64,000 bases of DNA from Symmachiella macrocystis (GTDB lineage: Bacteria > Planctomycetota > Planctomycetia > Planctomycetales > Planctomycetaceae): positions 372,001 through 436,000 of the forward strand of contig NZ_SJPP01000003.1 of assembly GCF_007860075.1 (NCBI RefSeq). The letters run 5' to 3'. Below the pieces are notes generated by a model that saw only the letters and a program-made list of their open reading frames with translations, made no database searches and was not told the DNA's origin. Each line of letters starts with the position of its first letter. The stretch's first letter is position 1. The position numbers and the translations under genes were made by a program. Positions 1 through 64,000 of this stretch are shown here, in pieces.

Positions 1-524
1 CGAAGATCGCCTTCGACGACAACGCCCTGTTCCGTCACAAACCGCTGCTGGAATTGCGGGACCTGTCCGAAGAGGACGCAGCGGAAGTTCGTGCCGGAGC
101 GGCCGGGCTGAGCTACGTGAATCTCGACGGCAACATCGGCTGTCTGGTGAACGGAGCTGGGTTGGCGATGAGCACGATGGACCTGATCAAACTGCATGGC
201 GGAGAACCTGCCAACTTCTTGGACGTAGGTGGCGGAGCCAACGTCGACCAGGTGACCGAAGCGTTCAAGATCATCCTGTCGGACTCGAACGTGAAAGCGG
301 TGCTGGTGAACATTTTCGGCGGCATCATGAAGTGCGACACGATTGTCGAGGCGCTGTTGACGTCGTACGAAAAAGTGGGCTTCACCATTCCGTTGGTGGT
401 GCGGTTGGAAGGGACGAACGTCGATAAGGCCCGCGAAATGCTGGCTGCCAGCGGTCGCGATATTGTCAGCGCCACCGATTTGACGGATGCCGCTAAGAAG
501 GTCGTCGGCACGTTGAGTGCGTAA
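1..524 (+). CDS. sucC: Succinyl-CoA ligase beta subunit, C-terminal part
   Basis: This is the 3' end of the ADP/GDP-forming succinyl-CoA ligase beta subunit, which with SucD makes ATP or GTP from succinyl-CoA in the TCA cycle. The gene begins left of the window; the frame is open from base 3. The retained part is the CoA-ligase domain. It shows the glycine-rich [11 protein letters not shown] segment, the LDVGGGA motif and the VNIFGGI segment that contacts the phosphohistidine loop of the alpha subunit. The frame ends at the TAA at 524. sucD follows 65 bases later on the same strand, the usual sucCD order, so co-transcription is likely. Only about 174 residues are visible, so the ATP-grasp half cannot be judged. 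Confidence 0.96.
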
Positions 525-589
525 TCGGTTTTTAGCCATAGATTGAATACCAAGCAAAGTCGCGAAAACGAAGAAGGCGAAATAGATCG

Positions 590-1468
590 ATGAGTATTTT
601 AGTCGATGCCGACACCAAGGTAATTTGCCAAGGGATTACCGGCCGCGCCGGGTTGTTTCATAGCCAGATGTGCCGCGAATACGGCACGCAATTGGTCGGC
701 GGCGTGACTCCCGGCAAAGGGGGAACCGAGGTCGACGGGTTTCCGGTGTTCAACACCGTCGAAGAAGCCGTCGCCAAAACTGGGGCGAATTGCTCGATGG
801 TGTTCGTCCCGCCGCCCTTTTGTGGCGACGCGATCATGGAATCGGCCGATGCGGGAATTCCGCTGATCATCGGCATCACCGAAGGGGTGCCGGTCCTCGA
901 TATGGTCCGGGTCTCCAAATGCTTGGCACGCACAGGCAGCCGGCTCATTGGCCCGAACTGCCCCGGCATCATCACGCCCGGTGCTGCCAAGATCGGGATC
1001 ATGCCCGGTTATATCCACAATCCCGGCACGGTAGGACTCATCAGCCGCAGCGGCACGCTGACCTACGAAGCGGTCTGGCAGTTGAGCAACGTTGGCTTGG
1101 GCCAATCGACCTGTGTGGGAATCGGCGGCGATCCGATCATCGGCACGAACTTCATCGATCTGCTGGAGATGTTCCAAAACGATCCGGGGACCGAAGCGAT
1201 TTTGATGATCGGCGAAATCGGCGGCAACGCTGAGGAGAAGGCCGCGGAGTTCATTAAGGAACACGTCACCAAGCCGGTCGGATCGTTCATCGCCGGTCGG
1301 ACCGCCCCTAAGGGCAAACGGATGGGACATGCCGGTGCGATTATTTCCGGTGGCAGCGGCACAGCTGAGGAAAAAATTGCCGCACTAGAAGCCGCCGGCG
1401 CCGTCGTCGCTGAAAGCCCAGCCGACATGGGCTCCGCCGTGCAACGAGCAATCGCCAAAGCGGGTTGA
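590..1468 (+). CDS. sucD: Succinyl-CoA ligase alpha subunit
   Basis: This 292-residue cytosolic protein is the alpha partner of SucC and has normal family length. The N-terminal CoA-binding Rossmann region reads [11 protein letters not shown]. The segment [12 protein letters not shown] lies near residues 120-131. The catalytic histidine that becomes phosphorylated sits in the C-terminal motif [11 protein letters not shown] at about residue 247. The ATG is preceded by a purine-rich stretch (gaagaaggcgaa). The gene completes the sucCD pair and is followed by two strong hairpins that probably end the transcript. Confidence 0.97.
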
Positions 1469-1520
1469 AAATCTAGGGGTGGCCGCGATAGCTCATGCTA
1501 TCGGGGCGGGCGCAGCCCGC

Positions 1521-1592
1521 AAGAAGCCGCAATGACAGTAGTCCTGACCAATGAGTCTTTCTTGGTCAAGGACCGTTGTCATTGCGGCTTCT
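1521..1592 (+). repeat. Long imperfect inverted repeat after sucD
   Basis: The left arm from 1521 starts AAGAAGCCGCAATGACA. The right arm ending near 1592 is its reverse complement, and both arms continue with a GTCCTGACCAA / TTGGTCAAGGAC pairing interrupted by small mismatches. The result is a stem of about 30 pairs with a short loop. It lacks a clear U-tract, so it may be a dispersed palindromic repeat or an RNA-stability element rather than a terminator. Confidence 0.7.
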
Positions 1593-1602
1593 TATGCCTA
1601 AC

Positions 1603-1635
1603 GTCACCCTGATTGCCGATGGCAATCAGGGTGAC
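1603..1635. terminator. Perfect 15-bp hairpin between sucD and ndk
   Basis: GTCACCCTGATTGCC is followed by the loop GAT and the exact reverse complement. The hairpin lies between the convergent sucD and ndk genes, so it could end transcripts from both sides. No long T-run follows in either direction, so an intrinsic terminator is plausible but not certain. Confidence 0.5.
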
Positions 1636-1656
1636 CCCAATAGGTAATCGGCAACT

Positions 1657-2124
1657 CTACTTCTCGTCGTCGGCACAGACCCATCCGGCGAGAGTGGTTT
1701 CGTATTCGATCAATTCTTCCGGGCGGAAGTAGATCGGGATTTCCCGTGCGGCTGCTTCGGGGCCGTCGCTGCCGTGGATCAGGTTCATTTGGCGAGACAG
1801 GCCGAAATCGCCGCGGATGGTTCCCAGGTCCGATTCCCGGCCGTTGGTTGAACCCATCATGGTCCGCATGACCGAAATCGCTTCGGGGCCTTCGACGACC
1901 AACGCCACAACGGGGCCGGAAGTGATGAATTCTTCCAGCAGCGGATAAAACGGCTTCTCGACGTGTTCGGCGTAATGTTGGGCGGAAAGCTCTTTGGTGA
2001 CCATCAACATCTTCAGGCCGACGATTTTCAGGCCCCGTTTTTCGATACGGGAGAGCAATTCGCCGCACAGACGGCGTTGGACGGCATCGGGTTTGAACAA
2101 AATCAAGCTACGTTCGTTGGCCAT
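1657..2124 (-). CDS. ndk: Nucleoside diphosphate kinase
   Basis: This 155-residue enzyme transfers the gamma phosphate from NTPs to NDPs through a phosphohistidine. Visible motifs are the N-terminal SLILFKPDAVQRRLCGE, the loop RTMMGSTNG and the catalytic histidine in MNLIHGSD followed by the ESAxREI-like AAAREI. The ATG at 2124 (MANERSL) was chosen because it gives the normal family length. An upstream extension to 2256 is open but has no family resemblance. The C-terminus WVCADDEK is slightly longer than in minimal Ndk proteins. The gene converges on sucCD. Confidence 0.95.
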   Translation of the reverse strand: MANERSLILFKPDAVQRRLCGELLSRIEKRGLKIVGLKMLMVTKELSAQHYAEHVEKPFYPLLEEFITSGPVVALVVEGPEAISVMRTMMGSTNGRESDLGTIRGDFGLSRQMNLIHGSDGPEAAAREIPIYFRPEELIEYETTLAGWVCADDEK

Positions 2125-2256
2125 TGTGGCGATCATCCTTATGGGATTTCGGGGGGATTGTCGTGTGGGAAAATTCCTCTGGGCCGTGAGTTTTAGCGAA
2201 CACCGGCGGTCGAATGCAACACTGAACCGTGACGAAACGGCCTCAGAGCAGCGCAT

Positions 2257-2291
2257 AAAAAAACAGGCCGCGCGACATGTATCGCGCGGTC
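2257..2291 (-). terminator. Intrinsic terminator of the thioredoxin-like gene
   Basis: Read on the minus strand, the arm GACCGCGCGA (2291-2282), a six-base loop and the arm TCGCGCGGCC (2275-2266) are followed after two bases by seven Ts (2263-2257). It sits 48 bases past the stop of the 2339-2902 gene and is a textbook rho-independent terminator. Confidence 0.9.
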
Positions 2292-2338
2292 TGCGAATTT
2301 GATCTGCTTGTGAGCCGATCGAATTTCAAATTGTCAAT

Positions 2339-2902
2339 TCAGTCGGCCAAGATTTTCTTAGTTTCAGCAGCGACCTTTTTGACGTTCTCTTTTTTAAGTT
2401 TGCCTTTTCCGAAGGCGTGGTTGACTTTGACTTCCGATTCGACCCACATCATGACGGTGACGTCGGCGTCTTTGGAGATCTTGTATTCCTCAGGACCGGC
2501 GACATCTTCGATGATCGTCAGGGGAATCGTCAACTTGTTCTTTTTGGCCAATTCTTTGATCTTGGGTTCCATCGTGTCGGCGTCGTCACTGAGGAAGACG
2601 ACGAAAGCGGACATTTTCTTCGCTTTGTTTTTGCCAACTTGCTTGTCGACATCTTTAATCAATGCCGTCAATTCCGGTGTGATTTCGCGGGCGAAAATGT
2701 TCACGACCGGCTTGCTCCCATAGCGGCAGCGGTAGCACAAGGTTTCCCCTTTTTTGGGACCTGTGATGTCGCGCACGTGATAGGCAGGAACAAACGTTCC
2801 CGGTTTCAGGCCGGATTCAACTTCAGCAGATTTTTCGGCTGCCGAAACGGCAACAAAGCCAGCCAAGATTAGCGCGAGACTTGGGACAACAACCTTAAGC
2901 AT
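2339..2902 (-). CDS. Secreted thioredoxin-like protein
   Basis: The product is 187 residues. It begins with a signal peptide (MLKVVVPSLALILAGFVAV, cleavage probably after VSA). The mature part has a thioredoxin-like layout: a CYRC motif near residue 57, then KPVVNIFAREI as the beta strand and a helix. The two cysteines sit before the first strand, unlike classical WCGPC thioredoxins, so redox activity is inferred rather than certain. The ATG at 2902 has AGGAGG eight bases upstream. Planctomycetes carry many such exported thioredoxin-fold proteins. The gene stands alone and has its own terminator. Confidence 0.75.
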   Translation of the reverse strand: MLKVVVPSLALILAGFVAVSAAEKSAEVESGLKPGTFVPAYHVRDITGPKKGETLCYRCRYGSKPVVNIFAREITPELTALIKDVDKQVGKNKAKKMSAFVVFLSDDADTMEPKIKELAKKNKLTIPLTIIEDVAGPEEYKISKDADVTVMMWVESEVKVNHAFGKGKLKKENVKKVAAETKKILAD

Positions 2903-3374
2903 AGTGAAAGTGCCTCCTGATGGCGGGGTACGATGAGATGTGCCCATTTCAAGCGGGCACACAACAGCTTTGGTAAACGTAACAATTGACAGGGATGACC
3001 GTAAGCATGACAGATTGCAACCGGTCAACCACATCCTGTCCCTAAAATTACTTAGTTTCCTAAGAGATTGAAAGCCTGAGGGACTCCTCTGGCAGCGACG
3101 AGAGCAAATACAAAACGACTCGTCCATCGGCTGCTCGACAGTGATATGATCGTATGGGGCATGCGGATGTTCTGTGAAACGCATCACAGTCGCAGCTATT
3201 TTTTTCTACAAGTCGTGTTGTCCATGCGACAAGAATCGGGCAATTGGCAAAACAGCGGGGTGGCGGAATTCCCTCATTGTGTGCGTCACGTTAACATTCA
3301 AACAGGTCTTTTTGTATTCAATACTCCAGCCAGAAACTGGCGTTTGCCGACTGCGGAACCTCGAAGGGAATGAT
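2903..3374. other. Intergenic region between divergent genes
   Basis: This stretch of about 470 bases separates the divergent thioredoxin-like and ceramidase-like genes and should hold both promoters. A TTGACA stands at 2986-2991 on the plus strand but lacks a good -10 at the right distance. Open frames running through it lack family resemblance. I see no RNA gene. Confidence 0.5.
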
Positions 3375-5504
3375 ATGAGATCGGTTGCAGCAATACTCAC
3401 CATCGGTGTTTTGATACATTTTGCAGCAACACCAGCCATGGCCGGATTGCAGGCTGGGGCTGCGGTGGTGGATGTGACGCCGACGCAACTTCCAGTACTG
3501 GTCAACGGAGGCATGCTCAGCCGATCGGTGGAGACAGTCAAGACGCGGATCAACGCCCGGGCGATCGTGCTGGACGATGGGAAGGAGCGGTTGGCGATTG
3601 TTGTGGTCGACAGTTGTATGATGCCCCGTCCGTTACTAGATGACGCAAAAGCTTTGGCGGCGCTGCGCACGAAAATTCGAGCGGATCACATGTTGATTTC
3701 AGCGACGCACACGCACTCAGCGCCCTCATCGCTCTCCTGCCTGGGAACAGATGCCGACCCCAACTATGTGCCGTTTCTGCGCGACAAACTAGCCGAAGCG
3801 ATCGCCGCTGCGGAAGCAAACCTCGAACCGGCCCGCGTCGGCTGGGCCGTCGGCAACGCCGCGGAGTTCACGGCACTGCGGCGCTGGATTCGCCGGCCGG
3901 ACCGGATCGTGAATGATCCCTTCGGCAATCCCACGGTCCGCGCGAACATGCATGCAGGTGCCAACTGGGATGACGTGACGGGGGAATCGGGTCCGGAAGA
4001 TCCCGACCTGTCGATCATTTCCATCCAAGCCACCGATGGCCGACCGATTGCCGTGCTGGCGAATTTCTCCATGCATTATTTCAGCGACCAGGCGCTGAGC
4101 GCCGATTATTTTGGGCTGTTTAGCGAAGGTCTTAAGAGCAATTTAACAGTCGATGAGGACACTTCGCATCCTCCGTTTGTGGGGATCATGTCGCACGGTT
4201 GCAGCGGCGATATTTGGCGGCGCGATTACACGACATCCCCCCCGACCGAACCCGCTAAAACAATCGAAAGTTTCGCAAACGAATTGGTAAAGATCGCACT
4301 CGATGCGATAGGCACGATCCAGTACGACGAATACGCGACGCTGGCCATGGCCGAAAGGCGATTGACACTCAACTACCGCGTCCCCACTGCCCAGCGGTTG
4401 GAATGGGCCAAAAAAATCGTGGAGGCTATGGGCGATCGGCCGCCGAAGAACACGACCGAAGTTTACGCGCGCGAGCAACTGATTCTCCACGAGCGGCAAT
4501 CGACGGAAGTCGTGGTTCAAGCGTTGCGAATTGGAGACATTGGAATTGCGACCACACCAACGGAAACCTATGCCCTGACCGGTTTGAAATTAAAAGAGCA
4601 AAGCCCACTGAAACATACCATGGTGATTGAACTGGCCAATGGGGGTGACGGTTATATTCCGCCGCCGGAGCAACATTTGCTAGGGGGATACAACACCTGG
4701 GCGGCGCGGTCGGCCGGGTTGGAAGTCCAAGCAGAGCCGAAGATCACCGAAGCGGCACTACAATTGCTGGAACAAGTCGCCGGGAGTCCACGAGAAAAGT
4801 ATCAACAAAGCCGCGGACCGAGCGCTGAAGCCATCTTGGCAGCCAAGCCGATCGCATATTATCGGCTGGATGAGTTCGAGACGCCGCACGCTGCCGATTC
4901 GTCGGGACACCATCGTGATGCGGTGTACGAACCGGGCGTCGTCTTCTTTTTGGAAGGTCCGCAATCGGAAAAATTCTGCCAAGAGGGTGAAACCAACCGC
5001 GCCGCGCATTTCGCAGGGGGGCGCTTGCGGGCGCATATGCAGGATCTGGGAGACCAGTATTCGGTCTCGATGTGGTTTTGGAACGGCATGCCCAATGAGG
5101 CTCGCGAAGTCAGCGGCTGGTTATTTTCGCATGGCCCCGATCATGGTTTGGGCGCTGACAGTGACCACTTGGGTTTGGGAGGAACGGAGCATCCCGGGAA
5201 GCTCATTTTTCGGCACGGCGGAGCTGGAGCAAAAACAGAGGTGGGGAAAAAAGCAATCCCGCGTTGGACTTGGAACCACGTTGTGTTCGAGCGGGATGGT
5301 GAGTTCGTGCGAGTTTATTTGAATGGCCAACAACAACCAGAAATTGGAGTGAAGCTGCCATCCGGGTTGTTGTCACCAGGGAAACAGGTATTCTGGGGAG
5401 GTCGTGGCAATAACGAATCCAACTGGGAAGGCCGCTTGGATGAGATCGCCGTTTTTCCGCGCGTATTATCTATTGAGGAAATAAAAACGCTCGCGGGTCA
5501 ATAA
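3375..5504 (+). CDS. Neutral ceramidase-like hydrolase with C-terminal LamG domain
   Basis: The product is 709 residues and exported; the signal peptide runs from MRSVAAILTIGVL to about ATPAMA. Residues about 25-460 form a neutral/alkaline non-lysosomal ceramidase-type domain. It has the metal-binding ATHTHSAPS motif, NFSMHYFSD with a second conserved His, and HGCSGDIW near the expected catalytic loop. From about 530 on, a concanavalin-like LamG domain appears (YYRLDE, HLGLGG, WNHVVFERDG, LDEIAVFPRVLS). The ATG at 3375 follows GAAGGGA and starts a good signal peptide, so the longer open frame from 3174 was not used. The true substrate is unknown: planctomycetes have many members and sphingolipid hydrolysis is not assured. 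Confidence 0.85.
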   Translation: MRSVAAILTIGVLIHFAATPAMAGLQAGAAVVDVTPTQLPVLVNGGMLSRSVETVKTRINARAIVLDDGKERLAIVVVDSCMMPRPLLDDAKALAALRTKIRADHMLISATHTHSAPSSLSCLGTDADPNYVPFLRDKLAEAIAAAEANLEPARVGWAVGNAAEFTALRRWIRRPDRIVNDPFGNPTVRANMHAGANWDDVTGESGPEDPDLSIISIQATDGRPIAVLANFSMHYFSDQALSADYFGLFSEGLKSNLTVDEDTSHPPFVGIMSHGCSGDIWRRDYTTSPPTEPAKTIESFANELVKIALDAIGTIQYDEYATLAMAERRLTLNYRVPTAQRLEWAKKIVEAMGDRPPKNTTEVYAREQLILHERQSTEVVVQALRIGDIGIATTPTETYALTGLKLKEQSPLKHTMVIELANGGDGYIPPPEQHLLGGYNTWAARSAGLEVQAEPKITEAALQLLEQVAGSPREKYQQSRGPSAEAILAAKPIAYYRLDEFETPHAADSSGHHRDAVYEPGVVFFLEGPQSEKFCQEGETNRAAHFAGGRLRAHMQDLGDQYSVSMWFWNGMPNEAREVSGWLFSHGPDHGLGADSDHLGLGGTEHPGKLIFRHGGAGAKTEVGKKAIPRWTWNHVVFERDGEFVRVYLNGQQQPEIGVKLPSGLLSPGKQVFWGGRGNNESNWEGRLDEIAVFPRVLSIEEIKTLAGQ

Positions 5505-5671
5505 TTACGGCGGCTCGACGAATTTCCTACTTCGAGAAACTCTATAACGCGACTCAACTCCTTTGATCCCTCGGTAGCTTTTCTGCGTTCTTGATTGTTG
5601 TCACGCGCCGACCAGAATGCAGTGCTGCAAATTTCCCCCCTGGCCCTCAACGAAACCTTGAGTGATTGCCT

Positions 5672-6679
5672 ATGTCCGACTCGTCCATGATCATCGTTGA
5701 CGATGTGCGAAAGACCTATCGAGATGGGTTGTTTCGCCGACAAAAGGTGGAAGCTCTCAAGGGGGTCTCGTTTGATGTCAAACGAGGCGAAGTGTTTGGG
5801 CTGCTCGGTCCCAACGGTGCGGGCAAGACGACGCTGATTAAGATCCTGTTGGGGATTGTCCGCAAGACCGGCGGGCAAGCGACCTTGTTGGGGCGTCCTG
5901 CGGGAGATCGTGCGGGACGGCAACGGGTGGGGTATCTGCCCGAAGGACATCGCATTCCACAACACCTCAACGGCAACACAGCATTGGAATATTACGGCAG
6001 CCTCAGCGGCCTGTCGATGTCGCAAATCAGGGAACGCCGACCGGAATCCCTGGCGACAGTTGGACTGGCCGAGTGGGGCAAGATGTCGGTCAAGAAATAT
6101 TCCAAAGGGATGCTGCAACGCCTGGGTCTCGCCCAAGCGATGTTGCATAATCCCGACCTGCTCATTTTGGATGAACCGACCGATGGCGTCGATCCGGTCG
6201 GACGCGCGGAAATGCGGGAAATCCTGGCACGACTCAAAGGCCAAGGAAAATCGATTTTCCTCAACAGCCATATGTTGCAAGAGGTCGAATTGGTTTGCGA
6301 CCGCGTGGCCATTCTCCACAAGGGCAAATTGCGTCATGTGGGGGATGTTAAAGACATCACTACGCTGTCGGGAGCGGAAACGGAATTCCTGTTGGAAGGC
6401 GCGGAGGAAACCATTCGCAAGACGGTTGATGAAGCAGCCGTCCTATCTTGGAGGGGTGCTGGTGAAAATCGCTTTCAGGTCGGTCTCCGCATCTCCGCGC
6501 AACCGGATGTCGACCGCACCGTTGATCAATTGCGAAAAGCGGGCATCAGCATTTGTCGAATGACGCCGCGGAAGTTGACGCTGGAAGAAGCGTTTCTGCA
6601 ACTCATCCAAGCCCAAACCGACGATAAACCGGGCGTGGAACAACCTACTGAAATCACAAGCTTTGGTGCCGAATCATGA
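5672..6679 (+). CDS. ABC transporter ATP-binding protein
   Basis: This 335-residue cytoplasmic ATPase energises the permease encoded next. Walker A is GPNGAGKTT (about residue 48), the signature is YSKGMLQRLG, and Walker B is LLILDEPTDGVD, followed by the H-loop NSHML. About 110 residues after the ATPase core form a C-terminal domain typical of ABC-2 exporters of the CcmA/NatA type. ATG 5672 was chosen; a TTG six bases upstream is in frame. The stop overlaps the permease start by four bases (ATGA), indicating translational coupling. Confidence 0.93.
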   Translation: MSDSSMIIVDDVRKTYRDGLFRRQKVEALKGVSFDVKRGEVFGLLGPNGAGKTTLIKILLGIVRKTGGQATLLGRPAGDRAGRQRVGYLPEGHRIPQHLNGNTALEYYGSLSGLSMSQIRERRPESLATVGLAEWGKMSVKKYSKGMLQRLGLAQAMLHNPDLLILDEPTDGVDPVGRAEMREILARLKGQGKSIFLNSHMLQEVELVCDRVAILHKGKLRHVGDVKDITTLSGAETEFLLEGAEETIRKTVDEAAVLSWRGAGENRFQVGLRISAQPDVDRTVDQLRKAGISICRMTPRKLTLEEAFLQLIQAQTDDKPGVEQPTEITSFGAES

Positions 6680-8961
6680 AAGCGTATCTCGCCGTCATCA
6701 AAGACTCGTTTCGTGAGGCGTTCGCGTCGCGGGTACTGTGGATCTTGCTCGTGCTCATCACGCTGTTGTTGCTGTTACTGGCTCCCTTGGGAGTGAAGGA
6801 CGAAGTGGCAGCGACGCTGAGTCGGGGCGACATCTCAACGGGGAGCGAATTTTCCAACAAGCTCGTCGAACAATCCCGGTCAGAGAGACCATTGCCGGGA
6901 AAACACATTTGGCAGATGCTGCCCCGTGACTTGCAGGAACAGATGACGCAACAGCAGACCGGGGAGAATGGTCGGAATTCGTATCGAGTCCTCAGGCTGC
7001 TCATCAAAAAATTGAATGAATTGCTCACGCGGACCGACTTCTATGACGAGGCGGCTTGGAGCCGTTATCCACTGGGCAAGGAAGCACGACCGTTGCTGGA
7101 ACGCGGCGTTTCGGAGCTATCTGAAACGGAGCTGAAACGCTTCAATCGATTGGCACTGGACGCGGCGTATCCGGCCGATATTCGGCCCGTTCCCAAAATA
7201 GCAACGCGCGTGGTCTATTTCGGTTATGAAATGGGTGGCCCACTGCCAGCCGACCGCGAAAAAATGCGTGATGTGGTGCAGCAGGTGTTGGTACAGGTCA
7301 TGACTTTGTTGGTGGGTGTGCTGGGTGTGTTTGTGGCGATTCTGGTCACAGCCTCGATAATTCCCCACATGTTTGAATCGGGCGCCATTGATTTGATGTT
7401 GAGCAGACCGTTGTCGCGGTCGTTGTTGTTTCTGTCGAAATTCATCGGAGGCTGTACGTTTATTCTGTTGAACTCGGCTTATCTGATTACCGGACTGTGG
7501 CTGTATGTCGGATTGCGATTCGACATTTGGAGCAACAAATTACTGCTCTGCGTTCCGGTGTTCTTGTTTTTGTTCGCTATCTACTACTCGGTCTCGGCGT
7601 TTGCGGGTGTGGTTTGGAAAAACGCTGTCGTGTCGGTGGTGATAACAATTTTATTCTGGGCCGCCTGTTTTGCTGTAGGGACGTCGAAGGGTGTCGTGGA
7701 AACGATGTTCCTCAACCCGGAGCGTTTCGCCGTTTTAGTTCCGGCAGGAGAATCGTTGTTGGCGGCGAATAAATCGGGCCAGACTTTTCAGTGGCAACCC
7801 AACGACCACACGTGGCAGCCGGTTTTCACCTCTGGATCAGGCGATGCCGGTCTCTTTGGATTGATCTACCCCATGGTCGGTCCGATCTATGATTCCCAAG
7901 CGGATCAATTGGTCGCCATTGCATCGTCCCGACCAGGGGTTCCCGGCTTCGCAGGATCGGGAACGATTGTCGTTGGCAAACGCAACAACGATTGGGAACG
8001 CATTCCCAGCATTTCCACGCCGCCCGGCACGCAAACGTTGTTTATCGAGTCCGAGGGAACAATCCTTATCGCCGGCGCTGTTGGGATCTTTCGCCTTGAA
8101 GGAGGGACCATCACAGATCAGGTCGCGGGGAACGACGTGGCTCCACAAGGCAAAGCGGGGAAATTCGTCGAAGTGGGACCGGAAGGAACGGACTCTTGGT
8201 CGCCCCCCTTCGCTGCTGATCGCAATCCAGAAGACGGAAGCCTGGCCATTTTTTCGCGCGGCACCTTAAACCTGCTCAAACCGGCCGACGATGGGAGATT
8301 TACGATTGCCCAAGAAACGGACCTAGAGACCAAGGAACTGGCGCTGGTGGCCTATGCCGGGAAGACGATCCTCGTCGCATTGGGCAGCGGTGAAATCCGC
8401 ACGTTCGATGCCGAGACATTGAAACCGACCGGCAGCTTTCAGCCGTTCGACAGCGACAAACCACAGCAAGTGGCCGCCGCCACGAACGGCCGCTGGTTCA
8501 CGGTGCAGTTTCACAATAACAAGACATGGACGTTCAACACAAAAACCGGCAAACCGCTTGAAACCGATATTGCCGGCCAAGGGAATATCTCCGCTGTTGC
8601 ATACACAACGGACAACAAACTTCTCGTCTCCGACCGCTATCCGCGCGTGCTCGAATATGACTTAGACACCGGCAATGTCACGCGACGGTTCGAAGCGGGC
8701 AGCGGGCGGTTGGAGTTGTTCTATCGCTACATTCTCAATCCGATTTATACGGTTTTCCCCAAACCAGGCGAACTCGATAGCTTGGTGATGTATCTACTCA
8801 CCGACGAGAAGGCGCCTTCCCCCGAGATTCCGCAGCGGGTGGAAAGCCTGCAGAATGAGCGTGTGAAGTTGAACATTTGGGAGCCGGTCTGGAGCAACTT
8901 GGCATTCTTGGCCGTGATGTTGGGCCTGACTTGTCTGTACATCGAGCGCAAGGACTTTTAA
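6676..8961 (+). CDS. ABC-2 type permease with an inserted beta-propeller-like domain
   Basis: The product is 761 residues. TM1 lies near 20-40, followed by a soluble loop of about 160 residues and a membrane block at about 205-340 (MTLLVGVLGVFVAILVTASII, FIGGCTFILLNSAYLITGLW, VVSVVITILFWAACF). Residues about 355-700 are soluble and repetitive. They contain strands such as TLFIESEGTILIAGAVGIFRL, TILVALGSGEIRTFDAETLKP and WTFNTKTGKPLETD, typical of PQQ/WD40-like propellers. A last TM lies at 737-757 (WSNLAFLAVMLGLTCLYI), so the propeller is held between membrane segments. Coupled to the ATPase by ATGA. The substrate is unknown; the propeller side may bind an exported polymer or a partner. Confidence 0.85.
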   Translation: MKAYLAVIKDSFREAFASRVLWILLVLITLLLLLLAPLGVKDEVAATLSRGDISTGSEFSNKLVEQSRSERPLPGKHIWQMLPRDLQEQMTQQQTGENGRNSYRVLRLLIKKLNELLTRTDFYDEAAWSRYPLGKEARPLLERGVSELSETELKRFNRLALDAAYPADIRPVPKIATRVVYFGYEMGGPLPADREKMRDVVQQVLVQVMTLLVGVLGVFVAILVTASIIPHMFESGAIDLMLSRPLSRSLLFLSKFIGGCTFILLNSAYLITGLWLYVGLRFDIWSNKLLLCVPVFLFLFAIYYSVSAFAGVVWKNAVVSVVITILFWAACFAVGTSKGVVETMFLNPERFAVLVPAGESLLAANKSGQTFQWQPNDHTWQPVFTSGSGDAGLFGLIYPMVGPIYDSQADQLVAIASSRPGVPGFAGSGTIVVGKRNNDWERIPSISTPPGTQTLFIESEGTILIAGAVGIFRLEGGTITDQVAGNDVAPQGKAGKFVEVGPEGTDSWSPPFAADRNPEDGSLAIFSRGTLNLLKPADDGRFTIAQETDLETKELALVAYAGKTILVALGSGEIRTFDAETLKPTGSFQPFDSDKPQQVAAATNGRWFTVQFHNNKTWTFNTKTGKPLETDIAGQGNISAVAYTTDNKLLVSDRYPRVLEYDLDTGNVTRRFEAGSGRLELFYRYILNPIYTVFPKPGELDSLVMYLLTDEKAPSPEIPQRVESLQNERVKLNIWEPVWSNLAFLAVMLGLTCLYIERKDF

Positions 8962-9105
8962 GCCGCGACCGGATACAGAGAGAATGCTCGGGCTGAATTG
9001 TTGAGATTCCGCCAACGACCGTCTAAAACAGAGAGAGCGAAGTCGCGCACTAGTCGCCCGTTACCCTCACGTGCAATCGATTGCCCTACAGCTAGGATGT
9101 TCCCC

Positions 9106-10428
9106 ATGACATGTTTGAGGAGTTTTGTTGTCCTATCGGCACTGACCATGGCGACAACACAATTGACGGCGCCACTGCCAGCCGGTGATCACTCACCCGA
9201 ATGGCGGGGAAACGATGGCCAAGGGCATTCCGATGCGGTCGATCTGCCCGAATCGTGGAACGATACAGAACACATCGCCTGGAAACAGAAGATCCCCGGC
9301 CTGGGATGGTCATCGCCGGTCGTAGAAAACGGCCAGGTGTGGGTGACGACCGCCGTCGATAAACTCGCCCCGCCCGCAGAGGCCGAGCGGCGACGCAAGA
9401 CCAGCACCAACTCGCAGCCGCTGCGGATTTCAGAATCGGTGAGCCTGCGTGCGGTGGGATTGGATTTGCAGACGGGCGAAATCATTCGCGAAGTGGAGGT
9501 GTTGTCTCAACAAGATCCACAGATGATCCACATCGACAATACCTATGCGACTCCCAGTCCGATCATCGAAAACGGACGGCTGTATTGTCATTACGGCCCT
9601 TGCGGGATCGCCTGCTTGGATGTCAACACGGGTGAGGTGTTGTGGCGGAATCAATCGTTGGTCGTCAAGCACGAGAATGGGGCGGGCAGTTCGCCGATTC
9701 TGTGGAACGACCTGTTGATCATCCATTGCGACGGCATCGATCGGCAATACATCGTCGCTTTGGACAAACAGACGGGCGAGGAAGTTTGGAAGACTCCACG
9801 AACCGGCAAACTGCACGACAATCCACAGTTGCGCAAATCGTATGCGACATCGCTGATTGTCGACATCAACGGCCAACCACAAATCGTCTCTCCCTCCGCC
9901 GATTGGATTTATGGATACGATCCGTCCACCGGCAAAGAGCTGTGGAAGCTGAATTACGGCACGTTGGGATTTTCCAATGCCGCCCGGCCGGTGGCTGGCA
10001 ACGGAATGATCTTCACCTGCACCGGGTATATGAAATCGCAAATCCTGGCGTTCAAAATTGATGAGCAGAACAAACCGACATTGGCCTGGCGCTACAAAGA
10101 TCAGGTCCCCAACGTCTCCTGTCCGTTATTGGTCGGCGACGAAATCTACTTCGCCTCTGATGCCGGAATCGCCACCTGCATCGATTCCAAGACCGGGAAG
10201 CTGCATTGGAAGGAGCGGATCGGCAAACGATTCTGGGCCGCACCGCTGTACGCCGACGGCAAGATCTACTTTTTTGACCGCAACGGCACAACGACAGTCA
10301 TTGCCCCAAGAACAACTTTTAAGAAACTGTCGGTGAACAAACTCAAAGGCACTCTGCTCTCCACCGCCGCCGCGGTCGATGGTTCGCTGATTCTCAGAAC
10401 TGATCAAGCACTGCACTGTATTCGTTAG
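9106..10428 (+). CDS. Secreted PQQ-like beta-propeller protein
   Basis: The product is about 440 residues with an N-terminal signal (MTCLRSFVVLSALTMATTQLT). The mature protein has repeated PQQ-like blades: ALDKQTGEEVWKT, GYDPSTGKELWKL, CIDSKTGKLHWKE and LDVNTGEVLWRN. The family includes BamB and quinoprotein-like folds, but many planctomycete members are only assigned as PQQ-binding-like, and no dehydrogenase residues are evident. The ATG at 9106 has an AGGA eight bases upstream; an in-frame ATG at 9097 is possible. The gene lies 144 bases after the ABC permease, also a propeller protein, and may share its transcript. Confidence 0.85.
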   Translation: MTCLRSFVVLSALTMATTQLTAPLPAGDHSPEWRGNDGQGHSDAVDLPESWNDTEHIAWKQKIPGLGWSSPVVENGQVWVTTAVDKLAPPAEAERRRKTSTNSQPLRISESVSLRAVGLDLQTGEIIREVEVLSQQDPQMIHIDNTYATPSPIIENGRLYCHYGPCGIACLDVNTGEVLWRNQSLVVKHENGAGSSPILWNDLLIIHCDGIDRQYIVALDKQTGEEVWKTPRTGKLHDNPQLRKSYATSLIVDINGQPQIVSPSADWIYGYDPSTGKELWKLNYGTLGFSNAARPVAGNGMIFTCTGYMKSQILAFKIDEQNKPTLAWRYKDQVPNVSCPLLVGDEIYFASDAGIATCIDSKTGKLHWKERIGKRFWAAPLYADGKIYFFDRNGTTTVIAPRTTFKKLSVNKLKGTLLSTAAAVDGSLILRTDQALHCIR

Positions 10429-10521
10429 CAGTTCAGTATTCGTTAGCCGTTTAGAAGTGGAAAATGCGGTCAATTTGGCAGCAATTCACCGAAAATCCCA
10501 CTGGAAAGGGAAAGTTGGTGG

Positions 10522-10549
10522 TTGACTCGGTTTGAATTGGGACGATAAT
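10522..10549 (+). promoter_or_regulatory. Predicted sigma70-type promoter of ssrA
   Basis: TTGACT (10522-10527) and GATAAT (10544-10549) are separated by 16 bases. They would start a transcript near 10556, about 43 bases before the mature tmRNA 5' end, leaving a short leader for RNase P to remove. The match is close to consensus and correctly placed. Confidence 0.65.
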
Positions 10550-10691
10550 TACTCATGGTGCGGACGGAAATTGACCATTCGCAGCAACAACCCGACCCGG
10601 GGGCGATCGGTTTCGACTGGATCACTGCAGGTAGGGGTGGCGTGTCGTGGTTGATCAGCCGGCCACGTAAAAAGCTGATCAAAAACTAATT

Positions 10692-10721
10692 GCCGAAAAG
10701 CAATTCCAAATGGCTGCCTAA
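10692..10721 (+). other. tmRNA proteolysis-tag reading frame (AEKQFQMAA)
   Basis: Nine codons from GCC at 10692 to the TAA at 10719-10721 encode AEKQFQMAA. The pattern A-E-x-x-aromatic-x-L/M-A-A fits tags reported for planctomycetes and the hydrophobic-Ala-Ala end recognised by ClpXP-type proteases. The resume codon is placed just after the first stem, as expected. Met in place of the more common Leu before AA is slightly unusual. Confidence 0.88.
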
Positions 10722-10795
10722 TCATGGCAACCCTGGTTTAGGAATCCCCGCCTAAGGAGTCCGAAGACCAGTCAAAAAATTGGGCTGGCGCCGAG

Positions 10796-12268
10796 TCAAT
10801 GTCCGCTACGTTCGGCGCGAGACAAGTGGTGGGCTAGCCGCGAGTAGGCTTTGTCTGTTGAGCCTACCAACGCGAAACTCAATCGGCAGAATACACACGT
10901 AGAGGCCTTTACTGAGGTATCACAGGACGCGGGTTCAATTCCCGCCGCCTCCAATCCCCGGTTTTGCAGTGTATCGCCACAAGTCGCGGAACCTTGCAAT
11001 ACCGGGGTTTTTTCATGCGCTCCCCCTTCGGCTTGCGACTCACAACCATTCCCGGCGCGTTCCGACTGCGCCGCTTTTTGCGCCGCTTTTTCTTCCGCAT
11101 CGGTTGGTGCATGTTCTTCGGCCCCGACACCGGCAATCGCCCGCTCAAAATCGGCGTCGGTCACGTCGACGTAGTGACGCATCGCGACGGCTTGCGTGTT
11201 CCCCAACCACTTCGCCACGACCGCCAACGGGAATTTGCGGGCTAAGTCCGTTTCACAACTCGCCCGCATCGAATGCCACAACCGGGACCAGGGTTCCAGA
11301 CCCGCGCGGCGAATTACTTTTGCCAGCGTTGTCCTCAGGTTGGCGTTCGCCCAGCCGGCCGGGCCTTGGGCACGTCGCCGGTATTCTTCTGGAATGACGT
11401 ATTCGGCCCCTTCGGGCGCGTCGTCCCAGGCCTTTTCCAAGTATGGCCGGACGGCGGGGAATAGCGGAATAACTCGGTAGCTTCGCCCCGCCAGGTGTTG
11501 CGTCTTGGGGCTGGGCACGGTCAAACGCCCTCGCTCCCAATCCACGTCTTGCCATCGCAGGCTAAGGGCTTCGCTCGGCACGCGCAGGCCCGCGAAACGG
11601 GATAAGGCAATGAGCAACTTCCAAGTGCCGTTGGGGGCGTGTTCAATAGCACGTTCAACGTCGGCCAGAGGGACATAGGCTCGCCGCTCCGATGCGTCGC
11701 CGGGCCGATGCCGGACAAACTCAAACGGGTTCGCATCAACCAAACCTTGCCGCTTGGCGTGGGCAAAGAACATGCGGGCATGTTGCAACCGCTTGTGAAT
11801 TGTGGTTGCTCGCAGTTCCGCAGCCAACATGGATTGCCGGAATGCTTCGGCCTTGTCGGGCGTCACTTCCGTAAGCGGGCAGTCGGCCCCCAGGAAGCCC
11901 GTCAGGGCGTTGACAACCTGCCCCCAGGCAATGAGACTTGTCGGCTTGTAGTCACCCTTTCGGGACGCCAGCCAGGCTTGCAGGAACGGCCCCAGCGTCG
12001 CCACCGGCTTGGCTTCGGGATCGGGTACCAATCCCACATTGGCAAGTTTCTTCGCCATCTTTGGTTCCAGGTCGGCGACCCATTGGGCCAAGTCGGCTTC
12101 CATCGGGCGATTCAGATTGAGTGATTCAAGCAATTGTTCTACGCGGTATTTAATGCTTTCGGCCGCCCGCTGCGAAACTTTTCCCAGGCGGATCGTCGGC
12201 CGCCGGCCATCGGGGGCTACGAAAAGAATCCGCCGCGTGCCGTTCTTATCTTTGGCAATGCTGGCCAT
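10796..12268 (-). CDS. int: Tyrosine site-specific recombinase (integrase), integrated-state form
   Basis: The product is 490 residues. A SAM-like core-binding domain spans about 90-185, and the catalytic domain about 195-375 has R229 (FAGLRVPSE), H332/R335 (WHSMRAS), W354 and nucleophile Y366 (MRHYVDV). It should excise and integrate the element. The frame crosses the 24-base core at codons 439-447 (LEAAGIEP). Everything after that, about 43 residues, is read from the antisense strand of ssrA. In the circular form the same frame would continue into 18865-18648, giving 518 residues. The ATG at 12268 lies six bases after the stop of the XRE-type gene, so the two are probably co-transcribed. 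Confidence 0.93.
   Translation of the reverse strand: MASIAKDKNGTRRILFVAPDGRRPTIRLGKVSQRAAESIKYRVEQLLESLNLNRPMEADLAQWVADLEPKMAKKLANVGLVPDPEAKPVATLGPFLQAWLASRKGDYKPTSLIAWGQVVNALTGFLGADCPLTEVTPDKAEAFRQSMLAAELRATTIHKRLQHARMFFAHAKRQGLVDANPFEFVRHRPGDASERRAYVPLADVERAIEHAPNGTWKLLIALSRFAGLRVPSEALSLRWQDVDWERGRLTVPSPKTQHLAGRSYRVIPLFPAVRPYLEKAWDDAPEGAEYVIPEEYRRRAQGPAGWANANLRTTLAKVIRRAGLEPWSRLWHSMRASCETDLARKFPLAVVAKWLGNTQAVAMRHYVDVTDADFERAIAGVGAEEHAPTDAEEKAAQKAAQSERAGNGCESQAEGGAHEKTPVLQGSATCGDTLQNRGLEAAGIEPASCDTSVKASTCVFCRLSFALVGSTDKAYSRLAHHLSRAERSGH
10930..10953 (+). repeat. Left attachment core (attL) within ssrA
   Basis: The 24 bases include the T-loop, the 3' T-stem strand and the acceptor 3' strand of tmRNA. 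They are identical base for base to 18866-18889. The base before the repeat (G at 10929) completes the fifth T-stem pair only at this copy, which shows that the left flank is the original host ssrA. Confidence 0.93.
11067..11089 (+). repeat. Candidate integrase arm site, left
   Basis: Two copies of TGCGCCGCTTT in tandem with a 12-base period, 113 bases inside the left core. The same double repeat recurs at 18807-18829 near the right core, in the same orientation but in a different reading frame of its gene. That suggests selection on DNA rather than protein. It could be an arm-type binding site for the integrase or an accessory factor. Confidence 0.4.
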
Positions 12269-12274
12269 CGTGTG

Positions 12275-12502
12275 TCACTTTCTTTTCGGTTTTGGATTGC
12301 GGCCCATGTGAACTGTTAGTTGCAGGAACGCGCCCAACGCATTTAGCGATTCCATCGAGAGGCCGCGATGCCCGTTGTAGAACTTCGCCAGTGCGCTTTC
12401 GTCGATGTCGGTTTGCCTGGCGATTTCGTATCGCGACAGCCCGCAATCGTCGATTGCTTGCCTCAATTGGTCAGTCAGTTTCATAGTTCGTTTTTTCGCC
12501 AT
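12275..12502 (-). CDS. XRE-family HTH regulator
   Basis: This small protein of 75 residues has one Cro/C1-type helix-turn-helix. LRQAIDDCGLSRYEIARQT forms the first helices and DIDESALAKFYNGHRGLSM the recognition region; a basic tail ends in NPKPKRK. It stops six bases before the integrase start and probably regulates it, or acts as a directionality factor. ATG 12502 (MAKKRTMKL) was preferred over an upstream extension rich in non-conserved residues; ATG 12484 is another option. It overlaps the 3' end of the preceding gene. Confidence 0.75.
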   Translation of the reverse strand: MAKKRTMKLTDQLRQAIDDCGLSRYEIARQTDIDESALAKFYNGHRGLSMESLNALGAFLQLTVHMGRNPKPKRK

Positions 12503-12846
12503 GCGGGTATCATATCGAATACTGGTCTCTTGGTCCAGCACGCTTGCCGTACCAAACGGGGAATTCGAGAAACCGGCCACAACTGCCGCAGTCCCGCCGG
12601 ACGAATTACCCACCGTGAATCGGTAAGTCGCGCCAGGTTGTCGAACCGCATCGGCATACCGGCTTCGTGGGCTTCGCCGGGGGGTCGCTCTGCTCTTTCG
12701 ATAAGTTCAAGATTCGCGGCCGCGATGTGCTGCCGCTCGTGGTGGTCAATAATCCGCATGGCCCGCTCGTGGTCCTTGCTCGGGAGCCATGTGCTGATGT
12801 CTTTGGCGATGGTCCACGGGTCGACAAGTTGTTCGGGTTTGGTCAT
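12481..12846 (-). CDS. Hypothetical element protein
   Basis: 121 residues, not recognised. The N-terminal half (MTKPEQLVDPWTIAKDISTWLP) looks folded and helical. The middle is rich in His and Glu (DHHERQHIAAANLELIERAER), and the C-terminal part is basic with tryptophans. The ATG at 12846 follows a GAAAG purine stretch. The 3' end overlaps the XRE-type gene by 22 bases, as is common in compact mobile elements. The C-terminal 40 residues could be a drifted frame. Confidence 0.5.
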   Translation of the reverse strand: MTKPEQLVDPWTIAKDISTWLPSKDHERAMRIIDHHERQHIAAANLELIERAERPPGEAHEAGMPMRFDNLARLTDSRWVIRPAGLRQLWPVSRIPRLVRQACWTKRPVFDMIPAWRKNEL

Positions 12847-12871
12847 GGTTTTTCTTTCAAGGTTTGGTGAA

Positions 12872-12968
12872 TTCTGGACCTTCTGGACCTTCTGCCGGTT
12901 AGTCTCCCGTGGGGGCGTTTTTGGCGCTTATGCCGGATTTAGGTCCAAAAGGTCCAAACCGTCCAAAA
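12872..12968. repeat. Iteron-like 9-base repeats at the 3' end of the helicase gene
   Basis: TTCTGGACC occurs twice in direct succession (12872-12889). Three near-identical nonamers of the form GGTCCAAAA stand in tandem at 12942-12968. The first group is the inverse of the second with one mismatch per unit. They face each other across about 50 bases beside a replication helicase. They could be an origin, an operator or chance; the right-hand group also encodes LDGLDLLDL. Confidence 0.4.
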
Positions 12969-14421
12969 CGCCGATGCCTAAGTACCATTTCACGCCCTCC
13001 TTCAATCGTTCGTAACCTCTTTCAGTCATTGCCTCTCCGAACTTTCGTTGAGTCAAAAAGTGTTCGCCATTGGTTTCGGACCATTGCTTGTAAGCCTCGT
13101 AGATTTGCGACGCTTTACAGCGGTACGACAGCCCCGTGATACAACAATCATCGATGAACGCGCCGATCACGTCCTGACTGCCCCGATACTCGCTTGTCGC
13201 CAACTCAATCGCCGCTGGTAGCGACGTCAATCCTTCACGCTGCCACACCAAACAGCCCTCAACCAACCATGCCAATATTGCCGCGGATTCGGCCCGCAGC
13301 TTGGACGGGAGTTGCTTGTCCTGTTTGTCTTCGGGAACGATGTTCTTGAATGGGATCAGCCGCAGGCGTCGCCAAATCCCGTGGTCGGTGCCTTTGACGG
13401 TCGGCTTGTGATTTGTGCACAACACCAGCTTGTGAGTTGATTCAAACTCGAAGAAATCCTGCCGCATAAATCGGGCGCGGATTCGGTCGCCGCCAGTCAA
13501 GGACTTAATCAGCGTTTCGTTGAGTCGTCCGCCGTCGCCACTTTCAACGCAAGCCACAAACCGCTTGCCCATCAGGTCGGCCTTATCGCACGGATGGCCG
13601 TCGTTGCGTTTTTCGATTAGAAAATCCTGCGCGGCCTGCATCGAATAATCCGGCCCCATTGCGTGAAGGACGGCTTCCAAAAACGTGGTTTTGCCGTTCG
13701 CTCCAACGCCAAACAGAATCGCCAACATATGCTCAACGGTTTGACCAGTGAGAAAATAGCCAAACAGCTTTTGCAGCCACGCAATGAGTTTAGCGTCAGA
13801 GTTGAACGTTTCGGACAGCCAATTACACCACAGTTCACTTTTGGCACCCGAAGTGTAAATCGTTGGTGAAAGTTTGGTGATGAAATCCTCGCGCCGGTGT
13901 GCCCGCAATTCGCCGGTCTTCAATTCAATCGTGCCGTTCAAACAATTAAATAACATCGGGTCACAATCCAGGTTCTCCGGCAGAATGGACCGCTGGTCCC
14001 GTGATACTTTGACGATTGCATCCATGCTGCGAGACGATTGTGATCTTGCCGCGTGACTGCTTCCGCTGTCGTCTCCGTATGCTTCACGGAACATGTTGAT
14101 TACGGTCAACTTGACCTTTCGGAATATCTCGCCGGAATCATCCTGTCGCCAGCATTTGCCGTTCCAAATCAACCACTTGCCAGTCTGGAAGCAAAAACGG
14201 ATATTTTCGCCGTGGTCGTCCACGAACCGCATCGCGTTACCCAAATCTGTCGTCGGGTAAAGTTTCCGCTTGCCGTTTTGTTGCGTTTTAGTCGCGCGAC
14301 TATTGTGCAACTCCTCCGGGTTGGCGTCTTGGAATTCACGTTCCATCGCCACACGTGCTTCGCGGTCGGTTGCAAGTATCGCCTGTTGGGCTTCATGCCC
14401 GTGATATGCTTCAATCGTCAT
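12928..14421 (-). CDS. D5/P4-type replication helicase (SF3)
   Basis: The product is 497 residues. A D5_N-like region (about 150-230, DPMLFNCLNGTIELKTGEL) precedes an SF3 ATPase core with Walker A GVGANGKTTFLEAV (about 237). VACVESGDGGRLNETLIKSLTGGD carries the Walker B region and LVLCTNHKP the sensor motif. Family members unwind DNA at the origin of P4-like phages, plasmids and islands. No archaeo-eukaryotic or TOPRIM primase domain is visible in the N-terminal 150 residues, so this is a helicase-only form. The start at 14421 overlaps the preceding HTH gene by 11 bases. Confidence 0.9.
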   Translation of the reverse strand: MTIEAYHGHEAQQAILATDREARVAMEREFQDANPEELHNSRATKTQQNGKRKLYPTTDLGNAMRFVDDHGENIRFCFQTGKWLIWNGKCWRQDDSGEIFRKVKLTVINMFREAYGDDSGSSHAARSQSSRSMDAIVKVSRDQRSILPENLDCDPMLFNCLNGTIELKTGELRAHRREDFITKLSPTIYTSGAKSELWCNWLSETFNSDAKLIAWLQKLFGYFLTGQTVEHMLAILFGVGANGKTTFLEAVLHAMGPDYSMQAAQDFLIEKRNDGHPCDKADLMGKRFVACVESGDGGRLNETLIKSLTGGDRIRARFMRQDFFEFESTHKLVLCTNHKPTVKGTDHGIWRRLRLIPFKNIVPEDKQDKQLPSKLRAESAAILAWLVEGCLVWQREGLTSLPAAIELATSEYRGSQDVIGAFIDDCCITGLSYRCKASQIYEAYKQWSETNGEHFLTQRKFGEAMTERGYERLKEGVKWYLGIGVLDGLDLLDLNPA

Positions 14422-14653
14422 CGTCGCCCCTTTTCTCAGCTTCCGCTTGCCGGCTCAGCCAAGCTTGTAGTTCGGCAACGGGATACAAAACCGATTGCCG
14501 CTTCCCGTGTCCGATCCGAAGGCAGGGAATCGGGCCGCGCGGGGCCGTCAGCCCCCACAAGGTGCGAGGGGAAATGCCCAGCGCGATCGCCGCGTCGCGG
14601 GGCCGCAGGGCCAGGGGAGTGGGCGTCGATGTCGCAGGGGTGTTACTTCGCAT
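14411..14653 (-). CDS. AlpA/excisionase-like HTH protein
   Basis: 80 residues with a MerR-like winged HTH: RPRDAAIALGISPRTLWGLTA is the helix-turn-helix, followed by the wing PCLRIGHGKRQSVLYPVAELQAWL. Such proteins act as excisionases or activators of integrase genes in P4-like elements. The acidic end GDDDD overlaps the helicase start by 11 bases. It is preceded by a second, similar small gene that also overlaps by 11 bases. Confidence 0.8.
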   Translation of the reverse strand: MRSNTPATSTPTPLALRPRDAAIALGISPRTLWGLTAPRGPIPCLRIGHGKRQSVLYPVAELQAWLSRQAEAEKRGDDDD

Positions 14654-14840
14654 GGTCCACCCCCTGCCGTTTCTCTGCGGCTTTTGTCGCTACGGCGTCT
14701 TGCACCGCTACCGCGTTGAAGAGATACCGTTTGCCCGCAAGCAAACAGGGCACCTTGCCCGCGTCCGCTTGTTCCCGCAGCCAGTCTTGAGTTACCCCAA
14801 GCCGCCGGGCCATGCGGGCCAATGAAAGCAAGTCACTCAT
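14643..14840 (-). CDS. Second small excisionase-like HTH protein
   Basis: 65 residues. SLARMARRLGVTQDWLREQADAGKVPCLLAGKRYLFNAVAV matches the helix-turn-helix plus wing of the helix_turn_helix/excisionase DNA-binding group. It heads the block of overlapping genes through the helicase. Two such proteins in series may divide the roles of excision and transcription control, which is inference. Confidence 0.78.
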   Translation of the reverse strand: MSDLLSLARMARRLGVTQDWLREQADAGKVPCLLAGKRYLFNAVAVQDAVATKAAEKRQGVDHAK

Positions 14841-14965
14841 CGCAAGTTTTCCTCAGAGAAGGAATGAACCGCCGGCCAATGGCCAGCATCTGCGATGAAT
14901 CTTAAGAATGGGCGTGCGCGCTACCGGCGCGCTACCCGCGCGCTACGTGGTGAGTTTGCCGCGTA

Positions 14966-15664
14966 TTACGTGTCAGGCTCGGCCAGTCGATGCGATCCTT
15001 TGCTGCCGCCGGGCACGATCAGCGTTCCCCATGCACAATGATCGCGAAACAACGTGGATAGACGCGCAGGCGGGGCCTCGGGGTCGACCGCCAAGAGAAG
15101 CGTTTCGTCGCCCACGTCGGGTGTACCGGCCTTCCAGTTCTCGTATAGCAACCGCATCACCGGGGCCTGGTTCACCGTGAAAGAATAGAGATTGCCACCC
15201 CACCACATCGACCGGAAGTCAGTGCTCGCCGCTCCCGAGGGTTCGCCGCCCGCTCCCAAGGTCCTAGCCACCGGGGGCTGCCCGTTATCGTCCGCCGTCT
15301 CGTCGTCCTGCTTGGCCGTTGTCGAGTTGTCGTTGTCAGATACGGTATCCTCGCCGGAAGCAGTCTTCTCGCGTCTTCGCCGCCCGCCCATGAACAAGTA
15401 CATCCGCTCTGCCAGGTTGCAGATGCCTGCGACGATCTCACCGTACACCCCATTCTGCGCGTCCTCGATCATTACGACCCAGGCTGGTGCCTTGCCCAAA
15501 TCCGACTTAGTCCATAGTTCGAACGAGAAGTTGAACGCCGCATACTCGGTTTCTTTCATACCCTCGCAGATGCGAGATGCATATTTCTCACCGTCGACGA
15601 CGCAGACGGGGATTTTTGCAGGTTCGGTGTCGGCACCCTCAACGAAAATGGTGAATGCGGGCAT
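14966..15664 (-). CDS. Hypothetical element protein with a C-terminal domain of possible wHTH type
   Basis: 232 residues. The N-terminal about 95 residues form one domain (FTIFVEGADTEPAKIPVCVVDGEK, FNFSFELWTKSDLGKAPAWVVMIED). Residues about 95-150 are an acidic low-complexity linker. The C-terminal about 80 residues (FTVNQAPVMRLLYENWKAGTPDVGDETLL, then WGTLIVPGGSKGSHRLAEP) have the cadence of a winged helix ending in a beta hairpin. I recall similar C-terminal regions in other planctomycete island proteins, but no function is known. It is the first gene upstream of the HTH-helicase block. Confidence 0.65.
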   Translation of the reverse strand: MPAFTIFVEGADTEPAKIPVCVVDGEKYASRICEGMKETEYAAFNFSFELWTKSDLGKAPAWVVMIEDAQNGVYGEIVAGICNLAERMYLFMGGRRRREKTASGEDTVSDNDNSTTAKQDDETADDNGQPPVARTLGAGGEPSGAASTDFRSMWWGGNLYSFTVNQAPVMRLLYENWKAGTPDVGDETLLLAVDPEAPPARLSTLFRDHCAWGTLIVPGGSKGSHRLAEPDT

Positions 15665-16003
15665 CGAAGTCGCCTTTCTTTAGGTCGGGCCGATCCCCAG
15701 CACGACGATGCGAAAGGCGAGAAGCATCCATCGCGCCAGGGGCCGCTTGGCCGCCGGTTTGCAACCCGGTCAACCTTCCCGAATACCTCTAATTCTCGTG
15801 TTTTCGGACTGCGCGGTCATAAGCGTAATCGAATGACGAGACAACCACCCCGCCCGACTTGAGGTTGTACACCGCCGTAGGTTGGCACATGGAGTGATGG
15901 CCGTAGGGGAACCGCTCCTTGTCTCCTCGCCAGAAGCGGAGCATTCGTATTTGGCGTTCGGAGCAAATGGATCTTCCCTGCTTCGCCTCACCAAATCATC
16001 ACC
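15665..16003. other. Element stretch without a supported gene
   Basis: About 340 bases. Short open frames exist on both strands but have no protein-like composition or ribosome-binding site. This may be a decayed gene or the promoter region of the HTH-helicase operon. Confidence 0.4.
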
Positions 16004-16465
16004 TTACCAACGGTACCCCCGGCTCAATCTCCATTCACCGTCCACAATCTTCAAGGCGAAAAACTGATGTATCTTCTCGCCTCCTTCCTCAAAATCTATG
16101 CGTACCATCCAAAAACCCGCCTTACCTCTGCGGGCCCATGATATCTTGAATTTCTTAAGGCCAATCTTCTTGTATCGCGCGCAATAGTCTTCAAATTCTG
16201 TTTGAACGGTAACATCCAACTTCGCAGGCCCATACCATAACTCTCTTGCAGATTCATAATTTTCTGCTTCGGCAAATTCCAGGAATTTCCTCACCGAGTC
16301 GCCCGGCACGTTGCCATTCTGATCCTTTGGCGGGCACAAGTAGTAAACGTAATAGCCCAAACCGGCTATGGCAAACAGCGTCAGGAGGACAATCCTAAAA
16401 ACGATCTTCCCGCTTCTTCGGCATGTCTCCACCGCAGAGACATTTCCATGTGTTTGTGCTTTCAT
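16004..16465 (-). CDS. Membrane-anchored NTF2-like (DUF4878-type) protein
   Basis: 153 residues. A single TM segment at about 22-45 (IVFRIVLLTLFAIAGLGYYVYYL) precedes an extracytoplasmic domain. VRKFLEFAEAENYESARELW, then alternating strands ending in FFALKIVDGEWRLSRGYRW, fit the cone-shaped NTF2-like fold seen in DUF4878 proteins. The ATG at 16465 opens the frame just before the anchor. The role is unknown; as element cargo it may be an envelope or immunity-type protein. Confidence 0.65.
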   Translation of the reverse strand: MKAQTHGNVSAVETCRRSGKIVFRIVLLTLFAIAGLGYYVYYLCPPKDQNGNVPGDSVRKFLEFAEAENYESARELWYGPAKLDVTVQTEFEDYCARYKKIGLKKFKISWARRGKAGFWMVRIDFEEGGEKIHQFFALKIVDGEWRLSRGYRW

Positions 16466-16609
16466 AGCATGCCTTCGATAGTGCTATCGAATAAATATCC
16501 ACACGTGGATCGCCCGCGAAATCTCATAGGTTTCTTTTAAGCAACGACAGCGTGCGCGCGTTCTATTTCCCGGCACCTTGGCCTTACACCGGTGTTTGTA
16601 CCGGGCCGG

Positions 16610-17017
16610 TTACTTTGGGTAATTCTCACCCCAGTCTATTGAGGGAACAAACCGCAGAAAGGCTTCATAGTCTGCTGGCTGCGAAAAATACCATTCATTG
16701 AAGCCAAAATCGTAATCTGTTTTCACGAACCAATGTTCAGCCCATGCCCCAACGTGGCAATGTGGCAGGTCAATCGTGCAAGCTGGATACTCAGAATACC
16801 GTTGTGAACATTCACCATTGGCTGGGCCGAATTTTTTCCAACACCAGCGATTCGCGAAATCAAGTTCCGGAAATGCCAACTCCAGCATAACGGCAAATGG
16901 AAAATCTCTAACAATCTCCTGCCGTTCTCTTTGTTGGTCAGCCTGCTCCTCAGCGGTGTCGCCACCGGTTTCCAAATATGCATCGAAGGTTGATAGAATA
17001 GCTGTTCGATAAATCAT
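16610..17017 (-). CDS. Hypothetical acidic protein
   Basis: 135 residues, not recognised. It is acidic and rich in Trp, Phe, Tyr and Cys (RWCWKKFGPANGECSQRYSEYPACTIDLPHC, then WAEHWFVKTDYDFGFNEWYF). It has no signal peptide or membrane segment. The composition is that of a small folded protein, not a random frame. It lies in the more A+T-rich cargo part of the element, next to other small genes. Confidence 0.55.
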   Translation of the reverse strand: MIYRTAILSTFDAYLETGGDTAEEQADQQRERQEIVRDFPFAVMLELAFPELDFANRWCWKKFGPANGECSQRYSEYPACTIDLPHCHVGAWAEHWFVKTDYDFGFNEWYFSQPADYEAFLRFVPSIDWGENYPK

Positions 17018-17138
17018 GATTCATTTGGTGGCTAGGGTAGGTGAGACTGATACCGGGGCGACTTCGGGGCTTCATTCCGAGCAGCCTCGCCAACCGGTCA
17101 TTCCGTGTGACCGCCGACGTTCCCATCAGCATGAACCA

Positions 17139-17354
17139 TCATACTTCGCCACGAAGTACTGCACTAGCACTCTCTATGGAGGGCCATTCTCGGTCCGTAA
17201 GTTTCTCAAATAAACACTGCAAATTCCATAAAACCTGTTGCTCGGCTTGGTCTTGAATTGTCAGTTCGTCTGTTTCGGCGAAACGGCGAAGAAAAGAGTC
17301 AAGCACAACAGCCTCGGGAACTGTGATTTGGATGACGACATCTGACTCGGCCAT
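17139..17354 (-). CDS. Hypothetical small acidic protein
   Basis: 71 residues from ATG 17354 (MAESDVVIQI), which has GGAG seven bases upstream; an in-frame ATG at 17408 would add 18 residues. The sequence (VVLDSFLRRFAETDELTIQDQAEQQVLWNLQCLFEKL) is amphipathic, helical and acidic, as in many small binding or antidote-type proteins. No family recognised. It lies 122 bases upstream of the 16610-17017 gene on the same strand. Confidence 0.5.
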   Translation of the reverse strand: MAESDVVIQITVPEAVVLDSFLRRFAETDELTIQDQAEQQVLWNLQCLFEKLTDREWPSIESASAVLRGEV

Positions 17355-17844
17355 GTCACACTCCGACAAGCTAGTTCGAACTTTTCTCACCTCAAGTAGT
17401 GGCGACATTCCAACCCAAAGCTAGAATCGGCTGTTAGCTAACTCGCTTCGGATTCATCAATCGACGCATTGAAACTACCAAGACGCGGCAAGTTTGAAAA
17501 CGTTCCATTTCCGCGACAAGTGGCATACTCGCGGCCAGTTGCTCCATTTGTCTTACAGGGCAGTGCCATAAACCCATCATCGCAGCAATGAATAACACAT
17601 CCGATTTCCCCTCCACGGCACTGGCGTAGGCGGTCTGTGCCGCCGCTCGAAAGCCTAACTAGCCCACTGCCGTACGCTCCCTTTCAACCATGTAGTCCGC
17701 TGGCTGTTCCTTGCCTATCTTGACTCCTGAGGGGGCTTAGGCTGGATATCTACATACGATATGGGACCGGGCAACGGGCGGGGGGAAGCGGTTCGGATCT
17801 CGGCGGGTTCGGTTTTCGGGCCCGAAGGTGGACACTGTCCGCGC
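17355..17844. other. Element stretch without a supported gene
   Basis: About 490 bases. A 60-codon frame at 17434-17616 (minus) is open but unconvincing. The palindrome GGACACTGTCC lies at 17830-17840 just past the stop of the next gene and recurs at 18222-18232 inside it. Nothing else stands out. Confidence 0.4.
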
Positions 17845-18651
17845 TCATTGGCCGCTCATCTCCTCCCGCACATCATCGAGCAGCCCACGCACCTCCTCAA
17901 TGGCCATGCGTTCGCGCCGCATCACATCAGCCTCACCATCATCCGAAGCTGTGGCCTTGGCCGCCACATCCACGTACTTGGCGTAGCTGCGGATACTGGT
18001 TTCGAGCCAACCGAGGGCAGACCAGGAGGGAGCAGGGGACAGGGCCAAGTCCAGCCGAACCACGGTCGCATGGCCCGGCTTCTCTTCCACGATCCGGAGC
18101 CGATTCGCCTGCACCCATCCAATCTCAGCCGACAGCGAAGCGTTGGCCGGCAACTCGGACCACGAATCCGGAATGGCCGACAGCCCCTGAATCTGGCCAT
18201 CGTCTACTGGGCGCTGCGCCCGGACACTGTCCGCGCTTGGCTGCTCGGCTTCCGCCGCTTTCGCTGGATACATGCGGTCCAGTTCGCCGTAAACCCATAG
18301 CTGGGCGTCTTCTTTGCTCATTCCCTGCTTCCGGGCGAGCTTCATCATCTGGTTGCGTTCCAGCTCAATATTCCCAGCCCATCGCCCCTCAGCCTCAAGC
18401 CGCCGCTTCACCGTGATTTTAAGCGGCTCCTCGCGCGGGCGGGCGGGAGGTTCCGGCGGTGGATCGCCGGACGCTGGCCCTGGAGGAATATCCCCCGCGT
18501 CCTGATCACCGGTTTGGTGATCAACGGTGTCCTGTTCTCCCGTGTTTTCCGTGTCTTCTGCTGTGTGTGTTGGATTGGGTGCTTGCCGGGGAATTGGTCC
18601 TGCCGTCGACATCGCGGTGATGTGCGCTTCCTGGTCGGGTGTTTTGGTCAT
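17845..18651 (-). CDS. Hypothetical element protein coupled to the severed integrase tail
   Basis: 268 residues, not recognised. The N-terminal about 75 residues are disordered and rich in Pro, Thr, Asp and Glu. A short helical segment follows (ITVKRRLEAEGRWAGNIELERNQMMKLARKQGMSKEDAQLWVYGELDRMYP), then a C-terminal region (SAEIGWVQANRLRIVEEKPGHATVVRLD, ending in a charged helix). The ATG at 18651 overlaps the TGA of the 18648-18890 frame (ATGA). In the circular element this gene would follow the integrase in one operon. In the integrated form it is cut off from the integrase promoter. Confidence 0.7.
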   Translation of the reverse strand: MTKTPDQEAHITAMSTAGPIPRQAPNPTHTAEDTENTGEQDTVDHQTGDQDAGDIPPGPASGDPPPEPPARPREEPLKITVKRRLEAEGRWAGNIELERNQMMKLARKQGMSKEDAQLWVYGELDRMYPAKAAEAEQPSADSVRAQRPVDDGQIQGLSAIPDSWSELPANASLSAEIGWVQANRLRIVEEKPGHATVVRLDLALSPAPSWSALGWLETSIRSYAKYVDVAAKATASDDGEADVMRRERMAIEEVRGLLDDVREEMSGQ

Positions 18652-18890
18652 GGAGCGTCCTCGAATTCTCCGGTGAAGGGATTGTCGCCCGAATCCGCCG
18701 CCCGGATCATCGCCAGGATGCCGACCTTGATGGCTTCGGGCAGGGCCGGCCAAGCGTCGATGATGACCTGCAGGTCGGGGTCAGTCGGGGCGTTTTGTAC
18801 GTTGAGTGCGCCGCTTTCTGCGCCGCTTTGGTCGCCACCCCCACGATTTCCCGACGATTTCGGGTCGGGTTCAATTCCCGCCGCCTCCAC
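18648..18890 (-). CDS. Severed C-terminal part of the integrase at the right end
   Basis: 80 codons that start in the attachment core as GTG (VEAAGIEP) and continue DPKSSGNRGGGDQ to TDPDLQVIIDAWPALPEAIKVGILAMIRAA. The reading frame at the core is the same as that of the integrase at the left end, so the circular form would join the two without interruption. The helical end is protein-like and resembles tails I associate with planctomycete integrases, by recollection. Whether this fragment is translated by itself from the GTG is unknown; it ends in ATGA coupling to the next gene. Confidence 0.75.
   Translation of the reverse strand: MEAAGIEPDPKSSGNRGGGDQSGAESGALNVQNAPTDPDLQVIIDAWPALPEAIKVGILAMIRAADSGDNPFTGEFEDAP
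18807..18829 (+). repeat. Candidate integrase arm site, right
   Basis: Two TGCGCCGCTTT units with a 12-base period, 36 bases from the right core, in direct orientation with the copy at 11067-11089. Over 23 bases the two sites differ at one position, the spacer base. Confidence 0.4.
18866..18889 (+). repeat. Right attachment core (attR)
   Basis: Exact 24-base copy of the ssrA 3' end at 10930-10953. The base before it is T, so the first T-stem pair is lost; no tmRNA body lies upstream. It marks the junction between element (left) and host (right). Confidence 0.92.
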
Positions 18891-19004
18891 TTGAGCCGAA
18901 CTTGTTACAATTGTAGCACGTTCGGTTTTTTTTTGGCTTCAGCTCAGGTCCTCATTTGTGTGTGGGCGGGTTCGCTCAATTCTCCAAGTTTAATCGGTAT
19001 CGCA

Positions 19005-19328
19005 ATGTTGGCTAGCGAAATTGAACTAGTCCTTGCCAATTGGATTCGGCAGGCGACATCCGGGACAGGGCACCTTCCTGAAAATATTGACGCTTCCACT
19101 TGGGTTGCTCAAAAGTTTCTACAATGGTGGCAAGACAAGGGCGTCGTCGAGGAGTTGGACGACGCAGACCTTGCTGTCTCCAGAATTCAGTCCGAGTTGG
19201 AACGACTCGGCGGTTGGAAAAACCCTCAATTCGGTGAGACAATGGAGGAAATGACCCACTTGGCTGAGGCTCTCGCAGGTATTCGGGAAATGTTTGGTCC
19301 ACGAAATGCTGATTCACACCCGCAATAA
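19005..19328 (+). CDS. Hypothetical protein next to the integration site
   Basis: 107 residues, not recognised. MLASEIELVLANWIRQATSG opens with a helix. STWVAQKFLQWWQDKGVVEELDDADLAVSRIQSELERLGGW has a helical, folded look, and the end is HLAEALAGIREMFG. There is no signal or membrane segment. It lies on the host side of the right core, on the plus strand, converging on the histidine kinase gene (stops 44 bases apart). The larger open frame running from 18639 crosses the core and was not used. Confidence 0.55.
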   Translation: MLASEIELVLANWIRQATSGTGHLPENIDASTWVAQKFLQWWQDKGVVEELDDADLAVSRIQSELERLGGWKNPQFGETMEEMTHLAEALAGIREMFGPRNADSHPQ

Positions 19329-19371
19329 CAGGGACATTTCAGTCGGCAGCATTCCTACCCAGCTTCCTCGT

Positions 19372-21684
19372 TCATAACGTGACATCCACAGCGCATGAAT
19401 ACGTCGCCAACATCGCGACGAGCCGTTTTCTATCAATCGGCTTGGTCGTGTACTCGTCACATCCAGCGTCGAGACATTTCTCTCGATCTCCAGTCATCGC
19501 ATGTGCGGTCAGCGCAATGATTGGATGAGTGTAGCCGACGTCTCGGAGTCGGCGAGTTGCCGAATAGCCGTCGAGCACTGGCATTTGCATATCCATGAGG
19601 ACCACATTGAACGGACGGTTCGCCCTGCTAGCTTCCGTCGCCAAGTCAAAAGCAATCTGGCCATTATCAGCCAACACGACCTCTGCTCCCGCCTTCTTCA
19701 GAACAAACGCAATCAGCCGTTGATTATCAAGTCCGTCTTCGGCCAGTAGAATTCGGGTGTTTGCCAATGAAGCTTGCGGTTGACCGGCCTCTGAGACTTT
19801 CCTTGTCTGGGACTCCGATTCGCCGGCACCGTGAATCATTCGAGATTTCTCCAATGGCCCCGTTGCAACCGTGATGGAGAAGGTGCTTCCCCGGCCCGCG
19901 GTGCTCTGCACACTAATGTCGCCACCGAGCAGTTTGGTCAGTCGTTTACTAATCGTCAGCCCGAGTCCGGTTCCGCCAAATTGTCGCGTTGTCGAATTGT
20001 CGGCTTGCGTAAAGGGCGAGAACAGCGTGTCGATTTTGTGACGGGCGATCCCGATCCCTGTATCAATCACATCAAATCTCATCTTGGGCTCGTCGCCTGG
20101 ATTATCCACTAAGCAGGCAACGATTGTGACCGAACCGTGTTCCGTGAACTTAATTGCGTTTCCACAGATGTTGATAAGAACCTGCCGCAAACGAGTCGGA
20201 TCACTTTGAATCGTCTCGGGAATGCCTCCCTCGAAGCGGACTTCCAACGGTAAGTTTTTCGCGGCGGCCCGTACGCGCATCAGTGAGGCCACTTCGCCAA
20301 CGATTCTTTGCGGGGAACAGTCCAGGTGTTCTATCTGACACTTGCCGGCTTCAATCTTCGACAAATCGAGAATATCGTTGATCAGTTCGAGCAGGTAATT
20401 TCCGTTCGCTTTGATCGTATGAACGGCATCGACATTGTCCTTGTCGACCACGTTGTCAAGCAGGATGTCGGTAAAACCAAGAATGGCCGTCATGGGCGTG
20501 CGAATCTCATGGCTCATATTGGCCAGGAATTCACTCTTTGCACGGGTAGCAGTGAGCGCGTCTTCCCGTGATTCTCGAAGTTCCTCATCAACCTTTTGAC
20601 GTTCCGACGTGTCGAGAATGACGGCAACAAACACTTTCGTCCCGGCAAAATTCTCCATTTGGAGTCGCACGTCGACAGGATATTCCGAGCGATCCTTGCG
20701 CCGATGGACTGTCGAAAACTGGATATTTTCCTTGGTTCCGTTCCTAAGCGGGGCGACTATTTCGTCAAACGAAGCACGCATGTGTTGCGGTTTGATATCG
20801 AGCGGCGTCATATCTTTGAGCTCAGCCATCGTATAGCCGATATTGTCTCGCGCGCCATGATTCACGTGCATAAACTTCAGCGAGCGGGAATTGAAAATGT
20901 AAATTTCATTGTGAGACCGATCAATGATTTGGCCAAACGCATTTAATTCTTCCGCTCTTTGTTTCGACTCCTGCAAGCTCTTCGCCTGCAGTTGCAGTTC
21001 ATGAGTTCGCGCTGCGACTTCCGCCTCTACCGTTTGATTGGTGGACTCAAGCTGCGCCCGGTTCCGGGCCATCTCTTTCATTTCTTTTACGCTTTGCCGG
21101 ATCGTGATCAGTAAAAAGACATCTTCAAACGCGATCCAACCGGCATGCTCAAATACACGCCACGGGCTCGCGGTCAACACGCCGAAGACTGATTGCGGAT
21201 AGTACACACCACGCAGAAAATGGTCTGCCGCCACGACGAGTGTCGCCGACATGAGCACGCGCCAATCCCGATAACATGCCAGGAACGCTAACGAACCGAA
21301 GATGTGAAAATGCGTCTCGATGCGGCCGCCGCCTAAGTGGATTAACAAGCCGGCCGTCAACATCTGCCCAATGGCGATGACGTGGCGAGTTAAAGTCGAG
21401 CCGGGACGAGCAAGCGCAAGGCAAACCGGAAAGAAAGAGATGATCCCGCCAAGAAAAATCGCCGCCCACACATGAATATGCGTTGCGCTGTCTGTGCCTG
21501 CCCAAGTGTGAGGAGAAATCCAGTAGGCTGCGGCGACACCGGCAAACCACTGGATGACCATCAGCCCGGCAAACAGGCGGTCGGTCCGCCGAAAAATATC
21601 CAATTGGTTTTCGCGATAGAGTTCATCCGCCCTTCGCGAAACGCGATCGATCGGTTCAGTGGAATGTGACAATAAACGCGTCAT
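19372..21684 (-). CDS. Membrane hybrid histidine kinase (PAS-HisKA-HATPase-REC)
   Basis: 770 residues. About five or six TM segments fill residues 38-200 ([35 protein letters not shown]). A coiled coil follows at about 200-245, then a PAS domain (about 250-375). The HisKA domain has MSHEIRTPM with the phospho-His, the ATPase has DTGIGIA and GGTGLGL, and the C-terminal receiver has [12 protein letters not shown] with the phospho-Asp, then ALTAHAM and the Lys in TTKPID. It senses an unknown signal at the membrane and phosphorylates its own receiver. The start at 21684 overlaps the TAA of the thioredoxin-like gene (TAATG), so the two are coupled. Confidence 0.93.
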
Positions 21685-22367
21685 TATCGCGGTTTCCTAC
21701 AGCAAGCTTTGTCTCGCCCCAACAACGGGCATCCGAAGACAAAAGTGTGATTCCGGTCGGACTCACCATTCAACGCGAGCGACTCTATCGCCGCTCTTCC
21801 AGGATTGTCACCACAGTGACCTCGGGATCCTGTAATCCCGCCATGAAACACCAATTGACCGCTACGGTCGTACAACAACGAATATCCCGACGTGGTTGCA
21901 CCAAATCTCTTCGCTTCGGATCCACTCTCGTCGATAGCGACGTTCACGCCGGGAATGCTTTGGGCAGAGTCCCAAAGATCGGTTTGTTCCCATTCAGCAA
22001 CAAATCCCGCCGGCCTATAAAACAGGACACGGGTAACAATGCGCCCCGAACAACGGGACATGATCAACGCCAACTCGTTGAGGCTTGCACGGGTACACGG
22101 ACAGCGAGGGTGCGCAAATACAATGAGCGTCAAGTGATTTGAATTTCGTTCGACCCGGCTGTCAGTGGGCCATTGCGTAGGAGACTGAGTGACCTCTCCC
22201 GGTGTCGCTTCGTGCTCCCAGATCCATGTGAGTCCGATCCCAATAATGACACACCACATCACCGTCAGAATTGGTAATCCAAGCTGGATGGTTTTCTGCT
22301 GACGTCCCTTTGTCTCGAATTCATCCCTGCTTGTGCTTAATGCTGCCATACCTCGGATAGTCCACAT
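21684..22367 (-). CDS. Membrane-anchored thioredoxin-like protein (RedB-like)
   Basis: 227 residues. One TM at about 30-50 (GLPILTVMWCVIIGIGLTWIW) and a periplasmic thioredoxin-type domain with HPRCPCTRAS, a C-x-C motif at the site of the thioredoxin CxxC; HGGITGSRGHCGDNPG follows near the C-terminus. Similar planctomycete proteins have been labelled RedB, by recollection. It is translationally coupled to the sensor kinase (TAATG) and may supply its redox input, which is inference. ATG 22349 is an alternative start. Confidence 0.7.
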   Translation of the reverse strand: MWTIRGMAALSTSRDEFETKGRQQKTIQLGLPILTVMWCVIIGIGLTWIWEHEATPGEVTQSPTQWPTDSRVERNSNHLTLIVFAHPRCPCTRASLNELALIMSRCSGRIVTRVLFYRPAGFVAEWEQTDLWDSAQSIPGVNVAIDESGSEAKRFGATTSGYSLLYDRSGQLVFHGGITGSRGHCGDNPGRAAIESLALNGESDRNHTFVFGCPLLGRDKACCRKPR

Positions 22368-22682
22368 GCATACTTTAAAATGAATGCCAATCGCGAGGGA
22401 GACGAGGCAGCTCCACGACGGTTACAATAGGTTGCGTTTTGGCAACGGACCCCCAGGCCAGGCATGAAATGTAGTAAAAAAACTGTCGCGGCTTGAAATG
22501 GTGGGGTTATCACGGTTTTGACACGACGCTGCTTCGTTTTCGGTCACACGGAACCAACATGCCTCACGAATTTCAGACACTCGCAGGGCGTGATACACAC
22601 AACACAAATTCTTCATGGTGCAATCGCGAATCCTCAGCCGACCGCTTGCGAATGCGCACGGCGCACCTTCTCTTGGCGCACG
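22368..22682. other. Intergenic region without a supported gene
   Basis: About 315 bases between the thioredoxin-like gene and the cold-shock terminator. It should hold the promoter of the RedB-like/kinase pair. No protein-like frame or RNA gene was recognised. Confidence 0.4.
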
Positions 22683-22711
22683 AAAAAAGCCGACGAATTT
22701 CGCCGGCTTTC
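22683..22711 (-). terminator. Intrinsic terminator of the cold-shock gene
   Basis: On the minus strand, AAAGCCGGCG, a short A+T loop and CGTCGGCTTT form a hairpin that runs into a T-tract (22688-22683). It lies 22 bases past the cold-shock stop codon. Confidence 0.85.
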
Positions 22712-22732
22712 TTTTTCAGATTGAGCAAACGT

Positions 22733-22930
22733 TTATGCCAATTTGACGTTCTCAGCCCGGGGGCCCTTCGGTCCGCGTCCTTCAGTGTAAGACACGCGTT
22801 GTCCTTCGCTCAACTGCTCGTAGCTCACGCCTTCGAGGTTGGAGTTGTGGAAGAACATGTCTTCACCATTGCCCGTGTCGATGAAACCGAAACCTTTGTC
22901 CGTCAGCTTCTTGATCGTACCTTCTGCCAT
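22733..22930 (-). CDS. csp: Cold-shock domain protein
   Basis: 65 residues, one OB-fold cold-shock domain. RNP1 is KGFGFI and RNP2 appears as DMFFHNSN; the end GPRAENVKLA is typical. It binds single-stranded RNA or DNA as an RNA chaperone. ATG 22930 (MAEGTIKKL) gives the normal length; an upstream extension is open but not conserved. The promoter and terminator are both visible, so it is a monocistronic unit with a leader of about 70 bases. Confidence 0.95.
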   Translation of the reverse strand: MAEGTIKKLTDKGFGFIDTGNGEDMFFHNSNLEGVSYEQLSEGQRVSYTEGRGPKGPRAENVKLA

Positions 22931-23007
22931 CTTCAATCCAATTCTTAAAAGATCCTTTACGGCCTTGCCCGACACAACAGGTTCAGGCTGCTCAGCCGCA
23001 AGGCATG

Positions 23008-23035
23008 ATCATACCGAGCGCCATTGAGAAAACAA
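23008..23035 (-). promoter_or_regulatory. Predicted promoter of the cold-shock gene
   Basis: On the minus strand, TTGTTT (23035-23030) and TATGAT (23013-23008) are 16 bases apart. Transcription would start near 23001, giving a leader of about 70 bases that could carry cold-responsive structure. Confidence 0.55.
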
Positions 23036-23151
23036 GGCGGTGTTGAAGAAACTGCCAGTTAATAGGCAGGAATCGCGTGAATACTGGGCAAAACCACAAA
23101 ATTCCTGCAAAGTTGCGAGTTTCAAGTGGTAATCGCACTATTGCCCACTCA

Positions 23152-23532
23152 TTAGCTTGCGTCGCTAACGGTCCACCTTGTGTGCCAATAAGCCCACAGG
23201 ATGAACACACCTTGGAGCGGTAAACGCAGCAAATGCACGATGTGCGGCGCCGGTAAGACGTCAGGATTTAGATAGACGTAGATGTTGGCGGGAAAGACCG
23301 CGACCAACAAGGCAATGATCCCCCACGCCGCCAATCGGGAATAGCGGGGAACCAACAACAACACACCGAGCGCGATTTCACAGACGCCGCTCAGATAAAC
23401 CAATTCCAAGTGCAGCGGCAAATACGGCGGCATGATCTTTAAGTAAAAGTCGGGCTTCACAAAATGCAAAACCCCGGCGACGATCATAAAAATGGCCAAA
23501 ACGAACTGCGATAACGTTTTGAACTTCCGCAT
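23152..23532 (-). CDS. DoxX-family membrane protein
   Basis: 126 residues with four predicted TM helices (LSQFVLAIFMIVAGVLHF, LVYLSGVCEIALGVLLLV, LAAWGIIALLVAVFPANIY, LRLPLQGVFILWAYW). GVLHFVKPDFYLKIMPPYLP is typical of the DoxX/SURF-like group. The role is unclear; relatives join redox or quinone-linked membrane complexes. ATG 23532 is preceded by GGAG. The upstream open frame overlaps the adjacent small gene and is not used. Confidence 0.85.
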   Translation of the reverse strand: MRKFKTLSQFVLAIFMIVAGVLHFVKPDFYLKIMPPYLPLHLELVYLSGVCEIALGVLLLVPRYSRLAAWGIIALLVAVFPANIYVYLNPDVLPAPHIVHLLRLPLQGVFILWAYWHTRWTVSDAS

Positions 23533-23543
23533 GCCGTTCTCCG

Positions 23544-23741
23544 TTATTCGTTCTCTTTGACCTGCGTCGCGGCTGCCTGATACCCCGCACAGCGGAACAA
23601 TGGTTGCGGTGGGTACTTCGCAAATCGCGGATCGGTCAGCGACAATTCGCACAACACGAATCGTGATCCCGTCCCCGAGACGATGTCCCGTCGATGATGG
23701 CAGGTACGACACAACGTCGGCGGTAGACCGGGCTCTGACAC
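23544..23741 (-). CDS. Small cysteine-containing protein
   Basis: 65 residues from GTG 23741, with AGGAGA about ten bases upstream. LCRTCHHRRDIVSGTGSRFVLCELSLTDPRFAKYPPQPLFRCAGY has C-x2-C, then single Cys residues, arranged as a small metal- or cluster-binding knuckle. I recall short planctomycete proteins with the same CxxC...SRFxLC...DPRFxKYPxQP...C pattern, but no known function. It lies 11 bases upstream of DoxX and is likely co-transcribed. Confidence 0.7.
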   Translation of the reverse strand: MSEPGLPPTLCRTCHHRRDIVSGTGSRFVLCELSLTDPRFAKYPPQPLFRCAGYQAAATQVKENE

Positions 23742-23864
23742 GATGTTGATCTCTCCTTGTCCCGAAGGATCTCCAGAACCCGTTTCAAATCTAGTTGAGC
23801 TTGTTCAAGAAACTTGCAGATTAGCATCAGCGGGACGCGTCAGAGGGTTTTGAAACGACTTGTA

Positions 23865-24872
23865 CTAAAGCGCAACCGCTTCGATCACGCTGACCTCCGT
23901 CGACGTGGGCACCACGCGTGTCAGTCCGAAACCAGCTTGACTGAACAATTCGCGATACTCCTGTTCGGTCCGTTCCTTGCCGCCGGGAATCAGTAACATC
24001 ACCAAGTCCAGGAATTTGCCGCCGAACGGTTCATTCCCCTCGGGGATGACGCTTTCCACGACGAGTAGCTTGGCGCCGGTTGCTAATGCTTGATGACAAT
24101 TGTGCAGGATGGCCAGCGATTTTTCATCGTCCCAATCGTGGATGATGTGCCGCATCATATAGGCATCCGCTCCTTTGGGAACCGATTCAAAAAAGCTGCC
24201 GCCGATCAACTCGCAGCGATCCTTGACTCCCAGCGCCTCAACATTCGCATACGCTCGCTCGACAACGTGCGGTAGATCGAACAACATGCCGCGCATCGAT
24301 GGATGCTCCTTCAACACACTGGAAATCAACGTGCCGTTTCCCCCGCCGATATCGGCCAGCACGCCGAATTCTGAAAAGTCGTACGCCGCGGTGATCGCAT
24401 CCGATTCCCGACCGTGGATCCCGGTCATCGCTGCATCGAAAATCTGGGCCTTCTCGGGATGTTCGCCCAAGTATTCGAAGATCGGTTTGCCGTAGACTTT
24501 TTCGAAGGCCATGTTTCCCGTACGAATGCTGTATTCGATTTCGGTCCAAGCGTGGAATTGTTCATCGCCCGCCATCAACGCCAACGCCCGTTTCGATCCC
24601 GGCACGCCGCTGCGGAGCGGTTCGGCCAAGGGTGTTAAGGAGAAATGCCGTGACTGACCTTCGGCAAAAATCCCGATACTGGCCAACGCCCGCAATAACC
24701 GGTACAGCGCATCGGGGTTGGTCGACGTGGCTGCGGCCAAATCGTCGATGGACAGGGGACCGTCTCTGAGATGCTCAGCAACATCAAATTTGGCCGCCGC
24801 ATAGATCGCCTGCGAGACCCAATACCCGGTGATCATCTGGTCCAAATGTTCATGGGGTGCTGCGTTGTCCAT
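23865..24872 (-). CDS. SAM-dependent O-methyltransferase (methyltransferase_2 type)
   Basis: 335 residues. The N-terminal about 100 residues form the dimerisation winged helix (MITGYWVSQAIYAAAKFDVAEHL, DALYRLLRALASIGIF). The catalytic part has the SAM motif LADIGGGNGTLISSVL (about 175), DLPHVVERA, and the MMRHIIHDWDD segment that supplies the general-base His of this family. It methylates small hydroxylated compounds; the substrate is not predictable. The start MDNAAPHEHL at 24872 gives the family length. No biosynthetic partner genes are nearby. Confidence 0.9.
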   Translation of the reverse strand: MDNAAPHEHLDQMITGYWVSQAIYAAAKFDVAEHLRDGPLSIDDLAAATSTNPDALYRLLRALASIGIFAEGQSRHFSLTPLAEPLRSGVPGSKRALALMAGDEQFHAWTEIEYSIRTGNMAFEKVYGKPIFEYLGEHPEKAQIFDAAMTGIHGRESDAITAAYDFSEFGVLADIGGGNGTLISSVLKEHPSMRGMLFDLPHVVERAYANVEALGVKDRCELIGGSFFESVPKGADAYMMRHIIHDWDDEKSLAILHNCHQALATGAKLLVVESVIPEGNEPFGGKFLDLVMLLIPGGKERTEQEYRELFSQAGFGLTRVVPTSTEVSVIEAVAL

Positions 24873-24960
24873 GTTGCATTTCTTTCTTGAGCAAGTGAGC
24901 ACGAAAAGGGGCCGTGGAATAGGACACGTCCAACGCGCAGATTCCGCCGAAACCAATGCA

Positions 24961-24997
24961 AAAAGCCCCAAGCCTCGATGAACTGAGACTTGAGGCT
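24961..24997 (-). terminator. Possible terminator after tRNA-Ser
   Basis: AGCCTC (24997-24992 on minus) pairs with GAGGCT (24976-24971), followed by GGGGCTTTT. The loop is long (15 bases) and the T-run short, so it is a moderate candidate. It lies about 80 bases past the tRNA. Confidence 0.4.
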
Positions 24998-25072
24998 GTA
25001 AACAGTAGGCTTTAGGAAAACAGATTCGCCATGGACCTCGTCGGCCTAGGGTCTGCGGCCTAAAGCCGAATT

Positions 25073-25159
<87 letters not shown>

Positions 25160-25288
25160 GAGTCGTAGGGAGCGTCTGAGAGAGTTATAGCTTGTGGCGC
25201 CGGCGAGGAAAAGTCAAATCGAAACGAACCAGTTGTTTCCGCAGTTGAGTCGCGTTAAGAAATGCGCCCCCAGGGACCATCAGCCCAC

Positions 25289-25322
25289 AAAAAAACCGCC
25301 GACGTTTTCACGCCGACAGTTG
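25289..25322 (-). terminator. Terminator of the first PEP-CTERM gene
   Basis: On minus, AACTGTCGGCG, loop, CGTCGGCGGTT, then a T-run (25295-25289). It is one of five related hairpin terminators in this region. Confidence 0.85.
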
Positions 25323-25343
25323 GAAGTTCTTTGACAATTGGTT

Positions 25344-25997
25344 TCACGCAGCCTGTTGCCGTTTGCGTCGCCAGCCGTAACCGACCAGGGCGAGGCCGCC
25401 GATGCCGAGCAGGGCGAAGGTGCTCGGTTCGGGGACGGCTGCATTGAACGGTGTGTCCGTTACGATCACGGTAACATCTGGATTCTCGGTAAAAGTACCT
25501 AAGTTATAGAAGCTTAGGTTCGCACCAGGAATTGTGATGATGAATGACCCACTGCTCGGAAAGGTAGTTGAGGAAGGCAATAATGTGTTAACGATGTAGA
25601 GATCATCACCATTACCAGCACCATCATCGTCGGGACCAACTCCCCAGCCACCAGGACTGCTACTGACTCCACCCACCCCATCACCAAAGATTGATGGGCT
25701 TTGTCCAATGTCTGCTCCCCCAGCATCGTAGGAAGTGTAGTCTCCTACATCTTCAATCAACGACGACGGCCGCGGGCCGCCCCAGGGATTTAAAGAGGCT
25801 ACGGTGCCGGTATCTGGGTCCATTTGGTCCCAGGCAAAGATAAAACTTGGAGCGGAAGCCCCAGCAGTCGAATCCCAACTAACTGTCCAAACAATGTCAT
25901 TCAGGTCTGAGCTAGGCTGGATTGTGACCATGAACCCCGCCTGAGCAGAAGAAACCAAACCAAGACTGACCAAACCGGCAAGAAGAATCTGTTTCAT
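25344..25997 (-). CDS. PEP-CTERM sorting-domain protein A
   Basis: 217 residues. The signal peptide MKQILLAGLVSLGLVSSAQA is followed by a strand-rich exported domain of unknown role. The C-terminal PEP-CTERM signal is VPEPSTFALLGIGG, a hydrophobic stretch and the basic end WRRKRQQAA. Such proteins are processed at the membrane and released to the surface or matrix, often with exopolysaccharide. ATG 25997. The signal peptide and sorting tail are nearly identical to those of protein C (27530-28141), while the middle differs, so the cassette ends are conserved and the cargo domain varies. Confidence 0.9.
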   Translation of the reverse strand: MKQILLAGLVSLGLVSSAQAGFMVTIQPSSDLNDIVWTVSWDSTAGASAPSFIFAWDQMDPDTGTVASLNPWGGPRPSSLIEDVGDYTSYDAGGADIGQSPSIFGDGVGGVSSSPGGWGVGPDDDGAGNGDDLYIVNTLLPSSTTFPSSGSFIITIPGANLSFYNLGTFTENPDVTVIVTDTPFNAAVPEPSTFALLGIGGLALVGYGWRRKRQQAA

Positions 25998-26190
25998 GGG
26001 GAGAATCTCTGAATCGAATGTGGTGTTGAAAATGAGCCGCTTTCCAATGGCCGAGTCACCATCCTGCCACATCACAATTCGCATAGCAAGCAAAAACGGC
26101 TCAATTTCTACAAACTGCCCAGGCTGAGACATGCGGTGTGGCGAACGCGACACAAAAACGGCCCGCGAATCGGCAGGCGCACAGCGCACG

Positions 26191-26222
26191 AAAAAACCGC
26201 CGACGCTTTCACGCCGACGGTT
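26191..26222 (-). terminator. Terminator of the second PEP-CTERM gene
   Basis: On minus, AACCGTCGGCG, loop TGAAAG, CGTCGGCGGTT, then six Ts. Same family as the other four. Confidence 0.88.
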
Positions 26223-26244
26223 GGAAGTTCTTGGACAATTTGTT

Positions 26245-26883
26245 TCACGCAGCCTGTTGCCGTTTGCGTCGCCAGTCGTAAGCGAGCAGTGATACACAGG
26301 TGATGCCGAGGAGACCGGCGTAGGTGGAGGGTTCGGGGACGACGGCGGCATCAGAAACGAGCAACCAGCCGCCGTTCGAGGAAGGGACACCGCTGAATTG
26401 TGCGACAAACACGAATGTCGGGCCGAATTGTAAGAGGTCCCTAGTGGACGAGGTGTCGTCAGATCCGTCAGGGTCGGTGTACACAATTAAATTATTTCCT
26501 ACCGTCAATCCCAACGCGGCAGCCAACGCCCCACCGTCGTAATTCGCCCCGGTCGACAACGAAACTGATGTTCCGGTTGTGAACCCTGCGGAGGCGGGTA
26601 TCGGACCGTTGAGCTGTATGCCCGAGGCTTCGAACAAATTGTCAAACTCGTCGGGGGTGGCCAACCGCGCATTCGAGTATGTCGACTGAGCATTCGCCAA
26701 CGCGGCCGCCTGGGACAGCCCAGCGCTGAACGTCATGTCGAGGTAGCGGAGGCCGTCTGATGGATTCCCAAGATCGTCGATGATATTCAAATCGCCGACC
26801 TCAATGACCTCACCAAAGGTCGCCGTGGGGACAACGGCCAGCACCGCCACACACGCCACCGTCAATTGAATCATTCGCTTCAT
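26245..26883 (-). CDS. PEP-CTERM sorting-domain protein B
   Basis: 212 residues from ATG 26883, which has GGAG seven bases upstream. The signal peptide is MKRMIQLTVACVAVLAVVPTATFG. The mature part (YLDMTFSAGLSQAAALANAQSTYSNARLATPDEFDNLFEASG) is of the kind found in extracellular planctomycete PEP-CTERM proteins with an unassigned domain. The sorting tail is VPEPSTYAGLLGITC plus a hydrophobic run and WRRKRQQAA. The last residues are identical to those of A and C, but the rest is unrelated. Confidence 0.88.
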   Translation of the reverse strand: MKRMIQLTVACVAVLAVVPTATFGEVIEVGDLNIIDDLGNPSDGLRYLDMTFSAGLSQAAALANAQSTYSNARLATPDEFDNLFEASGIQLNGPIPASAGFTTGTSVSLSTGANYDGGALAAALGLTVGNNLIVYTDPDGSDDTSSTRDLLQFGPTFVFVAQFSGVPSSNGGWLLVSDAAVVPEPSTYAGLLGITCVSLLAYDWRRKRQQAA

Positions 26884-27308
26884 CGCGTTCTCCATTGGGT
26901 CATTTGCTTCAACCGAGTTCATACGGACGAAGGCGAGCAACCGCAGTATGGGCCGCTTTTCTTCAAACTGTCTACGGGGAAACGCACTACCGCCGACCGA
27001 TTGCACACATCCGCAAATTCTTGCGGTTTAGCGAAACGCTGCATTTTCGGAGCAAGTCTGGCGAAGAACGGATACGCCAACGCGGCCGAAAACAGCCCGC
27101 GAATCGGCAGGCGTGAAGCAGACAAAACCGCCGACCTTGCAACTCGGCGGCAACTGATCGTTTTTCAGGCGGGTGTCATGACACCTGCACCGCCCGGTAA
27201 AGACCGGTTTTCCCCGGTTTTCTTGCTACCGGAAGCGAAGCGGCTGAAACGCGTTTCACTCTATAATACAAGGGTAATACAGCGTTTTGGGTTTAGTAGC
27301 GAACGCGA
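26884..27308. other. Intergenic region with repeat fragments
   Basis: About 425 bases. It contains the promoter side of protein B. Near 27061-27120 there is a partial copy of the block that precedes each PEP-CTERM terminator (CCGCGAATCGGCAGGCG). No convincing gene. Confidence 0.5.
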
Positions 27309-27347
27309 TTTCAAGACCAGTCCGTTCGACCACTCCGGCATCTCTCC
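27309..27347 (-). pseudogene. Truncated tRNA-Ser fragment
   Basis: 39 bases identical to the 5' part of tRNA-Ser(TGA) (25121-25159): acceptor 5' strand, D-arm, anticodon 5' stem and part of the loop. It stops in the anticodon loop and has no T-arm, so it cannot make a functional tRNA. It marks the breakpoint of the duplication. Confidence 0.92.
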
Positions 27348-27476
27348 GAGTCGTAGGGAGCGTCTGAGAGAGTTATAGCTTGTGGCGCCGGCGAGGAAAA
27401 GTCAAATCGAAACGAACCAGTTGTTTCCGCAGTTGAGTCGCGTTAAGAAATGTGCCCCCAGGGACCATCAGCGCAC

Positions 27477-27508
27477 AAAAAAACCGCCGACGCATAACGC
27501 CGACGGTT
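27477..27508 (-). terminator. Terminator of the third PEP-CTERM gene
   Basis: On minus, AACCGTCGGCG, a short loop, CGTCGGCGGTT and a run of Ts. Same family as the neighbouring terminators. Confidence 0.85.
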
Positions 27509-27529
27509 GAAGTTCTTTGACAATTTGTT

Positions 27530-28141
27530 TCACGCAGCTTGTTGCCGCTTGCGTCGCCAGCCGTAGCCGACCAGGGCGATGCCGCCGATGCCGAGGAGTG
27601 CGAACGTGCTTGGTTCTGGGACGGCTGCGGTGGCGTTATAGCGGACCTCAACAATAGCGTAATTGTTCAGATCTTGTTCGCCGTAGTGCGTAAAGTTCGC
27701 CGCGAATGTAAGTACCTCGCCGGTCGTCCCGTATGTCACCTCTAACACCTCGAAGAAACCGCTCGCCGTATTATCCAGTCGCCCGGTGCTGCCGAACTCC
27801 AATCCTGGCCGGTCGGTGTCCTGGAACGGGAATCGCTGAAAATCGTTATAAACACCCGGCGCAATCAGAGCGTCGAAAGGGGCTGCGAAATTTAAAAACC
27901 ACCGATCGACTGATGTCCCGCTGAGGGCTGGTCCGGTGATTTCGAAGCCAATTCCGTTATCAAAATTCCGCGACGGGGTGAAGGTCCAGCCATCTGAAGG
28001 GGTCACCATGTAATCTTTATATCCGCGTGCAACCCAACTTGTGTTCGAACTATCGACCACCGTAAACCGCGTAACCATTCCAGCGTCTGCGGACGAAACC
28101 AAACCAAGAGTGACCAAACCGGCAAGAAGAATCTGTTTCAT
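27530..28141 (-). CDS. PEP-CTERM sorting-domain protein C
   Basis: 203 residues. The signal peptide MKQILLAGLVTLGLVSSADA differs from that of protein A at two positions. The mature domain (FTVVDSSNTSWVARGYKDYM, RPGLEFGSTGRLDNTASGFFEVLEVTYG) is beta-rich and unlike A. The sorting tail VPEPSTFALLGIGG and the RRKRQQAA end match A. Secreted or surface role. This is the second copy of the A-type cassette. Confidence 0.9.
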   Translation of the reverse strand: MKQILLAGLVTLGLVSSADAGMVTRFTVVDSSNTSWVARGYKDYMVTPSDGWTFTPSRNFDNGIGFEITGPALSGTSVDRWFLNFAAPFDALIAPGVYNDFQRFPFQDTDRPGLEFGSTGRLDNTASGFFEVLEVTYGTTGEVLTFAANFTHYGEQDLNNYAIVEVRYNATAAVPEPSTFALLGIGGIALVGYGWRRKRQQAA

Positions 28142-28356
28142 GATGAAGAATCTCTGAATCGAATGTCGTGCTGGAAATGAGTCGCTTGCCTATTTCGAGT
28201 CACCATTATGCCCCAGGACAACCCGCATAGCAATCAAAAACGGCACAATTCCTACAAACTGCCCAGACGGGTGTTTTCGGACCAGCAGGTCAGGATATGC
28301 CGTGCAGCGAACGCGGCACAAAGACGGCCCGCGAATCGGCAGGCGCACAGCGCACG

Positions 28357-28388
28357 AAAAAACCGCCGACGCTTTCACGCCGACGGTT
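28357..28388 (-). terminator. Duplicated terminator now behind the K+ channel gene
   Basis: Nearly the same sequence as 26191-26222. It lies about 65 bases past the stop of the K+ channel gene, so it probably serves that gene although it arrived with the PEP-CTERM cassette. Confidence 0.8.
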
Positions 28389-28410
28389 GGAAGTTCTTTG
28401 ACAATTGGTT

Positions 28411-28443
28411 TCACGCAGCCTGTTGCCGTTTGCGTCGCCAGTC
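28411..28443 (-). pseudogene. PEP-CTERM tail remnant
   Basis: The last ten codons of a PEP-CTERM gene (WRRKRQQAA plus stop) with the following spacer, corresponding to the end of protein B. The rest of the gene is absent. It abuts the K+ channel gene, whose stop is at 28453. Confidence 0.8.
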
Positions 28444-28452
28444 ATCCAGAAA

Positions 28453-29577
28453 TCAAACATTCGTAGAAACGGGGGCTTCTCTGACGAGATCTTTATCAGA
28501 AGTCGGTGAATCAGCAAGGCCGTCGTCAGAGAACGCTGTTGCGAAGGCAGTGTCACAAGGGCCTTGTGCCAACTCTTTCATCCGGGCTAAGTCTTGAGCA
28601 TACCCAGCTACGATCACAACATCACCTGGTTGGAACGATTCGTTGCCGTGGGGCTTCATCTTGGTTTCACTTGAACTTCGGACAATCGCGACAAAGGAAA
28701 TCGAATTCTCGATTTGACCGTATTGGCTTACCGTGCGGCCAATTAAAATTGAGCCCTTTTGGATCTCGATTTCGCTCAGCTCAAAATCTCCGCTCGATTC
28801 ATGAGAGCTATTCATGAAATTGGCGAGATTCGGAAAAAGCATGGAATTGACGATATTCGAAGCGGCCGTTGAATGCGGGGAGACGACGAGCGATGCGCCC
28901 GCTCGTTTTAATTTCCCATGAGATTCGTTGGAATCCGCGCGGCAGACGATAAACAAATCGGGATTGAGTTCGCGCGCGCTCAGCGTTATGAAAACGTTCT
29001 GAGCATCGGAATTGACGCCGCAAATCACACCACTGGCTTTCTCGATTCCGGCTTCACGCAGAACATCGTCGTTTGTGGCACAACCTTGCAGTGCCGTGTA
29101 GCCCTGAGCAGCTGCGGCTAAATATTCCGATTCGTCCTCTTCGACCACCACAAATGGTGCTTTGAGCTCTTCGAGACGTTCGCAGGCGGCTTTGCCTAAT
29201 CGACCGAAGCCACAGACCAGAACATGCTGTTCCAGGTTCTTGATTTGTTTTTGCATCTTTCGCCTCCAGGCAAACTGATATCCAACGGCCAATTGAACAA
29301 GCACGCTGAGTGTGTAAGTCGCGGTGCCGATTCCAAACAACACCAAAACAATTGCCAATTTCTTGCCGTCGGGAGAAAGTCCTTCATCCCCGTAGCCGAC
29401 CGTCGTGATTGTGATCAATGTAAAATAGATCGCGTCCCAGATGTCCCACCGTTCCTCGGTGAACGTGAACCCAATCGTACCACCGATGATAATCGCAGCG
29501 AGAACAATCATACACGTGACGACTTCACGTCGTCGGCGCTGCTCCGGTGCCATATTGAGGAGTCGTGTGGGTAACAT
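28453..29577 (-). CDS. Potassium channel protein with RCK (TrkA-N/TrkA-C) domains
   Basis: 374 residues. Two TM helices (about 20-38 and 73-95) flank the pore with selectivity filter TTVGYGD at residues 58-64. A cytoplasmic TrkA-N Rossmann domain follows (VLVCGFGRLGKAACERL, about 118) and then a TrkA-C domain (about 250-335). The ligand-gated 2-TM K+ channel family is clear. The C-terminal 35 residues are variable. ATG 29553 is an alternative start. The duplication breakpoint lies ten bases past its stop, so the extreme C-terminus may have been altered. Confidence 0.92.
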   Translation of the reverse strand: MLPTRLLNMAPEQRRRREVVTCMIVLAAIIIGGTIGFTFTEERWDIWDAIYFTLITITTVGYGDEGLSPDGKKLAIVLVLFGIGTATYTLSVLVQLAVGYQFAWRRKMQKQIKNLEQHVLVCGFGRLGKAACERLEELKAPFVVVEEDESEYLAAAAQGYTALQGCATNDDVLREAGIEKASGVICGVNSDAQNVFITLSARELNPDLFIVCRADSNESHGKLKRAGASLVVSPHSTAASNIVNSMLFPNLANFMNSSHESSGDFELSEIEIQKGSILIGRTVSQYGQIENSISFVAIVRSSSETKMKPHGNESFQPGDVVIVAGYAQDLARMKELAQGPCDTAFATAFSDDGLADSPTSDKDLVREAPVSTNV

Positions 29578-29892
29578 GTGAAATTCTGGGGTTTCCCATC
29601 CCGGGGGGATTCTGTTGCAAGCTGGATTGCTCGGGTCGACCTGCAGAGTTCAGTGTCGTCCACACGAATGTAGGACACTCCTTGTCCTGAAAAGGTGAGC
29701 ACACCGGCCTGCAGCACGAAAATCCTCGTTTACCCACCACTAAACTCCACAACCGTTATAATTAGTTCTCCTGAATCGGAGTTCTTGCTACGACCGGTAC
29801 ACCCCTGTAGCGACTGCACAAGTGGTTGGTGTATGCGGACAACTGTCCTAATGAATGCCCTGCGGCCAGTAAATCTGCCAGGGTATTCGCAC
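29578..29892. other. Intergenic region without a supported gene
   Basis: About 315 bases upstream of the K+ channel gene and downstream of the ceramidase terminator. It should contain the channel promoter. Short open frames have no protein-like features. Confidence 0.4.
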
Positions 29893-29926
29893 AAAAAAAC
29901 CGCCGACGCGCGGGCGCCGACGGTTG
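29893..29926 (-). terminator. Terminator of the second ceramidase-like gene
   Basis: AACCGTCGGCGC, loop, GCGTCGGCGGTT and seven Ts on the minus strand, about 80 bases past the stop at 30009. A variant of the same hairpin family as the PEP-CTERM terminators; on plus it is followed by a TTTTT run as well. Confidence 0.8.
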
Positions 29927-30008
29927 GACGTTTTTGTACAATTTTCCTCATGCAGGCTGGGCAGCAATGCAATGTAAACTCGGCCTGGCTCTTAGAGGTC
30001 CATCCAAA

Positions 30009-31382
30009 TCAGGGTGTTTCGGATTGTTTCAGACCGCCGACCAATTCCATGGCTGCTTCGGTCATTTGCCGGCCTGCATTGGGGCGGACACGGGAGATCG
30101 AGGCTTCGTAGCCCCCCGTGACCGCGGCTCGGGGCGTCACGATGTAGCCCAAATAGCCGTTGGAATACCCGGCGAGCACCATTGATTTGTCCAACAACTG
30201 CTTAATCCGCTGCCTGAGTTCCAAGGCGTATTCCACAAAAATTTCGCCGGGGATCGAGACAATCACCAAATCGCCGATTTGCAACACCTGCACCTCGGCT
30301 TGATACTGCTCGGGCATCTTGAGGCTGCCGTCGGCTAAGCCTTTCGCGAAACGTTCATTCATGCTGTACAGCCGCAACCGGTTGCGGATCGCTTCGCGCA
30401 ATTCCTTGTTCGCGGCTGTGTCCTCTACCGCTTTTAACTCTGCTTCGGCTGACTGGATCGCAGCCTGCGTTTCGTCCAACGAAGGGATCTGCCGCGCCGC
30501 CAGATTCAATGTGGTCGTCGCTCCGGCTAGTTCGATTTCTTCCTCGCCGCGAATAAACCCAGAGGCTTTGATCACTTCACCCGCAACGGTCCGCCCCAAG
30601 CGTTCGATCTCCATAAACGGATCGCCACTGCGGTGCACGGTCACATCTCCTGCGGCACCTTGGGTAAAGATTGCCACACCCCCGAGCATGTTTTCTACCG
30701 CCCGTTGGGCAGCTCCGGGATATTCGCCCGACAGCAACAGATTATTCGAGCCGACGATCACCGGGTGACCGGTGAAGTTAAACAAGGTGGCAATTGTCTT
30801 ACGGCCCTCGCGTTCCTCGACACGAAGCACGCCGACTTGCGTATCGACAAGATCGTTGCGCTGCTGGCGATTGCGCGTCGCCCCTTTGAGTTCCCCTGCG
30901 TGAAAACCTGCCCGCGCGGTCACTCGGTTATTAAACGCATCCAGGCCCACTTTGGTAAACCGTTCCACAAAAAACGCGGCCGATTTCTCATTGGGATCGT
31001 CAATTTGTCCCGGCCGGTTCACCGAGGGAGAGGAATGATTGTGCGTGCTGGAGACCATAATATTTTGCGGCGGAATACCGGTTTCCCGTGCGATATTATC
31101 ACGCACGCGGGCGGTGATGTCGGCACTGACGTTGATCAGATCCGAACCGATGATCAAAACTTGCGTCTGTCCGTTATCCAGTACGAGCGCACGGGCATAA
31201 ATCTCGTCATGCACCCCTGTGAACGGTTCCAAACGGTCAAAGAACCCGCCCATCTTGGTGGGAAACGGGGGAACGATGCTCTCTCGGGCTGCCCCGGCAC
31301 GCAGTTCTGCGCGTGCGGTCTCGTCGAAACAAAGACAACAGAGAATGAACAGCAGTGTACTGAGGACTAATCTACGGGACAT
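30009..31382 (-). CDS. Neutral ceramidase-like hydrolase 2
   Basis: 457 residues with a signal peptide (MSRRLVLSTLLFILCCLCF to ARA). The domain spans the whole mature protein: RAGAARESIVPPF at the start, the metal motif SSTHNHSSPS, NFTGHPVIVG with the second His and TQGAAGDVTVHR near the catalytic loop; the end is SNGYLGYIVTPRAA. There is no LamG domain. It should act outside the cytoplasm on an amide or similar bond; the true substrate is unknown. It is the second of three family members in the window, each on a separate transcript. Confidence 0.88.
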   Translation of the reverse strand: MSRRLVLSTLLFILCCLCFDETARAELRAGAARESIVPPFPTKMGGFFDRLEPFTGVHDEIYARALVLDNGQTQVLIIGSDLINVSADITARVRDNIARETGIPPQNIMVSSTHNHSSPSVNRPGQIDDPNEKSAAFFVERFTKVGLDAFNNRVTARAGFHAGELKGATRNRQQRNDLVDTQVGVLRVEEREGRKTIATLFNFTGHPVIVGSNNLLLSGEYPGAAQRAVENMLGGVAIFTQGAAGDVTVHRSGDPFMEIERLGRTVAGEVIKASGFIRGEEEIELAGATTTLNLAARQIPSLDETQAAIQSAEAELKAVEDTAANKELREAIRNRLRLYSMNERFAKGLADGSLKMPEQYQAEVQVLQIGDLVIVSIPGEIFVEYALELRQRIKQLLDKSMVLAGYSNGYLGYIVTPRAAVTGGYEASISRVRPNAGRQMTEAAMELVGGLKQSETP

Positions 31383-31625
31383 GCCTATTCCCTCGGTTAC
31401 GGGCTACCTGCAAAGGTGGTGTCAAAAACAAGCCGACCAAACAAAGATCTAAACGTGCTGAGCCACTTGGCGTCAAGTCACGCGCAAGGCTCATGAGGAC
31501 TCGATTCGGTATCATCTGTGATTTTTTCATTTGTGTTGAGCCTGAAACGGTTCCAGGCACATCGGGTGACGGACGCCGACTCATCTCCTCGTGAGTCGAC
31601 GCATGTCGCCGCAAATCTTAGCGGA

Positions 31626-32027
31626 CTATCCGGATGCGTCGCGCATGCGTTCCAACATTTGTCCCATCATTTGATGCACCACATTGATGGCTTTGAGTGG
31701 GCGGATCATTACCTTGAATTCACAGATTTTTCCTTCCGCATTCCATGAAATGATGTCAACTCCGTTCACGAAGATGTTGTCAATCTCGGTTGTGAATTCT
31801 AAAAACGCAGCGGACTCCGAGACGGACTGCTTGACGTAAGTAAAAGTCTCATTGAAAAACACTTTGCTCGCGGCAGTCAGGTAAAGTAATGTCGCCGCCT
31901 TTCCACTCTGAGCGGTGTGCACGATCGGAGAGTAAAACACGACATCGTCGGCGAGAAGATCGGCGAGATCTTCGGTGTTTTTGCTATGTGAAATCATTAT
32001 CCAAGATTCCAGGGCAGGTGGAAGCAT
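31626..32027 (-). CDS. SnoaL/NTF2-like protein
   Basis: 133 residues. LADLLADDVVFYSPIVHTAQSGKAATLLYLTAASKVF, then ETFTYVKQSVSESAAFLEFTTEID and EGKICEFKVMIRPLKAI, gives the helix-then-sheet pattern of nuclear transport factor 2-like proteins. These bind or isomerise small molecules; no catalytic pair can be assigned. A second ATG at 31997 is an alternative start. It stands alone, about 240 bases upstream of the ceramidase gene's start. Confidence 0.75.
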   Translation of the reverse strand: MLPPALESWIMISHSKNTEDLADLLADDVVFYSPIVHTAQSGKAATLLYLTAASKVFFNETFTYVKQSVSESAAFLEFTTEIDNIFVNGVDIISWNAEGKICEFKVMIRPLKAINVVHQMMGQMLERMRDASG

Positions 32028-32437
32028 GTCGGTGTGTTCCTCATAAAGAATTCCTGGGAATTCCCCTACCCTACCCCCTTCACATCACGCTGCCCACTCA
32101 CTTTTGCATCACCAGCGGAGTTGTTGTGATTCATTCCGCCCCGCTATGGCCAATTCGCAGTATTCCATTTCGACTAGGTGTTACCCAAAAGTCGGTGGGC
32201 ATCTTGGGCATGTTGATCTCCTTGAATTGCGCCCATAGCCCGTATTCCTCCACGTCCAACAAAAAGTAAAGTCAAGAAGACCAAGATGCCCAAGTATTTT
32301 TTGAGCCTGACTCTGAGCTTATTCATCCCTGCTAAAACAACGACTCCGGTCAGTCGGCCTAATCACACAGCGGGTTGCGCGTCGGGAAGTGGGCAAACCG
32401 CTCAATGATCATTCATTGAAATCAGATCCTTTAGAAT
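32028..32437. other. Intergenic region without a supported gene
   Basis: About 410 bases, relatively A+T-rich. The frames on both strands lack ribosome-binding sites and protein-like composition. No hairpin or RNA gene stands out. Confidence 0.4.
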
Positions 32438-33667
32438 CTACGTCTCCGCCCAATGTTGCACCTTGCCGCCCCGCAGCGCCAGGTTGGCCATGTGTGCTGC
32501 GCTTGCTGCGGAGACGCCTGCTTCGGCGGGGGCGTTGGGGGTCTTGCGGCTGCGGATGCATTCCAGCCAGTTGGTCAAATGCAGCAACCGGCCGTTGGGG
32601 GTTTCGTAAAAGTCCTTGCCGCGCGATCCGCTGCCGAGCACCAGTTCACGATATTTAATCTTGCGATTGTGCTCGGGGTGGATTTCATAACGGCCGCGGT
32701 CACAATACAGCGTCGCATCGGTCCCCATGTACTCCATCATGGCGGCATTGCGGGCGTTGACGAAAGTCCCTTCGAAATAGACCTGCAAGTCTTGCTGGGG
32801 ATAACGCATTAACGTCTGCACTGTATCGGGTGTCTGCCAGACGTCTTTCGCCATGAAATGATCGCCAATGCTGGTTGCCATCTGCGGATGGTCCAAATCC
32901 AAGAACCAGTGCGCGACATCGACGTAGTGCACCATCAGATCGGTAAAGATCCCGCCGCCGAAATCCCAGAACCAACGCCAATGCCGAAAACGGTATTCAT
33001 CGTACGGTTGCTCCGGCGCATTTCCCAAGAATCGTTTCCAGTCGACTGATTTGGGATCGATGCCATAGTTCTTCTTTTGCGCTCGCGGCGAATTGCGATT
33101 CCAGGTCAGGTGCACTTTGCGGATTTCTCCCAGTTCGCCGGAGCGGATGATCTTATTGGCTTCAATCAGGTGCGGCATGCTCCGTTGTTGCATGCCGACT
33201 TGCACGATGCGTTTGTGTTCATTTTGCGCCGCAATCACCGGCGGGCCTTCGGAGAGATCGTGTGTGAGCGGTTTTTCGACATAGACGTCTTTGCCTGCTC
33301 GACAGGCATCAATGGTAATCGGCACGTGCCAATGGTCGGGGGTGCCGATAACGACTGCATCGATGTCTTTACGAGCCAGCAGTTCGTGGTAATCCTTGGT
33401 CGTCGCCGCTTTGGGGTCGGCCATTGCGCGGCCTTTTTGTAGGTTGTCATCCCAAATGTCGCAGACGGCGACGATCTTCACACCGGGAATCTCGCCCAGC
33501 GTTCCCAGCAATTGTCGGCAGCGGCCGCCGGTGCCGATGGCTCCCACGTAAATGGTTTCGTTGGCAGCGTAGCCGCGCGCGGTCGCAGTATAACCGGCCG
33601 CCATCAAACCGGCCGAAGCGGCACCCACGTTCTGCATGAACTGTCGTCGCGGCTGCTGGTCGGCCAT
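32438..33667 (-). CDS. Gfo/Idh/MocA-family oxidoreductase with Tat signal
   Basis: 409 residues. The N-terminus RRQFMQNVGAASAGLMAAG is a twin-arginine-type signal. The Rossmann domain has VGAIGTGGRCRQLL, and the catalytic segment is VYVEKPLTHDLSEG, the EKP motif with the conserved Lys. Members oxidise or dehydrate sugars and inositols with tightly bound NAD(P). Export in folded form would keep the cofactor, and many planctomycete paralogs share this arrangement. The substrate is unknown. It is followed on the same strand by no obvious partner. Confidence 0.92.
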   Translation of the reverse strand: MADQQPRRQFMQNVGAASAGLMAAGYTATARGYAANETIYVGAIGTGGRCRQLLGTLGEIPGVKIVAVCDIWDDNLQKGRAMADPKAATTKDYHELLARKDIDAVVIGTPDHWHVPITIDACRAGKDVYVEKPLTHDLSEGPPVIAAQNEHKRIVQVGMQQRSMPHLIEANKIIRSGELGEIRKVHLTWNRNSPRAQKKNYGIDPKSVDWKRFLGNAPEQPYDEYRFRHWRWFWDFGGGIFTDLMVHYVDVAHWFLDLDHPQMATSIGDHFMAKDVWQTPDTVQTLMRYPQQDLQVYFEGTFVNARNAAMMEYMGTDATLYCDRGRYEIHPEHNRKIKYRELVLGSGSRGKDFYETPNGRLLHLTNWLECIRSRKTPNAPAEAGVSAASAAHMANLALRGGKVQHWAET

Positions 33668-34031
33668 GGCTGTTCCTTTGTTGTGTTGATCAAAATGTTA
33701 GCGCGGATAAAAGCGAATCACGTTTCCAAGATCGCCCTGACGTGAAAGGCATCAGCAACAATTGCAAATTCCAAACTATCCTGGCCGACGACCAAATGCA
33801 ATCGGCGCACGGCGATGAACAAGCGATTCGTATTTCATCAATCGATCCGATTGCAGGCCACCTTCATGCTGAGCGACAACGAAGTCGCGATCACAAAAAC
33901 ATCAGATTCGGTTTGCACAAAGTGTGCTATGAAACTTACAATTCAAACCGACGGAGCGAATACTCATCGGATGGCCAAGGTTTGCGATTGCGAATCAGGA
34001 TGGCCGACTGAACACGCAAGGAGCACAATCG
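33668..34031. other. Intergenic region between divergent genes
   Basis: About 365 bases between the oxidoreductase and Nudix genes, which run in opposite directions. Two overlapping plus-strand frames exist here, but their sequences (rich in single Cys and His without pattern) do not look coding. It should hold both promoters. Confidence 0.4.
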
Positions 34032-34460
34032 ATGGCGTCACAATCTCAACAGGTGATCGAACAAGCCGGTGCCATTCCTTTTCGTAAGCGAAAAGGCAAG
34101 CTTGAGTTTTGCTTAATCACATCGGCCCGCAAACAAAAATGGGGTTTCCCCAAAGGGATGATCGACCCCGGCGAGACCTATCTAGAGACAGCGCTCAAAG
34201 AATCCCATGAAGAAGCGGGCCTACACGGCGAGATCATCGGCGACCCGGTCGGCAGCTATGAGTACAGCAAATGGGGCCTGGAGTTAAACGTGACCGTCGT
34301 GCTCATGCAAGTCAGCAGCGTGGATGACGAGTGGGACGAACAACACATCCGCCGCCGCCGCTGGGTCAGCGAAAGCAAAGCCCGCAACCTAATCGACCGC
34401 GCCGAGCTGTGCGCATTGTTGGGTGATGCCATCGAACGCATCTCGTCGCTCGAAGATTGA
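34032..34460 (+). CDS. Nudix hydrolase
   Basis: 142 residues. The Nudix box GMIDPGETYLETALKESHEEAG has the metal-binding EE pair; Lys replaces the usual Arg of REUxEE. KWGFPKG precedes it, as in diadenosine polyphosphate and diphosphoinositol pyrophosphatases of the MutT/DIPP group. It may cleave a nucleoside diphosphate derivative in the cytoplasm. The ATG follows AGGAG at good spacing. Confidence 0.88.
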   Translation: MASQSQQVIEQAGAIPFRKRKGKLEFCLITSARKQKWGFPKGMIDPGETYLETALKESHEEAGLHGEIIGDPVGSYEYSKWGLELNVTVVLMQVSSVDDEWDEQHIRRRRWVSESKARNLIDRAELCALLGDAIERISSLED

Positions 34461-34512
34461 CCCCAAATGCTGGGTGCATCGCGACACATCCGGCTGCGTT
34501 TCCATGACGGCC

Positions 34513-36552
34513 CTATTCTGCCGGCTTCAACCGCCACGACTCATCAAAGAAATCCGCCTGGACTACTTTCCCCGGGTATTGGCTATTGGGTGGGGTGCGG
34601 AGGTCGATAATGGCCCAGTCGGGGAGTTTGGGGACTTGCCGGGCGTTGTTGAGGTAATCGTATTCGCGGTACGTGAAGCCGCTGTTGAGCACGATGTACT
34701 TCTCGGGATTGAGCGGACTGGGGAAAATCAGCACCGGTACGTGCGATCCCGCTGGATAGGTGTGCTCTCCGACGGCCACTGATTTTTCATCCCAGCTGAT
34801 CGGCAGCTTGTCGGCGATTTTCGCGAGCACAGCATTGCTACTCGGATCACCCCACAGGACTAGATTTGCGCTGGCGATGTCCTCGTCGCTGATCGCCGTA
34901 TCTTTTTTCACACGGGCATGTCCACGGAATTGCAGTCGCCAATGTTTGACCGCGTGGTCGAATTCCTGTTGGACCCACTTATTGACATCCGGGTGGCTGC
35001 CCTGGCCGGTGGGAGTTACAAAAATGAATGAATCCAAAAAGGCATCGTCGATCGGCCCTTGCAGGTCATGTTTTTTGTGCAGGCCTTCCGTGACGCGTGT
35101 GCCGAGCTTCCAGGTCCCGTCCTCTTGTCGATAGAGCGAACAGTCCCAGGAACGGTCTGAACGAGGAGATGGGGCATCGATCAGTTGGTCGTCGATTTCG
35201 ATTTCAACCGGCCGACGGATATCGAACGGGCACCAACCTGACGGCATGTGGAAACTGATGTCGTTGACATTTTTTGTTTTGACCTGCAGCGACTTATCGC
35301 CCAAGATCTTCGCATCGACACGGGCCTGTTGCCAATGCTCTCCCAATCCGTCGATCGTCACCCAATTCGTTTTGTTGTATTTGAGTGTGTAGGTGACAAA
35401 ATGGATTTCGCGCGGTATCCACTCACGACCACGGGCAGCGAGTGCGGCGAGGCGGGTTTCGATTTCTCGCAAGGAATCGGGATGAATGCGGTGTTTCGTC
35501 TGCGGGCCGATGATGTGCACCAGATCGATATGCTCGGCTTTCAGGGCAGTCTGCATAATATCGGCGGCTTGTTTTTGGATATCCAATTCCCCGCTGTAAG
35601 CGATTGTCGGACATTGATACAGATTCACGGCATTGTCCGTGCAGTCGTAATAGTGCCACAACAGGCGTTCGTAGTCAGTCGGATTGAGAGTTTCTTTTTG
35701 AAAGAACTTCAAAAACTCCGGCGTTTCCGAAAATCCTGCTCCGGGATTGGCGGCGAACCACCGGTCGGGGTAGTGCACCGCAAATTGCCATGCAGCGGCG
35801 CCCCCCATCGAGAAACCTCGAGCGGCGATACGATCGTCGTCGACCCGATAATGCTTGCAGGCGTGGTCCAGTGCTTCCAGGACATCGATTTCGCCGGCGA
35901 ATTTGAACGCATTGCTATACCGGCCGTAGGGATGCAGAACAATCGTATCGGCGGGTGAGATATTGCCGACGCGTTTCGAGCGTTGATTGATGAAATTGAC
36001 TTCACTGAGCGTTTCGCCGCGACCATGAAACCACAAGTCCAGCCTCCGCGACTCACCATCGGGAAATCCGTAATTCTCAGGAATCACCAATCCATACGGC
36101 TGAGCGCTATGGTCGATCCGCGACCGATATCCACGGACGACCAGTCCGGTTTGCGTCGTCCAGGGGGCGTTGCCTTTGAGCAATTGCATCGCCCGTTCAG
36201 TTCCGGTGACCAACAATTCTTTGGCGGCCGCGATGTCGCCGGGGGCGAAGAATTCGTTGTAGGTCAGCGCATCGCTCACGGCACGGTGATAGATCTCGAC
36301 ATCGGGCAACAATTCGAGGGCGAGCGGATCTTTTTTCCCCTTGAGTTGTTCGATTAGCGAATTCAGTTCAGTGAGCCCCGCCTTCAAGTGCTGCCGGTCG
36401 TCGTCGGAGACCTCAATGCCGGGTCGCGGCACGGGGCGCACGGTCGTCGGGTCGTTGTCGCGCACGCCGTCGGCAAGAGCAGTACGCCCCAGGAGTACGG
36501 CCAAACAGAACAGGACTGACAAACGGAATAAGTGGTGCATCAGGGTGTCCAT
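34513..36552 (-). CDS. Secreted prolyl-oligopeptidase-like alpha/beta hydrolase
   Basis: 679 residues with a signal peptide (MHHLFRLSVLFCLAVLLGRTALA). An alpha/beta-hydrolase core at about 150-370 has the nucleophile elbow GFSMGGAAAW and a DRWFAANPGAGFSE segment. IGPQTKHRIHPDS may hold the catalytic His. The C-terminal half is beta-rich (WKLGTRVTEGLHKKHDLQGPIDDAFLDSFIFV) and may be a second domain. It is the last gene of a minus-strand run with the esterase and sulfatase and may act on polysaccharide-linked esters or peptides. Confidence 0.8.
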   Translation of the reverse strand: MDTLMHHLFRLSVLFCLAVLLGRTALADGVRDNDPTTVRPVPRPGIEVSDDDRQHLKAGLTELNSLIEQLKGKKDPLALELLPDVEIYHRAVSDALTYNEFFAPGDIAAAKELLVTGTERAMQLLKGNAPWTTQTGLVVRGYRSRIDHSAQPYGLVIPENYGFPDGESRRLDLWFHGRGETLSEVNFINQRSKRVGNISPADTIVLHPYGRYSNAFKFAGEIDVLEALDHACKHYRVDDDRIAARGFSMGGAAAWQFAVHYPDRWFAANPGAGFSETPEFLKFFQKETLNPTDYERLLWHYYDCTDNAVNLYQCPTIAYSGELDIQKQAADIMQTALKAEHIDLVHIIGPQTKHRIHPDSLREIETRLAALAARGREWIPREIHFVTYTLKYNKTNWVTIDGLGEHWQQARVDAKILGDKSLQVKTKNVNDISFHMPSGWCPFDIRRPVEIEIDDQLIDAPSPRSDRSWDCSLYRQEDGTWKLGTRVTEGLHKKHDLQGPIDDAFLDSFIFVTPTGQGSHPDVNKWVQQEFDHAVKHWRLQFRGHARVKKDTAISDEDIASANLVLWGDPSSNAVLAKIADKLPISWDEKSVAVGEHTYPAGSHVPVLIFPSPLNPEKYIVLNSGFTYREYDYLNNARQVPKLPDWAIIDLRTPPNSQYPGKVVQADFFDESWRLKPAE

Positions 36553-36704
36553 CTCTAGAATCAGGCGGGCAAAGCGTTGGGTTTGTTGCGCAAGGGATTC
36601 GTCTGTTGAAAAAGAGCGCGAGTGCTAACGGTGCGGCCGATAGACACACTGCTGGACAAGCCAGCTGTGGCGACCAACACCTCACGTAAGCCGATGAACC
36701 TTGA

Positions 36705-37580
36705 TTATTTCACCGGATAATCCCGCCACAACCAGCGCAACGATTCCGGCAGGATGGCGCCACCGTGAATCCCGTTGTGGGCGCCGGTACCGTAGACGAA
36801 TTTGTAGTCGTACTCTTTGAAGGCCAATGACTTGGCCAGCTGTTGGTTAGCGAGAGGCCAATTTCCGTGAATGTTGTCGAGATCTTTTTCGCCGTCCTGC
36901 ATGAAGATGCGAATCGGTTTAGGATCGGTTTTGCGGATCTGGGCTTGGTAGTCGTGGCCACCACGGATATTGGTGAAGCTGCCGACATGGCTGAGCACTT
37001 TGCGGAATGCGTCGGGCCGCTCCCAAGCGACCGTCCAGGCACAAATGCCGCCGGAACTGATACCACCGATCGCTCGGCCGTTGGGATCATCCGTCAAATT
37101 GTAATCTTTGCCAACAGCGGGGAGGATTTCTTCCAGCAAGAATCGTGCGTATTGATCACTGAGCGTGTCGTATTCGAAGCTGCGGTTCGACTTAGGTTTT
37201 CCCTCCGGTTTCGCGGCCGGGAAGGTGCCGGGATTGAGAAAGATGCCGATCGTGACGGGCATTTCGCCTTTGTGAATCAAATTGTCGAATACGGTCGGGA
37301 CGCGAAATTGCTGTTCGGTATTCACGTACCACTTGCCGTCCTGAAAGACCATTACACAGGCCGGCTTTTGCGGGTCGTATTGTTTTGGGACATAGATCCA
37401 ATAGTCGCGGACGGTCCCGGGGAACACCTTATCGCTGGTCCAGGTCCCTTTGGTGACGGTTCCTTGCGGCACGCCCTCTTGGACCATTGAATCGGGTCCG
37501 AGTTTGTACTCCTCTTCAGCGGCGGCAGCCATGGAGGCTGTGATGAGACAAACGGCAGCAAGGGGGAGAAGTATTTTCAT
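36705..37580 (-). CDS. Secreted esterase (Fes/EstA-like alpha/beta hydrolase)
   Basis: 291 residues. The signal peptide MKILLPLAAVCLITASMAAAA is followed by an early segment KLGPDSMVQEGVPQGTVTKG. The fold core has VMVFQDGKWYVN, the nucleophile elbow GGISSGGICAW with Ser, and HNGIHGG near the end with the likely catalytic His. It resembles enterochelin-esterase-like or feruloyl-esterase-like planctomycete proteins. It lies between the sulfatase and the POP-like hydrolase, spaced 67 and 152 bases. Confidence 0.85.
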   Translation of the reverse strand: MKILLPLAAVCLITASMAAAAEEEYKLGPDSMVQEGVPQGTVTKGTWTSDKVFPGTVRDYWIYVPKQYDPQKPACVMVFQDGKWYVNTEQQFRVPTVFDNLIHKGEMPVTIGIFLNPGTFPAAKPEGKPKSNRSFEYDTLSDQYARFLLEEILPAVGKDYNLTDDPNGRAIGGISSGGICAWTVAWERPDAFRKVLSHVGSFTNIRGGHDYQAQIRKTDPKPIRIFMQDGEKDLDNIHGNWPLANQQLAKSLAFKEYDYKFVYGTGAHNGIHGGAILPESLRWLWRDYPVK

Positions 37581-37647
37581 GATTGTGCGAGTTCCAATTG
37601 ATGAATGTAACGACAGGTTGTTTTGGAGGTCGACTGATTTTAAGAGA

Positions 37648-39018
37648 TTAAGGACGCTGCCACGGTACGCGACCGCCGCGTTGGATTTGTCGCCGTTGAG
37701 CGGCTGACAGACGTTGTCTGATCTTAGGACGCTGCTCGATCAGATTGTGTTGTTCCAGTGGATCGTCTTTGAGGTTGTAGAGTTCCAGCGGTTCATAGGG
37801 ACTGTTTTGTAACAACTTCCAGTCGCCGCTGCGCACGGCATCGATTGTTTTCCCACCGTAAGTCCGGCCCCCTTCGCGGCGGGTAAAGAAGAGGTCGCGT
37901 TCAAATTGCGGCACGGACTCGCCCCGCAGGACCGGCAGAATGCTCAGTCCGTCGATTTCATGATCGATCTTCGCACCGGCGGCAGCGGCGACGGTAGGGA
38001 ACAGATCCATGGTCAATGCAATATGATCCGAGCGGCTTCCCGGTGCAATTTCGCCCGGCCAGACGGCGCACATGGGGACGCGGAGGCCCCCTTCGTACAT
38101 TTCCTGTTTGCTGCCCCGCAAAGCGCCGTTGCTGGCGCCGACCTTTAAATAGCCGCCGTTGTCGCTGGTGAAAATGAGCAGCGTATTCTCCAACGCACCG
38201 GTTTCCTTGAGTGCGGCAACGACTTGGCCAATGCCGTCGTCCAAATGTTCGATCAATGCCACGAGTGCCGCCCGTTGCTTATTGATTCCCGGTTCGCGGG
38301 CGAGCACTTTTTTTAACCAATCTTCGGGCGGCTGGACTGGCGTGTGCGGCGCATTGTAGGCGAGATAGAGAAAAAACGGTGCGTCACGTTGCTTACGGTC
38401 GCGAATGTAATCGACCGCCCAGGCAGTGAACAAATCGGTGGCGTGTCCACTGGGGTCGATCGTTTCGGTATTTCGTCGCATGTAGTTCTGATCGTGACGG
38501 CGGTGATGGTAATAGTCGTCCATCATGTCGCCCAGAAAACCGTGAAAGAAATCAAAGCCGCGCGCATTCGGATGGTTTTCCGGTTCCAGTCCCAAATGCC
38601 ATTTGCCAATGATTGCCGAATGATATCCAGCCGGTTTGAGGATTTGCGGAAGCAAGACGGCGTCGGGGGCCAGATATCCCCAGCTATTTTCCGGATGCGT
38701 GCGAATCACACCGGGCACACCGACCAGTTCTTGATACCGCCCCGACAACAACGCCGCGCGTGTCGGCGAACAGACGGGGCAATTTGCGTAAAAATAATCC
38801 ATCCGCATGCCGGCCCGCATCAGCTGATCGACATGGGGCGTTTGCATGTCAGTTGCACCGTAACTTGACAGGTCGCCGTAACCAAGATCATCAACCAGGA
38901 TCACGACGATATTCGGGCGATTCGCCGCCTGTAGTGGCACATCGCACAAACAAAGACAACTCATCGCGAGGGTCGCTAAGAGTACAAGTCTCGACAAAAT
39001 TGTCTTTTTTTTGCGCAC
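37648..39018 (-). CDS. Secreted type I sulfatase
   Basis: 456 residues with a signal peptide (LVLLATLAMSCLCLC). Sulfatase motifs are NIVVILVDDLGYGD at about 36, with metal-binding DD, and CSPTR at 83-87, where C83 becomes formylglycine. GKWHLG lies near 145 and the metal site FTSDNGGY later. It removes sulfate esters from organic sulfates, probably algal polysaccharides. The GTG start at 39018 has AAGGAG eight bases upstream. It heads the run of sulfatase, esterase and POP-like hydrolase. Confidence 0.95.
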   Translation of the reverse strand: MRKKKTILSRLVLLATLAMSCLCLCDVPLQAANRPNIVVILVDDLGYGDLSSYGATDMQTPHVDQLMRAGMRMDYFYANCPVCSPTRAALLSGRYQELVGVPGVIRTHPENSWGYLAPDAVLLPQILKPAGYHSAIIGKWHLGLEPENHPNARGFDFFHGFLGDMMDDYYHHRRHDQNYMRRNTETIDPSGHATDLFTAWAVDYIRDRKQRDAPFFLYLAYNAPHTPVQPPEDWLKKVLAREPGINKQRAALVALIEHLDDGIGQVVAALKETGALENTLLIFTSDNGGYLKVGASNGALRGSKQEMYEGGLRVPMCAVWPGEIAPGSRSDHIALTMDLFPTVAAAAGAKIDHEIDGLSILPVLRGESVPQFERDLFFTRREGGRTYGGKTIDAVRSGDWKLLQNSPYEPLELYNLKDDPLEQHNLIEQRPKIRQRLSAAQRRQIQRGGRVPWQRP

Positions 39019-39513
39019 CCCAGATTCTCCTTGCCTTGGTTTTTCATGCGGCCAATTCGATGTCTTACCTTAACACAGCCGCGGATCGTGTTGTAGTAAC
39101 GCAACGCAATCTTGCTGGGGGGCGGATGAACATCGCTTTCCTCGGCAAAATGTTGCGAATCCGCAACACTGCCGTAGGGATATACCCACCGTGGTTGTGG
39201 TACTTCGTCATCAAATTACGTTCCCAGACACCCGCGTTTGTTGATGTAATCGGAATTGCCCCAAGGACAGATGAAACTCGCCCTCATCGAACCGATTCTT
39301 ATGCTAAGTTTTTACTAGAGGCGGGTGCGGCGACGAATGCCGGACCAGAGCCTGAAAATCAAAATTTGAAACGGATTTTCATCCGCAATTATTAGCGGAT
39401 GCCATAGAACACAGACGCGCAGCTCTCGCGCCTTTGGGCTACGAAGCTGCAAACCTTGTTCACAGGGACGTATCAAGTTTGACTCACTTTACAATCGGCC
39501 TGAGGGACACGTC
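39019..39513. other. Intergenic region between divergent genes
   Basis: About 495 bases, A+T-richer than the flanking genes. It should carry the promoters of the sulfatase and diguanylate cyclase genes. Open frames have no protein-like pattern and no RNA was recognised. Confidence 0.4.
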
Positions 39514-41274
39514 GTGCCGTTAATCTCGTTTGTTAACTGGGATGCAATTCCCGGCGTTGCGCATGCTGCGTTTGGTGGCTGGGGCGTAACGGCGCTGGGG
39601 GTGATTTGCATCCTGCAATACGTCGTCTATCTGCAGCGGACACGTGCCAACCAGGATGAAACGGCATCCGCGTTCCACGAAATCCGTTCGGAACTGGATA
39701 ACATCCAAAAAGATCACCGAATCACCCGCTTGGAAAACCGGCTGCTGCGGGAATTTGTGAGTGAGACCGATGTTGATCGCGCCATTCGGGTGCTGCTGAA
39801 CAATCTGATCCCGAACACGGATCGTGGGTTCGCCGTATCGTTGGAGATCTCGGACAAGAATATTTCCGTCGGTCAAAGCCGCGGGTTGTCGCGTGAAGCG
39901 CGCAAAGCGTTAATCGTCGATCCTGAAATCCTGGCTCGCGCTGCGGGGGGTGAACCATTCATTCTTGAAGGGCAAGAATTTCGAACCAGCTGTCTGGCGG
40001 GAAGCTTGACGGTCGCGGATCGCCGCCATATCCACCGGCTATTCATCATCGGTATCGAATCAGAGGATGCATTATCCGGCCTAGTTATCGCCACACATAT
40101 GTTTCACGCCGAAACGGCCGATCAACGGCATTTCGCGCTGTTGAAACAATTGGTCCAACGTATCAGCGAACTGCGTCGCGCCGCACTCGCACTCGAATCG
40201 CAACGGCACGAACTGACCCGCACGAACGATATTCTAGAACTCCGCGCAATCACTGACACCCGTTTTGAATCCCCCGTCGATATGATCCAGGAATTCATGA
40301 CGGCTTTGAGGGGAAAAACGGCGGCCAACCGAGCGGTGTTGTATATTTCCACAACGGCCGAAGGAGTCTCTCGAAATTCATTCGTGCGTTGCGGCACTGT
40401 GCCCAATCCCAATGTCGAACGGCAATTGTGCCAAGCCGAGGATGCCATCGCTGCTCAGGCGCATTCCACGTTGACGACGCAGGTTTTCAACCGCACCGAC
40501 CTCTTGCGACATGGCATCCGCAGCTTCTTGACGCACGCCCTGGCCGTTCCGCTGGTTCGTAAAGGCGCTACCGTGGGCGCGATCTGCTTGTCACGCGACT
40601 CGTCTGACAAATTTCACGACGCTGACCTCGAACTCGCCATGTGGGCGGCCGACTACTTAGCCGGCACGATTCTCAATGCACTACAGCATGCCCAGGTGGA
40701 ACAAAGGGCGCGGACCGACGGTTTGACCGGCATGGCTAATCGCGCCAGCTTCGACGAAGCCATCAAAAACGAAGTTCGCTCAGCAAATGAGACGGATGGT
40801 TATTGTTCACTGCTACTGCTCGACATCGACCGGTTTAAGGTAATCAACGACAAATTTGGCCACCTGGTTGGTGACCACGTTTTGCGTTCGGCGGCACAAA
40901 CAGTCCTCGCTTCGCTAGAGCGTCTGCGCACCCAGGACCGTGTTCTGGCTGCGCGGTATGGAGGTGAGGAATTCGCCGTACTGTTGCCGGGAGTCAATGA
41001 AACTGGCGCAGCGCGGATGGCTGAAGTGATCCGCACAGCGATCAGCGATCATACGTTCGTTTTCGCCGGTGCCACGATTCCCACCACGGTGAGTATCGGC
41101 GTCGCCACACTGCCCAAACACGCAGAGGACGTTAATCAATTGATCGCAGCCGCTGACGGCGCGCTGTACTACGCCAAGGAATCGGGCAGAGACCGCGTTG
41201 CCATCGCTCGCTCTACGGATCCGCGCCGCGACGATACACCTGTTACTCTGCCTGGGGCTTCGCAGTCTCTTTGA
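39514..41274 (+). CDS. Diguanylate cyclase with GAF-like sensor domains
   Basis: 586 residues. One TM near 21-40 (GGWGVTALGVICILQYVVYL). A short coiled coil and one sensor domain follow, then a GAF-like region at about 260-400 (ANRAVLYISTTAEGVSRN, AVPLVRKGATVGAICLSR). The GGDEF domain at about 415-575 has DIDRFKVINDKFGHLVGD and the active site YGGEEFAVLLPG, so it should make cyclic di-GMP. No I-site RxxD can be claimed with confidence. It starts at GTG 39514 after GAGGGA. The 3' end overlaps the convergent ceramidase gene by 32 bases. Confidence 0.92.
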   Translation: MPLISFVNWDAIPGVAHAAFGGWGVTALGVICILQYVVYLQRTRANQDETASAFHEIRSELDNIQKDHRITRLENRLLREFVSETDVDRAIRVLLNNLIPNTDRGFAVSLEISDKNISVGQSRGLSREARKALIVDPEILARAAGGEPFILEGQEFRTSCLAGSLTVADRRHIHRLFIIGIESEDALSGLVIATHMFHAETADQRHFALLKQLVQRISELRRAALALESQRHELTRTNDILELRAITDTRFESPVDMIQEFMTALRGKTAANRAVLYISTTAEGVSRNSFVRCGTVPNPNVERQLCQAEDAIAAQAHSTLTTQVFNRTDLLRHGIRSFLTHALAVPLVRKGATVGAICLSRDSSDKFHDADLELAMWAADYLAGTILNALQHAQVEQRARTDGLTGMANRASFDEAIKNEVRSANETDGYCSLLLLDIDRFKVINDKFGHLVGDHVLRSAAQTVLASLERLRTQDRVLAARYGGEEFAVLLPGVNETGAARMAEVIRTAISDHTFVFAGATIPTTVSIGVATLPKHAEDVNQLIAAADGALYYAKESGRDRVAIARSTDPRRDDTPVTLPGASQSL

Positions 41275-42610
41275 CCAGTGCCTGTACGGTGTCGACAATC
41301 CGCGTTTCCAATCCCGATTTCCAGGAACTGGGTTGCTGGTAGGGAATCATGGAACTTGCCCCTTCATAGCCACCTTCCTCGAGCACGCGTTCCGAGGGGA
41401 TGTAACACATCACATCGTTGGCGTAACCGGTAACCCACGTCTTGCCTTGGCCCAGCTCGTTTTTCAATCGCAGGGAATAATCAACCACAACTTCGCCGCC
41501 AAGCGCCACCCACGTCAATTCGGTCCCCAATTTCCACACTTGCACGGGATAGGGGTACGTTGCTGACAGCGACCCTTCTTGCTTCAGACGATCTAACAAC
41601 CGCTGCGCACGGCGAACGGTATAGGCGCTTGTGCTTTTCAAATCCGCCTGAAGTTCTTCACTGGAAGGAATCTGTTGGAATTCCAGATCAACGCGACGGA
41701 ACGCTGTCGAAAGTTCCGGTCCTACGGGCATCATTTTCCCATCGAACACTTCCTCTACGCCGGTGGCCAGCATGCGGCCGTATTTGACTCCCAGTTCTAA
41801 TTTGCGTCGCGGCAACGGATTTTGGTCGGCGCCGCAACCCGCAAAAAACAGTGCCGTCGCACCGGGATGTCGCTCTTCTAAAAACTGGCTGGCTTCACCA
41901 GCGTAATCGCCCCACCACTGATAGAAACTCATCACTGTGCAATGGCAGGCATAACCAAACACGATACCGCGGATCTGCTTTCCATCGGGCGACGTGATGC
42001 GCAGCACCGGGACTTCGTGGTCGATGGGACCAACACCAATCGGCGGACGGCGGTTTACAGCAAATTCCGCTTTACCAATGTCGGTCTCCAAAACCGAGGG
42101 TTGCAAATCGACGATTGCTGCGGAAATCACGCGAATTAATTTTTCATTCAACACCAATTGGTATTTGCGAATTTTGTCCCACTCCGCATCCGGGATGTTC
42201 ATCATGTAGCTCAGTTCGTCATCCAGCGCCGGCCCACAATGTGTGTGCGAACATGTCAGCATGATGTCCGCCCGAGTCAAACCGTGCTGCTCTTGCACAG
42301 CGTCGCAAACGATTTGGGCCATTTTTGCGGGGATCCCGATCAAATCGGTCGAAACCATCACCGCTGTCTTTCCCCCCGGAGACCGCAGTGCGATTGCGCG
42401 AGCGAACAGGTCGCTGACCTTGCCTTCAACCGGTTTGTTCCGTCCGCCATAACCGGAAAGAAACTGGGGTTCCTCGGGTGTAATCACCACCTTTGCGAAT
42501 CCGGCGGACCACTGAGCAGGCGCATCCTTCTCAGCAGCCTGTAATTCTGACGTGAAAAAGAGCGCAATAAAAAACAGAACCAATGGAAAAATCAGACGGA
42601 AACATTTCAT
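41243..42610 (-). CDS. Neutral ceramidase-like hydrolase 3
   Basis: 455 residues from ATG 42610 (MKCFRLIFPLVLFFIALFF, a signal peptide); an in-frame TTG lies seven codons upstream. Ceramidase-type motifs are FAKVVITPEEP, TCSHTHCGPA with metal-binding His residues, GYACHCTVM and FFAGCGADQNP; YANDVMCYIPSE lies near the end. The substrate is unknown. The last ten codons overlap the convergent diguanylate cyclase gene. Confidence 0.88.
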   Translation of the reverse strand: MKCFRLIFPLVLFFIALFFTSELQAAEKDAPAQWSAGFAKVVITPEEPQFLSGYGGRNKPVEGKVSDLFARAIALRSPGGKTAVMVSTDLIGIPAKMAQIVCDAVQEQHGLTRADIMLTCSHTHCGPALDDELSYMMNIPDAEWDKIRKYQLVLNEKLIRVISAAIVDLQPSVLETDIGKAEFAVNRRPPIGVGPIDHEVPVLRITSPDGKQIRGIVFGYACHCTVMSFYQWWGDYAGEASQFLEERHPGATALFFAGCGADQNPLPRRKLELGVKYGRMLATGVEEVFDGKMMPVGPELSTAFRRVDLEFQQIPSSEELQADLKSTSAYTVRRAQRLLDRLKQEGSLSATYPYPVQVWKLGTELTWVALGGEVVVDYSLRLKNELGQGKTWVTGYANDVMCYIPSERVLEEGGYEGASSMIPYQQPSSWKSGLETRIVDTVQALVKETAKPQAE

Positions 42611-42709
42611 ATAGAGCTTCGCTTTCTGCAAGACGAATGAGCAAGATCGTGATGCGGCGGGGAGTCATGATTTTTGTTTGTAATGAGAAGAACCACGAAC
42701 AGGAACGCG

Positions 42710-43504
42710 TCAGACGACCGGCTCAGTGGGTGCGTGGTGTTTGGTAATGAAGGCATCGTAGACCCATCCGCCAATCACGCCTCCTACTAGTGGTCCGACG
42801 ATCGGAACCCAGAAGAAGTAATCGTGCGCGGAGAAGACTCCGCTGCCCCAACCAGCTACAGCGGTAAACAACCGCGGGCCGAAATCGCGTGCTGGATTGA
42901 TTGCGTACCCGCAATTGATTCCAAAGGTCATACCGATTAAAAACACGGCCATCCCGACAACGACCGGCGCGAAATTCATTTTTGGGGCGACGTTTTTCTC
43001 ATCCGAGATGGCAAAGATCAATAACAATAAAAGCGCCGTCCCCACGACCTGATCGACAAAGCCGCCGGGGAAGTTGCTCAAGTATTCTTGTGGGTAGGTG
43101 GCCCAAATCCCAGCCGTGGCATGCTCGGCAGTCGGTCCCGGAATTTGTCGTACGCCGCCGTCAAAATGATCGATCGCTTCATGGTATGTGGCGAATATCA
43201 ATGCCGAAGCGACAAAAGCGCCGGCGACCTGCGCCACCATATACGGCAGAACTTTATTCCAGGCAAAGCCCCGATGGCATGCCAAAGCCAGCGTCACCGC
43301 TGGGTTGAGATGCGCTCCAGAAACCCCGCCCGCCACATAGACCCCCATCGTGACTGCGAGTCCCCAACCGACGTTGATGGAAAAAAAGTCGCCGAATTGC
43401 GATCCGCCCAACGTCACCTGCGCGTTCACGCCCACGCCAAAGACGATCAAAATGAACGTCCCGATAAATTCTGCCGACAACTCACGCGTCAGGCCTTGTT
43501 GCAT
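42710..43504 (-). CDS. Aquaglyceroporin (MIP family)
   Basis: 264 residues with six TM helices and two half-helices. The NPA motifs are AHLNPAVT and AINPARDFGPR; Asp after the second NPAR is the glycerol-facilitator mark, so it likely passes glycerol and small polyols as well as water. ATG 43504 (MQQGLTREL) has GGAG six bases upstream; a GTG four codons earlier is also open. No glycerol kinase is adjacent. Confidence 0.93.
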   Translation of the reverse strand: MQQGLTRELSAEFIGTFILIVFGVGVNAQVTLGGSQFGDFFSINVGWGLAVTMGVYVAGGVSGAHLNPAVTLALACHRGFAWNKVLPYMVAQVAGAFVASALIFATYHEAIDHFDGGVRQIPGPTAEHATAGIWATYPQEYLSNFPGGFVDQVVGTALLLLLIFAISDEKNVAPKMNFAPVVVGMAVFLIGMTFGINCGYAINPARDFGPRLFTAVAGWGSGVFSAHDYFFWVPIVGPLVGGVIGGWVYDAFITKHHAPTEPVV

Positions 43505-43904
43505 GTCCGTCTCCACTTCATGCGTTGAGAGATATTTTAATGAGCAACTGTGCTGTACCTAGTCGTTGTTCGAATTGACGATGCACTTTGAGCAGCTACT
43601 GACAACTGAGAGTCTCGCCTCGACATCAAGAATTTGGAACACCTGCGTTTTAACAACGAACGACAACCCATCTTTATCGTTCGCGCGGTTTTCATCAAGA
43701 CACTTGCGACAACCCATGGCTTATTTGAGAGGACCGGTGAGGCGAGCGGTTCCATGAAACCCATGCCAACCGCACTGCATGCGCTTGTGATGTGGTTGAA
43801 ATACGGAGCGGAGTTTCTATGCTGTGTAGGCAGAATTCGACATTCGTTTGCGAATTGCGTGCCTCACCATTGCCTACTGTTCCATTCAGTCTCCGAGGAC
43901 GGTC
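43505..43904. other. Intergenic region without a supported gene
   Basis: About 400 bases between the divergent aquaglyceroporin and bestrophin genes. It should contain both promoters. Frames through it lack protein character. Confidence 0.4.
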
Positions 43905-44747
43905 ATGTTACGTATGCTAGCGGGCTTGCCGGTGCTGAGCCAGGTCTGGCTCTACGCATTGTTGGTGGGGGCCTATAGCGGGTTGGCGGTGTGGAAGGAG
44001 CATTCACCGCTCAAAGACCAATGGGACCAACCGGCGCAAATCCATGAGGTATTCGGACTTGTCTTGGGATTGTTTTTGGTCTTTTGGACCAATCGTGCTT
44101 ACGAACGTTGGTGGGAAGCCCGCACCTTGTGGGGACAGTTGGTCAATACCAGTCGCAATCATGCGGTCAAAATCAAGAACCTCCTCAAACTGCCGGCGAG
44201 CGACTTACGACTCTGCGAATCAATTATCATCGGCTTCCCTTATTCTCTGAAAGAACATCTGCGTGATGGTTGCGTTCTAAAACAGGTTCCCGGCTTTGCC
44301 TCCTCAGCTGACAATCCGGACCACGTCCCCACTTATTTAGTGTCGTTGTTGTATGACCGTTTTCGCAAATGGTATCAATTGGAGTTGATCACCGGCGATG
44401 AACTACGGATCTTGGACCTGGAAGCCAGCCAACTCTTGGAAATCTGCGGCGCTTGTGAACGGATCCGCAATACACTTATCGCCAACTCCTATCGCCGATT
44501 CATCCGGCAACTGGTGATTCTACATCTGATAGCGCTTCCCTGGGGTTTGGCGCAGGAGTTCGGCGATGCGACGGTGGTCATTGTAACGATCGCGGCTTAT
44601 TTCATGATTGGCGTTACGGTCATCGCACATGCAATCGAAGAACCTTTCGGCCACGACGAAGACGACCTAGATTTGAATCTGTTATGCAATAAAATCGAGG
44701 GCGGGGTGCGAGAGATTTTTGCCAGGCAAATGCCGCTGAATTCGTAG
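43905..44747 (+). CDS. Bestrophin-family anion channel
   Basis: 280 residues. Membrane segments at about 10-28 and 45-62 (EVFGLVLGLFLVFWTNRAYERWWEAR) and at about 200-245 fit the bestrophin/YneE family. FWTNRAYERWWEARTLWG is the family mark, and PFGHDEDDLDLNLLC the conserved acidic end. It forms pentameric anion channels at the inner membrane. ATG 43905 follows GAGGA; the upstream extension from 43848 is not used. Confidence 0.88.
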   Translation: MLRMLAGLPVLSQVWLYALLVGAYSGLAVWKEHSPLKDQWDQPAQIHEVFGLVLGLFLVFWTNRAYERWWEARTLWGQLVNTSRNHAVKIKNLLKLPASDLRLCESIIIGFPYSLKEHLRDGCVLKQVPGFASSADNPDHVPTYLVSLLYDRFRKWYQLELITGDELRILDLEASQLLEICGACERIRNTLIANSYRRFIRQLVILHLIALPWGLAQEFGDATVVIVTIAAYFMIGVTVIAHAIEEPFGHDEDDLDLNLLCNKIEGGVREIFARQMPLNS

Positions 44748-44980
44748 AATTCCTAGTGCCAAGTCGAATTCAGCGTGGTCATTTCCGGATTATAACGGCT
44801 ATACGGGTAAAAAATGGGAATGCCCGCCTACCCGATTGAGTGTTGCGGTGTATAGTCTTAGGTAAGCGAACGTCCCGCAAACACGTTTTTCTGGGAATTT
44901 CGTCCGACTTCACTGGGGACGCTTCAGGTAGCGGATCCCCGACGCCAACAAGCCGAGACCCCATCAGGGCGGACTTGAGG

Positions 44981-47440
44981 ATGGATACGACCGGAAAAGA
45001 GAATCCTCCAGAAAACGACGCGGATGGTGATTCCCAAAGCGCTGAGGCTCCCAGCCCGGACGCTGGAGATACCAAACCAGGCACGAATCGTGATATGTAT
45101 CAGTCGACAATCTCTTCGGGGATAGTCGGTGATGACGACGGCTCGATGCAAATCAATGCCACGCCCAACGACAAGGCGGCGATCGATCCGCAAGCCCGCG
45201 TGGGCACCTTTGTGGGCAAATACCGTATTACGAAAATCATCGGCAGCGGCGGCATGGGCGTTGTCTACGCTGCACATGACTCGATCATCAGTCGCGAAGT
45301 CGCCATCAAATTTCTCTCGGGCAAAGCAGCGGGTGACGACACCGCGCTGAAACGTTTCGTGCAAGAGGCACGGGCAGTGGGACAACTACAACATCCCAAC
45401 GTGGTGGGGCTATTCGAAGTCGACCAAACGGACGGCATTTGGTATCTGGTGATGGAACTGGTGGACCGGGGGACCGCCTCGGACTTGCTCGATTCGGAAA
45501 AGACAATCTCGTGGCAACGGGCCACACGAATCATTGCCGATGCTTGTCGAGGCTTGGTCGCCGCCCACGAAAAAGGGTTGATTCACCGCGATATCAAACC
45601 GGATAACATTATGCTCACCGCCGACGGAACGGCGAAGATATCGGATTTTGGATTAGCGAAAATCGAAGACAGCGCCGCGCCGACGTTGACACAAATCAAC
45701 CAAGTGCTGGGTACGCCGCATTATATGAGTCCCGAACAATGTCGCAGTTCCACCGTGGATGCGCGGAGCGACATTTATTCGTTGGGGGCGACCTATTATG
45801 ACTTGCTGACCGGCGCGCCCCCCTATGCACATTCCACGGACGTGATGCAAATCATGTTCGCGCAGTGCAACGAACCGACTCCCGACCCGGGAGATCTTGC
45901 CAATAATTTGCCACCGCTGTGCCGCGGGATCATCGAACAGGCAATGGCTAAGGATCCCGCCGACCGTTATCAGTCCGCCCAGGAAATGCTAACGGACCTG
46001 CAAATTTTACTCGAGAGTTCGACTGATAGCCGCGAATCACTGGCTGTCGCGGAACGACTGTCCCAGCTCAGCGGCAGCCGATCCGCCCTCAGGTCTGGAC
46101 TCCATGACCCGCCCGCTGGTGCCGGACGCCGCAAGTTTCTGATTGCCAGTATTATCAGCCTGCTCACGGTGGCTGTGTTATGTATTCCGTTTATTCTACT
46201 GCGGGGCAAACATACCGAGATTGATTCCAACGCAGCGCCGGGCGTTGTCCCGCCGGTGGTTCCCGAGGGACCGCCGATCAAAATCGGGATTCTGCACTCT
46301 CTGTCCGGAACAATGGCGCTCAGTGAAAGCGGTGTCGTCGACGCCATGTTGCTGGCTGTGGAGGAATTGAATAACAATGGTGGTGTACTAGGCCGCCCCG
46401 TAGAAGCGGTGGTCGCCGACGGAGAGTCGAACGATGCGGCTTTTAAAAAAGCGGCCGAACAGCTGATCAATAAAGATGAAGTCGTAACGATTTTTGGCTG
46501 TTGGACCTCCTCCAGTCGCAAACAGGTCAAATCAGTAGTTGAAGAACACAGCCACTTATTGATCTATCCCTTGCAATATGAAGGGTTGGAGCAATCGCCG
46601 AACATCATCTACACCGGCGCCGCCCCGAACCAGCAAATTCTCCCGGCGGTGCAATGGGCCTATGCGTTTCAGAAACGGCGGCGGTTCTTTATCGTGGGGT
46701 CTGATTATGTCTTCCCCCGCGCCGCCGGCGCAATCGTGACCGATGAGTTGCAGGAGATGGGACTCGAACCGGTCGGCGAAGCCTACGTTCCGCTGGGGCA
46801 TTCGGAGTTTAGCGAGATCGCTTCGCAAATTGCCGAATCCAAGGCCGATGTTATTTTGAATATGATCAACGGTGAAAGCAACGTCCACTTCTTCCATGCA
46901 TTGCGTATTGCGGGCATCCACTCGGAGGACGTGCCGACCATTTCGTTTAGCATCGCTGAACCGGAACTCCGCGCCCTCAACACCAGCGAGATGGAGGGGG
47001 ACTTCGCCGCTTGGAACTATTTCCACTCGCTGGACACACCGGCGAATGAGGAATTCGTCGCCAAGTTCCAAAAGAAATACAACGCGACACGACTGATTTC
47101 CGATCCGATGGAGACCGGTTATTTCAGCATCTTCCTCTGGGCAAAAGCCGTGGAACAAGCAGGAACCACCGATGTCGCTGTAATCCGCGCTGCTATGCTC
47201 GAGCAAAGTCTGGCTGCTCCCGAAGGGGAAGTTCGCATCGACCCCGAAACCGGGCATACATGGCAGCCGTTTCTAATCGGCCAAGTCAATGACAAAGGCC
47301 GGTTCGAAATAGTCTGGAACTCCCCCAAAGCCATTGCTCCGGAACCCTTTCCGGACACCCGTACGCGGAAAGAATGGGAGCAATTCTTAGACGAACTGAA
47401 GACCGGGTGGAACGGCCAATGGTCGGCGCCGGCGGACTGA
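44981..47440 (+). CDS. Transmembrane Ser/Thr protein kinase fused to a UrtA-like solute-binding domain
   Basis: 819 residues from ATG 44981. The N-terminal about 75 residues are disordered. The kinase domain (about 82-345) has IGSGGMGVVY, Lys in VAIKFL, HRDIKPDN, DFG and MSPEQ, all needed for activity. One TM at about 385-408 follows. Residues about 433-819 form a periplasmic type 1 binding domain of the amide/urea group (KIGILHSLSGTMALSE, FGCWTSSSRKQVKSVVEE, LLIYPLQYEG). The design is an extracellular ligand sensor with an intracellular kinase. The ligand is not predictable from sequence. An in-frame TTG at 44840 would add 47 residues. Confidence 0.9.
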   Translation: MDTTGKENPPENDADGDSQSAEAPSPDAGDTKPGTNRDMYQSTISSGIVGDDDGSMQINATPNDKAAIDPQARVGTFVGKYRITKIIGSGGMGVVYAAHDSIISREVAIKFLSGKAAGDDTALKRFVQEARAVGQLQHPNVVGLFEVDQTDGIWYLVMELVDRGTASDLLDSEKTISWQRATRIIADACRGLVAAHEKGLIHRDIKPDNIMLTADGTAKISDFGLAKIEDSAAPTLTQINQVLGTPHYMSPEQCRSSTVDARSDIYSLGATYYDLLTGAPPYAHSTDVMQIMFAQCNEPTPDPGDLANNLPPLCRGIIEQAMAKDPADRYQSAQEMLTDLQILLESSTDSRESLAVAERLSQLSGSRSALRSGLHDPPAGAGRRKFLIASIISLLTVAVLCIPFILLRGKHTEIDSNAAPGVVPPVVPEGPPIKIGILHSLSGTMALSESGVVDAMLLAVEELNNNGGVLGRPVEAVVADGESNDAAFKKAAEQLINKDEVVTIFGCWTSSSRKQVKSVVEEHSHLLIYPLQYEGLEQSPNIIYTGAAPNQQILPAVQWAYAFQKRRRFFIVGSDYVFPRAAGAIVTDELQEMGLEPVGEAYVPLGHSEFSEIASQIAESKADVILNMINGESNVHFFHALRIAGIHSEDVPTISFSIAEPELRALNTSEMEGDFAAWNYFHSLDTPANEEFVAKFQKKYNATRLISDPMETGYFSIFLWAKAVEQAGTTDVAVIRAAMLEQSLAAPEGEVRIDPETGHTWQPFLIGQVNDKGRFEIVWNSPKAIAPEPFPDTRTRKEWEQFLDELKTGWNGQWSAPAD

Positions 47441-47659
47441 TTTCATAAGATTTCGTCCAGTAGCCCTAAAAAACTTCCCCGCAGGGATACCGGTCCGCCT
47501 CGGCTGTCGAATGATTTCCCTTGGCGCAAGGCAGCAAAGCACTTACGTTACATACTAATAAACATTGATGTGTTCCTGCCTCTCAGCGGCAAATAGTTGG
47601 CGCTCGGTGCGTTTGACTAGCCCGTAGAGCATCTGCTTTGCCAAAGGGAAACGAACATC

Positions 47660-50110
47660 GTGCGCGGGATTGTCTTTTTGCTCAGTGTGATTGCCCTGGC
47701 CGCTGTGCCCGGCATTTTACACGCGGACCATTCGCCCGAGACTCTAGGGACGTTGTCCCATCTGGCAGTCGCCCCCCAACAGATCGTGCTTGAAGGGCCG
47801 CGTGCGCGCACGGTCCTGATTGTCGATGGAACCACAGCCAACGGCCAAAAAATCGACGTCACCCGCGATGCGCATTTTGCCGTGCTCGACGCTTCGGTTG
47901 CCAATGTCGCCCCCAACGGCGTGGTCCGCGGCATGGCGGATGGGCAAACGGAAGTCGTTGTAACCGTCGCCGAGAAAACGTTCCACGTCCCGGTCACGAT
48001 ACATGCCTCTCAAGTGCCGCAGCTGTTCCATTTCGAAAACGACATCGTCCCGCTGCTCACTCGCTACGGTTGCAATACGTCTGGTTGTCACGGCAAAGCA
48101 GAAGGGCAAAACGGCTTCAAACTTTCGGTGTTTGGATTTCAGCCCGAAGAAGACTTTGCAGCGCTGACGAAAGAAAACCGAGGTCGCCGCGTGAGCACGA
48201 CCATGCCTGAGACCAGTTTGATGCTCACCAAAGCCAGCGGTGGCGTGCCGCACGGCGGCGGAATTCGTCTCCGCAAAGGCTCGGGCGATTATCGCACGCT
48301 CCGCAATTGGATCGACGCCGGCACGCCCTTTGGCAACGACGATGCGGCAACCGTTGCCAAAATCACCGTTTCTCCCATTGAGCGTCAATTGACCATGCAG
48401 GCGCAACAACAACTGCGTGTTGTAGCAACTTATACCGATGGCCACGAAGTCGACGTGACCGCTCACGCACAGTTTCAATCGAACAACGACGCGCTGGGCA
48501 AGGTCGACGAGTTTGGACTGGTGACCGCTGGTGACTCCCCCGGCGACGTAACCGTCATGGCCAGTTACATGGGCGCTGTTGATGTCTTCCGTTCGTTGAT
48601 TCCTCGTAGCGAAACCATCACCGATTACCCCGCTGTCACTGAATCGAACTTCATCGATCCACTCATTAACGACAAGCTGCGGAAACTGAATATTGTACCG
48701 GCCGGTCCGGCGGATGATGCTACATATCTGCGGCGGGTCTATCTGGACGTCATCGGCACCTTGCCGACACCAGCTGAATCCCGCGAGTTTCTGTCCGATT
48801 CGCGTCCCAATCGCCGCGCACTTCTGGTGGACGCATTACTCGCGCGTCCCGAATACGCCGATTACCAGGCGCTGAAATGGTCGGACTTATTACGTGTTAA
48901 TCGTTTGGCTTTGGGGCATAAGGGGGCTTATGCCTATTACCGTTGGATTCGCGATACCTTCCGCGACAACAAACCGATGGATGCCTTTGCCGCTGAATTA
49001 GTGACAGCCGCCGGTCCCATGACCGAAGCGCCGGCAGCGCACTTCTATAAGGTCGCCGGAGATGCGCACAAGCGGGCGGCGACATTTTCGCAAGTCTTTT
49101 TAGGTGTCCGTATTGAATGTGCACAGTGCCACCACCATCCGCAAGACCGCTGGAGTCAGACAGACTATTACGGCATGCACGCGTTCTTCACGCAGCCAAC
49201 GTTTCAAGCTTCCAATCTGGGAGAACTGCTGACCAGCAGTGGGCAAGAAAAATCGGTGCATCCCCGCACCAACCAAGAAATCTTCGCCTATCCACTCGCC
49301 ACGCCCTACCCCAAACAATCCACCACCGGAGACCGCCGCGAACGACTCGCTGATTGGCTGACCGACGCTGAGAACCCGTGGTTCGCCCGTAATATTGCGA
49401 ATCGTGCCTGGGCGCATTTCCTGGGGCGAGGGTTGGTGGAACCGATCGATGATTTCCGTCTGACGAATCCTCCGTCAAATCCGCAATTGCTCGATGCTCT
49501 CGCACGCGAGTTTGTTGAGAACGGTTACGACTATCAGCACCTGATCCGCACCATCACCGCCTCAGCCGCCTATCAACGCGCATCGACGGTCAATAAAACC
49601 AACTGGCGGGATGAACAAAACTATTCACGATTCTTGTTCAAACGCATCGATGCCGAAGTCTTGTTGGATGCCGTGGTACAGGTCACCGGCGTGCCTGAAA
49701 AGTTTGCCGGAGTCGCTGCCGGTTATCGCGCGATTCAATTGTGGGACAGCCAAGTTCCGCACTATTTCCTCAAAACATTCGGTCGACCAGTGCGTGCAAC
49801 CGCCTGCAGTTGCGAACGGACCGCGGCGCCGACCGTGGGGCAAGTGCTACACGTTTTGAACTCACCCGAGATCCAGGAAAAACTCTCCCACCAAGGGGGC
49901 CGTATCGCTGGTATGCTACGGAGCGGTACGGATGACGAGACGTTTATCAACGAATTGTCACTGGCCTGTTTCAGCCGCCCCCCGACTGAGGCGGAACAAG
50001 CCAAGTTGATGGAGCACTTGCAGGGCAAACAAGGCCCCGCGCGGCAACAGGCAGCTGAGGATATTGCTTGGAGCATGTTGAATTCGATGGAGTTTTTGTT
50101 CAACCATTGA
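47660..50110 (+). CDS. Secreted DUF1549/DUF1553 protein with Ig-like domains
   Basis: 816 residues from GTG 47660 with a signal peptide (MRGIVFLLSVIALAAVPGILHA). Ig-like (BIG2) segments lie at about 30-115 and 225-310. Between them is a short C-x4-CH heme-like site (CNTSGCHG) as in Planctomycete cytochrome C domains. DUF1549 follows (about 335-530, YLRRVYLDVIGTLPTPAE, ECAQCHHHPQDRW) and DUF1553 (about 545-800, NPWFARNIANRAWAHFLGRGLVEP). Family members occur almost only in planctomycetes and relatives, paired with DUF1501; the function is unknown. Here the DUF1501 gene follows in the same direction. Confidence 0.92.
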   Translation: MRGIVFLLSVIALAAVPGILHADHSPETLGTLSHLAVAPQQIVLEGPRARTVLIVDGTTANGQKIDVTRDAHFAVLDASVANVAPNGVVRGMADGQTEVVVTVAEKTFHVPVTIHASQVPQLFHFENDIVPLLTRYGCNTSGCHGKAEGQNGFKLSVFGFQPEEDFAALTKENRGRRVSTTMPETSLMLTKASGGVPHGGGIRLRKGSGDYRTLRNWIDAGTPFGNDDAATVAKITVSPIERQLTMQAQQQLRVVATYTDGHEVDVTAHAQFQSNNDALGKVDEFGLVTAGDSPGDVTVMASYMGAVDVFRSLIPRSETITDYPAVTESNFIDPLINDKLRKLNIVPAGPADDATYLRRVYLDVIGTLPTPAESREFLSDSRPNRRALLVDALLARPEYADYQALKWSDLLRVNRLALGHKGAYAYYRWIRDTFRDNKPMDAFAAELVTAAGPMTEAPAAHFYKVAGDAHKRAATFSQVFLGVRIECAQCHHHPQDRWSQTDYYGMHAFFTQPTFQASNLGELLTSSGQEKSVHPRTNQEIFAYPLATPYPKQSTTGDRRERLADWLTDAENPWFARNIANRAWAHFLGRGLVEPIDDFRLTNPPSNPQLLDALAREFVENGYDYQHLIRTITASAAYQRASTVNKTNWRDEQNYSRFLFKRIDAEVLLDAVVQVTGVPEKFAGVAAGYRAIQLWDSQVPHYFLKTFGRPVRATACSCERTAAPTVGQVLHVLNSPEIQEKLSHQGGRIAGMLRSGTDDETFINELSLACFSRPPTEAEQAKLMEHLQGKQGPARQQAAEDIAWSMLNSMEFLFNH

Positions 50111-50176
50111 CTAATCAGTGGTGAATGGCCGGTGGCCAGAAATAATACAATACAGCGTTTGCTGGAGGCGTTTGGG

Positions 50177-51517
50177 ATGGGTCGATCACGATTTTGCGAT
50201 GGGGTTCGTCGGCGGGATATGTTGACGATCGGCGCCGCCGGGATGTTTGGCGCTGGCTTGTCGATGCCGCAGATGTTGCAGCTCCAAGCGGCCGCCGCAG
50301 AACAGGGAAAATCGACCGATGACATTTCGTTGATCATTCTGTTCCTGCAAGGTGGAATTAGCACAATCGACACCTGGGACATGAAGCCCAATGCGCCCGC
50401 CGAATTTCGCGGCGAATTCGATCCCATCGCGACCAGCGTGCCGGGCATTCAGCTCTGCGAACATCTGCCTCATCTCGCCCAGCAGATGGACAAATTTTCC
50501 CTCGTCCGCAGTTTCGCGCATCGCAACTCCAGCCATGGACATGCCGACCATTTCATTCTCACCGGCTACCACCCGACACCGGCGTTTGATTCCAAACTCA
50601 AGCCAAACAATGAAAAGCCCTCGCACGGCTCGGTGATTGCCAAGAAGCTCGGTCCCCGCGGCTCGGTTCCCGCTTATGTCGCTTTGCCCAAAATGCACAA
50701 CAGTGGCGGCGGCGCGTTTTTGGGTTCCGATGCCGACCCGTTCACCGTAGCGGCCGATCCCAACACGCCGAACTTTGCCGTCCGCGATTTGGCGCCCCCG
50801 CTCACCGTCCCCGCCTCGCGATTAGGACACCGCCGCGATCTGCTGGCAACGGTGGATCGTTATCAATCCTCGGCCGAAGTTGCCGCCAATCAGTCCGCCC
50901 GCGCTTTAAGCACATTCCAACAACGAGCATTTGATTTGATGACCTCGCCGGAAACCAAACGTGCCTTCGACATCGGCGATGAATCTAAAAAACTCCGTGA
51001 CGAATACGGTCGGCACACGCTGGGCCAATCTTGTCTGATGGCCAGACGGCTGGTTGAAGCGGGGGTGCGTTGCGTGCTGGTGCATCACAGCGATTGGGAT
51101 ACGCACAACGACAATTTCCATATGCTAAAAAACCGGTTGTTGCCCAAGCTCGATACGGGAATGTCGACGCTGTTTAGGGATCTGTCGGATCGTGGGATGT
51201 TAGAAAATACATTCGTGCTCGTCACAGGCGAATTCGGCCGCACGCCGCGGATTAATAAAGATGCCGGCCGCGACCACTGGGGCCCCAGCACCTCCCTGGC
51301 CATGGGTGGCGGAGGCATGACCAACGGCATCGTCGTCGGCGATTCCGGCCCCCGCGCCGAACGCCCCGTCACCAACCCCTACGGCCCCAAAGACCTCGCA
51401 GCCACAATCTATCACAGCCTGGGCATCTCCCCAGAGACGATCTTCCACACCCCCGAAGGCCGCCCCATGCCGATTGTTCCACACGGGGGGAAGGTGATTG
51501 GGGAGTTGTTTTCGTAG
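50177..51517 (+). CDS. DUF1501 protein with twin-arginine signal
   Basis: 446 residues from ATG 50177, preceded by GGAGG at good spacing; a GTG at 50132 would add 15 residues. CDGVRRRDMLTIGAAGMFGAG is a Tat-type signal. The domain resembles the alkaline-phosphatase/sulfatase superfamily: LILFLQGGISTIDTWDMKP, AHRNSSHGHADH and VTGEFGRTPRINKDAGRDHW are typical. It is the partner of the preceding DUF1549 gene; the two are always found together and may form an exported complex, which is inference. Confidence 0.92.
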   Translation: MGRSRFCDGVRRRDMLTIGAAGMFGAGLSMPQMLQLQAAAAEQGKSTDDISLIILFLQGGISTIDTWDMKPNAPAEFRGEFDPIATSVPGIQLCEHLPHLAQQMDKFSLVRSFAHRNSSHGHADHFILTGYHPTPAFDSKLKPNNEKPSHGSVIAKKLGPRGSVPAYVALPKMHNSGGGAFLGSDADPFTVAADPNTPNFAVRDLAPPLTVPASRLGHRRDLLATVDRYQSSAEVAANQSARALSTFQQRAFDLMTSPETKRAFDIGDESKKLRDEYGRHTLGQSCLMARRLVEAGVRCVLVHHSDWDTHNDNFHMLKNRLLPKLDTGMSTLFRDLSDRGMLENTFVLVTGEFGRTPRINKDAGRDHWGPSTSLAMGGGGMTNGIVVGDSGPRAERPVTNPYGPKDLAATIYHSLGISPETIFHTPEGRPMPIVPHGGKVIGELFS

Positions 51518-51523
51518 AGCTCG

Positions 51524-51555
51524 CTAGTGGCCGGTGGCGAGTGGCTAGTGGCCGG
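51524..51555 (+). repeat. Degenerate GTGGCC repeat, left of the four-helix gene
   Basis: About 32 bases built from TAGTGGCC and GTGGC units. The reverse complement of a similar block lies at 52000-52031; 24 of 32 positions agree. A shorter relative stands at 50117-50139. Confidence 0.6.
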
Positions 51556-51596
51556 AAAGAAGGTGACGCATCACTGCTGTTCGGCATTATCGTGAA

Positions 51597-51953
51597 TTGG
51601 TGGCTTGGCAGAAAGCTATGGACGTCGTAGAGGCTGTCTATCGCGCGACTTCGACTTTCCCGGCAGATGAACGATTTGGTCTCACACAACAATTGCGGCG
51701 AGCCGTAGTCTCGGTACCATCTAATATCGCTGAAGGACAAGGGAGAAAATCGACAAATGAGTTCATTCATTTTCTCTCGATTGCCAAGGGCTCACTCTGC
51801 GAAGTCGAAACACAACTGATCATTACTCAACGACTGGGATATCTACAAAACGAACTGCTGGATCAGCTACTCACCCAATCAGATGAAGTCGGCCGGATCA
51901 TGAATGGCCTAACAAGATCCTTGGCAAAAAAAACGAAACCACAGATCCTATGA
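51597..51953 (+). CDS. Four-helix bundle protein (23S rRNA-IVP family)
   Basis: 118 residues. VAWQKAMDVVEAVYRATSTFPADERFGLTQQLRRAVVSVPSNIAEG is the family signature, and FLSIAKGSLCEVETQL the second half. Relatives are encoded in 23S rRNA intervening sequences and as free genes; the role is not settled. The start is unclear: TTG 51597 is the first standard codon, but the conserved HYRELVAWQK lies partly upstream. An AAGAAGG precedes an ATC at 51570, so the original start may have been lost or be non-standard. It overlaps the next gene by ATGA. Confidence 0.8.
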   Translation: MVAWQKAMDVVEAVYRATSTFPADERFGLTQQLRRAVVSVPSNIAEGQGRKSTNEFIHFLSIAKGSLCEVETQLIITQRLGYLQNELLDQLLTQSDEVGRIMNGLTRSLAKKTKPQIL

Positions 51954-54361
51954 CTTTTTTATTCCTCCTCCCCAATGCTCTAAAGCGGACCTTAAAAGTC
52001 TGGCCACTGACCACCGGCCACTGGCCACTAACCCTTCTTCTCACTGTCTACTGCCTACTGCCTACTCTTTTACAGGCCAATCCCCCCTCCGTCTCCTACA
52101 TCTTCCCCGCGGGGGGACAACGCGGGACGTCGGTGGCGTTTCATGTGGGGGGGCATTATTTGCATGAAGTTTGTCCGTTTGAAATGTTGGGCCTGGGCGT
52201 GAAAGCGACGCCGCTTTTGCATCGTGCGCCGCATACGGCATGGTTTGAAGGGCCGCTGGTTCCCAAACCGTATTCTTCGAATAGTGAGGACTATCCAAAA
52301 GACCAAGCCGGGGCGGTCAGCATTGCCCCTGATGCGCCGTTGGGAGTTCGTCGCTATCGTGTTTGGACGTCGCAAGGGGTGATTCCCACGATGAAATATG
52401 TCATCGGCGATTTTCCAGAAATTGTCGAACAGGAAATCGACGGCCAACCACTGCCGACGCCTGTCGAACTTCCCGTCACCATCAACGGACGTATCTTTCC
52501 CCGCGAGGATGTCGATACCTGGACCTTTGCTGGAAAAGCAGGGCATGGTTATACCTGCGAAGTCATGGCAGCACGAATCGGCTCGCCGCTCGATTCCCGT
52601 TTAGAAATCATTGGCCTCGCAGGACGCCCTATCGCTGAAAATGTCGACGGCAAGGGGACCGACTCCTTTGTGCAATTCATTGCCCCCAGTGACGGCGAGT
52701 ATCAAGTCAAAATCCACGACATCAATTTCGCCGGACTGCAACACTTCGTCTATCGTTTGACAATCAACGACGGCCCGGTGATCAACGACGTTTTTCCTTT
52801 GGGCGGGCGACGCGGCGAGTCATTATCAGTGGAACTCAACGGCATGAACATTGCCGCCCCCATGGCGACGTTGCAAATGCCCACCACAACCGATTCGACT
52901 TACACACATCAATTTGCGAGTGACGGCAAAACCACCAACCCGATCACTTTCGAATTGAGCGACCTCCCTGAATTCTTCGAACAGCCCAACGAATCTGCTA
53001 CTGAACCGCCGGCGTTGCCCGCAGTCTTCAATGGTCGGATTCAAACTGCCGGCGAAATGGATCGTTGGACGTTTCGTGCTGGGCCAGGGCAGGAATTCCT
53101 CTTCGATGTGCGGGCCTCGCGATTGGGATCACGGCTCGATTCGGTGCTGACACTCGAAGCCAGCAACGGAACGGTGTTGGCGGAAAACGACAATCTCGCC
53201 ACCGACCAGACCGACTCACAATTGCGCCATACGTTTCCCGCCGAGGGCATCTACACGGCGGTGATTCGCGAACGGACTCCGCGCCGCGGCGGGGCGGGGT
53301 TCGCCTATCGGTTACATGTCGCCCAACCGATGGAAACAGCGCCCGACTTCCAATTGCAACTCGCGGCCGATGCGCTGACCTTAAAGCGGGGCAGCGAATT
53401 GAAATTCAAAGTGTCCACAACCCGCAGCGGGGGTTGTGACGGGCCGATTGAATTATCGTTCGCTGATTTACCAGCGGGGGTGACGGTCTCCGAAACGACG
53501 ATAGCCGCCAACAAGTCGGAAACGCAGGTCAAATACAAAGCGGACGACACGGCGAAAATTGATGCCTACCGCTTAACGGTCACCGGCACCTGCAAGGTTG
53601 GCCAGCAGACGATTCAACGACAAGCGGCGACGACCGAAGCCCCGGTGTTGGATCACCTGTTGCTCGCCGTGGCCATGCCGACACCCTTTAAAGTCATCGG
53701 CGCATTTGAAACCAATTACGTCTCACGCGGAGCGACTTATTTTCGGCACTACACACTCGACCGCGGCGGCTTCGAGGGACCGCTGACGATCAGCCTAGCG
53801 GACCGTCAGGTGCGGCATCTACAAGGGGTCACGGGACCGGAGATCATAGTGCCCGCCGGTGAAACGGAGTTCGACTACAACATCAAACTCGCCCCCTGGA
53901 TGCAACCGGCGCGGACCGCTCGCATCGTCGTGATGGCTGTCGGCGTCGTCACCGACAGCGACGGGACCCAGCACAAGGTCTGCTATACCTCAAACATCGC
54001 CAATGATCAGATCATCATGATGGTCGCCACCGGTGAGTTGAGCGTCGATATCTCACCCAAGTCCGTACTTGCGGCGCGGGGACGGACAGCTCCGTTGACG
54101 GTCAAAATCGGCCGCGGCCAATCGATATCGGGTCCGATCACATTGCAATTGATTATCCCCGCTCATGTGCGCGGCATCACCGCCGATGATGTCACCGTAC
54201 CGGCAGACACCGACGAGATTTCCCTGCCGATCCAATTTGGGGATAATGAGTTGGGGCCGTTCAATATACCACTACGGGTCCGCGCAACCGCATTGGTAGA
54301 CGGCCAACCGTATACCGCTGAAGATCAGTTCGAGATACTAACCGATCGTACGCAGCAATAA
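51950..54361 (+). CDS. Secreted protein with pre-peptidase C-terminal (PPC) domains
   Basis: 803 residues. An N-terminal hydrophobic segment (about 20-42) serves as the signal peptide. An IPT/TIG-like segment (SVSYIFPAGGQRGTSVAFHV) is followed by two PPC domains (about 165-275, with DVDTWTFAGKAGHGY, and about 345-465, with EMDRWTFRAGPGQEF), which have the same fold as subtilase PPC domains. The C-terminal half has several Ig-like segments. Family members in planctomycete DUF1549/DUF1501 clusters are of unknown role, perhaps binding surface polymers. ATGA coupling to the four-helix gene. Part of the signal peptide is encoded by the GGCCACT repeat at 52000-52031. Confidence 0.85.
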   Translation: MTFLFLLPNALKRTLKVWPLTTGHWPLTLLLTVYCLLPTLLQANPPSVSYIFPAGGQRGTSVAFHVGGHYLHEVCPFEMLGLGVKATPLLHRAPHTAWFEGPLVPKPYSSNSEDYPKDQAGAVSIAPDAPLGVRRYRVWTSQGVIPTMKYVIGDFPEIVEQEIDGQPLPTPVELPVTINGRIFPREDVDTWTFAGKAGHGYTCEVMAARIGSPLDSRLEIIGLAGRPIAENVDGKGTDSFVQFIAPSDGEYQVKIHDINFAGLQHFVYRLTINDGPVINDVFPLGGRRGESLSVELNGMNIAAPMATLQMPTTTDSTYTHQFASDGKTTNPITFELSDLPEFFEQPNESATEPPALPAVFNGRIQTAGEMDRWTFRAGPGQEFLFDVRASRLGSRLDSVLTLEASNGTVLAENDNLATDQTDSQLRHTFPAEGIYTAVIRERTPRRGGAGFAYRLHVAQPMETAPDFQLQLAADALTLKRGSELKFKVSTTRSGGCDGPIELSFADLPAGVTVSETTIAANKSETQVKYKADDTAKIDAYRLTVTGTCKVGQQTIQRQAATTEAPVLDHLLLAVAMPTPFKVIGAFETNYVSRGATYFRHYTLDRGGFEGPLTISLADRQVRHLQGVTGPEIIVPAGETEFDYNIKLAPWMQPARTARIVVMAVGVVTDSDGTQHKVCYTSNIANDQIIMMVATGELSVDISPKSVLAARGRTAPLTVKIGRGQSISGPITLQLIIPAHVRGITADDVTVPADTDEISLPIQFGDNELGPFNIPLRVRATALVDGQPYTAEDQFEILTDRTQQ
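52000..52031 (-). repeat. Degenerate GTGGCC repeat, inverted copy inside the PPC gene
   Basis: The reverse complement reads TTAGTGGCC and then GTGGCC units and is related to 51524-51555. It encodes part of the signal peptide (PLTTGHWPLT). Beyond it lies a tandem CTACTGC repeat (52040-52065). Confidence 0.6.
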
Positions 54362-54458
54362 TCGATCCCGGTTGTGCTTGGCGATTTTCTAGAATATCCT
54401 GGTATTTAGCGTGTTCGAAACGGGTCGCGATCTCATTCACTTGTCATTCAGGCAGCCG

Positions 54459-57507
<3,049 letters not shown>

Positions 57508-57518
<11 letters not shown>

Positions 57519-58947
57519 TAACGCACAGCCCTCGCGACGCGATTTCTTTTCCTGGTCCGCTGCTGGCATTGGCGCCGTGGCGCTGACCGATCTGTTGGCC
57601 CGTGACGGCGCATTGGCCGATGAGTCAGGCAAACCGCCCGGACCGATTCAACATCATCCTGCGGCGGCGCGGCGGGTGATTCATATTGTGCTCAACGGCG
57701 GACTCAGCCAGGTCGATTCGTTCGACCACAAACCGGCCCTGGAACAATGGAACGGCAAACCGCTCGACAGCGAAGAACGCCCCGACGTCTTCTTCGGCAA
57801 GGTCGGCAACTTGCGAAAGAGCGATTGGCAATTCGCGCCGCGTGGTGAAAGCGGACTGTTGATCTCCAATCTGTTTCCGCATCTCGCCGAGATGGCGGAC
57901 GAATTGACGGTCATCCGCTCGATGACAGCGGAAACCTCGAACCACACGCCCGCCACGTTTCAAGAACACACCGGCTTTCGCCTCAACGGCTTTCCGGTCA
58001 TGGGAGCCTGGTTGTCGTATGGACTGGGCAGCGAATCGGACGACCTGCCCGGCTTTGTGGTGATCCCCGATACCCGCGGCGTTCCCGCCGGCGGCAGTAT
58101 CAATTGGACCAACGGCTTTTTGCCAGTCCGTCATCAAGGAACCACGCTGCGCAGCACCGGCACCGCCATCGACGATCTGTTTCCCGCGCGGCCGGTCAGC
58201 GCCACGACCGAACAAGCCAGCCGCAAATTGTTAGAGACCTTAAACCGTCGGCATTTAGAGTCCCGCGATGGCAACGACGAACTGACTGCCCGCATGCGGA
58301 GTTACCAATTGGCGGCCAAGATGCAATTGGCCGTGCCGGAAGTCTCCGCCCTGGAATCGGAAAGTCAGCACACCCAAGAGATGTACGGCCTGGGGGGCAA
58401 AGAGACCAACGATTTTGGCCGTAGCTGTCTGCTCACGCGACGATTGCTGGAGCGGGGTGTGCGGTTTGTGCAACTCTTTTCCGGCGGCGCGTTCGGCAGT
58501 CCACGGATCAATTGGGACGGCCACGAAGACATGGTCCGCAACCACACCCGCGAAGCAACCCGCATCGACCAACCGGTCGCCGCCCTGCTCCGCGACCTCA
58601 GACAGCGGGGCCTGTTGGACGACACGCTCGTGCTCTTCACCAGCGAATTCGGCCGCACCCCCTTTACCCAATCCGACGCCGGCGTGCTCGGTAAAGGCCG
58701 CGACCACAACCAATACGGCTTCTCCGTCTGGATGGCCGGCGGCGGCCTCAAACACGGCATCGCCCACGGCGCCACCGACGAATTCGGCCTCCGCTCAGTA
58801 GAAAACATCGCCACCTGGCACGACTTCCACGCCACCGTGCTGCATCTGCTGGGCATCAATCACGAGCGCCTGACGTACTACAACAACGGCATCGACCGGC
58901 GGCTGACGGACGTGTCGGGGGAAGTGATTCGGGATGTTTTGGGTTAA
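57508..58947 (+). CDS. DUF1501 protein 2 with twin-arginine signal
   Basis: 479 residues from ATG 57508, which overlaps the DUF1549 stop by 11 bases. SRRDFFSWSAAGIGAVALTDLLA is a Tat-type signal. VIHIVLNGGLSQVDSFDHKPALEQWNG, ETSNHTPATFQEHTG and FTSEFGRTPFTQ mark the domain, a relative of the alkaline-phosphatase fold. It is the last gene of a co-directional run of six that starts at 47660. Overlap with the upstream gene means coupled translation. Confidence 0.92.
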
Positions 58948-59017
58948 CAGATGCCGACGTAGCTAGTGGCATCCCGGGGTGAAGAGATTGGGCCCCGAAC
59001 CTCGGAAAGCAAATGAG

Positions 59018-60001
59018 ATGGACAGAACTCGGGAACTGATTTTGCAGCTCCGAAACGACTACGAGTATTATGTCACAAAGTCGACAGACGGGACTTATAG
59101 CTTCGAAACATGGGATGCGTGGAACTCGAAAGCTGGCGAGCTTCTACTTCAGATACCTAACTTTGCCGCGCTCCTTCGACTAGTGCGCTTGGTGCGACCT
59201 GAGACTGGAATAGACGATTTCAACATTTTGAGACAGTGCACCTCGGTTTGTGAATTGGGACTTGTGATTCATGCAGACACAGCATTGTCATTATTGGAGG
59301 AATGGAGTGAACTAGAGCATTTAAAGGTTTGGTCCTCCTCGGATTGCGAGAATCGACCGGTGGTGAGGATTCAGGATTTTTGTAAGTGCCACCGGATTGA
59401 GACGATTCAACTGAGCGGTGTCGACGTTGATGAGCTTGGGTTCAAGTGGATCTCAAATCAAACAGGTTTGAAGAGCATTAGCTTCACGAAGTCAGCGTAT
59501 GGTGGGCTGCAATGGATCCCAACGGAAAACATGATTGAGAAGATTTCCTTTCAGGAGTTGGCGATTGGACCGGAGATTTCTGCACTTACCCGATGTAAAA
59601 ACCTGAAAATTCTCTCCGTTTCTTCGTGTACTTTATCCGCAGCACCGGAAGATTTTGAGTTTTTAAGGGATTCCGGAATTAGTGAACTGGAGATGTCGTT
59701 TTCGAACGTACACGATTCACATTTGCCAGCCCTATCAGGAGCACCACACCTATCTTTGCTGTCAATTGAAAAGAGCAATGTGACAGCTTCTGGTCTAAGG
59801 CAGCTACCAGCATTTCCGGTATTGGAAAAGTTGTACATCGACATATCGATGTTGACAGAAGAAAGTGTGGGTTACATGTCGGAGTGTCCAAAACTGCAGG
59901 ACATCAAGGTATTCGCATGGGATCGACCAGTTGAAAAACGCTTGATACAGTTGCTCCGCCGGAAGTGTAAGCAATGTGAAGTAATGGTTTATTGCAGCTA
60001 G
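59018..60001 (+). CDS. Leucine-rich repeat protein
   Basis: 327 residues from ATG 59018; a GTG at 58979 would add 13. From about residue 60, imperfect repeats of about 24 residues appear (CTSVCELGLVIHADTALSLLEEW, LSGVDVDELGFKWISNQTGLKSISF, CKNLKILSVSSCTLSAAPEDFEFL, APHLSLLSIEKSNVTASGLRQL), the LRR pattern of planctomycete cytosolic proteins. No signal peptide. The DNA is visibly richer in A and T than the DUF1501 gene before it and has a different codon taste, so it may be acquired. Confidence 0.75.
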   Translation: MDRTRELILQLRNDYEYYVTKSTDGTYSFETWDAWNSKAGELLLQIPNFAALLRLVRLVRPETGIDDFNILRQCTSVCELGLVIHADTALSLLEEWSELEHLKVWSSSDCENRPVVRIQDFCKCHRIETIQLSGVDVDELGFKWISNQTGLKSISFTKSAYGGLQWIPTENMIEKISFQELAIGPEISALTRCKNLKILSVSSCTLSAAPEDFEFLRDSGISELEMSFSNVHDSHLPALSGAPHLSLLSIEKSNVTASGLRQLPAFPVLEKLYIDISMLTEESVGYMSECPKLQDIKVFAWDRPVEKRLIQLLRRKCKQCEVMVYCS

Positions 60002-60227
60002 AGATTGCTGTAAGCATGCGAACAATCTCTCTGCCGCCGAACATTTAGCGTATGCAATATTTCTACCAGAATTTCCACCACGCTTTGCGACGTCGATCAC
60101 TAGATTTGAGCTTGGCGACATATTGCGAAATCTGTGCGTTTGCCTTTGCTAGGCCCGCTTGAGTTGGTGAATCAAGGAAGACGATGTTCGGAGTGGTCTC
60201 CAGGTTTTCAAATTGGGAGTGCCGTAG

Positions 60228-60323
60228 GGCCGGTTGTACCGGCCGCTTTTTGCCGGTGGCCAAGGCGTGCTTGGAGAATCTTTCAATCAGTTCCCGCGAT
60301 CTTTTCGTCCGGCACAGCCGGAC
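60228..60323. repeat. Pair of perfect short palindromes
   Basis: GGCCGGT-TGT-ACCGGCC (60228-60244) and GTCCGGC-ACA-GCCGGAC (60307-60323): each a seven-base stem with a three-base loop. They lie in the gap after the LRR gene and look like a dispersed palindromic (REP-type) repeat. An open minus-strand frame through them (60063-60389) is probably not a gene. Confidence 0.55.
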
Positions 60324-60334
60324 CGCTACTGTTT

Positions 60335-60724
60335 CTACGACGTGATTCCTTGACCTAGGGGAAAACCAATTTCTGCCAATGCTCGCCAAATGGTCACGGC
60401 GACGTCCCGGTCCGTCGTAATTGCGATCCGACGGAGAGTTGCTTTCGTTCCGGAATCGTTGTTGGGCTTCATCTCAGCTTGCAGCTCGAATTGTCCATCA
60501 CGCTCGACCATTGTCATGTAATCAATTGAATTGAGCCGCGTTAGGCCTTTCCCTTGCGTTGTGATTAGCTTGTATCCCGCGTGATAGAAGGTCAGTTCTC
60601 CACGCACCGTTCCGAACAATAATCGACGCGGTCCGACAACTTGAAAAATGAGGTAGTGCCGCCCATCAAGTTCAGTGGTACGGCAATCTGTAATTTCAAG
60701 CGGTTGTTTGACGGAAAGTTTCAT
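60335..60724 (-). CDS. Hypothetical protein
   Basis: 129 residues, not recognised. MKLSVKQPLEITDCRTTELDGRHYLIFQVVGPRRLLFGTVRGELTFYHAGY is strand-rich with alternating hydrophobics, and IAITTDRDVAVTIWRALAEIGFPLGQ ends in a helix. It looks like a small cytosolic domain, perhaps a ligand-binding or PH-like fold; I cannot assign it. It stands alone between the LRR gene and the divergent ZIP transporter gene. Confidence 0.6.
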   Translation of the reverse strand: MKLSVKQPLEITDCRTTELDGRHYLIFQVVGPRRLLFGTVRGELTFYHAGYKLITTQGKGLTRLNSIDYMTMVERDGQFELQAEMKPNNDSGTKATLRRIAITTDRDVAVTIWRALAEIGFPLGQGITS

Positions 60725-60936
60725 CGCTGAGTGTCTTGCTGCCGGGTACTACAGCCATCTTGTCAAGCAGTGTTCTTTACGGTCGCATGTTTTACCCAGA
60801 CAGGCAAGGCATCCGGTACCGCCTTTCGCCCGCCCACCGCAACAATCACCCCACCATTGTTTTCGCAAATGCGTTGCAATAAACTGCTTACCACTCTTGA
60901 CCAACAGTTTCGACCACATCTTCCACAGCTTTTACG

Positions 60937-62073
60937 ATGTTTGCCCGTTCTCCGCTATTTTTATGCCTGCTCCTGATTGCCATCGGCGGCTTTGCGCATC
61001 CATGGGCGGCATCAGCGAGTGAGCAAACGGTTGCAACCAATACGGCTGAGCCGCCCGTCAACGCGGCTGATGGCACTCCGAGTCCGTTGAAAGCCGCTGC
61101 TTGGCATTACATTTTGCTGGTCATGTATTGCGGGATGATCGTTTGTGCCTCGTTATTCGGCGGTTGGTTGCCGTCGATGATTCATCTCTCGCATACCCGT
61201 ATGCAATTGATTATCAGCTTTGTCGGTGGACTAATGTTGGGGATCGGGTTGTTGCACCTGTTGCCCCATTCGGCCCATGAATTGGGCTCTGTCAACCGCG
61301 CCGCCTTGTGGATGTTGGCCGGTGTGATGACCATGTTCATTTTGATTCGCACCTTTCACGTGCATCACCACGGTCCCGTCGAAATGCCGCCGGAATTGCA
61401 AAACCATCCCGCAACCGTCGCGCAGGCAGAGCATGCACATGATCATGATCACGACCACGATCACGACAATCATGGGCAAGAGGGCAAGACGAGCTATTAT
61501 CAAAGCTGCGAACATACGCACCAACTCAGTTGGCTGGGCATTACGCTCGGCTTGGCTCTGCATACGCTGATCGACGGCATCGCGTTGGCCGCCAGCGTGC
61601 AGGCGGATTCGGAACGGATCAAGACGTTTTCGCTTTTGGGGGTCGGCACCTTCCTCGCAATACTGTTGCACAAACCGCTCGATGCTGTGTCGATCACCTC
61701 GCTGATGGCGGTCGGCGGTTGGTCGCCGCGTTGGCGAAACATCATCAACGGCGGCTTTGCCATGATGTGTCCATTGGGGGCGGTGCTGTTTTTGTTTGGC
61801 GTGCGTCAATTTGGCGATTCGCAACAACAGATCGTGGGGAGCGTGTTGGCATTTTCGGCCGGCGTGTTTGTCTGCATCGCCTTGAGCGACCTGTTGCCGG
61901 AGATGGAATTTCACTCCCACAACCGGGCACAACTTTCGCTCACATTGGCTGCCGGCATCGGCTTGGCCTGGGGACTGACGTTTTTGTCACCGGTACATTT
62001 GCACGCACCAACCGCCGCACCGGTTGCAGCCCCAACGGTCATGATCGGCGAGCCACAGCTATCGCAGCCATGA
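60937..62073 (+). CDS. ZIP-family metal transporter
   Basis: 378 residues. An N-terminal signal-like segment is followed by eight TM helices. TM2-3 read LIISFVGGLMLGIGLLHLLPHSAHEL. A loop of about 70 residues is rich in His and Asp (AHDHDHDHDHDNH), as in ZIP proteins. TM4 has HTLIDGIALAASV and TM5 LHKPLDAVSITSL, which carry the binuclear metal site. It should import Zn2+ or Fe2+ across the inner membrane. The His after TM4 is typical of ZIPs; Lys in LLHKPLDA replaces a more common Glu position. Confidence 0.9.
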   Translation: MFARSPLFLCLLLIAIGGFAHPWAASASEQTVATNTAEPPVNAADGTPSPLKAAAWHYILLVMYCGMIVCASLFGGWLPSMIHLSHTRMQLIISFVGGLMLGIGLLHLLPHSAHELGSVNRAALWMLAGVMTMFILIRTFHVHHHGPVEMPPELQNHPATVAQAEHAHDHDHDHDHDNHGQEGKTSYYQSCEHTHQLSWLGITLGLALHTLIDGIALAASVQADSERIKTFSLLGVGTFLAILLHKPLDAVSITSLMAVGGWSPRWRNIINGGFAMMCPLGAVLFLFGVRQFGDSQQQIVGSVLAFSAGVFVCIALSDLLPEMEFHSHNRAQLSLTLAAGIGLAWGLTFLSPVHLHAPTAAPVAAPTVMIGEPQLSQP

Positions 62074-62533
62074 TGCGCACCGCGCATGGCTGCCGGCCTG
62101 TCGTATTAAGATGGCAAGGATTCCCCGCGGAATTAGAAAACAAGGCCGCCACCGGTCGGCAAGCGATCGACCGATGCGACCTTGAAGATCGCCCGCGCAA
62201 AACGCGGACAATCATCGGGCGAGGCCCCGATATCTGTTCACAATCCCTTCCGAGCCGAATTATCATAGGGGAAAAGACGTGTTTGAGATTGTCTTACCCA
62301 CCTTGATATAAGCAATGACGAGTTTCGCTCAAAAATATCACCGCGAATCTTAAAAAAATCACAAATTCTTCAATTTCCGTCATTTTGAGCCACAAACTTT
62401 GCGCGGCAATCGAATCGCATCTCGAAAGTCGGCAGACAATTGGCTTGTTTCGGGTCTAGAATTCCGGAATAAAACACTTAGAATGCAACTGTGTAAATCC
62501 GATGTGATCCTCATTCGCAAAAGCTGCTGCGCC
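62074..62533. other. Intergenic region without a supported gene
   Basis: About 460 bases. The part from 62290 to 62400 is A+T-rich and should hold the promoter of the next gene. No protein-like frame; no RNA recognised. Confidence 0.4.
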
Positions 62534-63619
62534 ATGACAAACAATCGACTTTTGTGGCTGACAGTGCTGGTCTGGCTCATGGCCACAGCAACAGCGCAGG
62601 CACAGTTGCCTGAACCGGCGCTGGCGAATCCCAAGTATCCGTCGGTCCCCACCCAGGTGGAAACGAGCGGACTGGAATACATTACACCGACCACGCAACG
62701 GGCCATTGACCGGGGGTTGCGGTTTTTGTCGAAAAAGCAATCCGCAGATGGATCCTATGGCAGCGGACCGCGTTATCGTCACAACGTGGCTGTCACGGCG
62801 CTATCCAGCATGGCGTTTCTCTCCGCCGGACACATGCCGCGCCGCGGGCCGTATGGAGAGCAAGTTGACAAGACGGTTGAGTTTCTCCTTCGCCACACCA
62901 AACCATCCGGATTTATTTTTGTCGAGGAGGGAGCGTCGCACGGTCCGATGTACGGCCATGGTTTTGCGACCCTCTACCTAGCCGAAGTGTACGGTACAAC
63001 GCCTCGTAAGGAGATCCGTGAAAAGTTATCGCTGGCTGTGAATCTGATTGTGAATTCGCAAAACGACCAAGGGGGGTGGCGGTATGAGCCCAACAGCAAA
63101 GATGCCGACGTCTCGGTAACGGTCTGCCAGATTATGGCCCTCCGTGCGGCGCGTAATGCCGGCATTTTTGTCCCCAAGGACACGGTCGACCGTTGCATCA
63201 AATACGTCAAGGCCTGCCAAAACAACGACGGTGGGTTTCGGTATCAGTTGAATCACAACCGAGACAGCCTGTTTCCCCGTTCCGCCGCGGGCGTGGTCGC
63301 ACTCTATAGTGCGGGGGAGTATGAAGGCGCCGAGATCAATCGTGGTATTCAATATCTGCACCGACATCTACCCCGTCCCGGGCGGGCACGCGGCGTCGAA
63401 TATTATTTTTACGGCAATTATTACGGCGTCCAAGCCATGTGGCATGCCGGTGGCGACAATTGGAAACGATGGTATCCCGCTGTACGTGACGACTTGCTCA
63501 TCAGTCAATCCGCTGACGGCAGTTGGGACAATAACTTGCAAAACCCCGAATACGGGACAGCAATGGCCCTATTGATCCTGCAGATGCCCAACAACTATTT
63601 ACCAATTTTCCAACGTTGA
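62534..63619 (+). CDS. Secreted prenyltransferase/squalene-oxidase repeat protein
   Basis: 361 residues with a signal peptide (LLWLTVLVWLMATATAQA). Alpha-alpha barrel repeats with QxxDGSYG/QGGW elements: LRFLSKKQSADGSYGSG, LIVNSQNDQGGWRYEP, VKACQNNDGGFRYQ and DDLLISQSADGSWDNN. The squalene-cyclase DxDD motif is absent, so enzymatic cyclisation is unlikely. Such exported terpenoid-cyclase-fold proteins are common in planctomycetes and of unknown role. ATG 62534 gives the signal peptide at the correct place. The partial gene that follows starts 25 bases later and may be co-transcribed. Confidence 0.88.
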   Translation: MTNNRLLWLTVLVWLMATATAQAQLPEPALANPKYPSVPTQVETSGLEYITPTTQRAIDRGLRFLSKKQSADGSYGSGPRYRHNVAVTALSSMAFLSAGHMPRRGPYGEQVDKTVEFLLRHTKPSGFIFVEEGASHGPMYGHGFATLYLAEVYGTTPRKEIREKLSLAVNLIVNSQNDQGGWRYEPNSKDADVSVTVCQIMALRAARNAGIFVPKDTVDRCIKYVKACQNNDGGFRYQLNHNRDSLFPRSAAGVVALYSAGEYEGAEINRGIQYLHRHLPRPGRARGVEYYFYGNYYGVQAMWHAGGDNWKRWYPAVRDDLLISQSADGSWDNNLQNPEYGTAMALLILQMPNNYLPIFQR

Positions 63620-63643
63620 TCCTCTTCCAGTCCTTCCCCGCCC

Positions 63644-64000
63644 ATGATGCGCCAACCTGGTTCGATCTATGCTGTTCACACCCTCTGCGGGTGGATCTTG
63701 CTTGCGACCGCGGTCATTCCGCTGCGCAGCGGTTTCGCAGAGGAGGCAGTCTCCGTTGAATCGGTCAGCGGTACAACCTACACCGGTTCGCTGAGCGAGG
63801 TGACGGCTGAGCACGTTATCGTCGCCGGAAAACCCGCTGAGACTATTCCGATTGCCGACGTCATTCGTATCGATTGGCCGGAGCGGCGTGTGGCGAGTTT
63901 GAGTGGCCAAGATCTCGTACTGCTGGCCAACGGCGACCGACTGGTCATGGACCCGGTGCAAACGGACAACGAAATCCTGCGTGCTAAGTGGCGCAAGTTT
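63644..64000 (+). CDS. Secreted protein, N-terminal part
   Basis: The frame is open from ATG 63644 to the window end (119 codons). A signal peptide (CGWILLATAVIPLRSGFA) is followed by SVESVSGTTYTGSLSEVTAEHVIVAG and AETIPIADVIRIDWPE, a short strand repeat common at the start of secreted planctomycete proteins that often carry NPCBM or similar modules later. The continuation lies outside the window. It follows the repeat protein by 25 bases. Confidence 0.75.
   Translation, partial: MMRQPGSIYAVHTLCGWILLATAVIPLRSGFAEEAVSVESVSGTTYTGSLSEVTAEHVIVAGKPAETIPIADVIRIDWPERRVASLSGQDLVLLANGDRLVMDPVQTDNEILRAKWRKF

Follow-up and report, generated by a model that had tools for sequence, protein, structure and literature searches.

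If the attachment site of a genomic island lies within the gene for its own integrase, then what does integration do to the enzyme, and is the exchanged part of any consequence? These questions are raised by an island in Symmachiella macrocystis, located in the window (the whole stretch of DNA analysed, 64,000 nucleotides). The integration target is the tmRNA gene (ssrA; 10599..10953, plus strand), which was called by both ARAGORN and Rfam (RF00023) and is regenerated at attL. Its last 24 bases, CGGGTTCAATTCCCGCCGCCTCCA, form the att core at 10930-10953 (attL copy) and recur identically at 18866-18889 (attR copy), both on the plus strand; measured core to core, the island spans 7936 bp (10954..18889, no strand assigned). 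In same-genus relatives, the left flank is homologous exactly as far as 10953, where the tmRNA ends, and no further, which supports the island boundary. The locus thus has the makeup of a tDNA genomic island, with an intact tmRNA at one end, a displaced 3' fragment at the other, and an integrase.

In addition to the integrase gene (int), the minus strand of the island encodes a Cro/CI-type helix-turn-helix regulator (12275..12613; Pfam HTH_26, PHROG transcriptional repressor), a P4-family primase/helicase (D5; 12928..14421; Pfam D5_N, TIGR01613), and two excisionase-like HTH_17 proteins whose genes overlap (14411..14653, PHROG 66; and 14643..14840, PHROG 66 and 1840 with a weak TIGR01764 match). 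None of the remaining island frames could be assigned to a known family, and the island looks like a small integrative element or satellite. One of these frames, at 17845-18657, encodes a 268-aa protein whose start would overlap the int stop in the circle (ATGA at 18650). Translational coupling of the end of int with this next gene is seen here but is not conserved in other islands, and it was not used as evidence.

In the integrated state, int (10796..12268, minus strand; Pfam PF00589 and PF13102, PHROG 1) encodes 490 residues and crosses the attL core antisense in the phase LEAAGIEP. The right-end copy of the core is read in the same phase and continues for 72 more residues, as the first-pass annotation had claimed; the exact 24-bp repeat and the translation both agree. 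This detached 3' end (18648..18865, minus strand), hereafter the tail, is in frame through the core and terminates in a conserved two-helix module, DPDLQVIIDAWPALPEAIKVGILAMIRAA. A scripted join of 12268-10954, the core, and 18865-18648 (1315 + 24 + 218 = 1557 nt) gave a single open frame of 518 residues with one terminal stop, reproducing the size that had been predicted. The free and integrated states therefore encode different proteins, as had also been proposed, with 446 residues in common, 44 found only in the integrated form, and 72 only in the joined form. The final 44 residues of the 490-aa protein are a read-through of antisense tmRNA. In this respect the earlier account was right about the nature of the swap but not about its extent: it described about 43 terminal residues as replaced, whereas 72 are lost and 44 gained.

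Int is a tyrosine recombinase. Its R...HxxR...Y catalytic domain matches PF00589 (E 2.9e-11), the motif residues (R229, H..R335, Y366) include three, R229, R335, and Y366, that are invariant in the alignment, and the domain is complete by about residue 380. The AlphaFold2 model of the 490-aa form is mostly confident to residue 380 and of very low confidence from 380 to 477, which places the core (approximately codons 439-446) in a linker. The N-terminus is predicted to be strand-strand-strand-helix, and three strands with a helix are the fold type of arm-binding domains in lambda-type integrases. Two tandem 12-bp repeats, AAAGCGGCGCA[A/G], lie on the int side of the core (11066..11089, minus strand), where they encode KAAQKAAQ; they are candidate arm-type integrase binding sites. 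The same two repeats occur on the tail side (18806..18829, minus strand) in another reading frame, where they encode SGAESGA. Tandem copies of AAAGCGGCGCAV at 11066-11089 and 18806-18829 are the only matches to this 23-bp pattern in 64 kb, against an expectation of 0.

Comparable repeats, with a sequence particular to each island, occur in most of the related islands considered below, at distances of about 105-190 bp ahead of the core and 35-80 bp past it, and flanking tandem repeats are above shuffles in 21 of 29 islands. The repeats on the two sides of the core are read in different frames in 20 of 28 islands, and are therefore conserved as DNA. SGAESGA was also considered as a protein motif and rejected, the DNA repeats accounting for it. 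With repeats flanking the core and a predicted N-terminal fold that fits an arm-binding domain, the simplest reading is that the 3' end of int may double as an entire lambda-like attP, putative arms included. As far as can be read from sequence and structure prediction, int encodes a probable lambda-type tyrosine integrase, and its attP lies inside its own coding sequence; the gene order in the circle would be catalytic domain, linker with candidate arm-type repeats, core, further candidate arm-type repeats, and two-helix tail module.

If the tail were peculiar to this island, then homologous integrases would end before the core, an outcome that the first-pass annotation had named as telling against its reading. 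Instead, a conserved tail beyond the core is present in homologues: in planctomycete relatives, the sequence past the far core is a module of ~35 aa, WPxLPxxIKxxILAMV. AlphaFold2 predicts a two-helix hairpin at residues 38-66 of 80 (pLDDT about 95-97). No relatives of the module were found in Pfam, NCBIfam, PHROGs, or the PDB, and the tail was not found in phages; a fold search also gave no match, as expected of a two-helix hairpin. For the closest tail pairs, dN/dS is mostly about 0.2-0.5, and these values are signs of purifying selection on the putative tail. For the module, the median is 0.5 over all usable pairs and 0.73 over 70 disjoint pairs (10 of them above 1), values that are rough because dS approaches saturation in the majority of pairs and some pairs, a minority, lie above 1.

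Comparative analyses indicate how regularly the tail is placed. A search of 59 related genomes with the 70 residues that follow the right core placed tail and integrase matches on the same contigs. In all 13 tail-int pairs at most 60 kb apart, the two share a strand and int lies downstream of the tail, a placement that is required if the circle joins int to the tail and that would arise by chance at 0.25^13 = 1.5e-8 with pairs treated as independent. The far core is in frame with both int and tail in 12 islands, including that of the window. Similarly, in a second survey in which 20 kb downstream of 40 tails was read, no integrase was found on the strand opposite its tail, and of the 18 integrases having an att-like core, 16 were in frame. 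The merged table is limited to islands in which the core is confirmed by a tDNA and the tail is clear (and thus omits the weak-tail islands G003 and G015, both also in frame); there, 27 of 28 tails are in frame across the core. Only one island lacks an open frame between the int domain and the core, and none lacks it between the core and the tail. The exception, G047, has an int fragment only; a further island, G176, is out of frame and has a core without a recognised tDNA. At a one-third chance per island, the binomial probability of 27/28 is about 1e-12, or about 1e-9 with close relatives merged and one unconfirmed out-of-frame island added. The predicted in-frame arrangement is more than chance.

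A reciprocal survey began with six integrases without a detectable tail nearby and yielded four far cores. Three of these (in G003, G015, and G045b) are followed by in-phase divergent tails of the same pattern (W..L....), and the fourth (G006) by a stop. Some integrases (those of G017 and G006, and the tandem int of L099 and of L140) end just before or after the core; either certain elements may do without the tail, or these early-stop integrases may be decaying. A broken frame at the circular junction was the other adverse outcome that had been foreseen, yet nearly all islands preserve the frame at that point. Moreover, where islands lie in tandem, int, core, and tail become joined within the chromosome itself, and three natural tandem or remnant junctions hold the int C-terminus, core, and tail in one open frame. 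For instance, in G250:C21 a 556-aa frame consists of an int C-terminus, the 21-bp core of a neighbouring tRNA-Glu, and a tail; the others are in G168:C41 and G045, and all three are remnants on the N-terminal side. No closed circular contigs were found by terminal overlap, and viral contigs and plasmids gave no useful match to the window integrase.

The design is widespread in the phylum. A tail match at E 1e-4 or better was obtained in 153 of 298 planctomycete genomes, and a scan of 85,000 species with one tail pattern gave 80 loci, nearly all in Planctomycetota; the few labelled Latescibacterota, Actinomycetes, or Zipacnadia are possibly mis-binned. A tRNA or tmRNA 3' fragment lies directly upstream of 56 of 76 scan tails, compared to 3 of 43 control stretches. 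The targets are tmRNA and ten tRNA types. At some loci, such as L191 (tRNA-Cys), the tDNA is in sense orientation at the tail side, and the constant feature is therefore the tail rather than the tRNA strand. The integrases form two deep clades, and tails occur in both; core length is mostly 14-28 bp in the first clade and mostly 47-71 bp in the second.

The nearest known counterpart is Myxococcus phage Mx8, in which, according to PMC4701971 and PMC6070905 (the latter citing Tojo 1996 and Magrini 1999), attP lies inside int and integration trades 112 C-terminal residues for 13, giving a less active Int. As in Mx8, attP here falls within the int frame downstream of the catalytic domain, which is kept, and only the C-terminus is exchanged, in frame; the Mx8 Int record even reads TGLEP at the matching place, like antisense tRNA. 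However, a tail HMM gave no match to the Mx8 Int C-terminus, and Mx8 is a single phage with an unrelated tail, whereas the present arrangement is phylum-wide, with two integrase clades and eleven target types. The window integrase would thus appear to work like the Mx8 type without sharing its tail family. Streptococcal ICE serine integrases in rumA likewise exchange the 3' part of the integrase gene upon integration (PMC4701971), but the recombinase is of the serine type, the partner is a protein gene, and the frame is changed. In archaeal SSV-type suicidal integrases, the att site is also within the integrase gene (PMC8371274), but the catalytic part is cut from the N-terminal part; here the catalytic domain is complete on the int side, and only a C-terminal module is lost. 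The island otherwise resembles Islander-type tDNA islands: it has a tyrosine integrase, and the intact tmRNA and its displaced 3' fragment mark opposite ends. Among those islands, integrases extending across attP, as the window integrase does, are exceptions, for which Mx8 and SSV are named (PMC4383910). No description of such a design in Planctomycetota was found in open-licence papers. What is already known is therefore the kind, attP in int as in Mx8; what is new is the phylum-wide scale, the common tail module, and the candidate overprinted arms.

How might the tail act? The first-pass annotation suggested that the swap could tune excision against integration, an idea for which Mx8, not named there, is a direct precedent. 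Integration at the tmRNA 3' end carries the tail to the far island end and leaves Int with a short antisense-tmRNA end, and excision would restore the tailed enzyme. The tail may promote recombination, most likely integration of the free circle, perhaps via protomer contacts in the synaptic complex or with a host protein; its loss upon integration would lower Int activity and thereby keep the island in place. Excision would then need the weaker tail-less Int together with one of the excisionase-like proteins, or full-length Int supplied in trans from a second copy. With Mx8 as precedent, we consider it rather probable that the circle produces tailed Int, that recombination is favoured by the tail, and that losing the tail makes the integrated state more stable, although the Mx8 tail is not homologous to the planctomycete tail and Mx8 behaviour may not carry over. 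That same precedent bears on the possibility that the tail sets the direction of the reaction and not its strength, with full-length Int favouring integration, tail-less Int favouring excision, and the DNA state selecting between them. The swap is exactly coupled to the DNA state in the surveyed islands, excisionase-like genes are present, and the tailed form is encoded by the circle only; nevertheless, for Mx8, the only experimental precedent, PMC4701971 reports the effect as a lower activity of the integrated form rather than as a gain in excision, and we regard this possibility as unlikely.

It is also conceivable, if more doubtful still, that the tail governs the amount or location of Int, through protein stability or through docking to a host protein, while playing no direct role in synapsis. 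The module is borne by a long linker of low model confidence and is common to two deep clades with different targets in one phylum, as expected for a common host partner, but no partner is known, and the database searches described above gave no match. We think it very improbable that attP lies at the int 3' end by chance and that the sequence beyond it is a functionless leftover frame. This could explain SGAESGA-type motifs at the tail start, which the arm repeats account for, but the WPxLP..ILAMV module lies beyond the repeats, is conserved as protein phylum-wide, and is in frame in 27/28. Least credible is a suicidal enzyme that integration destroys, like that of archaeal SSV viruses: integration does split the gene physically, but no catalytic residue lies beyond the core, and by residue 380 the fold is already complete. 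We tentatively raise a bolder proposal, to which we give less than even chances: a phylum-wide, built-in directionality device, in which a detachable two-helix module beyond attP is added or removed by recombination itself and docks to a conserved partner, such that the DNA state alone sets direction whatever the tRNA target.

The choice between integration and excision is usually ascribed to accessory factors, and in these islands it is the enzyme itself that recombination alters. Mx8 has counted as a rare exception; with an entire phylum employing this arrangement and one recognisable tail, full-length and tail-less integrases can be compared in many naturally occurring pairs. Additionally, Planctomycetota integrase genes are likely annotated with misleading C-termini derived from antisense tRNA, and the tail is a mark by which the other island end can be located.

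Several individual loci have features of their own. In the same genome, beyond the window (G000:C3:457500-520000; L075 and L076), a second split island is present at tRNA-Val, with int broken into two frames and, at a distance of 58 kb, an in-frame tail. The target of a similar island in G153:C1:793250-813249 (L192) is a gene that ARAGORN calls a selenocysteine tRNA. In G047:C1 (L174, L175, L220), 27 kb separate two tails that are nearly identical, and no integrase was found in their vicinity; in G009:C1:1496279-1498786 (L063) two related integrase genes adjoin. Finally, a 6.3-kb tail-bearing contig (L092) has a coverage of 264, compared to 30 for another contig of the same MAG, and is perhaps a multicopy or shared element.
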